A stretch of 33,769 bases of DNA from Gemmatimonadota bacterium. GTDB lineage: Bacteria > 4572-55 > J002. Location: the NCBI GenBank assembly GCA_003697105.1, contig RFFQ01000193.1, forward strand, positions 1 through 33,769, read 5' to 3'. Of this stretch, positions 1 to 33,769 are shown piece after piece. The notes under the pieces were generated by a model. That model had not been told where the DNA came from. It made no database searches and saw only the letters and a program-made list of their open reading frames with translations. Each line of letters opens with the position of its first letter. Positions within the stretch are counted from its first letter, which is position 1. The position numbers and the translations under genes were made by a program.

Positions 1-85
1 CCCCAACTCCCGAACTTGTCAAACTCCCCAACTCCCGAACTCGTCAAACTCCCCAACTCGTAAAACTCCCGAACTCCCCAACTCA
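1..85. repeat. Tandem repeat of CCC(C/G)AACT octamers
   Basis: A 25-base unit (CCCCAACTCCCGAACT followed by YGTCAAACT) occurs twice in direct succession. Shorter versions follow, built from CCCCAACT, CCCGAACT and CGTAAAACT. The array begins at or before the window edge and stops a few bases from the proline dehydrogenase stop codon. On the minus strand it is a series of GGG and GGGG tracts. No spacers separate the units, so it is not a CRISPR array. Confidence 0.9.
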
Positions 86-88
86 ACA

Positions 89-1009
89 TCATTTTTTCGG
101 TTTAACCAAATTTTTTAACACATGTCCTGCTAGTGCTGGATTTTCCTTGAGGCGACGGGTACAGTAACCGTACCAATCTTTACCAAACGGCACATAGACT
201 CGTACTCGATGCCCGTTTGCCTGAATTTTACGCCGTAAATCTGGTAGAACACCGAGGAGCATCTGGTATTCATATTGGTCAGGTTGTGCATTGTATTTTT
301 TGATGATTTTTTCCGTTTCAGTCACTACCCATTCATCATGGGTAGCAATGCCGACGTAACGTCCATTTTTGATCATCATTTCTACTAAATCCACAAAACT
401 TTGGCGGATTTCTTGCCGGTCTTTGAAGGCAATTTCTTCTGGTTCGATGTAAATCCCCTTACAAATGCGTAAATTGGGGTCTGGTTTAGCGGGCGCTTCC
501 TGAATTAATCGTTGAACATCCGCCATGCTACGTCGCAGATATGCCTGAATCACTAAGCCGGTTTTAGGGAACTGTTTACGGGCACGCTCGTAAATCTCGA
601 TGGTGTCATCTGTACATGCCGAATCTTCCATATCGATCCGGACAAAGTTATTGTATTTAGAATTGGCGTAGCCGATCAAATTCATCACGCTATCCGCACA
701 AAATTCTTTATCCAGAAGTAACCCAAACGCTGTCAGTTTAATAGAGATATTGGCCTCCAGTTGCTCCTTATCAATGACATCCAAGACCTTTTTATAGGTT
801 TCGACGGTGGGTGCAACTTGGTCGGTACTGTGGATAAATTCGCCCAGTACATCAATGGTTGCCATGACCTTTTCTGCGTTGAGTTCTTTAACCACCCGTA
901 CGGCATCATCGATTGTATTGCCCGCCACATAGGGCTTTGAAAATTGCCAAACCAGTGGTTTGGGGACATACGGTAATGTCCGTGCGATTAATTTATCAAA
1001 TACCGTCAT
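89..1009 (-). CDS. Proline dehydrogenase (monofunctional PRODH)
   Basis: This FAD enzyme oxidises L-proline to pyrroline-5-carboxylate, the first step of proline catabolism, and passes electrons to quinone at the membrane. The protein is 306 residues, the usual size for stand-alone bacterial PRODH rather than the large bifunctional PutA. It shows the barrel strand with RICKGIYIEP, and near the C-terminus YGYCTRRLKENP, which matches the YxxRRxxE signature that binds substrate carboxylate and flavin. The start is supported by AAGGAA upstream. No pyrroline-5-carboxylate dehydrogenase lies next to it in this window. It is divergent from sdhCAB, so two electron-donating dehydrogenases share an intergenic region. 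Confidence 0.93.
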   Translation of the reverse strand: MTVFDKLIARTLPYVPKPLVWQFSKPYVAGNTIDDAVRVVKELNAEKVMATIDVLGEFIHSTDQVAPTVETYKKVLDVIDKEQLEANISIKLTAFGLLLDKEFCADSVMNLIGYANSKYNNFVRIDMEDSACTDDTIEIYERARKQFPKTGLVIQAYLRRSMADVQRLIQEAPAKPDPNLRICKGIYIEPEEIAFKDRQEIRQSFVDLVEMMIKNGRYVGIATHDEWVVTETEKIIKKYNAQPDQYEYQMLLGVLPDLRRKIQANGHRVRVYVPFGKDWYGYCTRRLKENPALAGHVLKNLVKPKK

Positions 1010-1093
1010 CGGCTTGTTCCTTCCAGATTTAGTTAAAAGGGCTATATCTAAAAGACTATTAAAATCAATAGGTTATTACGTTATAATTTCAAT

Positions 1094-1122
1094 AAAATAG
1101 GTTTGCACTCACGGTTCGTCAA
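1094..1122 (-). promoter_or_regulatory. Candidate sigma-70 promoter for proline dehydrogenase
   Basis: On the minus strand TTGACG (1122-1117) and TATTTT (1099-1094) are separated by 17 bases. This would start transcription near 1087, about 80 bases before the ATG. The surrounding 1023-1110 stretch is strongly AT-rich, so other -10 boxes are possible. Confidence 0.4.
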
Positions 1123-1192
1123 TGGTTTTCTTGGGGTGTTGCGGTGACGCTATGCAAGTTTGCTAGTACTAGATATATAGTTCTTTTTCAGA

Positions 1193-1221
1193 TTGACAAT
1201 CGCATGATTTCATGTTATAAA
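1193..1221 (+). promoter_or_regulatory. Sigma-70 promoter of sdhCAB
   Basis: A consensus -35 TTGACA (1193-1198) is followed after 17 bases by TATAAA (1216-1221). The predicted start near 1228 leaves a leader of about 50 bases, with AAGGAGG at 1264-1270 ten bases before the sdhC ATG. Confidence 0.8.
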
Positions 1222-1280
1222 TATCGTCCTGTATCCGTTTTATCCTATTTTCTGATTGTTCCCAAGGAGGTTTAAGGCGT

Positions 1281-1934
1281 ATGACGCTCGTTAAACAGAT
1301 TTTTGGCACCTCTGTCGGCAGGAAACAGGTAGTTGGGTTGACCAGTTTGGTTCTCTGTCTGTTTATCGTCGGGCATCTGATTGGAAATTACTATCTGTTG
1401 TTCGGCGAAGCTGCTTTTGACGGCTATGCTCAAAAATTATATCATCTTGGTTATCTGCTTTACATGATTGAAATTGGGCTTGTAACCGCATTTGTTCTTC
1501 ATTTTACTTTAGCGATGAGTCTTGCCCTAAAAAACATGAGTGCGCGTCAAAGTCGCTATGCGGTCGCCGGTTCTAAGGGGGGTGCTACGTGGTTTTCCCG
1601 AACCATGGCTATCACTGGCACCTGGATTTTAATCTTTTTGATTCTTCACCTGATTCATTTCAAGTTTGCACCTCGTGATCATCATTATGAATTGTATCAT
1701 ATCGTGGATCAATTTTTCGCGAGTAAAGCCTACGTGGTGTACTACGTCATCTCGGTGTGTTGTGTGGGATTTCATGTGATGCACGGTTTCCAAAGTGCAT
1801 TTCAGACCCTTGGCATTTATCGGGATGATATTAAGCCCGGTTTAGAAAAACTAAGTGTGGCGTTCGGCGTTATCGTTGCCGTGGGCTACAGCGTACTCCC
1901 GATTTTTATGACCCTAACCGAAGCGAAACCTTAA
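1281..1934 (+). CDS. sdhC: Succinate dehydrogenase cytochrome b subunit
   Basis: This is the membrane anchor of complex II. It binds heme b and passes electrons from the SdhB clusters to quinone. The 217 residues form about five hydrophobic helices with histidines placed as heme ligands (for example in [20 protein letters not shown] and FHVMHGFQS). The length and single-subunit anchor fit the one-polypeptide SdhC of Bacteroidetes, Chlorobi and Bacillus rather than the SdhC/SdhD pair of Proteobacteria. AAGGAGG lies upstream. The gap to sdhA is short and holds the sdhA ribosome site, so the two are co-transcribed. Confidence 0.93.
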
Positions 1935-1947
1935 GGAGGTGCAACCG

Positions 1948-3870
1948 ATGCTAGATTCTAAGATTCCGGCAGGACCCTTGACCGAAAAATGGGACAAGCA
2001 CCGCATGAACATCAAATTGGTGAATCCTGCCAATAAGCGGAAATTTACGATTTTAGTCGTGGGTACCGGCCTCGCCGGGGCATCTGCTTCTGCCTCGCTG
2101 GCGGAGTTGGGGTACAACGTGATCACGCTAACCTACCATGATACCCCGCGCCGGGCGCATAGTATTGCTGCTCAGGGGGGCATCAACGCGGCAAAAAATT
2201 ATCCCAATGATGGAGATACTATTTGGCGATTATTTTATGATACCATCAAAGGGGGTGACTTCCGGGCACGGGAAGCGAATGTCTATCGACTTGCGCAAGT
2301 CAGCAATAATATTATCGACCAATGTGTGGCACAAGGGGTGCCGTTTGCGCGGGATTACGGAGGGTTGCTGGCGAACCGCTCCTTTGGTGGGGCGTTGGTT
2401 TCACGCACCTTTTACGCTCGCGGACAGACCGGACAGCAGTTGTTGCTGGGAGCGTACAGTGCGATGATGCGCCAAGTCGCCTTAGGCAAAGTGAAACTTA
2501 TGACACGCCGGGAGATGCTGGATGTCGTCATCCACAACGGACGGGCTCGGGGTGTGATCGCTCGAAACATGCTCAACGGGCAGATTGAACCCTACACGGC
2601 GGATGCGGTTGTCTTAGCCACCGGCGGCTACGGCAATGTCTATTTCCTTTCGACAAATGCGAAAGCCTGTAATGTGTCGGCGGCGTATCGTGCTCATAAA
2701 AAGGGTGCGTTCTTCGCAAATCCGTGTTATGTGCAAATTCACCCGACTTGTTTACCCGTTCACGGTGATATTCAATCTAAACTGACCTTGATGAGCGAAA
2801 GCTTACGGAATGATGGCCGGGTGTGGGTTCCCAAGAATAAAGGCGACAAGCGTCCTCCTGCAGAAATCCCGGAAGCGGATCGGGATTATTATTTGGAACG
2901 CAAATATCCAAGTTTTGGGAATCTGGTCCCGCGGGATGTGGCATCCCGGAATGCCAAGTATGTTTGTGATGAAGGGCGCGGTGTGGGTGAAACCGGACTC
3001 GCCGTCTATCTGGATTTTGCCGATGCCATCCAGCGTGATGGGGAAGAGACCATCCGGGCGAAGTACGGCAATCTGTTCCACATGTACGAAAAAATTACCG
3101 GGGAAAATCCCTATCGTGTTCCCATGAAAATCTTCCCAGCGGTACACTACACAATGGGCGGCTTGTGGGTTGATTATAACCTGATGACAACGGTCCCGGG
3201 TCTGTATGCCTTAGGGGAGTGCAACTTCTCCGATCATGGTGCGAACCGGCTGGGAGCAAGCGCCTTAATGCAGGGTCTTGCGGATGGTTATTTCGTGATT
3301 CCCTATACCATCGGGGATTATCTGGCAACTGCTTGGGGCGACCTGCGAAAACATGATGTCACCCCAGAAACCGCGGAATTCAAGGACGCGGTAAAAGATG
3401 CAACCGATAAAACCGAAAAATTACTGGCACTGAACGGCGAACGCACGGTCGATTCCATCCACCGCGAATTGGGTATGCTGATGTGGGATAAATGCGGTAT
3501 GTCCCGCACCAAGGAAGGGTTAGAAGAGGCGGCGGCGAAAATACCGCAAATCCGCGAAGAATTCTGGAGAAATGCGAAAGTGCCGGGTCGCGGTGCTGAA
3601 CTAAATCAAGAGTTGGAAAAAGCCGGTCGTGTTGCCGACTTCCTTGAATTTGCCGAATTGATTGTCCAAGATGCCTTACACCGGGAAGAATCCTGTGGCG
3701 GACACTTCCGCGAAGAATATCAGACACCCGAAGGCGAAGCTTTGCGAAATGACGAGGAATTTGCCTACGTCGCGGCATGGGAATATAACGGCGTGGGAGA
3801 AGCCGCGACCTTGCATAAAGAAGAACTAAAATTTGAAAATGTCGAACTGACGCAGCGCAGCTATAAATAG
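1948..3870 (+). CDS. sdhA: Succinate dehydrogenase/fumarate reductase flavoprotein subunit
   Basis: This catalytic subunit of complex II oxidises succinate to fumarate, or the reverse, using covalent FAD. The Rossmann motif [11 protein letters not shown] is near the N-terminus. [16 protein letters not shown] carries the histidine that binds FAD covalently. QIHPTCLPV and [12 protein letters not shown] supply active-site histidine and arginine. A GTG lies at 1939, but it falls inside the AAGGAGG (1933-1939) that serves the ATG at 1948, so I start at 1948 (640 residues, normal length). The sequence is closest in style to Bacteroidetes SdhA/FrdA. Direction of the reaction in the cell cannot be decided from sequence. 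Confidence 0.96.
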
Positions 3871-3879
3871 GAGGGAAAT

Positions 3880-4644
3880 ATGAGTAGCAATGGAAACCTG
3901 TTACAGCTAAAACTTAGGGTGTGGCGTCAGAAAGGTCCGGATGATGCCGGCAAATTGGTGGAATACCAACTGGATGATGTCTCGCCGGATATGTCCTTTT
4001 TGGAAATGCTGGATCATCTCAATGCGAAACTGATTCTGGAAGGTCAAGAACCCATCGCATTTGAACACGACTGCCGCGAAGGTATCTGTGGCGCCTGTGG
4101 CGCCGTCGTTAATGGGATGTCACACGGACAGGAAAAAGGTACGACGCTGTGTCAGTTGCACATGCGCAAGTTCCGAAATGGTGAAACTATCACTATCGAA
4201 CCTTTTCGGGCAAGTGCCTTTCCAATTATCAAAGATTTAGTCGTGGATCGATCGGCGTTTGACCAGATCATTCGAGCCGGTGGCTATATTTCGGTAAATA
4301 CCGGTAATGCGCCAGATGCCAATGCGATCCCGATTGGTAAGGATAAAGCCGATCTCGCCTTTGATGCCGCGACCTGCATTGGTTGTGGTGCATGTGTTGC
4401 CGCGTGTCCCAATGCTTCGGCGATGCTCTTTCTCTCGGCGAAAGTGTCGCAGTTTGCTTTACTGCCGCAAGGTCGCCCGGAAGCTGCCAGACGGGTCAAA
4501 AGTATGGTGGCGATGCATGATGAATTGGGTTTTGGATCGTGTACGAATCATGGCGAATGTTCTACGGCGTGCCCTAAAGAAATCTCATTGGCGAATATTG
4601 CGCGCCTGAATCGGGAGTTTGCAAAATCGTTGATTTCGGTATAA
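3880..4644 (+). CDS. sdhB: Succinate dehydrogenase iron-sulfur subunit
   Basis: This subunit carries electrons from FAD in SdhA to quinone through three iron-sulfur clusters. The [2Fe-2S] ligands are C65, C70, C73 and C91. The [4Fe-4S] motif is [12 protein letters not shown] at 166-177. The [3Fe-4S] ligands are C221, C227 and C231. All expected cysteines are present and the length (254 residues) is normal. AGGAGG precedes the ATG, and the gene sits ten bases after sdhA. It is the last gene of the operon, followed within 55 bases by a strong terminator. Confidence 0.96.
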
Positions 4645-4697
4645 ATGCCAGCCTGTCCTTTGAGGATTGGCAGTTCTTCGCCATACCAAATTCCGGC

Positions 4698-4730
4698 AAA
4701 CCCGATCTTGTTACAGAGATCGGGTTTTTT
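4698..4730 (+). terminator. Rho-independent terminator of sdhCAB
   Basis: A perfect 11-bp stem, AAACCCGATCT (4698-4708) with AGATCGGGTTT (4717-4727), has an 8-base loop and runs into six T residues (4725-4730). It ends the sdh transcript before the DUF2809-like gene. Confidence 0.92.
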
Positions 4731-4764
4731 GTTGGCGATCATTTTAAACCGGGGAGGATTTATC

Positions 4765-5165
4765 GTGCCGCGTCACCGGTTGTTATACGGTCTATTGTTG
4801 TTGCTCGTTATGGGGTTGGGGTTATCATCCCGGCAACCCTTTATGCCCCAGCTAGTGCGGCTTTACGCAGGTGATACACTTTGGTCGCTGATGGTTTTTC
4901 TGCTGGTCGGGCTTTTTTTCCAAAGCTTCCCACCCGGTTGGTTGCACTATACGCCGGTATGTTCTCTTTGTTGATCGAATTAAGCCAGTTTTATCATGCC
5001 CCGTGGATTGATGCGATTCGTGCCACCCGAATCGGCGGCTTAGTTCTGGGTTTCGGTTTTTTGTGGCGCGACCTCGTGTGTTACGCGCTTGGTATTATGG
5101 GGGGTGTTGTTATCGATGTGGCACTTCGGTCTGTCCACCAGCCTCATGAGAATCAGGACGGGTGA
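4765..5165 (+). pseudogene. DUF2809-like membrane protein, broken or frameshifted at a T7 run
   Basis: Two overlapping frames together make one DUF2809-type protein. The first begins at GTG 4765 after GGGGAGG (VPRHRLLYGLLLLLV...LVGLFF). The second continues FPKLPTRLVALYAG, then LLIELSQFYHAPWIDAIRAT and GGLVLGFGFLWRDLVCY, which are the conserved core of the family. Joining them needs a -1 shift at 4914-4920, where codons TTT TTC sit in T-TTT-TTC. The repaired product is about 133 residues with four hydrophobic helices, normal for the family, whose function is unknown. It could be a real one-base deletion or insertion, a sequencing error in the homopolymer, or programmed slippage. I call it broken by default. 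Confidence 0.75.
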
Positions 5166-5282
5166 CACCTCTCCGGTTCGATGCCGCCGCAGACCGCCAA
5201 CTCATCACTTCTTCACAAATTTCGGGTTCAGGTGTTGTCGTACTTTCAAAGTGCGTCGTACCTGAAAAAGGAAGGCACAAAA

Positions 5283-5322
5283 AAAAGATCCATTGGGGGG
5301 CATTCCCAAATGGCTCTCTTTT
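5283..5322. terminator. Possible bidirectional terminator hairpin
   Basis: CCATT-GGG pairs with CCC-AAATGG (one bulge), flanked by an A-run on the left and CTCTCTTTT on the right. It lies 118 bases after the DUF2809-like stop and could end that transcript. The stem is imperfect, so this is tentative. The rest of 5166-5330 shows no convincing gene. Confidence 0.45.
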
Positions 5323-5330
5323 CAAAATAA

Positions 5331-5367
5331 AAATAACCGTAAGCTTATGATAAACTTACGGTTATTT
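5331..5367 (-). terminator. Terminator after tRNA-Leu
   Basis: A perfect 13-bp inverted repeat, AAATAACCGTAAG (5331-5343) and CTTACGGTTATTT (5355-5367), lies directly downstream of the tRNA. On the minus strand it is followed by TTTTATTTTG. It probably ends the transcript that carries coaD and the tRNA. Confidence 0.8.
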
Positions 5368-5373
5368 ATTTTA

Positions 5374-5459
5374 TGGTGCCCCTGAGAGGACTCGAACCTC
5401 CACGCCCTTTCGGGCACAGATCCTTAGTCTGCCGTGTATACCAATTCCACCACAGGGGC
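5374..5459 (-). tRNA. tRNA-Leu, anticodon AAG, CCA encoded
   Basis: The minus strand folds as a class II tRNA. The acceptor GCCCCTG pairs with CAGGGGC, with discriminator A and encoded CCA. The D-arm segment is GGTGGAATTGGTATACAC. The anticodon stem GCAGA/TCTGT encloses loop CTAAGGA, the long variable arm is GCCCGAAAGGGC, and the T-loop is TTCGAGT. The loop places AAG at positions 34-36, reading CUU. It otherwise resembles the GAG isoacceptor, so A34 is unusual and would be expected to be inosine if TadA acts on it. The gene lies 41 bases after coaD. Confidence 0.93.
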
Positions 5460-5500
5460 ATCTTTAGCGGCGGTATAATTAGCGGATAATCGCCCAAAAG

Positions 5501-5989
5501 TCAAGATTTTTTTTCGGCAAATTTCGTTTGTAATTGAGCCAGCACATACGAGGGTACCAGTGTGGAAATATCGCCTCCCAGACTGGAGACTTCTCGAACC
5601 ATGCTGGAACTTAAATAGGTATATTCTTGAGAAGGCATCATAAACACGGTTTCCAGATTCGGTGCTAAGTTGCGGTTCATCAGTGCCATCTGAAACTCAA
5701 ATTCATAATCTGATACGGCTCGAATGCCCCGAATAACCGCATCGACGCCTTGTTTTTTGGCAAAATCGACCAATAAGCCTTCAAAATGATCTAGCCTCAC
5801 GTTGGGTAAGGGGGGTAAAACCACTTCCAACATGGCTAATCGCTCTTCCACGGTGAAAAGGGGTTGTTTCCGCCGGTTGATCGCAACGGCTACAATCAGT
5901 TGATCAAATAATTTGGCACTTCGCTGAATTAGGTCAATATGTCCATTGGTAACCGGATCAAATGTTCCGGGATAGAGTGCGGTGCGCAT
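5501..5989 (-). CDS. coaD: Phosphopantetheine adenylyltransferase
   Basis: CoaD joins AMP from ATP to 4'-phosphopantetheine to give dephospho-CoA, the penultimate step of coenzyme A synthesis in the cytosol. From the chosen ATG the protein is 162 residues, the usual size. YPGTFDPVTNGHID (6-19) holds the nucleotidyltransferase GH motif, RGIRAVSD lies at 87-94, and the ATP-binding SSSMVRE at 127-133. A longer open frame exists upstream, but it overlaps the M20 peptidase gene, and AAGGA precedes this ATG. The gene starts ten bases after the peptidase stop and is probably co-transcribed with it. Confidence 0.96.
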   Translation of the reverse strand: MRTALYPGTFDPVTNGHIDLIQRSAKLFDQLIVAVAINRRKQPLFTVEERLAMLEVVLPPLPNVRLDHFEGLLVDFAKKQGVDAVIRGIRAVSDYEFEFQMALMNRNLAPNLETVFMMPSQEYTYLSSSMVREVSSLGGDISTLVPSYVLAQLQTKFAEKKS

Positions 5990-5999
5990 CGTGTGTTCC

Positions 6000-7373
6000 T
6001 TACTGGGCGAGTTCATCAAGTAAAATAGCCGATGTTCGGATACCTCGGTAAAAATCACGGATGGAGAATTTTTCATTGGGCGAGTGGACGTTATCATCCG
6101 GTAAACCCCAGCCTAATAACAGGCTGTCACAGCCTAAAATCTTTTTGAATGTGGACACAATTGGGATAGACCCCCCTTCCCGGATCAGCACCGGCTCAAT
6201 ACCAAACCCTTTTTTGATCGCCCGGCGAGCCGCCTTCATGCCGTCACTGGAGCTATCCACCAGAACAGCTTCGGCGGAATGACCCCCCACTTCAAACTCC
6301 AAATAGACCGTATCCGGGCAATTCTCGCGGACGAATGTTTCGATCAGGTGCTCTATTCGGTGCGGGTCTTGGTTTGGGACGAGGCGCATTGTAATTTTGG
6401 CGAATGCTGTCGAGGGGACTATCGTTTTACCCCCTTCACCTTGATAGCCGCCGCCAATACCGTTTACTTCCAGCGTGGGACGAGCCGTTTTCCGTTCCCA
6501 CGTGGTATAGCCGGCTTCCCCATATACTTTCTTGACCCCAGTGTACCGGATAAACTCTTGCTCATCAAAGGGAAGATTGGCGAACATTTCTCGTTCCCAT
6601 GCTTCGAGGTCAAGTACGTTATCGTAAAATCCCGGAATCGCCACCCGACCTTTTTCATCATGCATTTTTGCGATGAGGGCACACAATTCATGCACCGGAT
6701 TGGGCACGGCTCCCCCAAAACTACCGGAGTGTAAATCCCGTTTTGGACCGGTCAGGCGGATTTCACACCCGACAATCCCTTTCAAACCATAGGTGATTGC
6801 CGGTACATTCTCTGCCAGTTGAGCCGTATCCGAAATAATGACATAATCTGCCGCCAGTTCATCTTTATGAGCTTCGATGAAGGGGATCAGATTCGGGCTC
6901 CCAATTTCCTCTTCGCCTTCTAAAATGACTTTGACATTGATGGGGAATTCACCGGCTGTTTTCAGATAGGCTTCTAGCGCCAAGATGTGAGTCAACATTT
7001 GCCCTTTATCATCTGTTGCTCCGCGAGCGTACAGATTTCCGTCGCGTTCGGTCGGTTCAAAGGGTGGTGTTTCCCACAACTCAAACGGCTCTGGTGGCTG
7101 AACGTCGTAGTGCCCATAAATCAGCACGGTTGGTTGTCCCGGTTTCTCGCATTTTTGCCCCATGACTATTGGATGCTTGGCGGTGTCATATAAGGTGGCT
7201 TCAAAGCCAGCATTCGTCAAACGATTTTTGACCCACTCGCCCGCCGCCCGTACATCTGGAGCATGTTCTGATTTCGTGCTGACACTCGGAATTCGCAACA
7301 GTTCTTTCAGAGCTTCCAGATAGTCGGTCTGGTGTTGATCAATATACTCTAAGACGTTGTTAATATTTGACAT
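6000..7373 (-). CDS. M20 family metallo-dipeptidase
   Basis: This is a cytosolic zinc dipeptidase or carboxypeptidase-like hydrolase of 457 residues. The metal site is visible: IYGHYDVQP gives H88 and D90, ARGATDDKGQ the bridging aspartate near 121, EGEEEIGSPN the catalytic and metal glutamates at 154-156, and NVHSPNEKF the final histidine. The dimerisation lobe lies between the two catalytic halves. Closest family style is the CNDP/PepV-like dipeptidase group; exact substrate is not readable. AGGAGG lies just before the ATG. It follows purB after 64 bases and precedes coaD by ten. Confidence 0.92.
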   Translation of the reverse strand: MSNINNVLEYIDQHQTDYLEALKELLRIPSVSTKSEHAPDVRAAGEWVKNRLTNAGFEATLYDTAKHPIVMGQKCEKPGQPTVLIYGHYDVQPPEPFELWETPPFEPTERDGNLYARGATDDKGQMLTHILALEAYLKTAGEFPINVKVILEGEEEIGSPNLIPFIEAHKDELAADYVIISDTAQLAENVPAITYGLKGIVGCEIRLTGPKRDLHSGSFGGAVPNPVHELCALIAKMHDEKGRVAIPGFYDNVLDLEAWEREMFANLPFDEQEFIRYTGVKKVYGEAGYTTWERKTARPTLEVNGIGGGYQGEGGKTIVPSTAFAKITMRLVPNQDPHRIEHLIETFVRENCPDTVYLEFEVGGHSAEAVLVDSSSDGMKAARRAIKKGFGIEPVLIREGGSIPIVSTFKKILGCDSLLLGWGLPDDNVHSPNEKFSIRDFYRGIRTSAILLDELAQ

Positions 7374-7437
7374 AAGTCCTCCTAAATCTTGTGTTGAAAA
7401 ATGCTTTGGGGGAACATCATCGTCCTATAATGTATGG

Positions 7438-8736
7438 TTATTCAATGCCAACCCGCTTAAAAATCGTATCCACATGGCGGAAATGCCGGTGAATATCAAA
7501 TGCCGTTTCAAGGGCTTCTGCATCCAAAACAGCTCTAACGTCATCATCTGCTAAAAGTAATTCTTTCAGGGAGTTGCTTTCTTTATTCCAGACTTTCATG
7601 GCGTTTCGTTGCACCCAACGGTACGCCTTCTCGCGAGAGACGCCGGCTTTTGCTAGTTCTAACAGCACCACCTGCGAGAAAAAGAGATCATTATATTTGT
7701 ACATATTTTCTTGCATGTGTTCGGGATAGACGATCAGATGTTCCATCAAATTGATAAATTTGTGGAGCATGTAATGCAGCGTGATGGTGCTATCCGGTAA
7801 GATAACTCGCTCTACGCTGGAATGGCTGATATCGCGTTCATGCCACAGCGGTACATTTTCCATCGCGGCAAGGGCATTGCCCCGCAGGAGCCGCGCCATC
7901 CCGGAAAGACGTTCACAGATGATTGGGTTACGCTTGTGGGGCATTGCTGAAGAGCCTTTTTGCCCTTGGGAGAAAAACTCCTCTGTTTCCAGCACTTCCG
8001 TGCGCTGTAAATGGCGGATTTCGGTGGCGAATTTATCCAGTGAATTACCGATCAATGCCAGTGTACTCATAAACTCTGCATGGCGGTCTCGCTGGATGAT
8101 CTGGGTCGAGATCGGTGCGGGTTTCAAGCCTAATTTTTGGCAAACATAGGCTTCTACCTGCGGGTCTAAGTGGGCGAATGTGCCTACTGCACCCGAAATT
8201 TGACCCACCGAAATGGTCTCAATCGCCTGCTCCATCCGGCGGATATTACGCTGATTTTCGGCAACCCAGACCGCCAATTTCAGCCCAAACGTGATGGGTT
8301 CCGCGTGGATGCCATGCGACCGCCCGATCATCGGCGTGAATTTGTGCTCTAGGGCACGTTTTTTCAGCACACCGTCCAGTGTTTTCAGTTGGTCGAGGAT
8401 CAGGTTGCCGGCATCACGCAGTTGCAAGGCGAGTCCGGTATCCAGAATATCGGAAGAAGTCATGCCGAGGTGGATATAGCGTGCGGGTTCCCCGACATAC
8501 TCTGCCACGTTGGTCAAAAACGCGATCACATCATGCTTAACTTCTTTTTCGATCTCCAAACAGCGCTCAATGTTAAAATCGGCTTTTTCCCGGATGGTCT
8601 GTGCCGCTTCCTTCGGGATATTGCCCAGTTCTGCCTGTGCTTCACAAGCTAAAATTTCAATCTCCAGCCAATTTTTCAGTTTTTGTTCGTCAGTCCAAAT
8701 GGCGCCCATTTCGGGCAGAGTATAACGAGGGATCAT
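7438..8736 (-). CDS. purB: Adenylosuccinate lyase
   Basis: PurB splits SAICAR to AICAR and adenylosuccinate to AMP, releasing fumarate each time, in purine synthesis. The fumarase/aspartase signature [12 protein letters not shown] is at 261-272, TSSDILDTG at 93-101, and the catalytic-region histidine in [10 protein letters not shown] at 141. An ATG two codons upstream (8742) directly touches the AGGAG, leaving no spacing. I therefore start at 8736, giving [10 protein letters not shown], the common PurB N-terminus, and 432 residues. Confidence 0.96.
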
Positions 8737-8805
8737 AGTCATCTCCTGTGTAGGTCGTCGATTGGGTGAACAATGCTCTCAACTTAGATCAAAACCATGA
8801 GCGGG

Positions 8806-9825
8806 TCAAGCTGAAAATGAGTGTCCCTGCATCCGTTCTAAAATGAGATATGCCATTTTGAGCGCCCGCAACCCATCCTCGCCTGAAACCACGGGGGTTC
8901 TGCCTGCCTGAATGCAATCCACGAAGGACTGCAATTCTAATTTGAGCGGTTCGGTCTCTTTCACCGGTAAGTGTTTCCGCTCGATGAGCATATCAAAGTT
9001 GATATTCATTCCACCGGAAATCGCTTTTTGCGCTAACTCCGTGTAACCTTGCTTAGACTTGCCGATTAGCTGTTTGACCATTGGACTGAGCTTGATGACC
9101 TCCACAGACTTTTTGTGATAATCGAGTGAAATGTAAGCATCCCGTTGGAAAAAACGAATTTTGCGCACCGTTTCACGGGAGACCCGACTGGTGGTGACAT
9201 TGGCAATGCAACCGTTTTCAAATTCAATGCGGGCGTTGGCAATATCTTCGCTGTCTGAAAGGATCGAGGCACCGGCGGCATGGACGGCTTTCGGCTCACT
9301 TTTGACAAAGCTCAAAATGATGTCCAGATCGTGGATCATCAAATCTAGCACGACCGCCACATCCGTACCGCGGGCGACAAAGGGCGCTAACCGGTGGGAT
9401 TCGATAAATAGTGGTGTACCGATGACCCCTTCCATCGCGATCACGGCGGCATTAAAGCGCTCAATGTGCCCGACTTGGATCAACACGCCCTGCTGGTGTG
9501 CCAGATGGAGCAGTTCCTCGGCTTGTTCAATCGTGCTGGTGATGGGTTTTTCGATCAACACGTGTTTGCCGGCTTCTAGTGCGGCTTTTGCCACTTCAAA
9601 ATGCAGTTGGGTTGGCACCGCAATATTAACAGCGTCGCAGTGGGGGATGAGTTCGCGGTAATCCGTATATCCCGGGACATTGTGCCGCCCGGCAATTTCG
9701 GCGGCTCGCTCCGGACTGGCATCTGCAATACCTATCAGTTCCGCATTTTTCAGTTCCGTGTACACCCGCGCGTGGTGCTGCCCCAAATGCCCGGTGCCGA
9801 TAACACCCATTTTTAGTTTTGGCAT
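8806..9825 (-). CDS. Gfo/Idh/MocA family NAD(P)-dependent oxidoreductase
   Basis: The N-terminal Rossmann fold has GVIGTGHLGQHHARVY, and the family lysine lies in EKPITS. GHIERFNAAV follows in the substrate domain. The 339-residue length is typical. Such enzymes oxidise or reduce a sugar ring hydroxyl. The GHIERFN form is common in members annotated as UDP-GlcNAc 3-dehydrogenase-like proteins of lipid A synthesis, but no aminotransferase or lpx gene is present here, so the substrate stays open. I start at the ATG after AGAGG; an upstream frame extension of 11 codons lacks support. Confidence 0.85.
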   Translation of the reverse strand: MPKLKMGVIGTGHLGQHHARVYTELKNAELIGIADASPERAAEIAGRHNVPGYTDYRELIPHCDAVNIAVPTQLHFEVAKAALEAGKHVLIEKPITSTIEQAEELLHLAHQQGVLIQVGHIERFNAAVIAMEGVIGTPLFIESHRLAPFVARGTDVAVVLDLMIHDLDIILSFVKSEPKAVHAAGASILSDSEDIANARIEFENGCIANVTTSRVSRETVRKIRFFQRDAYISLDYHKKSVEVIKLSPMVKQLIGKSKQGYTELAQKAISGGMNINFDMLIERKHLPVKETEPLKLELQSFVDCIQAGRTPVVSGEDGLRALKMAYLILERMQGHSFSA

Positions 9826-9895
9826 GGTGATAATCCTCTTTGTTGGGTCAAAAAACAATGATTAGGTGAAGACAGGTGGTGATCCGTTTCAAGGC

Positions 9896-10753
9896 TTAAC
9901 GTCTGGGGGGTTGATTGAGTGGTTTGAGGGTTAAAAACACTTCGGTTAGACGAACAAATTCGGTTAATGAAAGCGATTCTGCCCGGCGTGACCCCTCAAT
10001 ATTGGCTTCTTGAAAAAGCATTGCTAGCTGATTTACGGTTAGCGGTAGCTTTTTCAGGTTGTTACGCAACATTTTCCGGCGTGGATTGAACGCCATTTTA
10101 ACCAGCATTGTAAATGCGTTTTTATCTGGGATAGTCACCGGCGGATGGCGAAAATCCAGCGAGATGACGGTCGATTCCACTTGCGGGACGGGGTAAAACG
10201 CCCCCGGATTAAGCCGCATCTTTAATGTGATATGGGCGTACGCCTGCACTAACACCGAGAGAATGCCATAGTTGGCGGTGCCCGGGGCGGCAAGCAGGCG
10301 CTCTCCAACTTCCCGTTGTACCAGCACCAGCGCTTGCTGAACCGGTACGGGAGAGTCGATCAGTTGGGCTAAAATGGGTGAGGTGATATAATAGGGCAAA
10401 TTCCCAACGACTACCAGTGGCAGATCGACCTCGTGCACCAGAGCGGTAAAATCACACTGCAATATATCCGCCTGAACCAGCCGGAAATCGGATTGACCGG
10501 CAAATTGTTCTTGCAGAACCCCCACCAATAGGGGGTCAATTTCCACTGCCGTCACCGGATAGCCCCGTGCCAGTAAAATCTGGGTGAGTGCGCCGACACC
10601 GGGTCCGATTTCAATGATTTGCACCTTGGGGGGTACCGCGTCGATGATCTTCTCATTCAATAGCGGCTGGCACAAAAAATTTTGCCCCCATCGCTTGCGG
10701 GGGCGAATATTCGCACGTTCTAAAATCGTTTTCGGGTGAACAAAATGAGTCAT
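9896..10753 (-). CDS. rsmA: 16S rRNA (adenine(1518)-N(6)/adenine(1519)-N(6))-dimethyltransferase
   Basis: RsmA (KsgA) dimethylates the two adjacent adenines in helix 45 of 16S rRNA during small-subunit assembly. The SAM-binding motif IIEIGPGVGALT lies at 46-57 and the catalytic NLPY motif at 118-121, inside GNLPYYITSPIL. The N-terminal KRWGQNFL is typical. Length is 285 residues, slightly above E. coli. The start has only a weak Shine-Dalgarno site. It follows folD after 144 bases with no clear terminator between them. Confidence 0.96.
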   Translation of the reverse strand: MTHFVHPKTILERANIRPRKRWGQNFLCQPLLNEKIIDAVPPKVQIIEIGPGVGALTQILLARGYPVTAVEIDPLLVGVLQEQFAGQSDFRLVQADILQCDFTALVHEVDLPLVVVGNLPYYITSPILAQLIDSPVPVQQALVLVQREVGERLLAAPGTANYGILSVLVQAYAHITLKMRLNPGAFYPVPQVESTVISLDFRHPPVTIPDKNAFTMLVKMAFNPRRKMLRNNLKKLPLTVNQLAMLFQEANIEGSRRAESLSLTEFVRLTEVFLTLKPLNQPPRR

Positions 10754-10897
10754 ATTGGGATCATTTAAGGAACGTCAGTGACCGGATTTGAACAAAAGCA
10801 CCGTCACTTGAGCCGGAATATTATGTTACAATTGCGGTAAAGGGTTGGAGAATACACCACCTCCGGTAAGATCAGAATGGCGTACCTCTACGCCTTC

Positions 10898-11749
10898 CTA
10901 TCTATATAATTTCGCGGCTTGGACGGTGTTATACATCAGCATCGCGATGGTCATCGGTCCCACCCCACCGGGTACAGGTGTGATGGCGTAAGCTTTTTCT
11001 GCCACACCTTTAAAATCAATGTCACCACAAAGTGTGCCATCTTCCCACCGGTTGACGCCCACATCAATGGCAATAACCCCCTCCTTGACCATATCCGCCG
11101 TGATAAAATTTGCCTGTCCGATGGCGGCAACCAAAATATCCGCCTGCCGGGTAATCTCGGCGATGTTTTGGGTGCGAGAGTGGCAGATCGTCACCGTGGC
11201 GTTTGCCCATGCCGCTTTTTGGACGAAGATCAGTGCCTGCGGTTTGCCCACAATGTTGCTCCGCCCGACAATCACCACATGCTTGCCGAACGGGTCAAGG
11301 TTGTAGGCTTCCAGCAGTTTTTGCACACCCAACGGGGTGCAGGGGATAAACGTGGGCACTCCGATAGAAAGCCGCCCGACGTTGTAAGGGTGAAAGCCGT
11401 CCACATCTTTTTGGGGATCGATGGTTTCAATGATCACCTGTTCATCAATATGGGCCGGTAGGGGCAGTTGCACTAAAATTCCATGGACGGTTTTATCCGC
11501 ATTTAACCGCTGAATGTACTCCACCAATTCCGGTTGGGATGTCTTCGCTGGTAACCGAATGGATTCCGACTTGAATCCCAACCGTTTGGCGATTTTACCT
11601 TTGCTACGCACGTACACTTCGGAGGCGGGGTCGTCTCCCACCAGTACGGTTGTTAAGCCGGGGGTCAGCCCCAGTTCTGCGATTTCCGCTTTTAACGCGT
11701 GACGGATGGCTTTGGCTGTGGCTTTACCGTCGATGATGATTGCTGACAT
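10898..11749 (-). CDS. folD: Methylenetetrahydrofolate dehydrogenase / cyclohydrolase
   Basis: FolD is bifunctional: it oxidises 5,10-methylene-THF with NADP and hydrolyses the methenyl product to 10-formyl-THF for purine and formyl-Met synthesis. GDDPASEVYVRSKGK contains the catalytic YxxxK lysine. QLPLP and PQKDVDGFHPYNVG form the folate site. VVIVGRSNIVGKP is the NADP-binding loop, and GGVGPMTIAMLM closes the protein. The length of 283 is standard. AAGGA precedes the ATG. The product feeds the PurB pathway encoded downstream on the same strand. Confidence 0.96.
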   Translation of the reverse strand: MSAIIIDGKATAKAIRHALKAEIAELGLTPGLTTVLVGDDPASEVYVRSKGKIAKRLGFKSESIRLPAKTSQPELVEYIQRLNADKTVHGILVQLPLPAHIDEQVIIETIDPQKDVDGFHPYNVGRLSIGVPTFIPCTPLGVQKLLEAYNLDPFGKHVVIVGRSNIVGKPQALIFVQKAAWANATVTICHSRTQNIAEITRQADILVAAIGQANFITADMVKEGVIAIDVGVNRWEDGTLCGDIDFKGVAEKAYAITPVPGGVGPMTIAMLMYNTVQAAKLYR

Positions 11750-11785
11750 TGTATAAATCCTTATAAGATGTTGGTAAATTGAATG

Positions 11786-13003
11786 TTATCGGATTAACAG
11801 AATCGGTTGAATTACCGGTTGGTGTGATGTGGTTAATCGAACAAAATAATGTCCACTTGACGCGGCTCGGCGCGTCTTCGTTGTTCCATCCCACAGGACG
11901 CGATGATCTCCGGCATTGAACCACCCTTCTTGCAAGCACCGCACCAGCCGCCCCTGACTATCGTAAATTGCCAACTGAATATTATCTGCCTGCGGTAAAG
12001 TAAAGCGGATGGTTGTATTCGGGTTAAATGGATTCGGGTAATTTTGTAATTGATAAAGGTCTGGCATATCAATGGATTTTGGAGAGCCAACACGGGTCAA
12101 GCCGCAGGGGATTGTGTCCGTGATGGTGGAATCCGACACAAACGCTTGCCATTGTCTGGCAACACGGCGGGTGATGAGCCACGAGGCTTGCCCGGGGTCC
12201 TCATTGTAACACTCATATTCACCGATACTGTACCGGTCTCGATTACCTAACCACGCCGTTTCTTCTTCGATGGGGCGCAATTCGACCGGTTCATCCAGCG
12301 GTATTTCGTCTGGCAGACGGCGATCAATCACCGCTTGAAAAAACGTATTGAGCAGTTCCTGATCGCGGATCATGCCATGCCCAGCACGCGGTTCCATTGC
12401 CAAGCACCAGCGTGCGCCTAGGGGGCGGTGCCGCTCAAAAATACCGGTTAAGTTTTCGATGCGATAATCCAGATCGAGTTCGCCAGTAAAGAGGTAGCCC
12501 GGTACGTGGATCGCCTCACCGGCCGCGGTGGTATCATGCAGACCCCCTTTTTGGGTGATAAAGCCAATTGCGCGGCTTGGATTCCACAGGGTGAAGTGGT
12601 AGGAGAATTGCCCTCCCCACGAGTACCCATTGAAAAAAATTGTACTGAATGCCACTTCAGAGTGGCCGCTCAAGATGGCAAATTGCGCCAGTGCTTCCAA
12701 CACCGCATCACCAATGCCGGAGTCCATGTGCATGTTATCCAGACGAGCGCCCATCAGGGCGAAATCATGGTCTTCGCAAAGTTGGCGATAGCCGCTGTTA
12801 TGGACAATGGTGCGAGAGTCCACATATTGCGGCATTACGTAAAAGTAGATGCCCCGCACCACATCCAGATTGTCGGGGAGATACAGCCGAAAATCTGCCC
12901 GATCATAGGTGTCTCCCGGTTCCGGTTCAATAGAGACATCATAAATGGCGGCGGAAAGTACCGCGGGTATTATCAAAATGAAGAGCAGAAACCGGTGCGT
13001 CAT
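11786..13003 (-). CDS. Secreted alpha/beta-hydrolase with FlgD-like C-terminal sorting domain
   Basis: A signal peptide spans residues 1-18 (FLLFILIIPAVLSAA). The middle is an alpha/beta hydrolase-like region with nucleophile elbow NGYSWGG (Ser128) and a late RAGHGM histidine, resembling PHB-depolymerase/feruloyl-esterase-type secreted esterases. The last 85 residues contain QNYPNPFNPNTTIRF followed by IYDSQGRLV and a terminal LLIR, the Por/T9SS type A or FlgD-like sorting module. The substrate is unknown. The ATG overlaps the dam stop as ATGA, so translation is coupled. 36 bases separate it from folD. Confidence 0.82.
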   Translation of the reverse strand: MTHRFLLFILIIPAVLSAAIYDVSIEPEPGDTYDRADFRLYLPDNLDVVRGIYFYVMPQYVDSRTIVHNSGYRQLCEDHDFALMGARLDNMHMDSGIGDAVLEALAQFAILSGHSEVAFSTIFFNGYSWGGQFSYHFTLWNPSRAIGFITQKGGLHDTTAAGEAIHVPGYLFTGELDLDYRIENLTGIFERHRPLGARWCLAMEPRAGHGMIRDQELLNTFFQAVIDRRLPDEIPLDEPVELRPIEEETAWLGNRDRYSIGEYECYNEDPGQASWLITRRVARQWQAFVSDSTITDTIPCGLTRVGSPKSIDMPDLYQLQNYPNPFNPNTTIRFTLPQADNIQLAIYDSQGRLVRCLQEGWFNAGDHRVLWDGTTKTRRAASSGHYFVRLTTSHQPVIQPILLIR

Positions 13004-13860
13004 TGGATTTCTCCATCCGGGTTATAATTTAATATCAGTACTTCCTTTACACGCCCCCGGCGCTTTGCATTGGAGTTAATTGCTCGGGTTGCTTGTACAA
13101 TTTCAATGCGGTAAGGGGCGTATAGGTCTAAAATAAAAGGTGTGTAGGCATTACTGAGCATACATTTGCACCCTTTTGCGGTCAGTTGGGCGAACACCTT
13201 TGCCAATTCATGCTGATCGGTCTCCCGAAAATCTTCTGCGGTATAACCGGTAAAATTTGCTGTTTTGCTGAGCGGGTCATAAGGGGGGTCGAAATAGACA
13301 AAATCACCGGCTTGTGCCTTACCGGCAACCGCCCGAAAATTGAGGGTGTAAAGGGTCGCGTTTTGCAATGCTTTGCTGGCGGCTCTCAATGCTTCGGGGT
13401 CGTAAATTTTCGGATTTTGATACCGTCCGATAGGCACATTGAACTGCCCTTTGCGGTTGACCCGGTATAAGCCGTTATAACAGGTTTTGTTCAGGTAGAT
13501 CAGCCGTGCCGCCCGTTCTAGATCGCTCAGCACCTTTTTTTGCCGGTCGAGGTTGCGAACCTCATAATAATAGGTGTTACTATGTTTTTTTTTATGACGG
13601 GCAAGATAGGCGATTAATTGCTCCGGTTGGTCCCGCAAGACCCGATAGGTATTGATTAAGTCGTGATTCGTATCCGACAAAAAAATATCACCGGTTAATT
13701 TTCCATCGGAAAATAAATGGAAAAAGACGGCACCACTCCCCACAAACGGTTCAAAATAACGGGGAATCTCTGCCGGAAAGAAAGGGTCATACTGCGCCAG
13801 CAACTGTTGTTTTCCACCTGCCCATTTTAAAAAGGGTTTGACTCGAAATGATGTTTTCAT
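13000..13860 (-). CDS. DNA adenine methylase (Dam family, class D12)
   Basis: This is a SAM-dependent N6-adenine DNA methyltransferase of 286 residues. FLKWAGGKQQLL (10-21) and FEPFVGSGAVFF (36-47) form the SAM site. The catalytic YFDPPYDPLS has DPPY at 191-194. The order of motifs is that of the Dam/DpnM (alpha) class, which usually methylates GATC. No restriction endonuclease is adjacent, so it looks like an orphan enzyme. No Shine-Dalgarno site is visible before the ATG. Its stop overlaps the start of the secreted hydrolase by four bases, an odd functional partner. Confidence 0.92.
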   Translation of the reverse strand: MKTSFRVKPFLKWAGGKQQLLAQYDPFFPAEIPRYFEPFVGSGAVFFHLFSDGKLTGDIFLSDTNHDLINTYRVLRDQPEQLIAYLARHKKKHSNTYYYEVRNLDRQKKVLSDLERAARLIYLNKTCYNGLYRVNRKGQFNVPIGRYQNPKIYDPEALRAASKALQNATLYTLNFRAVAGKAQAGDFVYFDPPYDPLSKTANFTGYTAEDFRETDQHELAKVFAQLTAKGCKCMLSNAYTPFILDLYAPYRIEIVQATRAINSNAKRRGRVKEVLILNYNPDGEIQ

Positions 13861-13899
13861 GAATATATTATCAACGCTCGTGGTATCACCTCAACATAA

Positions 13900-13938
13900 A
13901 AAAACAGACTCTTTTAAGCAAGTCAAGAGTCTGTTTTT
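13900..13938 (-). terminator. Terminator of the TPR-protein transcript
   Basis: A 14-bp stem, AAAAACAGACTCTT (13900-13913) and AAGAGTCTGTTTTT (13925-13938), has an 11-base loop. On the minus strand it ends in TTTTTTTATG. It separates the TPR gene from dam. Confidence 0.88.
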
Positions 13939-13962
13939 ATAAGGCTTCTATGACCACCGGGG

Positions 13963-14928
13963 TTAGTGATATTGTTGGGATTCGATCTCTTGTGCCCGGC
14001 GGAACTCGGCGGCGGCGGCATCTCGGGCGCCCATCCGCAGATAAATCGCGCCTAGATTGGCATGAGCCGGTGCAAAATTATCATTAAAGTAGATTGCTTT
14101 TTTGTAATGAAACATGGCGGCATCATAATCCCCTTTTTTGTGGTAATCTACGCCAAAGTCGTAGTGCAATTTTGCTTTTTGATCCGGTGTGATGAAGGTC
14201 GAATCCACTGCCATCGCGGCATTATATTCTTCCACCGCCTGATCTAAGTTCCCCGCGTGATAAAATTCCATAGCGAGCTCATAATGCAAGTTGGCTATCC
14301 GGTTGGTAGAGTGGGGGGTATCTTCTGGTGTTTCGGATTGTTCCGGGGCGGGTGTTGCAGGTGGTTCTTCTTCTGGGCGGGATTCCACAGTTTCCGTTGC
14401 GGGTCCCGGGAGGGGGGTGAATTCCGGCACGCTGGGTTCAGGTAATTCTTCGGGGACGGGGATTAACCGTTCGGTGGTAGGGGGTGTTTCTGCCAGATCG
14501 GGTGCTTTTTTGGTTTTTCCATTTTCTTCCGGCGTGATTTCCGCAAACACCGGTTCTCCCGGTAGGGGTGGGAGTGTTTCGATCTCATGTTCTACCGGTG
14601 GCTCTGGCATCACCTCCGGTTCCACGGCTGGGGTTGGCGGTGGTGTACTGGATTCCGGTTGAACCGGCTTTTCACCGAATTTGGGTTGCTCCGTTTGGGC
14701 GCGGAGTTCCGCTTGGAGGACGGGTATTAAGTCTTCCGCGCGGATATGCATCCGTCCGGGGCGTGCCGGGGGTTTCCGGTGGGTGATTTCCAGTACGGGA
14801 ACTTCACTTTCCGGGCTTAATATATCGTCTGCGGGGGGTGTTGCTCCCGAGGATTGTGCCCCACCGGTATCTATCACCACCAATAGGGCGATTACAACCG
14901 CGATAAGACTACACGTTAAAGGTCGCAT
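13963..14928 (-). CDS. Exported TPR protein with a proline/glutamate-rich linker
   Basis: From the ATG after AAGGAG (M11 of the longest frame) the protein is 321 residues. An N-terminal hydrophobic segment (SLIAVVIALLVVIDTGGA) is a signal peptide or anchor. Residues of about 30-210 are rich in Pro, Glu and Thr and look disordered. The C-terminal 100 residues hold about three tetratricopeptide repeats, seen as NLHYELAMEFYHAGNLDQAVEEY, with A/N/Y spacing repeated twice after it. It is probably a periplasmic or membrane-tethered scaffold. A promoter between pspA and this gene would start too close to the first ATG for use, which supports the internal start. Confidence 0.8.
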   Translation of the reverse strand: MRPLTCSLIAVVIALLVVIDTGGAQSSGATPPADDILSPESEVPVLEITHRKPPARPGRMHIRAEDLIPVLQAELRAQTEQPKFGEKPVQPESSTPPPTPAVEPEVMPEPPVEHEIETLPPLPGEPVFAEITPEENGKTKKAPDLAETPPTTERLIPVPEELPEPSVPEFTPLPGPATETVESRPEEEPPATPAPEQSETPEDTPHSTNRIANLHYELAMEFYHAGNLDQAVEEYNAAMAVDSTFITPDQKAKLHYDFGVDYHKKGDYDAAMFHYKKAIYFNDNFAPAHANLGAIYLRMGARDAAAAEFRRAQEIESQQYH

Positions 14929-14976
14929 GGAAATTCTCCTTTTTAGGGCGTGTTTCATTTGGATTCTCCGGTACTC

Positions 14977-15006
14977 ATTTTAGCATAAAACAGGGCGCAG
15001 GGTCAA
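14977..15006 (-). promoter_or_regulatory. Promoter of the TPR gene
   Basis: On the minus strand TTGACC (15006-15001) and an extended -10 TGC-TAAAAT (TAAAAT at 14982-14977) are 18 bases apart, just after the pspA stop. The start would be near 14970. Confidence 0.6.
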
Positions 15007-15011
15007 TCTTT

Positions 15012-15713
15012 TTATTCGGTGTCGGATTTGCCCTCTTCCAACAGCCCCATAGACTTTTTCAATTCCAGCAGGTCGCTTTCCACCGCCCCGGTGCCGGTTG
15101 TCAGTTCCGCAAATTGGTCTTCTAGGTTACTACCGGCTTCTAATGCGGCCATATCGGCACTGGCATCGGCTTCGGCTTCCAATTGATCGACTTTTTCTGC
15201 CATGCGGTCAAAGGTATCAAAGGCGCTGGTATCGCTTAGACCGGAGATCGTTTGGTGGATTGATTTCTGGGCTTCTGCGCGTTTTTTGCGGGCGATCAGC
15301 AGATTTTTCTTCCGGTCGGCTTCGTCAATTTTACGATTCAGCGTTTGCAGCTGGTTTTTCAAGCCATCTGTGGCTTGTTTTTGTTTATCCCACTGGAGTT
15401 TGTACTCATTGGCCAACTGTTGATGTTCATTCCGGCGGGCGACAGCCTCTCGTGCTAAATCTTCCCGACCCCGTTGAAGTGCCAATTTTGCCTTTTCTTC
15501 CCATTCTTTGCTGAGTTCCATCTCTTTTTCATAACGCTGTTTTAACCGTTTTTCATCCGCCACGGCTTGCGTCACTTGGCTTTTTGCCTTGGCGTATTGC
15601 TCTTTCATCTCAATGATCGTCTGATTCAGCATTTTTTCTGGATCTTCAGCCTTGCTGATCAAGTGATTAATGTTTGACTTGATCATCGTGGAAAGTCGAC
15701 TAAAAAGTCCCAT
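15012..15713 (-). CDS. pspA: PspA/IM30 (Vipp1-like) family membrane-stress protein
   Basis: This ESCRT-III-like protein coats and repairs the inner membrane under stress. The protein is 233 residues and almost wholly helical coiled coil. The amphipathic N-terminal helix MGLFSRLSTMIKSNINHLIS and the following AEDPEKMLNQTI are the family hallmark. The coiled coil runs to about residue 160, then a short acidic tail. GGAGG precedes the ATG. No pspB, pspC or pspF is nearby, and I see no sigma-54 site before it. It follows the M14 carboxypeptidase gene by 52 bases. Confidence 0.92.
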   Translation of the reverse strand: MGLFSRLSTMIKSNINHLISKAEDPEKMLNQTIIEMKEQYAKAKSQVTQAVADEKRLKQRYEKEMELSKEWEEKAKLALQRGREDLAREAVARRNEHQQLANEYKLQWDKQKQATDGLKNQLQTLNRKIDEADRKKNLLIARKKRAEAQKSIHQTISGLSDTSAFDTFDRMAEKVDQLEAEADASADMAALEAGSNLEDQFAELTTGTGAVESDLLELKKSMGLLEEGKSDTE

Positions 15714-15765
15714 GGGTTTGTACCTCCAAACATGTGAGTGAATTGATGATGGCGTTTTGATGACG

Positions 15766-18084
15766 TTATTTGATTAACATTGCCGTTTGGGTGAATTGTG
15801 TCGTAGGGGTTTTCAATTGGTAGAGATAGAGACCACTTTCAACCGGTTGGTGTTGATTATCCGTTCCGTCCCATTCTAGTTGGTACTGTCCGGGGAGGGG
15901 GTGGTCTCGGTTCCATTGCCGGACGATTTTACCGGCGACATCGTAAATGGTCAGTTGAATAGGCTCGTTTTGCGCAATTTCGTACCGGATCGTTGTCCGG
16001 GGATTGAATGGGTTGGGATAATTTTGAAACAACCGGGTCGCTGTGGGGACATCGGTAACAGGCTCGGATCCACCGGTGGTGGCGGCATATTCCACATGCA
16101 CTGCCTCGAACCGGCTCCATTCACTCCACTGATCGTCGTCATCGAGTGCCCGCACGGTGTACACATAAAGCCCTTCCGGTTGATCGACAATCTCAAACAC
16201 CGGTTCAAGAATTGCTTCATCTAAGATGATTTCGCTCCCAAACTGGGTCGTCGGATAAATATCATCGATATAAAATCCTTCGCCCAACACGCCGCCGTCG
16301 GTCACATAATGAAAACGAATCAGAATTAATTGCCCCTGATATGCACTTAGATCAAATTCAGCTAAGACCCAACTATTATTGGAACTTCCGGTGATTCCGT
16401 GCCCGCGATTTTGCCCGTAGGGATTACTTTCGGTAGTGATGTTTCCGGGAATGGGTTCCCACGTCTCCCCGCCATCGGTAGAAAGCTCGACATAAGCATA
16501 ATCCCAATTCATTTCAATGTCATACCACGTATAAAATTGGAATACGCTATTTTGTTCGGTCACAACCACGGGGTTTAATGCCGTGCAGGTGCTACTCATG
16601 TTGTGGTTGTGTCCTCCAAAATAAGCACGTTCCCCGCTGTAATGCCGGTTAGTACGCATCGTAAATCCATTTGCTACGGTGTAATAATCGTTGGTTTCAC
16701 ATTCATCCGTAAATTGATTATAATCGGATTGTTCTTTCAGCGCATACTGGACAATCGGGTTATGTTCATCGATTTCAGGTGTCCAACTGACTTGATAAGT
16801 GCCGTCATTATCATAACTGAGAGGGTTAATTGTGGGGGCGTAAGGGGGCGCCAGATGGTAGGGCATATTACCGGCAATTTGGGCATAGTACAAATTGGGT
16901 TCTAGGTTTTCCTCAACAAGGGATGGAATCCGGCTTTCCGGGGGCCAAAACCCATCGGAAAAGGTCCCAACTTCCGGGGTGAGACTAAAATAGCGATATG
17001 TTTCGGTGGTTTCGCCGTATGCCCAATCATCGGTGTCACCATTAGTGACGTAAATAACACCATCCGCGACATTACCGGGGGTGTAGCCATTGAAGGCAGT
17101 GGCGGTTTGTGCCAGTTCCATAAATACAGCATCATGGTGTGTGTCGCGGGCTTCGTAACCCCACGGGAACAACCACAGATTGCCATAACTGTGGTACGAA
17201 AGTCCAACCACAAAATGGTGTGCGGCAACAAAATCCCGAATTGCTTGAGATTCCGGTTCGGAAAAAGCATGTGTGCCACGATAGGTCTCACTACTGCTGT
17301 TGGGACTGGAGCCGATGTTGTCATAGCCCCACATATAACCAAAATTACGGTTTAAGTCCACCCCGAATGTCCCATCCCCGTTATCACGACGGTTTTTGCG
17401 CCACCAAGCGTTCTCATTTTCCACGTGAATGTGTCCGTCTGGATTGTAGGTGGGGATAATCCAGAGTTGCCGGTTATCAATGATTTCGGTGACGGCATCA
17501 TCCACACCGTAATTATCGACCAAATAGTTGAGAAAATAGAGCAACACTTCTGGCGTGATGACCTCGCGGGAGTGCATGTTGGCGGTATAGAGTACTTCCG
17601 GCTCATCTGGTTCGTTTGTTTCCACATTATCGGAGACTTTTATTGCCCAAATGTCGCGCCCTTCATAGCTTTGTCCGATAGATTCAAGATGGGTAATTTC
17701 CGGGTATGTCTCGTGAATCTGGTTCAATTCATCGATCATTTCCTGCACGGTGTGGTAAGCCCCCATATCTCGCAAATGCCCAACTCGCTGATCGTATTCA
17801 GCTTGTAAATCTGCAGAGATTACCACCGGTTGATAGCCCATCTCCGCCAACTGATTGGCATCTGCCCGGCGCGCGACAATGTCAATAAACCGGTTTCCGT
17901 TTTCATCTTGCAATACCGGATACCGGCAGGATGCAAAATCAAAGGGATAACTTAAAATATCACGAATTTGACTTTCTGTTTCCACCGGAACTCGTAACAA
18001 TTGGTGTACCTCACGGGCAAACGTGGTGAACACCATCAACAGCACTATCAAACTGGTGAAAATAAAGCGGCATAAACCGTTCAT
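15766..18084 (-). CDS. Secreted M14 zinc carboxypeptidase with C-terminal sorting domain
   Basis: A signal peptide (about 1-23) precedes a short propeptide-like part and an M14 catalytic domain (about 110-420). Zinc ligands are H171 and E174 in ANMHSREVITPE and the later YHSYGN histidine. IIPTYNPDGH and WWRKNRR give substrate-binding residues, and TPEVG holds the catalytic glutamate. Residues of about 440-680 look like beta-sandwich modules (STDGGETWEPI, as in immune-inhibitor-type jelly rolls). The last 80 residues carry QNYPNPFNPRTTIRY and IYDVAGKIV, the sorting module also seen in the secreted hydrolase. It starts ten bases after the YbjN-like gene. Confidence 0.93.
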   Translation of the reverse strand: MNGLCRFIFTSLIVLLMVFTTFAREVHQLLRVPVETESQIRDILSYPFDFASCRYPVLQDENGNRFIDIVARRADANQLAEMGYQPVVISADLQAEYDQRVGHLRDMGAYHTVQEMIDELNQIHETYPEITHLESIGQSYEGRDIWAIKVSDNVETNEPDEPEVLYTANMHSREVITPEVLLYFLNYLVDNYGVDDAVTEIIDNRQLWIIPTYNPDGHIHVENENAWWRKNRRDNGDGTFGVDLNRNFGYMWGYDNIGSSPNSSSETYRGTHAFSEPESQAIRDFVAAHHFVVGLSYHSYGNLWLFPWGYEARDTHHDAVFMELAQTATAFNGYTPGNVADGVIYVTNGDTDDWAYGETTETYRYFSLTPEVGTFSDGFWPPESRIPSLVEENLEPNLYYAQIAGNMPYHLAPPYAPTINPLSYDNDGTYQVSWTPEIDEHNPIVQYALKEQSDYNQFTDECETNDYYTVANGFTMRTNRHYSGERAYFGGHNHNMSSTCTALNPVVVTEQNSVFQFYTWYDIEMNWDYAYVELSTDGGETWEPIPGNITTESNPYGQNRGHGITGSSNNSWVLAEFDLSAYQGQLILIRFHYVTDGGVLGEGFYIDDIYPTTQFGSEIILDEAILEPVFEIVDQPEGLYVYTVRALDDDDQWSEWSRFEAVHVEYAATTGGSEPVTDVPTATRLFQNYPNPFNPRTTIRYEIAQNEPIQLTIYDVAGKIVRQWNRDHPLPGQYQLEWDGTDNQHQPVESGLYLYQLKTPTTQFTQTAMLIK

Positions 18085-18094
18085 GGCGGAGTCC

Positions 18095-18481
18095 TTATTT
18101 TTTGCGGTAATCCGCTAATAGATTATAACTGAGGGATGCGGCTAGATTCAACGAATCAATTGACGCTTTGAGTTCATTCACGTCCAAATTTTCCAGTTGC
18201 AAGGTATCCACCACGATAATGGCATCTTCATCAATTGCGAACGCGCCGTGATCCATTTCTGTGGCGTTGGCAATGAGTAATTTTTTATACAACTCTTCGG
18301 ACGGATTCAATTTGGAAAGGGGTACCAAGCTGATCTGCAAGATCAACAGGGGTGGGGCATAGGCGACCACCATCGGGGGATCGTTTTCATCCAGACGACC
18401 GACCCAAACATCGTCACCACGCTTCTCAAACTCGAAACCGATTTCGGTAAAGTATGCGGTAATATCGGTATGTGTTTTCAT
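18095..18481 (-). CDS. YbjN-like / type III chaperone-fold small protein
   Basis: This soluble 128-residue protein has an alternating alpha/beta pattern (ITAYFTEIGFEFEKRGDDVWVGRL, then strands around PPMVVAYAPPLLILQIS). The C-terminal helices fit YbjN, a T3SS-chaperone-like fold. ANATEMDHGAFAIDEDAIIV is typical of that superfamily. Its role is unknown. AAGGAGG lies nine bases before the ATG. It is tightly followed by the secreted carboxypeptidase, which may be co-expressed. Confidence 0.65.
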   Translation of the reverse strand: MKTHTDITAYFTEIGFEFEKRGDDVWVGRLDENDPPMVVAYAPPLLILQISLVPLSKLNPSEELYKKLLIANATEMDHGAFAIDEDAIIVVDTLQLENLDVNELKASIDSLNLAASLSYNLLADYRKK

Positions 18482-18594
18482 CCCAAGATAACCTCCTTGA
18501 AGTGATCGGGGAAAAAGGGGGGGGTTACGTGTAACAATTTGAATTTACGACATATAAATTTAGGGTACGCATCTAGTGTGCGCAAGGATTAAAG

Positions 18595-19866
18595 TTACCC
18601 GACCGGTTTGGCGGGGAGTAACTGACCCCTACATTCACCAAATCCAACCCGAAATCCATCTCCTTGGCACCAGCCGGTCATGATCACGGTGTCACCATCT
18701 TGTAAAAATTTGCGGTGTTTGCCGTTGGGCAATTCGACCGGCTCCGTACCACGCCACGTATATTCTAATAAACAACCGCGTGATTCTTTTTCCGGACCAC
18801 TGATAGTCCCGGAAGCCAACAAATCGCCGGGGCGCATATTACAACCCGTGATGGTATGGTGAGCCAACTGTTGGCAGATGTTCCAATAGAGATACTTGAA
18901 ATTGGAGGTTGTGATCGTGAACGATTCTGCCATATTTTCCACCTGAAGACTGACTTCCAACCGAATATCATACGACCAATTACGGGCGAGTTGAAGATAA
19001 GGTAAGGGTTGTGGGTTCTGTTCTTGTGTTGGGCAACGAAACGGTTCCAATGCCTCCAAGGTGACGACCCAAGGTGAAATGGTGGTTGCAAAATTTTTTG
19101 CTAAAAAGGGACCTAACGGTTGGTATTCCCATTTTTGGATGTCCCGGGCACTCCAATCGTTTACCAAAACCATCCCAAAGATATGATCGAGTGCCTGATC
19201 CACTGGAATCGGGTCACCCAAAGCATTACCGGGTCCGGTAAAAAATCCCATCTCTAATTCATAATCCATCAGGCGGGAGGGGTTAAACACCGGTGTATTG
19301 CTATCTGCCGGGAGTACCTGCCCCTGCGGGCGGTGTACCGGTGTGCCGCTGATAATCACCGAGCTTGCCCGCCCATGATATGCCACCGGCAAATGGAGCC
19401 AGTTGGGCATCAGGGCATTTTCTTTGCCCCGAAACATGGTACCCACGTTCTCCGCATGATATTTGGAAGAGTAAAAATCGGTGTAATCCCCAATATGGAC
19501 TGGCACATGCATTTGTGCCTCACTCATCGGGATGAGGACTTGATCCCGCAGCCAGATATCATCCCGCAAGGTGGGGTTATCGGCACTCAGGAGTTCCTGT
19601 AGCTGTTGGCGGGCTTCCGACCATGCCGCCTTGCCCAATCCCATAAACGCATTGAGGGTGGGTTCTAAAAAAACCTGTTTACCCCTCAAATGGGTGCCAT
19701 TGAAGACCTGTTTTTTGTCCAATTGATACAGGTCTAGGATAAATTCACCAATGGCAACCCCGATGTGAGGCTCCGGGTTGCGCGGTGACGTGAATACACC
19801 GTAAGGCAAATTTTGGATCGGAAAATGGGAGTCTTCCGGGACATCAATGAATGATTTCAATCGCAT
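18595..19866 (-). CDS. fahA: Fumarylacetoacetase
   Basis: This enzyme hydrolyses fumarylacetoacetate to fumarate and acetoacetate, the last step of tyrosine and homogentisate breakdown. The N-terminal SH3-like domain is followed by the catalytic fold. [17 protein letters not shown] holds metal ligand D130 and catalytic H137. DYELEMGFF gives E203 and E205, and [11 protein letters not shown] gives D237. Length of 423 matches the eukaryotic-type enzyme. AGGAGG precedes the ATG. No homogentisate dioxygenase is in the window. The gene follows an unknown protein by 31 bases and is probably co-transcribed with it. The fumarate product feeds the TCA cycle. Confidence 0.95.
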
Positions 19867-19898
19867 TAAACCTCCTTCATATCTGGGTAATGTTCGGG

Positions 19899-20894
19899 TT
19901 ACATCATACCTAAATTCCGCAAATCCTCGCGGGGTTCATCAAAACTGCAACTCCCGTAGGAAATAAAATTTTCCCGCCGGAGTTGGATAATATCATCGAG
20001 TTCAATTAGCAGGTCATTCCACTCAAACACGGCGTTTGTAAACGTGAAATGTTCGGGGTGTTCATCCCGAAGGATGTCCATGATCTTTGTTTGGCTCAAG
20101 TTATGGACTGCCCCCAACAGGCCGGCACCAAACACATTCAAAAAGCCGTGCATCATGGTTTGCACTCCCGGGTTGAAGTGGCGTACCGGATGGTGCAATC
20201 CGGCGGTGAATTTCATGGGGATATTATGTTGCAAGCAAGCATAAATGGCATGAGCTACCCACTCCACCGGGGGAAACATGGCGGCATTTACCCCACCGCA
20301 CCGCAGTTTGAATCCGGCGCGATAGACCTCTAAGTGCTTGCCGGGTTTGACCACCCGGGTGTGCTGGGTGGCTAATCCGCTGACGGTCGCCTCAATAACG
20401 GCTTGCCAATCCTCCCCTAAAATTGGCTCGTAGAAGGGTGTCATCGGATGTTCCTCTTCCAATTTATCGGCGACGTGTGTCAACATATCGTGAAGGGCGG
20501 CGGCGTTATGGGCGGCGGTCAGTTGTTGGGGTAACTTCACTTCCAGTACATCGGCAACGACATGTGGCTGGTGACGGTCTTCAAACTCTTGGATGGCTTG
20601 TAGATCGGCATCCAGACCGTCCATAAATTGCTCGGCGGTTTCCCCGCCCTGTCCTAAAATGGAAAAATGAAGTGTTTTTGGTGCGTTGCTCAGTTGGTCT
20701 CCGGCGACTTCGCTCAGTTCGACCAAACGGGTTGCCGGGCAGATAAAGCGAGAGATCATCCACTGATCTGCCCCCTGAATGTAGCGCAAATAGTTGCGGA
20801 TTGCTGGTTCCATATCCAGCTTTGCCGGCGGGAACAGCCCCGCATAGTCAATCAGCTTATGCATAAAAGCGGTAAAACTTTTGGTATGGGTCAT
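19899..20894 (-). CDS. Conserved protein of unknown function, paired with fahA
   Basis: I do not recognise a characterised family. From the ATG after GAGGAG (six codons inside the longest frame) the protein is 331 residues, soluble and without signal peptide. It begins with [19 protein letters not shown] and ends with [16 protein letters not shown], two strongly patterned segments that look conserved. The middle has FKLRCGGV, a possible barrel strand, and [14 protein letters not shown], with histidines that could bind metal or substrate. The fahA neighbour suggests a role in aromatic amino-acid catabolism, but that is inference only. An alpha/beta barrel enzyme is possible. Confidence 0.7.
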
Positions 20895-20930
20895 AGTTGG
20901 CTCCTCACTCATTCCGAAAATTTTAGAAGG

Positions 20931-21950
20931 TTATCCCAATCCTTTGCGCAATTTTTCACGTTCGTCAGGGGTGGTCATAAAAATTAGGGTTGTATCCGGT
21001 GCTAAGATTTGATCCCGGCGGGGATTGTGTACCCAGCCCGCCCCGGTTTTGAGGGCGATCAACAGAGAACTAGGGTAGTTTTGCAACTGTAAATGGCAAA
21101 TGGGTTGACCCACTGCTCCCGGCGGTACGGCAATCTCCTCCACCCGTAGATTTTTATTTTTATCGCGGAGCATGGTATCCAAAAAAGAGACGACCGTTGG
21201 GCGAAGCATCTCCGACGCCATTCGCAGACCGCCGATAAATGCGGTTGAAATCACAGAATCGGCGCCGGCTTTCCGCATTTTTTCCACATTTCGCGGCTCT
21301 TGGCAACGGGCAACCACCCGAATACGGGGGTTCAGGTGCTTGGCGGTTAGGCTGATTACCAAATTCCGGCTGTCATCATCCGTTGCCGCGAACACACCCC
21401 GTGCCCGCTTGACCCCAGCATGAAGCAATACCTCATCATCGGTGGCATCACCACGCAGATAGATTTCCTCTGGAAATAGGATTAAAATCTGCTTGATAGC
21501 ATTTTCATCGGTATCGACAATTAACGTGGAATGGTGAGTGGATTCTAATTCATTCAAAATATGCAGACCCACCCGCCCAATACCGCAAATAATGTAGTGA
21601 TCTTTCAATGTCTTAATGCGTTGTTCCATCTTTTTTTGTTTGAATGTCTCTTGAAGGTCACCTTCGACAATTAGTGCGGTAAAATTTGAGAGGATATACG
21701 TGACAGTGCCAATCCCCATAAAGGCAATGACGATAGTAAAAACCCGACCATTGGGATGCAGATCGAGATTGATGGTTTCACCGTACCCGATGGTCAAAAT
21801 GGTAATGGCCGTCATGTAAAAACAGTCAAAAAGGGAATAATCACCTTCACCAATATACCAGTAGCCGAATGTGCCCAACAGCAATACATTGATCAATACC
21901 ACACCTGCCAGAATGAACCGGCGGTAAATCGGGGGGGTTATGTCGTGCAT
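20931..21950 (-). CDS. Two-helix potassium channel with RCK (TrkA-N/TrkA-C) domain
   Basis: Residues 12-32 and 68-96 are membrane helices flanking a pore loop with the selectivity filter TIGYGE at 53-58. After a charged linker, a TrkA-N Rossmann domain starts at about 117 (YIICGIGRVGLHIL, GxGxxG), binding a nucleotide that gates the pore. A TrkA-C domain occupies the last 80 residues (VEEIAVPPGAVGQPI). The architecture is that of MthK-type and other bacterial RCK channels. AAGGA precedes the ATG. It is transcribed divergently from the GTPase island, with back-to-back promoters. Confidence 0.92.
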   Translation of the reverse strand: MHDITPPIYRRFILAGVVLINVLLLGTFGYWYIGEGDYSLFDCFYMTAITILTIGYGETINLDLHPNGRVFTIVIAFMGIGTVTYILSNFTALIVEGDLQETFKQKKMEQRIKTLKDHYIICGIGRVGLHILNELESTHHSTLIVDTDENAIKQILILFPEEIYLRGDATDDEVLLHAGVKRARGVFAATDDDSRNLVISLTAKHLNPRIRVVARCQEPRNVEKMRKAGADSVISTAFIGGLRMASEMLRPTVVSFLDTMLRDKNKNLRVEEIAVPPGAVGQPICHLQLQNYPSSLLIALKTGAGWVHNPRRDQILAPDTTLIFMTTPDEREKLRKGLG

Positions 21951-21986
21951 TCAATATCCTTTTTGCTGAATTCCACACGAGATCAA

Positions 21987-22015
21987 TAAATAGCACAGAC
22001 GAAGACGAATTTCAA
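21987..22015 (-). promoter_or_regulatory. Promoter of the potassium channel gene
   Basis: Minus strand TTGAAA (22015-22010) and TATTTA (21992-21987) are 17 bases apart. The start would be near 21980, about 30 bases before the ATG. Confidence 0.6.
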
Positions 22016-22031
22016 GCCTATTTTACAGCTA

Positions 22032-22061
22032 TTGACTTTTCACTGGGTTTTTCCCTATACT
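22032..22061 (+). promoter_or_regulatory. Promoter of the GTPase island
   Basis: TTGACT (22032-22037) and TATACT (22056-22061) are 18 bases apart. The predicted start near 22068 lies downstream of the earliest possible start codon (22032), so the GTPase must begin at an internal ATG. Confidence 0.75.
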
Positions 22062-22109
22062 CTAATCATCTGGCCTCTCGCCCAACCTATACGAATTGAT
22101 AATTTGGTT

Positions 22110-23096
22110 ATGATTTGCCCATTTTGTCTTGATGCTGTTACATTTGCTCGTGATAAATCCCGACGAGGGTACGCAATGGCATATCGTTGCCCCAGTTGTG
22201 GGGAGCGGGCGCCGGCGCTTTATGTGCGGGAATACAAAGCGTTTCCGCCGGTAGTACTCAACGCCGTCGGTTTCCGGCAGCATGGCAAAACGGTCTATTT
22301 TGCGGCACTTTTCTACGCCTTGAAAAAACTCCGTCTGGCGAGTCATTGGGACGATTTTTTCACGATGAGCCTGGATGAGGACAGTCTCAACACCGTTTAT
22401 GAAAATATGCGGTTGCTCGAAGCGGGTCGCTTGCCGAATGCGACCCCGCGCAATTTCCCGCGACCCACGATGTTACGGGTGTATGGTGTACCCTTTCAAC
22501 CGAGTTATACCTTGCTTTGCTATGATACCGGTGGCGAATGCTTTGAAAAACCGAACCAATTGGTACAATTTGCTGGCTTTGTCCGGCGGGCAAAAGCGGT
22601 ACTCTTTTTGATGAGTTTAGGGGATATGAAGGATGCCAATGCCGAAGCATATCGCTTGCTCAACACCTACCTCATCGGAATGGGTGAACTGGGTGGTAAT
22701 ACCCACAACCAACATCTGATCGTGGTCTGCACGAAAGCAGATCAGCTTGTGGATAAATTACCGGAGGACGTCGTTGATTATCTGATTCATGGGACGGTAA
22801 AAGGATTGATCCAGCATGATAATTACATGACGACCCTGTACCAGATGTCAACGAGATTGCGCACGTATATCCAAAATACGGTGGGAGCGTATGAATTTTT
22901 GAATGCCGCTGATGCACATTTTAAATCTGTCAATTTCTCCGTGATTTCTGCTTTGGGTGCCGCCCCAGAAGGTTCGCGGCTACCCGTCGAGATCGTCCCG
23001 CGTCGGGTTTTTGACCCCCTTTTTTGGGCGATGGAAAAATCACGGATGACATGGAAAGACCGTCTTTACGGTCTGTTTCGAGGAAGGAAAACGTGA
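22110..23096 (+). CDS. Zinc-ribbon double-GTPase-type (DO-GTPase, TRAFAC) protein
   Basis: The protein has 328 residues. An N-terminal zinc ribbon has CPFC at 3-6 and CPSC at 27-30. A P-loop GTPase follows: GFRQHGKT (54-61) is the Walker A, CYDTGG (137-142) the DxGG Walker B, VVCTKAD (205-211) the guanine-specificity TKxD, and ISALG (279-283) the G5. The DTGGE-style Walker B and SALG G5 match the DO-GTPase families described from NTP-dependent conflict systems. The upstream promoter and lack of sequence support for a longer start favour ATG 22110, although no strong Shine-Dalgarno site precedes it. It is first of five coupled genes. Its trigger and effector partner are unknown. Confidence 0.85.
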   Translation: MICPFCLDAVTFARDKSRRGYAMAYRCPSCGERAPALYVREYKAFPPVVLNAVGFRQHGKTVYFAALFYALKKLRLASHWDDFFTMSLDEDSLNTVYENMRLLEAGRLPNATPRNFPRPTMLRVYGVPFQPSYTLLCYDTGGECFEKPNQLVQFAGFVRRAKAVLFLMSLGDMKDANAEAYRLLNTYLIGMGELGGNTHNQHLIVVCTKADQLVDKLPEDVVDYLIHGTVKGLIQHDNYMTTLYQMSTRLRTYIQNTVGAYEFLNAADAHFKSVNFSVISALGAAPEGSRLPVEIVPRRVFDPLFWAMEKSRMTWKDRLYGLFRGRKT

Positions 23097-23719
23097 TGAT
23101 CCTCCGTTGTGATAAAACTGGTTTTCCACTCGTCTCGTTGCGGAGCGGAATTGATATGCAACTGTTACCGGTGACGAAAGCTCAGTTTGACGCCTTTTTA
23201 GTAGAATCGCCTGATTTCCCACCCGAAGCCTATGCACAAATGATGGCGCTCAATCCTCCTCTCGAACTAGGTCAGCTTACCGCTGAAAATCGGGAACAGA
23301 TATTTTTAACCGGAATTCTGCCAGAAGAGGCGCTCCAATTTGCCCAATGGCTCGGTGAGGGTTACGATTTTCCTACTGTCGAAGAATGGCGGGGAATGTA
23401 CGATGACCTGTTGCTAGAGGTGGGATCATTCGATTACCTTCAACAGTTACCCGAACAGTGTGAATCGGCAATGGCACGAGACATTCTTCGGCGGCTAATC
23501 AATCAGATTCAACCCTATTCGCTAATGGACATCTCGTTGTTGAGACAAGGTGTGGTAGAATGGGTGCACACTTCGAAGCATCCGGGCGATTTTGCCGGAT
23601 TGGGTACACCGCGCCCTCAATTCCAACCCAATTTATACGATCCCCTTAATGATGTCGTACGCCCGCTTTCGCGCGAAAATCGCATTAAATATTTTGGTTT
23701 TCGTCTTATCCACCGTTGA
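23096..23719 (+). CDS. FGE/SUMF1-like protein lacking the catalytic cysteines
   Basis: This 207-residue protein keeps the outline of the formylglycine-generating-enzyme (C-type lectin-like) fold. MQLLPVTKAQFDAFL (21-35), LPEEALQFAQWL (75-86), YDFPTVEEWRGMY (90-102, cf. RLPTEAEWE), GVVEWV (152-157, cf. GNVWEW) and a terminal FGFRLI (200-205). It has only two cysteines, C5 and C122, neither in the family's catalytic position, so sulfatase activation is unlikely. A binding role is more plausible, as with FGE-like domains in conflict systems. The start overlaps the GTPase stop as TGATG, with AGGAAGG just before. Confidence 0.78.
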   Translation: MILRCDKTGFPLVSLRSGIDMQLLPVTKAQFDAFLVESPDFPPEAYAQMMALNPPLELGQLTAENREQIFLTGILPEEALQFAQWLGEGYDFPTVEEWRGMYDDLLLEVGSFDYLQQLPEQCESAMARDILRRLINQIQPYSLMDISLLRQGVVEWVHTSKHPGDFAGLGTPRPQFQPNLYDPLNDVVRPLSRENRIKYFGFRLIHR

Positions 23720-23737
23720 TTATCTGAGGAGACCGGC

Positions 23738-25072
23738 ATGGCTCTGGAAGGCATCCTCGCCCAATTGCAACACCCGGCTTGGCATATTCGCCAGCAAGCA
23801 TTGCAAACGGTTTGCGGGGACCCCCAACCAGACTGGATTCCCCGCCTCCTGCCGCATCTCAACCACCCAGACTGGAAAATCCGCGATTGTTTGCATACCG
23901 CTTTGACCCAGCTGTGCCGCCAGCTTGAGCCGCCGGATCACGCGGTGATTGTCGGGCAGTTATTGCCCTATTTGAGTGACCCACATCTGACCGTCCAACG
24001 GGCGGTCTGTGAAGCCCTTGCTTATCTGCCTGACCCCCGTACCATTGCCCCCATCCGCCGCTACCTGACCCATCCCGACCCGTATCTGCGGCGAACCGCT
24101 TGTGACGTTCTCGGCCAGTGGGGTGACCCCCTATTCATTCCAGATTTTGCCGCTTGCCTATCTGATGAAGACGAAGCGGTACGCTATTTGGCAGTGCTTC
24201 AATTGGTACAATTTGACCTGCCGGATGCCTTACAGGCGCTTCTTCGCGCTGTGGATGACCCTTTCCCGCGTACGCGAGAGATGGTTGCCGCATATCTAGG
24301 CAACGTGGGCGGCGATGCTGCCATACACGCGTTGATCCACATGGTAGAAGATATAGACCGGCTCGTGCGCCGTCAGGCTGTGGCGGCACTCGGTCAGGTG
24401 GCTGATTTGCGGGCAACAAACCCGCTTTTAGAACGATTGAATGATAATGATCTCGCCGTCCAGCGCGCCGCCGCCGAAGCTTTGATCCAACTGGGGAGTG
24501 TATCTGTACTGGAACAGATGCTACGGCGCTATCATTATGATGAGATCGAACGGGTGATTCAAGGTCTCCGGCACATGAGCAACCGCCTGAAGCCGCATTA
24601 TCCGAATTTAATTTGCCTTGATTGTCTGACTCGCTTCCGCTGGCGGGGACTCTACAGTGGATTCCATTATTACGGGCGTTTTTTGTGTTGCCGTACGTGT
24701 GGGCGATTGAATACGGCGCGCACTCAAATAACGGAAGTCGTCGCCGTGTTTGACCTTTCTCGCTCAGACCCACGCTGGCAGGATGACGATCGGTTGTACA
24801 TCAATGTCCAGATCGATCCCCAGTTGTACGATTTTGATCGCGTCGAGATTCTCAACACCACCGACGAGGCCGTTGAGGCATTTTGTATCCGGGTAAAGAA
24901 TGACGAGGACGAATTTAGACGACCTAACTATCGCAAAATTCCGGTTTTCGTGCATTGCCCCTTAACCGAAAATACAATGATATGCCGCTTACAATCTTCC
25001 GCTGGTATAACCGGCGATACGATTCGCATCCTGAAACATACCTTCGGTACCGTGGAAGTGATCGAACCATGA
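23738..25072 (+). CDS. HEAT-repeat protein with C-terminal zinc ribbon and a conserved unnamed domain (copy 1)
   Basis: Residues 1-280 are about eight HEAT/PBS-lyase-type helical repeats with typical units such as DPHLTVQRAVCEALAYL and DRLVRRQAVAALGQV, a protein-protein interaction solenoid. Residues 290-325 form a zinc ribbon, C293-x2-C296 and C318-x2-C321. The last 120 residues hold LYDFDRVEI, VEAFCIRVKNDEDEFRR, YRKIPVFVHC and a closing HTFGTVEVIE. This tail is repeated in the next gene and I cannot name it. The start follows GAGGAG; the stop overlaps the next ATG. Confidence 0.85.
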   Translation: MALEGILAQLQHPAWHIRQQALQTVCGDPQPDWIPRLLPHLNHPDWKIRDCLHTALTQLCRQLEPPDHAVIVGQLLPYLSDPHLTVQRAVCEALAYLPDPRTIAPIRRYLTHPDPYLRRTACDVLGQWGDPLFIPDFAACLSDEDEAVRYLAVLQLVQFDLPDALQALLRAVDDPFPRTREMVAAYLGNVGGDAAIHALIHMVEDIDRLVRRQAVAALGQVADLRATNPLLERLNDNDLAVQRAAAEALIQLGSVSVLEQMLRRYHYDEIERVIQGLRHMSNRLKPHYPNLICLDCLTRFRWRGLYSGFHYYGRFLCCRTCGRLNTARTQITEVVAVFDLSRSDPRWQDDDRLYINVQIDPQLYDFDRVEILNTTDEAVEAFCIRVKNDEDEFRRPNYRKIPVFVHCPLTENTMICRLQSSAGITGDTIRILKHTFGTVEVIEP

Positions 25073-26295
25073 GCTTGTTTTGGACCTTGTTACGCCTCAA
25101 GAGTCTCTTCCAGCGAACCCGGGCAAAGGCGTGCCGCCAACTAGCACAATTAAAGATTTCACCGGAAAAAATCCGCAAAAAGGTTATCCCCAAACTGGCG
25201 GATATTCTGGTTTATGAGGGTCGAAACGAGGTCATACGTGCCGCAGAGGATACCTTGAAACATTTTAAACAGGCAGGCTATGAACAAGAGGTTTTGGAAG
25301 AACTCCTGAACAACCTCAATCCATATTCCCCAGCACTCAATGAAGAACGGTTGGAACGGATTGAACACGTCGCGGAAACCCCAATCCAAGACTTGCTGGT
25401 ACGCTTTGTGGAACATGGTTCTTCCCCGAAATTACGCAGTAAAGTTGGATTGGTGGCGGCATGGCGCTCACAAAACTTTGCGATCCTCAAACCCATTTTG
25501 ACTGAATTGGCGGATTGGAACCCCTATTGGGATGCGTTCCAGCACTTGCTATGGAATGCCCTAAACGACGACGATACCCGGGAACCGGTGATTGACTTCT
25601 TGATCGAGGTCGTACAAAAAGAATCCTCTTACCGGTTGCGCTCTTTGGGGTACTATCTGTTGGGTCAATCCAGAGCTCGCCGGGTGATCCCCGTCCTGCT
25701 AGACCGCTTGAAAACAGAGCGCGATGACGCCACCATGTATGCGCTGGTCAAGGCATTTGAGGCGTTAGGAGACCCGCGGGTTATTCGCCCGCTCATCGAT
25801 TTTGGAAAGCGTGAGTATCTGATGGTGAGCCATGTCAATAAAGTGGCTCATAATCTGAGCCGGAAAATCCATCCGCACCGCAAAACGTTGCTTTGCCGGA
25901 ACTGTCTCACCCGCTACACGGAAGATTTTTCTGCCCTTGGTGGTTTACCGGTATTGCTTTGCCGGAATTGTGGGGATTCGATGGCGTTGCTCATCGGGGT
26001 GGAAACGGTTGTCGCGGTGTTGGATGTGGATGCTACGCTGGAAATCCCCCCGGACGACGTGCCGGCGGTATTACGTATCAATTATGTGAAGGAAGACCGG
26101 CTATTTGACTTTGATTGCATCCAAATTATCAACGCACCCGATATGGTGGTAGAGCGATTTTGCATCCGAGCCGGTAATGATGAGGATCGCTTCCGGCGCA
26201 AACGCTACAAAAAAATTCCATGTGAGGTGCGATGTCACCTCCTGCCGGGCACCATCAACATGCTAGAACGTATGTTTGGAGAGGTAACAACATGA
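25069..26295 (+). CDS. HEAT-like protein with the same zinc-ribbon C-terminal domain (copy 2)
   Basis: This 408-residue paralogue of the preceding gene has diverged helical repeats (1-265), for example SYRLRSLGYYLLGQSRARRV and ATMYALVKAFEALGDPRV. The zinc ribbon has C276-x2-C279 and C298-x2-C301. The tail LFDFDCIQI, VERFCIRAGNDEDRFRR, YKKIPCEVRC and RMFGEV matches copy 1 position by position. The N-terminus is basic (KSLFQRTRAKACRQ). The longest frame extends 38 codons further upstream, but the ATG at 25069 overlaps the previous stop as ATGA and has GGAAG before it. Function is unknown. Confidence 0.85.
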   Translation: MSLFWTLLRLKSLFQRTRAKACRQLAQLKISPEKIRKKVIPKLADILVYEGRNEVIRAAEDTLKHFKQAGYEQEVLEELLNNLNPYSPALNEERLERIEHVAETPIQDLLVRFVEHGSSPKLRSKVGLVAAWRSQNFAILKPILTELADWNPYWDAFQHLLWNALNDDDTREPVIDFLIEVVQKESSYRLRSLGYYLLGQSRARRVIPVLLDRLKTERDDATMYALVKAFEALGDPRVIRPLIDFGKREYLMVSHVNKVAHNLSRKIHPHRKTLLCRNCLTRYTEDFSALGGLPVLLCRNCGDSMALLIGVETVVAVLDVDATLEIPPDDVPAVLRINYVKEDRLFDFDCIQIINAPDMVVERFCIRAGNDEDRFRRKRYKKIPCEVRCHLLPGTINMLERMFGEVTT

Positions 26296-27923
26296 TCCTA
26301 AATGCCGCTCAATTGATTTATGCCAACGTCGAAGCGGAACAATCGCCGCAAAAACAAGGGGGATTTCAGACCCTATTTTATACCCACAGCCAGATCGACC
26401 CCGCCGAACGGGAAGAGATTGAGACGCGAATGCTTTACGTTCCATCGGAGGTGGAACCGGTGAAGTCCATCTTTTTCTGTACGGCGAGTGGAAAGGTGGT
26501 GATCGCCCGGATCGTCTCCCTGCCCGATCCCGATAGTGCCGGACGAAGTGGACGGTATTTAGGGCATTGTCTGGTTCTCCGGGCGGAGGATGCCACCCAA
26601 ATTGGGATAAATCCGTTTGATCTCTTCCGGTCTGCCCGGTTCTTCCACACTGTTGAAGCGGCATTGAACGCTGGCAATTTTGAAACCGGTAACATCCCGC
26701 CGCTTCCCCTGACGGTCAATCTAACAGAAAGTGACTTCACTCTGGCAAAACAGTGGTCACCGGCGGAACTCAAACGGCTCGTGTTGCTCTTTACCAGTGT
26801 GGAGCGGCAACTCGCCGACCGGCGCACCGTTGCCTTTATTGGAGACCCCGAAGCCGTTCTGCAAACGATTGAAGCCGGTTGGTTTGTCCTACCGGCGCAA
26901 TTACGCCGAAAATGCACGTTTGATACGTATTTTTACCGCTGTAATATTGTGGCAACGCCTTATTGGGGGATTGGGCTGTTGCACGCCACCGATAACCCGC
27001 GTTACAGCCTAGTGGATGTGGCGGCAAAGCAAGTGCGCCATTCTGTCATAGACCTGCCCCAAACTGCCTACGAATGTTGGGTGCTGTCATTGCTAGATCA
27101 ACAGCGGTGGTCTCGCATCGACCGGCACAAAGAGCAGGCATTTCGCCTCGGCAATTTCATCGATCAAGAGGAAGTCGCGCCGGAAATGTTAGACCACCTC
27201 CCAGATGAAATCATCCATGAAGTATTTCAGTTTAATGCGGATCGGGTGCGGCAGCGATTGTTGGCAAAAATACAGGAGAACTTTCCGGCGGAATTGGCTG
27301 GGCGGGTTGTCGAACCGATCCATCAGCAAAAGGATGCGACGCAATTATTGCACTTTTTGCGCAAGGGATTTGAGATTTCCTTTTTACTCGATATGCTGGA
27401 CCGGGTCTATTATGCCCAAAAGGACTCAGCGCCGGAAAAAGCGGAGAAAAACGCCCTAGCACGCCTCTTAAAAACGGAATCGCATGTTCGGTTGAATGCG
27501 CTTTTATTCGCTTGGAATGGCAAGGCGAATGCGTTGGCGAAGGTGCTCAGTGAGATGCCCACCAAGACCTATCAAGCTGTTGTTACTCGGGCAGTCGCCC
27601 ATCAGTGGGTTGAACGGGCGTCGCTGTTGTACGTGCGCGGGCGAGGTGAATATTTGTTACGAGCCTATCTGGCAGTCCTACCGGCAGAATACCCGGATGT
27701 CGTTGATGTCGTCAAAACATTGGTTCGGGCGAAGGACACCGCGTGCTTGACTCTATTGATCCCGCATCTGGAGCAGTTCGACCGCAAGACACAGGAAACG
27801 CTCACCAAATGGGAAGATGACCTCCCGCCGGATGTGCGGCAAGCACTGGCGGCAATCCTGCCCCCGAAAAAAACGGGTGTGTTGGCGAAGCTCCGCAACA
27901 TCCTCTCTGGATACCGCCCCTAA
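26292..27923 (+). CDS. GTPase-associated protein with GAP1-N2-like N-terminal domain
   Basis: The protein is 543 residues. The first 110 match the style of GAP1-N2: AQLIYANVEA, GGFQTLFYT, and the hallmark GRSGRYLGHCLVL (cf. GRxGxYxxHxLV). A middle region follows (KRLVLLFTSVERQLADRRTVAFIGD, then LRRKCTFDTYFYRCN), and a helical C-terminus of about 300 residues with several leucine-rich helices. GAP1 proteins are partners of DO-GTPases in proposed conflict systems and may sense a trigger or relay to an effector. The ATG at 26292 overlaps the previous stop as ATGA and follows GGAGAGG. A 20-codon upstream extension is not needed. Confidence 0.82.
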   Translation: MILNAAQLIYANVEAEQSPQKQGGFQTLFYTHSQIDPAEREEIETRMLYVPSEVEPVKSIFFCTASGKVVIARIVSLPDPDSAGRSGRYLGHCLVLRAEDATQIGINPFDLFRSARFFHTVEAALNAGNFETGNIPPLPLTVNLTESDFTLAKQWSPAELKRLVLLFTSVERQLADRRTVAFIGDPEAVLQTIEAGWFVLPAQLRRKCTFDTYFYRCNIVATPYWGIGLLHATDNPRYSLVDVAAKQVRHSVIDLPQTAYECWVLSLLDQQRWSRIDRHKEQAFRLGNFIDQEEVAPEMLDHLPDEIIHEVFQFNADRVRQRLLAKIQENFPAELAGRVVEPIHQQKDATQLLHFLRKGFEISFLLDMLDRVYYAQKDSAPEKAEKNALARLLKTESHVRLNALLFAWNGKANALAKVLSEMPTKTYQAVVTRAVAHQWVERASLLYVRGRGEYLLRAYLAVLPAEYPDVVDVVKTLVRAKDTACLTLLIPHLEQFDRKTQETLTKWEDDLPPDVRQALAAILPPKKTGVLAKLRNILSGYRP

Positions 27924-28003
27924 AACCCACGTGACACCAACCAAAAAACGAGGACATTGCTTATTCCTCTAGCTTCGTACCGTATGATTCGCATCTTGTG
28001 GAA

Positions 28004-28035
28004 TAAAAAAGCCCCGCTCCGTTGGGGCGAGGCTT
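28004..28035 (-). terminator. Terminator of the hsp20 cluster
   Basis: The stem AAGCCTCGCCCC pairs with GGAGCGGGGCTT around loop AAC on the minus strand (one mismatch), followed by TTTTATTCC after the stem T pair. Convergent transcripts of the GTPase island and the hsp20 genes meet here. I see no good plus-strand terminator between 27924 and 28067. Confidence 0.85.
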
Positions 28036-28067
28036 CTGTTGGAGGTCATCGCAACGCGATGAGAGGG

Positions 28068-28571
28068 TTATTTGGAATTGATTTTAATTTTGTGGACGTT
28101 TTTCTTGGCTTCCGGGGTTTTGGGCAATTTGACTGTTAAGACCCCGTTTTTGAATTTCGCGTCCGCTTTATTCACGTCAATCTTGGTTGGTAGCGGAATA
28201 TCGCGCCGGAACGAGCCGTAGGAGCGTTCCATGCGGAAGTAGTTGTCACCTTTGTCTTCAAACTCCTGCTTTTTCTCGCCTTTAATGGTCAGGGTATCGT
28301 CGGAAAGTGACAGATCAATGTTGCTTTCATCCATGCCCGGCAATTCTGCCGATACGACGTATTCATTGTCATTTTCCGTAATGTCCACCGATGGGCTGAA
28401 ACCGCTCCAACCGCCTAAACGGCTTTCGTAAGGGGTAAGCCCGAACTCGTTAAACATCTCATCAAACATGCGATTCATTTCCCGCTGGAGCCGGAAAAAC
28501 GGACTTTCATCTTCCCAACGCGCGGGAGTTCGCTTCTGACCAAAGGTTGGAATTAAATCTCGAATAGCCAT
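28068..28571 (-). CDS. Hsp20 family small heat-shock protein (copy 3 of the cluster)
   Basis: This ATP-independent chaperone holds unfolding proteins in the cytosol. The protein is 167 residues. The N-terminal arm includes SPFFRLQREMNRMFDEMF. The alpha-crystallin domain spans about 60-160 with PSVDITENDNEYVVSAELPG, GVLTVKLPK (the conserved GVL beta-strand) and a C-terminal HKIKINSK tail. TAAAGGAGG precedes the ATG. It is last of the three tandem paralogues. Confidence 0.95.
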   Translation of the reverse strand: MAIRDLIPTFGQKRTPARWEDESPFFRLQREMNRMFDEMFNEFGLTPYESRLGGWSGFSPSVDITENDNEYVVSAELPGMDESNIDLSLSDDTLTIKGEKKQEFEDKGDNYFRMERSYGSFRRDIPLPTKIDVNKADAKFKNGVLTVKLPKTPEAKKNVHKIKINSK

Positions 28572-28666
28572 GAATCATCCCTCCTTTACGATGGATTGTG
28601 ATGAATGGTTCACCGAATCACAGATGATACTACGGATACACTAGAACACTATGGTCATTTCCGGTA

Positions 28667-28706
28667 AGACCCTTCGGATGTGGCTTAGTACCCATCTGAA
28701 GGGTCT
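28667..28706 (-). other. Long hairpin between two hsp20 genes
   Basis: AGACCCTTCGGATG (28667-28680) and CATCTGAAGGGTCT (28693-28706) pair with a single non-Watson-Crick position around a 12-base loop. There is no T-run on either side, so it is not a standard terminator. It may stabilise or process mRNA between the two genes. Confidence 0.6.
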
Positions 28707-28721
28707 GAAATTTCAGGGGTG

Positions 28722-29120
28722 TTATGCCACTTTCACACTAATCTTCTTCGCGATTGCCGGAGCCGCTTTCGGCATGGTTAAATGTAGCACCCCGTTTTTC
28801 AGCGTCGCTTCAATCTTTTCGCGATCCACGTCATCGGTCAAGGTGAAAGAGCGTTCATAATCACCGATTTCATATTCAGCGTATGCCAGCTCGTATCCTT
28901 CATGGGCGACCGGTTTAACCGTGCCATGAATCGTCAAGACATTTTTCTCCAAGGTAATGTCAATCGCGTCTTCGCTGACTCCCGGCATATCCGCCATCAC
29001 CACGTAGGTGTCATTTTTTTCTAGGATGTCAACAGCCGGAATAAATACTTTGCGCTGCATTTCATGGTTGCGTTCCATTTCGGGAGTTGCTTGATCGGTG
29101 GTTTTGACTTCCGTTGTCAT
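28722..29120 (-). CDS. Hsp20 family small heat-shock protein (copy 2 of the cluster)
   Basis: This 132-residue form has only a short N-terminal arm (TTEVKTTDQATPEMER). It then shows the alpha-crystallin domain: PAVDILEKNDTYVVMADMPG, ENVLTIHG-like KNVLTIHGT, YERSFTL and GVLHLTMPK. It is the most compact and the most divergent of the three, without the C-terminal IxI-type tail seen in many members. A GTG three codons upstream touches the AAAGGAGG directly, so I use the ATG at 29120. Confidence 0.94.
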   Translation of the reverse strand: MTTEVKTTDQATPEMERNHEMQRKVFIPAVDILEKNDTYVVMADMPGVSEDAIDITLEKNVLTIHGTVKPVAHEGYELAYAEYEIGDYERSFTLTDDVDREKIEATLKNGVLHLTMPKAAPAIAKKISVKVA

Positions 29121-29160
29121 GGGTATCACCCTCCTTTATGCGGTTTTCGGTTTCAGGGAA

Positions 29161-29598
29161 TTAGGCAGATTTAATTTCGATTTTACGCGGTTTGTCGGCT
29201 TCCGCTCGGGGTAATGTGATGGTCAATACCCCATTTTTGAAGTGGGCTTCGACACCGTCAGAATCGATTTGATACGGCATCCGAACCAAACGGCTGAATT
29301 TACCGGTTTCGCGCTCACGACGATGGTATCGTTCATTTTCGTTTAGTTCAACCGGTTTGCGTTCCCCGGAGATTTTCAAAACGCCATCTTCCACGCTGAT
29401 GTCAATATCTGCCGGCTCAAAACCGGGTAGTTCACAAGTGACAATGACACTGTTTTCGTTGCTCCACACATTCACTGCCGGATAGCGATACCGCCGGTGA
29501 GAGACACTTCCCTCTCCAAAAATGCGGTTGAGATCACGTTGCAACCGGGAAACTTCCCGTAAGGTTTGCTGCAAGGGATTCAATTCATGAAGTAACAT
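29161..29598 (-). CDS. Hsp20 family small heat-shock protein (copy 1, promoter-proximal)
   Basis: The protein is 145 residues. The N-terminal arm LQQTLREVSRLQRDLNRIF is a short amphipathic helix. The alpha-crystallin domain shows PAVNVWSNENSVIVTCELPG, DGVLKISGERK, and GVLTITLPRAE, ending in RKIEIKSA with an IxI-like tail. TAAAGGAGG lies before the ATG. It is the first gene of the three-gene run, downstream of a sigma-54 promoter match. Confidence 0.95.
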   Translation of the reverse strand: MLLHELNPLQQTLREVSRLQRDLNRIFGEGSVSHRRYRYPAVNVWSNENSVIVTCELPGFEPADIDISVEDGVLKISGERKPVELNENERYHRRERETGKFSRLVRMPYQIDSDGVEAHFKNGVLTITLPRAEADKPRKIEIKSA

Positions 29599-29715
29599 GG
29601 GTCATTCCTCCTTTACAATTAGGGTTACACATGATTAAGGTTGATTTAAGGCGAATTTCATATTCCCTGATAAGGGCTACTTCCAATCACTCATCTGTTT
29701 GGTTTCCGTCTAATC

Positions 29716-29731
29716 GCAATGCCAGTGCCAA
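29716..29731 (-). promoter_or_regulatory. Sigma-54 (RpoN) promoter upstream of the hsp20 cluster
   Basis: The minus strand reads TTGGCACTGGCATTGC. GG at -24 and GC at -12 have the required ten bases between them, and TTGGCAC...TTGC matches the -24/-12 consensus closely. Transcription would start near 29704, giving a leader of about 105 bases before the first hsp20. An AT-rich block (29731-29765) lies just upstream. Confidence 0.65.
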
Positions 29732-29811
29732 AAATTTAACTTATTAAATATCAGTAACTTAAGTGTTTTTTGTGCGGGGTTAGCTCTTGCCGAAATTTGT
29801 GTAAGACAACC

Positions 29812-29878
29812 TGACAACTTGATCTGTCAAGATGAAAGCGGCGTTTGCCAGATGATCAGGGGAGATGACCATCTGGCA
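29812..29878. promoter_or_regulatory. Inverted repeats, possible activator sites
   Basis: TGACA-N8-TGTCA (29812-29829) and TGCCAGATG-N15-CATCTGGCA (29846-29878) lie about 110-175 bases upstream of the predicted sigma-54 start, where enhancer-binding proteins usually bind. The second repeat also follows the SDR stop but has no T-run, so a terminator role is less likely. 29599-29910 otherwise contains no convincing gene. Confidence 0.4.
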
Positions 29879-29910
29879 GGATGGAAGGAATGATAGGCAA
29901 CCGGGGTAAA

Positions 29911-30651
29911 TTAAACGTTGATCTTTTTGAGGATAAATTCTGGGGTATGGCGAACGACAAGGAGAATCCACCACCAAAACCACGGGGTGTAGAGGGTGCC
30001 TTTTTTGGTACGGATGGCGCGGTCAATGTCCTTAGCGACCGTTTCGGGAGCGGCAAAAAGGAATCCTTTGGGCTTTCTGTGAGCGGTCATCGCGGTATCG
30101 ACAAAACCGGGTTTGATGGTCAACACCGTCACGCCGGCAGGTGCTAATCGGTAGCGTAGCCCTTCTAAGTACGTATTCAATCCGCCTTTGGAAGCACCGT
30201 AGATGTAGTTGACCCGCCGTCCCCGGTCACCTGCCACTGAGGAAATCACGGCGATAACACCTTGCCGTTTGGCTTCAAAATAATTGGCAAGCGGAGTCAA
30301 GAGTGAGACCACACTTAAAAAATTGGTGCGGAACACGGCTTCACACGCCGAATAGTCGTTTTCACACTGTTTTTGGTCGGGTAAAATACCGTGTGCGACC
30401 AGCACCCCATCTAACTCTCCTAATTTTGTGATGGCAGTCTGGATGATCGCCTCGTGCCGGTCAAAATCGTTCAAATCTGCCGTGATGGTCTCTACCACCG
30501 GAGCCCCCCGTGCCTTGAGGTCTGCTTGTAAGATATTCAGTTTTTCCGGGTTGCGGGCAACCAACACGAGCGAATCCCCAGCTTTTGCCCACAATCGGAC
30601 AGTGGCTTGGGCAATGTCTGAAGTTGCACCGATAATTAACATTTTTCGCAT
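29911..30651 (-). CDS. DprE2-like short-chain dehydrogenase/reductase
   Basis: In mycobacteria DprE2 reduces the 2'-keto intermediate made by DprE1 and so completes epimerisation of polyprenyl-phosphoryl ribose to arabinose. The protein is 246 residues. GATSDIAQ (8-15) replaces the common TGxxxGIG, as in DprE2. ISSVAG (136-141) gives the serine, and YGASK (151-155) the YxxxK pair. The C-terminus WWILLVVRHTPEFILKKI resembles the membrane-associated tail of DprE2. AGGA precedes the ATG. A gap of 146 bases separates it from the DprE1-like gene, with a small GGTGT/ACACC hairpin. Confidence 0.82.
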   Translation of the reverse strand: MRKMLIIGATSDIAQATVRLWAKAGDSLVLVARNPEKLNILQADLKARGAPVVETITADLNDFDRHEAIIQTAITKLGELDGVLVAHGILPDQKQCENDYSACEAVFRTNFLSVVSLLTPLANYFEAKRQGVIAVISSVAGDRGRRVNYIYGASKGGLNTYLEGLRYRLAPAGVTVLTIKPGFVDTAMTAHRKPKGFLFAAPETVAKDIDRAIRTKKGTLYTPWFWWWILLVVRHTPEFILKKINV

Positions 30652-30797
30652 AATTCATCCTAAAATATTCAGCAAATAAGTGAAGAAATGAGGGTTTTGC
30701 GAGGCGGTGCCCCAACGCCACCCTGTGGAACCCGGTAGTGTCTGCGGCGGATTTATCCGGTGTTTTTACACCTGTGCGGTAGCTTGCGGCGAATCCA

Positions 30798-32096
30798 TCA
30801 TTTGGTGACGCGCCGCCAAAAACTAGATGAGAATTTGGGGTCTATATGGGTTGCGAAATCTTCCCATTGGGGATAAAATGCCTGAAAATTCGTGGCAGAC
30901 ATCCGGGCATCTTTCGCCGGATAGACCGCGCCGTGATGGGCGCGGATAATATCATCAATCTGATCCAGTAAGTCAAATAGATTTCGCCGGATCGGGAAGT
31001 CCAGTGCTAAGGTGATTCCCTGTTGGGGAAAAGACATCATGCCCGCTGGCGGCACATCTCCAAACGTTTTAAGCACCGCCAAAAATGATCCCTGACCAGA
31101 TGCCGCAACCCGTTTGAAAATACCGGTGATAACTTGCGGGTCATCATCCGGCACCACAAATTGATATTGCAAAAAGCCGCGCTTGCCGTAAATCCGGTTC
31201 CACTGATTCACCGCATCCAGCGGAAAAAAAAACGGCTCGTAGTGGGTTGTTTTGGGTTTGACCCGTTGGCGTTGTTTGTGATAATACACGAAATTGAATG
31301 CTTTGATCGTTATGGGATTGAGTAACATATTCGGGGCATTTCCGGGCATACGTAATTTTGGTTTCTGGCGGGTGATGAGCGGCGCCGGCTCGTGTGAATG
31401 ATTCCCCCGCATAAAAATCCCGCGTCCCAGAGAGTTCCCGCTGGAAAGACAGTCAACCCATGCAACGGTGTACTCAAAATCGCGATCTGATTCGGCAGAA
31501 AGATCAAAAAATTCATCTAAATGGCGAAATTTGATCGATTCCATTTCGATCTGGGGGCTATAGATCGGTTTCAGTGTGATTTCCGCCCACAGGATGAGAC
31601 CGGTCAATCCTAAGCCGCCAATGGTTGCCCGGAAAAGCGCCGGATGGTGCTCCGGCGAGCAGACCCACCGCGAACCATCGGATCGCAAAAGCTCCAATTG
31701 GCGGACATAGCGCCCAAATGTGCCCGCACGGTGATGATTTTTGCCGTGCACATCGTTGGCAATTGCACCGCCAAGCGTAACAAATTTTGTTCCCGGTGTC
31801 ACGGGTAAAAACCAGCCGTGGGGGACAATTTGTTCCAGAATTTCCGCCAGTGAAACACCGGCTTCACAGCGCAAAATGCCCTGTTCCGCATCGAATAGCA
31901 AATAATGATCGAGGGGGGTTGTGAGGAGTAGTGTACCGCCTTCATTCAAGCAACTGTCCCCGTAACTTCGCCCCAAGCCATAAGGTAGTACCGTGCCAGC
32001 AATGGACTCCCAATCCACGGGATCGACTTGTGAGCGCACGGGATAGTATCGTTGCTGGGTTACCGGTGGGAAGCGTCCCCATGAATGATACGTCAT
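30798..32096 (-). CDS. DprE1-like FAD-dependent oxidase (polyprenyl-phosphoryl-ribose 2'-oxidase type)
   Basis: The protein is 432 residues of the VAO/PCMH FAD family. GLGRSYGDSCLNEGG (40-54) and GGAIANDVHGKNHH (109-122) match the FAD-binding segments of mycobacterial DprE1. FLQYQFVVPDD and the late PAKDAR (lysine near 395) match its C-terminal domain. The residue aligned with the benzothiazinone-target cysteine, in ICVDFP of M. tuberculosis DprE1, is alanine here (LALDFP, about 364). The start overlaps the upstream carboxypeptidase stop as ATGA. The polyprenyl-P-pentose substrate is inferred. Confidence 0.86.
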   Translation of the reverse strand: MTYHSWGRFPPVTQQRYYPVRSQVDPVDWESIAGTVLPYGLGRSYGDSCLNEGGTLLLTTPLDHYLLFDAEQGILRCEAGVSLAEILEQIVPHGWFLPVTPGTKFVTLGGAIANDVHGKNHHRAGTFGRYVRQLELLRSDGSRWVCSPEHHPALFRATIGGLGLTGLILWAEITLKPIYSPQIEMESIKFRHLDEFFDLSAESDRDFEYTVAWVDCLSSGNSLGRGIFMRGNHSHEPAPLITRQKPKLRMPGNAPNMLLNPITIKAFNFVYYHKQRQRVKPKTTHYEPFFFPLDAVNQWNRIYGKRGFLQYQFVVPDDDPQVITGIFKRVAASGQGSFLAVLKTFGDVPPAGMMSFPQQGITLALDFPIRRNLFDLLDQIDDIIRAHHGAVYPAKDARMSATNFQAFYPQWEDFATHIDPKFSSSFWRRVTK

Positions 32097-33016
32097 AACG
32101 CGATGCGTACAATAAGGGTTTGGTTGTGGTGTTTTTGCAGGTCGATCACGCCGCCCAGCGGTAAGATGACATTATCGTGCGCATGACCAAACGGCAGAAA
32201 TCCGGCGACAGGGAGCCGGAATCGATCCGCTATCATGCGCAAAAAAGCGTGATCTGTAGGAGCTAGGGGGGTTTGTCCCCAAATTATGCCGTGCAAATGG
32301 TTTAATTGATTCGCTAATCGCAAGTGATGGAGCATCCGATCCAGTTTGTAGATGTGCTCATTCACATCTTCCAAAAAGAGGATTTTACCCCGTACATCGG
32401 GGAAAAACGGTGTGCCTAAAAGTGAGGTGAGCATCGCCAGATTTCCGCCGATTAACTGCCCGGAAATCCGGTCTGCCCGAAACAAATGCCCTGAGATTTC
32501 CATGTGGTAGGCGGTGCCCTCCACCAGCAATTTTTGGAAGGATTCGCGGGTGATTGTCGATACCTCAGACGTGGCGCGACCCCAATCGTGTTGAATCATG
32601 GGTCCATGGAACGTGGTAAAATCACATTGCTGATGAATTGCCAATAGCAGGGCGGTAATATCGCTGAAGCCCATCAGAATTTTGGGATGAGACCGAATCA
32701 GGTCATAATCAAGCTGGTCTAAAATCCGCAAGACGCCATGCCCGCCGCGCACACAAAAGATTGCTTCAATTTCCTCGTCTGCAAACATGGTGTGGAGGCT
32801 ATCGATCCGATCCGGGTCTGAGCCTGAAAATTCATAATTTTGGGAGAGGTTGCCCGGGATCAGCGGTGTTCGTTCTCCTAAATTTTTTGCAAAGCGGAAG
32901 GTAAAGTCACCCACTTGTCGCAGGCGGTCTAAGCCGTGTTGCAAGCGTTGGGGGTTGAACACCCCGGAGGGGGCAATCACACCGATGGTTGAGCCGGGTT
33001 GGAGCCGTGGTACCAT
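32093..33016 (-). CDS. S66 LD-carboxypeptidase (muramoyltetrapeptide carboxypeptidase, LdcA-like)
   Basis: LdcA removes the terminal D-alanine from murein tetrapeptides during peptidoglycan recycling. The 307-residue protein begins with GVIAPSG. MGFSDITALL has the nucleophile Ser118 and FCVRGGHGVLR the oxyanion-region glycines. FLEDVNE gives Glu216 and FGHAHDN the histidine near 278, completing the Ser-Glu-His triad. Length is normal. No Shine-Dalgarno site lies before the ATG. Four-base overlap with the DprE1-like gene puts it in one envelope-related operon. Confidence 0.9.
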   Translation of the reverse strand: MVPRLQPGSTIGVIAPSGVFNPQRLQHGLDRLRQVGDFTFRFAKNLGERTPLIPGNLSQNYEFSGSDPDRIDSLHTMFADEEIEAIFCVRGGHGVLRILDQLDYDLIRSHPKILMGFSDITALLLAIHQQCDFTTFHGPMIQHDWGRATSEVSTITRESFQKLLVEGTAYHMEISGHLFRADRISGQLIGGNLAMLTSLLGTPFFPDVRGKILFLEDVNEHIYKLDRMLHHLRLANQLNHLHGIIWGQTPLAPTDHAFLRMIADRFRLPVAGFLPFGHAHDNVILPLGGVIDLQKHHNQTLIVRIAL

Positions 33017-33020
33017 AGGT

Positions 33021-33063
33021 CAAAAAGGAAAGTGCTCAGGCGTTATGTCGCATGAGCACTTCC
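33021..33063 (-). terminator. Terminator after glnS, abutting the ldcA start
   Basis: AAGTGCTCA (33030-33038) pairs with TGAGCACTT (33053-33061), plus three inner pairs around TTATGT. On the minus strand the stem is followed by CCTTTTTG. The T-run ends only four bases before the LD-carboxypeptidase ATG. Confidence 0.75.
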
Positions 33064-33085
33064 GGTTAAAGTTGTTTCAGCAAAA

Positions 33086-33769
33086 TTAGCCCTTATTTTT
33101 CATTTTCGCCCAGCTATCCTTGAGAGAGACCGTGCGGTTGAAGACCAACCGTTCTGGGGTGGAATCTTTGCTATCCAGACAAAAATAACCTTGTCGCAAA
33201 AATTGGTAAGGTGTTCCAGCGGTTGCTTCTGCTAAGCTCGGTTCCACCTTACAATTTTTGAGAACAACCAATGAGTTGGGGTTCAGGTTTTCTTTATAAT
33301 CGTGACCTTCGGGTACGTCCTCAGGGTTTTCGACCGCAAACAGATGATCATACAACCGGACTTCGGCATCCAGTGCGTGAGCGGCGGAGACCCAATGCAA
33401 TGTGCCTTTCACTTTTCGCCCGGCGATCCAGCCCCCGCGGGTTTCTGGGTCATAGGTGCAATGAATTTCCACAATTTTACCGGTCTCATCCTTGATCACA
33501 TCCGTGCAGGTCACATAATAAGCGTGTTTTAATCGTACTTCTTTACCCGGGGAGAGCCGGAAGTACTTTTTGGGGGGCGTTTCCATAAAGTCATCTTGTT
33601 CAATGTACAGCTCGCGGGAGAAGGGGATTTTTCGGCTGCCGGCGTTCTCATCTTCCGGGTTATTGATGGCGTCCATCTCTTCCACGCGGTCTTCCGGGTA
33701 ATTGGTGATGACCATTTTCAGCGGATTGAGTACCGCCATGACCCGGGTTGCCCGGGCATTCAAATCTTC
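33086..33769 (-). CDS. glnS: Glutaminyl-tRNA synthetase, C-terminal part (cut by window edge)
   Basis: GlnS charges tRNA-Gln with glutamine. Only the final 227 residues are in the window, and the frame stays open to the edge. They form the beta-barrel anticodon-binding domains. [66 protein letters not shown] and [12 protein letters not shown] match E. coli GlnS closely. A direct GlnRS implies no need for the amidotransferase route to Gln-tRNA. The catalytic domain with HIGH and KMSK lies beyond the window. Confidence 0.95.

Follow-up and report, generated by a model that had tools for sequence, protein, structure and literature searches.

The window analysed here, a stretch of 33,769 nucleotides from the genome of a Gemmatimonadota bacterium (assembly GCA_003697105.1, contig RFFQ01000193.1), carries an intact gene for a tRNA-Leu with the anticodon AAG. 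Judging from sequence comparison, we consider it quite probable that this chromosomal gene has taken the place of tRNA-Leu(GAG) in decoding CUU and CUC and that TadA edits A34 of its product to inosine. The tRNA-Leu(AAG) would take over the reading of both codons from tRNA-Leu(GAG). After transcription, the organism's own TadA would deaminate A34, as in tRNA-Arg(ACG), because the surface that the loop CUAAGGA presents to the enzyme is almost identical to that of the Arg loop (CUACGGA). As tRNA-Leu(IAG), the product would then read CUU and CUC and could also read CUA. We infer that the tRNA is expressed, leucylated, edited and used in decoding. All in all, the gene is real and ordinary in appearance; it belongs to a known, if uncommon, kind, is situated in an isolated lineage and has a product that is probably edited to IAG.

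The gene, its surroundings and the tRNA set of the genome

ARAGORN finds a single tRNA gene in the window, for leucine and with the anticodon AAG (c5374-5459), and Rfam RF00005 matches positions 5459-5377 with 53 bits (gathering score 29, E 7.7e-9). Read directly from the sequence, the acceptor stem consists of 7/7 Watson-Crick pairs, the discriminator base is A73 and CCA is encoded; the variable arm is long and ends in a GAAA loop, and the anticodon arm is GCAGA-CUAAGGA-UCUGU. Cloverleaf, long variable arm, A73, CCA and the leucine call together identify the gene as a class II tRNA-Leu. The A at position 34, from which the sequence-only reading had started, is real, with ARAGORN, Rfam and direct sequence reading agreeing on an intact gene. 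The RNA is predicted to fold more stably than shuffled versions (z -2.4), its minimum-energy fold not being the cloverleaf.

Table 1. Features at the tRNA-Leu(AAG) locus (window coordinates)
Feature	Position	Strand	Evidence
tRNA-Leu(AAG), CCA encoded; anticodon 5425-5423, A34 = 5425	5374..5459	-	ARAGORN; Rfam RF00005; sequence
Promoter-like TTGACT-18-AATTAT, 5' of the tRNA	5475..5504	-	weak: 1 found, 0.9 expected by chance
Intrinsic terminator hairpin, 17 pairs and T tail, directly 3' of the tRNA	5331..5367	-	
coaD (pantetheine-phosphate adenylyltransferase), upstream neighbour, same direction as the tRNA	5501..6097	-	NCBIfam TIGR01510, 210 bits

The neighbouring coaD is the sole full-length coaD match in the genome, and two terminator-like sites were found versus 0.6 expected (Table 1). 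In tetranucleotide use the window is at a distance of 0.065 from its own genome, a value within the spread of 20 other stretches taken from it (0.057-0.090), and at 0.269 from the sister genome; the contig is therefore not an obvious contaminant. On the other side of the tRNA gene, the frame of a DUF2809 protein (4645-5165, plus strand) is split in two overlapping parts, 4645-4974 holding the start and 4881-5165 the end; the split sits near a T run and reflects either a genuine frameshift or a fault of the assembly. Farther away, DO-GTPase2, HEAT-repeat and GAP1-N2/GAP1-M proteins are encoded consecutively (22032-27923, plus strand), which we take to be components of GTPase-centred conflict systems, and an M14 carboxypeptidase with weak C-terminal matches to a type IX secretion-like tail (15766-18084, minus strand) adjoins a small CesT_Tir_1 domain protein (18095-18481, minus strand).

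The genome, assembled into 199 contigs (4.18 Mb, 96.85% complete), yielded 44 tRNA matches when 150 of 206 first-look candidates were scored. According to ARAGORN, its leucine set comprises TAA, TAG, CAA, CAG and AAG, and its arginine set ACG, TCG, CCG, TCT and CCT. The absence of a GAG tRNA, anticipated by the sequence-only reading, was borne out genome-wide: no intact Leu(GAG) gene is among the 44 tRNAs and the exact GAG pattern has 0 matches, patterns of the same shape having recovered 5/5 known Leu genes of this genome. This search may have overlooked a GAG gene, since the assembly is 96.85% complete and fragmented, lacks a 16S match and had 150 of its 206 tRNA candidates scored. The 16S search gave no match in this genome or its sister, with the control found in only 9/14 genomes; nor do the 44 tRNAs include Ile(GAU) and Ala(UGC), which are usually present.

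The phylum is represented in the collection searched by two genomes of the same class. The sister genome (93% complete) has 43 tRNAs and the leucine anticodons TAA, TAG, CAA, CAG and GAG. Since it possesses GAG and no AAG, AAG most likely replaced GAG on the branch leading to the genome studied here; with two genomes, this direction follows from Leu(GAG) being the usual state in bacteria.

Distribution and derivation of tRNA-Leu(AAG)

As relatives, 386 bacterial genomes from 260 families were surveyed, nearly all of which share only the domain with the window's genome. The Leu(AAG) pattern matched 28 of them; ARAGORN called 23 of these matches tRNA-Leu(AAG) and had no tRNA call at the place of the other 5. 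The 23 genomes are spread over 17 families, and 21 are at least 95% complete. They represent a lower bound, because patterns of this shape evidently miss genes, the one for UAG having matched no more than 274/386 genomes. The GAG pattern occurs in 253/386 genomes overall, in 0/23 with Leu(AAG) versus 253/363 others (Fisher p 5.9e-12, families not being independent draws); with one AAG genome per family the count is 0/17, for which the frequency of GAG in the remaining genomes gives a probability of about 1.5e-9. Both states exist within family f13, with AAG in G160 and GAG in G012 and G299. A narrow-pattern scan of genome contigs, from which records close to the window's genome were possibly omitted, produced a single record, which is a Defluviitaleaceae MAG carrying Leu(AAG).

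That such tRNAs are known only sporadically in bacteria, as had been stated from the sequence alone, is an overstatement in view of 23/386 genomes and 17/260 families and of the editing already proven in Oenococcus and Streptococcus. One publication places almost all bacterial Leu(AAG) genes in Bacilli and also mentions Mycoplasma and Prochlorococcus (PMC13249217); the 17 families found here may overlap with these groups. Among mostly openly accessible papers, none was found on the present lineage or on the anticodon-arm pattern described below. Leu(IAG) as a kind has thus been shown before, in Oenococcus and Streptococcus, and the present work adds its spread over 17 families, the lack of co-occurrence with GAG in all 23 genomes and, in most families, the combination of a TadA-compatible loop with a body that is not UAG-like.

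The loop CUAAGGA is present in 10/17 AAG families, the window's among them, UUAAGGA in 2/17 and UUAAGGG in 5/17. Counted by family, A38 occurs in 12/17 AAG, 0/24 GAG, 3/18 CAG and 35/41 UAG tRNAs. The window's Leu(AAG) has both C32 and A38, neither of which is found in the 24 GAG families sampled, and it is therefore unlikely to be an ordinary GAG gene misread at a single base. The remainder of the molecule was assigned by a leave-family-out classifier using positions outside the anticodon arm, which called 18 of the 23 AAG bodies GAG, 2 CAG, 2 CAA and 1 UAG. Because it recognises UAG bodies in 49/52 cases and GAG bodies only in 15/25, with 10/24 CAG bodies called GAG, the assignment of AAG bodies as not UAG is firm and that as GAG is not.

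The body of the window's gene has its best score as GAG, with CAG 1.5 nats and UAG 8.4 nats behind, whereas for the arm GAG is the worst class, 19.2 nats behind, and the resemblance is to UAG, UAA and CAA arms. The sequence-only reading had attributed the body of the GAG isoacceptor to this gene, which may hold for the part outside the arm and does not extend to the arm itself. Direct descent from Leu(GAG) by G34A would need a GAG-like body combined with a GAG-like arm, a combination that the gene does not have. Descent from the UAG tRNA by U34A was rejected for the body, with 1/23 AAG bodies called UAG, though the arm is UAG-like. Either arm and body differ in origin, or the arm was reshaped once A34 was in place, and in the latter case the fit to TadA would provide an explanation. 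Inheritance from another leucine tRNA explains some cases: the Leu(AAG) of family f112 has a CAG-like body that is identical to its own CAG tRNA at 50/52 body positions. With rather less than even confidence, we suggest that the switch from GAG to an inosine-bearing AAG is recurrent across bacteria, the arm being rebuilt towards the Arg(ACG) loop of TadA (A38, mostly C32) within a body that is not UAG-like. A38 would then be the entry ticket for editing, and the five UUAAGGG families would be unedited or have a relaxed TadA.

Editing by TadA, codon use and comparison with known systems

Inspection of tadA, to which the sequence-only reading had pointed, revealed the gene at G000:C170:8854-9309 (NF008113, 178.5 bits, cut-off 150), where it adjoins tRNA-Ser genes; in the sister genome TadA reaches 125 bits for the stretch searched, below the cut-off of 150. 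A TadA match is present in 23/23 Leu(AAG) genomes (E 5e-27 or better) and in 27/30 GAG genomes (E below 1e-20). Presence of the enzyme alone is no proof of editing, because the Leu(AAG) of S. pyogenes, which is fully edited in that species and is a substrate of the S. pyogenes TadA in vitro, is left unedited by the TadA of E. coli (PMC11472039). When the AAG anticodon is set in a tRNA-Arg-like loop, E. coli TadA edits it partly, and changes at 32, 37 or 38 block this activity (PMC11066159). The window's Leu loop, with A34 encoded, fits YUAMGRA, the mRNA editing motif of S. pyogenes (PMC11472039), and differs from the organism's own Arg(ACG) loop at position 35 only. Without modification, A34 is a poor reader of C-ending codons in most boxes and reads mostly U-ending ones outside GC-rich boxes (PMC11066159), and it would serve the present genome badly because CUC is commoner than CUU (1548 versus 1143 among 10,582 Leu codons in 399 kb). 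Given the presence of TadA, the fit to the motif, the near-identity to the Arg loop and the use of CUC, editing of Leu(AAG) to IAG is likely and constitutes the best-supported reading.

No column of a TadA alignment separates the 17 AAG from the 23 GAG families after correction (best p 0.16, permutation of the maximum); the weak or partial GAG sequences G020, G026 and G073 had been dropped and G005, G018 and G030 had no TadA good enough to align. The residue Gly before Ser-Leu, which is Q in the window's genome and D in S. pyogenes, was rejected as an AAG determinant on the same grounds. The three GAG genomes without a good TadA match (G005, G018 and G030, 3/30) suggest a loss of tRNA inosine. 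Several genomes have tRNA-Arg(ACG) near tadA, inside the flanking sequence retrieved with it (L141-L143, L146, L162, L170, L171 and others).

The near-universal bacterial I34 system is that of tRNA-Arg(ICG) and TadA, and for a long time tRNA-Arg was believed to be the only carrier of inosine in bacteria. For the Leu(AAG) studied here the same enzyme is proposed and the loops are alike except at position 35, but the amino acid is another one and the tRNA belongs to class II. A closer parallel is provided by tRNA-Leu(IAG) of Streptococcaceae and Lactobacillaceae (PMC13249217; PMC11472039), where an A34 Leu tRNA replaces GAG, as it most likely does here, and where a YUAMGRA loop, TadA and a UAG tRNA for CUA are likewise found; AAG and GAG never occur together in one family there. 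The Leu and Arg loops of S. pyogenes differ at 35 and 37, whereas position 37 is the same in both loops of the present genome. Oenococcus oeni and Leuconostocaceae also have A34 Leu instead of GAG, and editing of the O. oeni tRNA to I34 has been shown (cited in PMC8072771, PMC8007984, PMC8266599). O. oeni has A34 Thr and Ser tRNAs in addition, of which none is among the 44 tRNAs of the window's genome. Reading of CUA by IAG, put forward in the sequence-only reading, is possible in principle and is not needed here because a UAG tRNA is present.

Families with Leu(IAG) are described as shifting from UUA to CUU, CUC and UUG (PMC13249217). Based on small samples and simple ORF calling (399 kb of 4.18 Mb for the window's genome), CUU+CUC amounts to 0.254 and UUA to 0.186 in the AAG genome, versus 0.275 and 0.107 in its GAG sister. 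In f13, the corresponding values are 0.400 and 0.329 for the AAG genome, 0.457 and 0.288 for the GAG genome of equal GC3, and 0.568 and 0.163 for the second GAG genome, whose GC3 is higher (0.517). A recoding of the Lactobacillales type, with CUU/CUC raised and UUA lowered compared with GAG relatives, is thus not seen in either contrast. In this respect, and in belonging to a phylum known from two species in the survey, the present case is unlike that of Streptococcaceae and Lactobacillaceae. Should Leu(GAG) have given way to Leu(IAG) on many occasions in bacteria, these lineages would be replicate natural experiments on a deaminase gaining a second substrate and natural tests of whether inosine alters codon choice.

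Alternative explanations

Instead of being edited, A34 might stay unmodified and read CUU and, less well, CUC, with Leu(UAG) covering both codons by extended wobble. Decoding of this kind has precedents, B. subtilis being viable without TadA and unmodified tRNA-Arg(ACG) reading all CGN codons (PMC10454642), and the A34 Thr and Ser tRNAs of O. oeni remain unedited (PMC8072771). A genome that possesses TadA, presents it with a fitting loop and uses more CUC than CUU speaks against it, as does the preference of unmodified A34 for U-ending codons outside GC-rich boxes (PMC11066159), and we regard this explanation as rather improbable. A still smaller probability, and a very low one, is left for a GAG gene in the unassembled part of the genome with AAG as an extra isoacceptor or a decaying copy. 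The missing 16S match, the lack of Ile(GAU) and Ala(UGC) and the scoring of 150/206 candidates would fit it, but no GAG match accompanies Leu(AAG) in any of the 23 genomes, most of them nearly complete, and the AAG gene is without visible defect. Least credible is a miscalled base in the anticodon or a contig that is a contaminant, for which a single assembly and the split DUF2809 frame about 0.3 kb away could be cited: bases 32 and 38 depart from all GAG families sampled, the body is not UAG-like, exactly this loop recurs in most AAG families, and the tetranucleotides of the window match its own genome.

Horizontal transfer, for example from a phage, followed by displacement of GAG, concerns the origin of the gene and is compatible with editing by TadA; we give it a small chance. 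A Leu(AAG) gene was called in 16/18 IMG/VR stretches matching the CUAAGGA pattern, and the viral sequence L366 agrees at all positions but one from the D loop to the anticodon arm and is 83% identical over 71 nt. However, a cellular tRNA in G018 is similarly close (86% identity over 72 nt), this longer stretch has only one viral match, and no integrase is among the 20 window proteins searched. Some viral Leu(AAG) genes belong to tRNA arrays, the contigs in question measuring 231 to 424 kb (IMG/VR), and additional A34 tRNAs occur in viral arrays as well. The array of L368, a viral contig of 394 kb, combines Leu(AAG) with Thr(AGT) and Arg(ACG), that of L366 (37 kb) contains Leu(AAG), Ser(ACT), stop-reading tRNAs and tmRNA, and that of L367 includes His(ATG).
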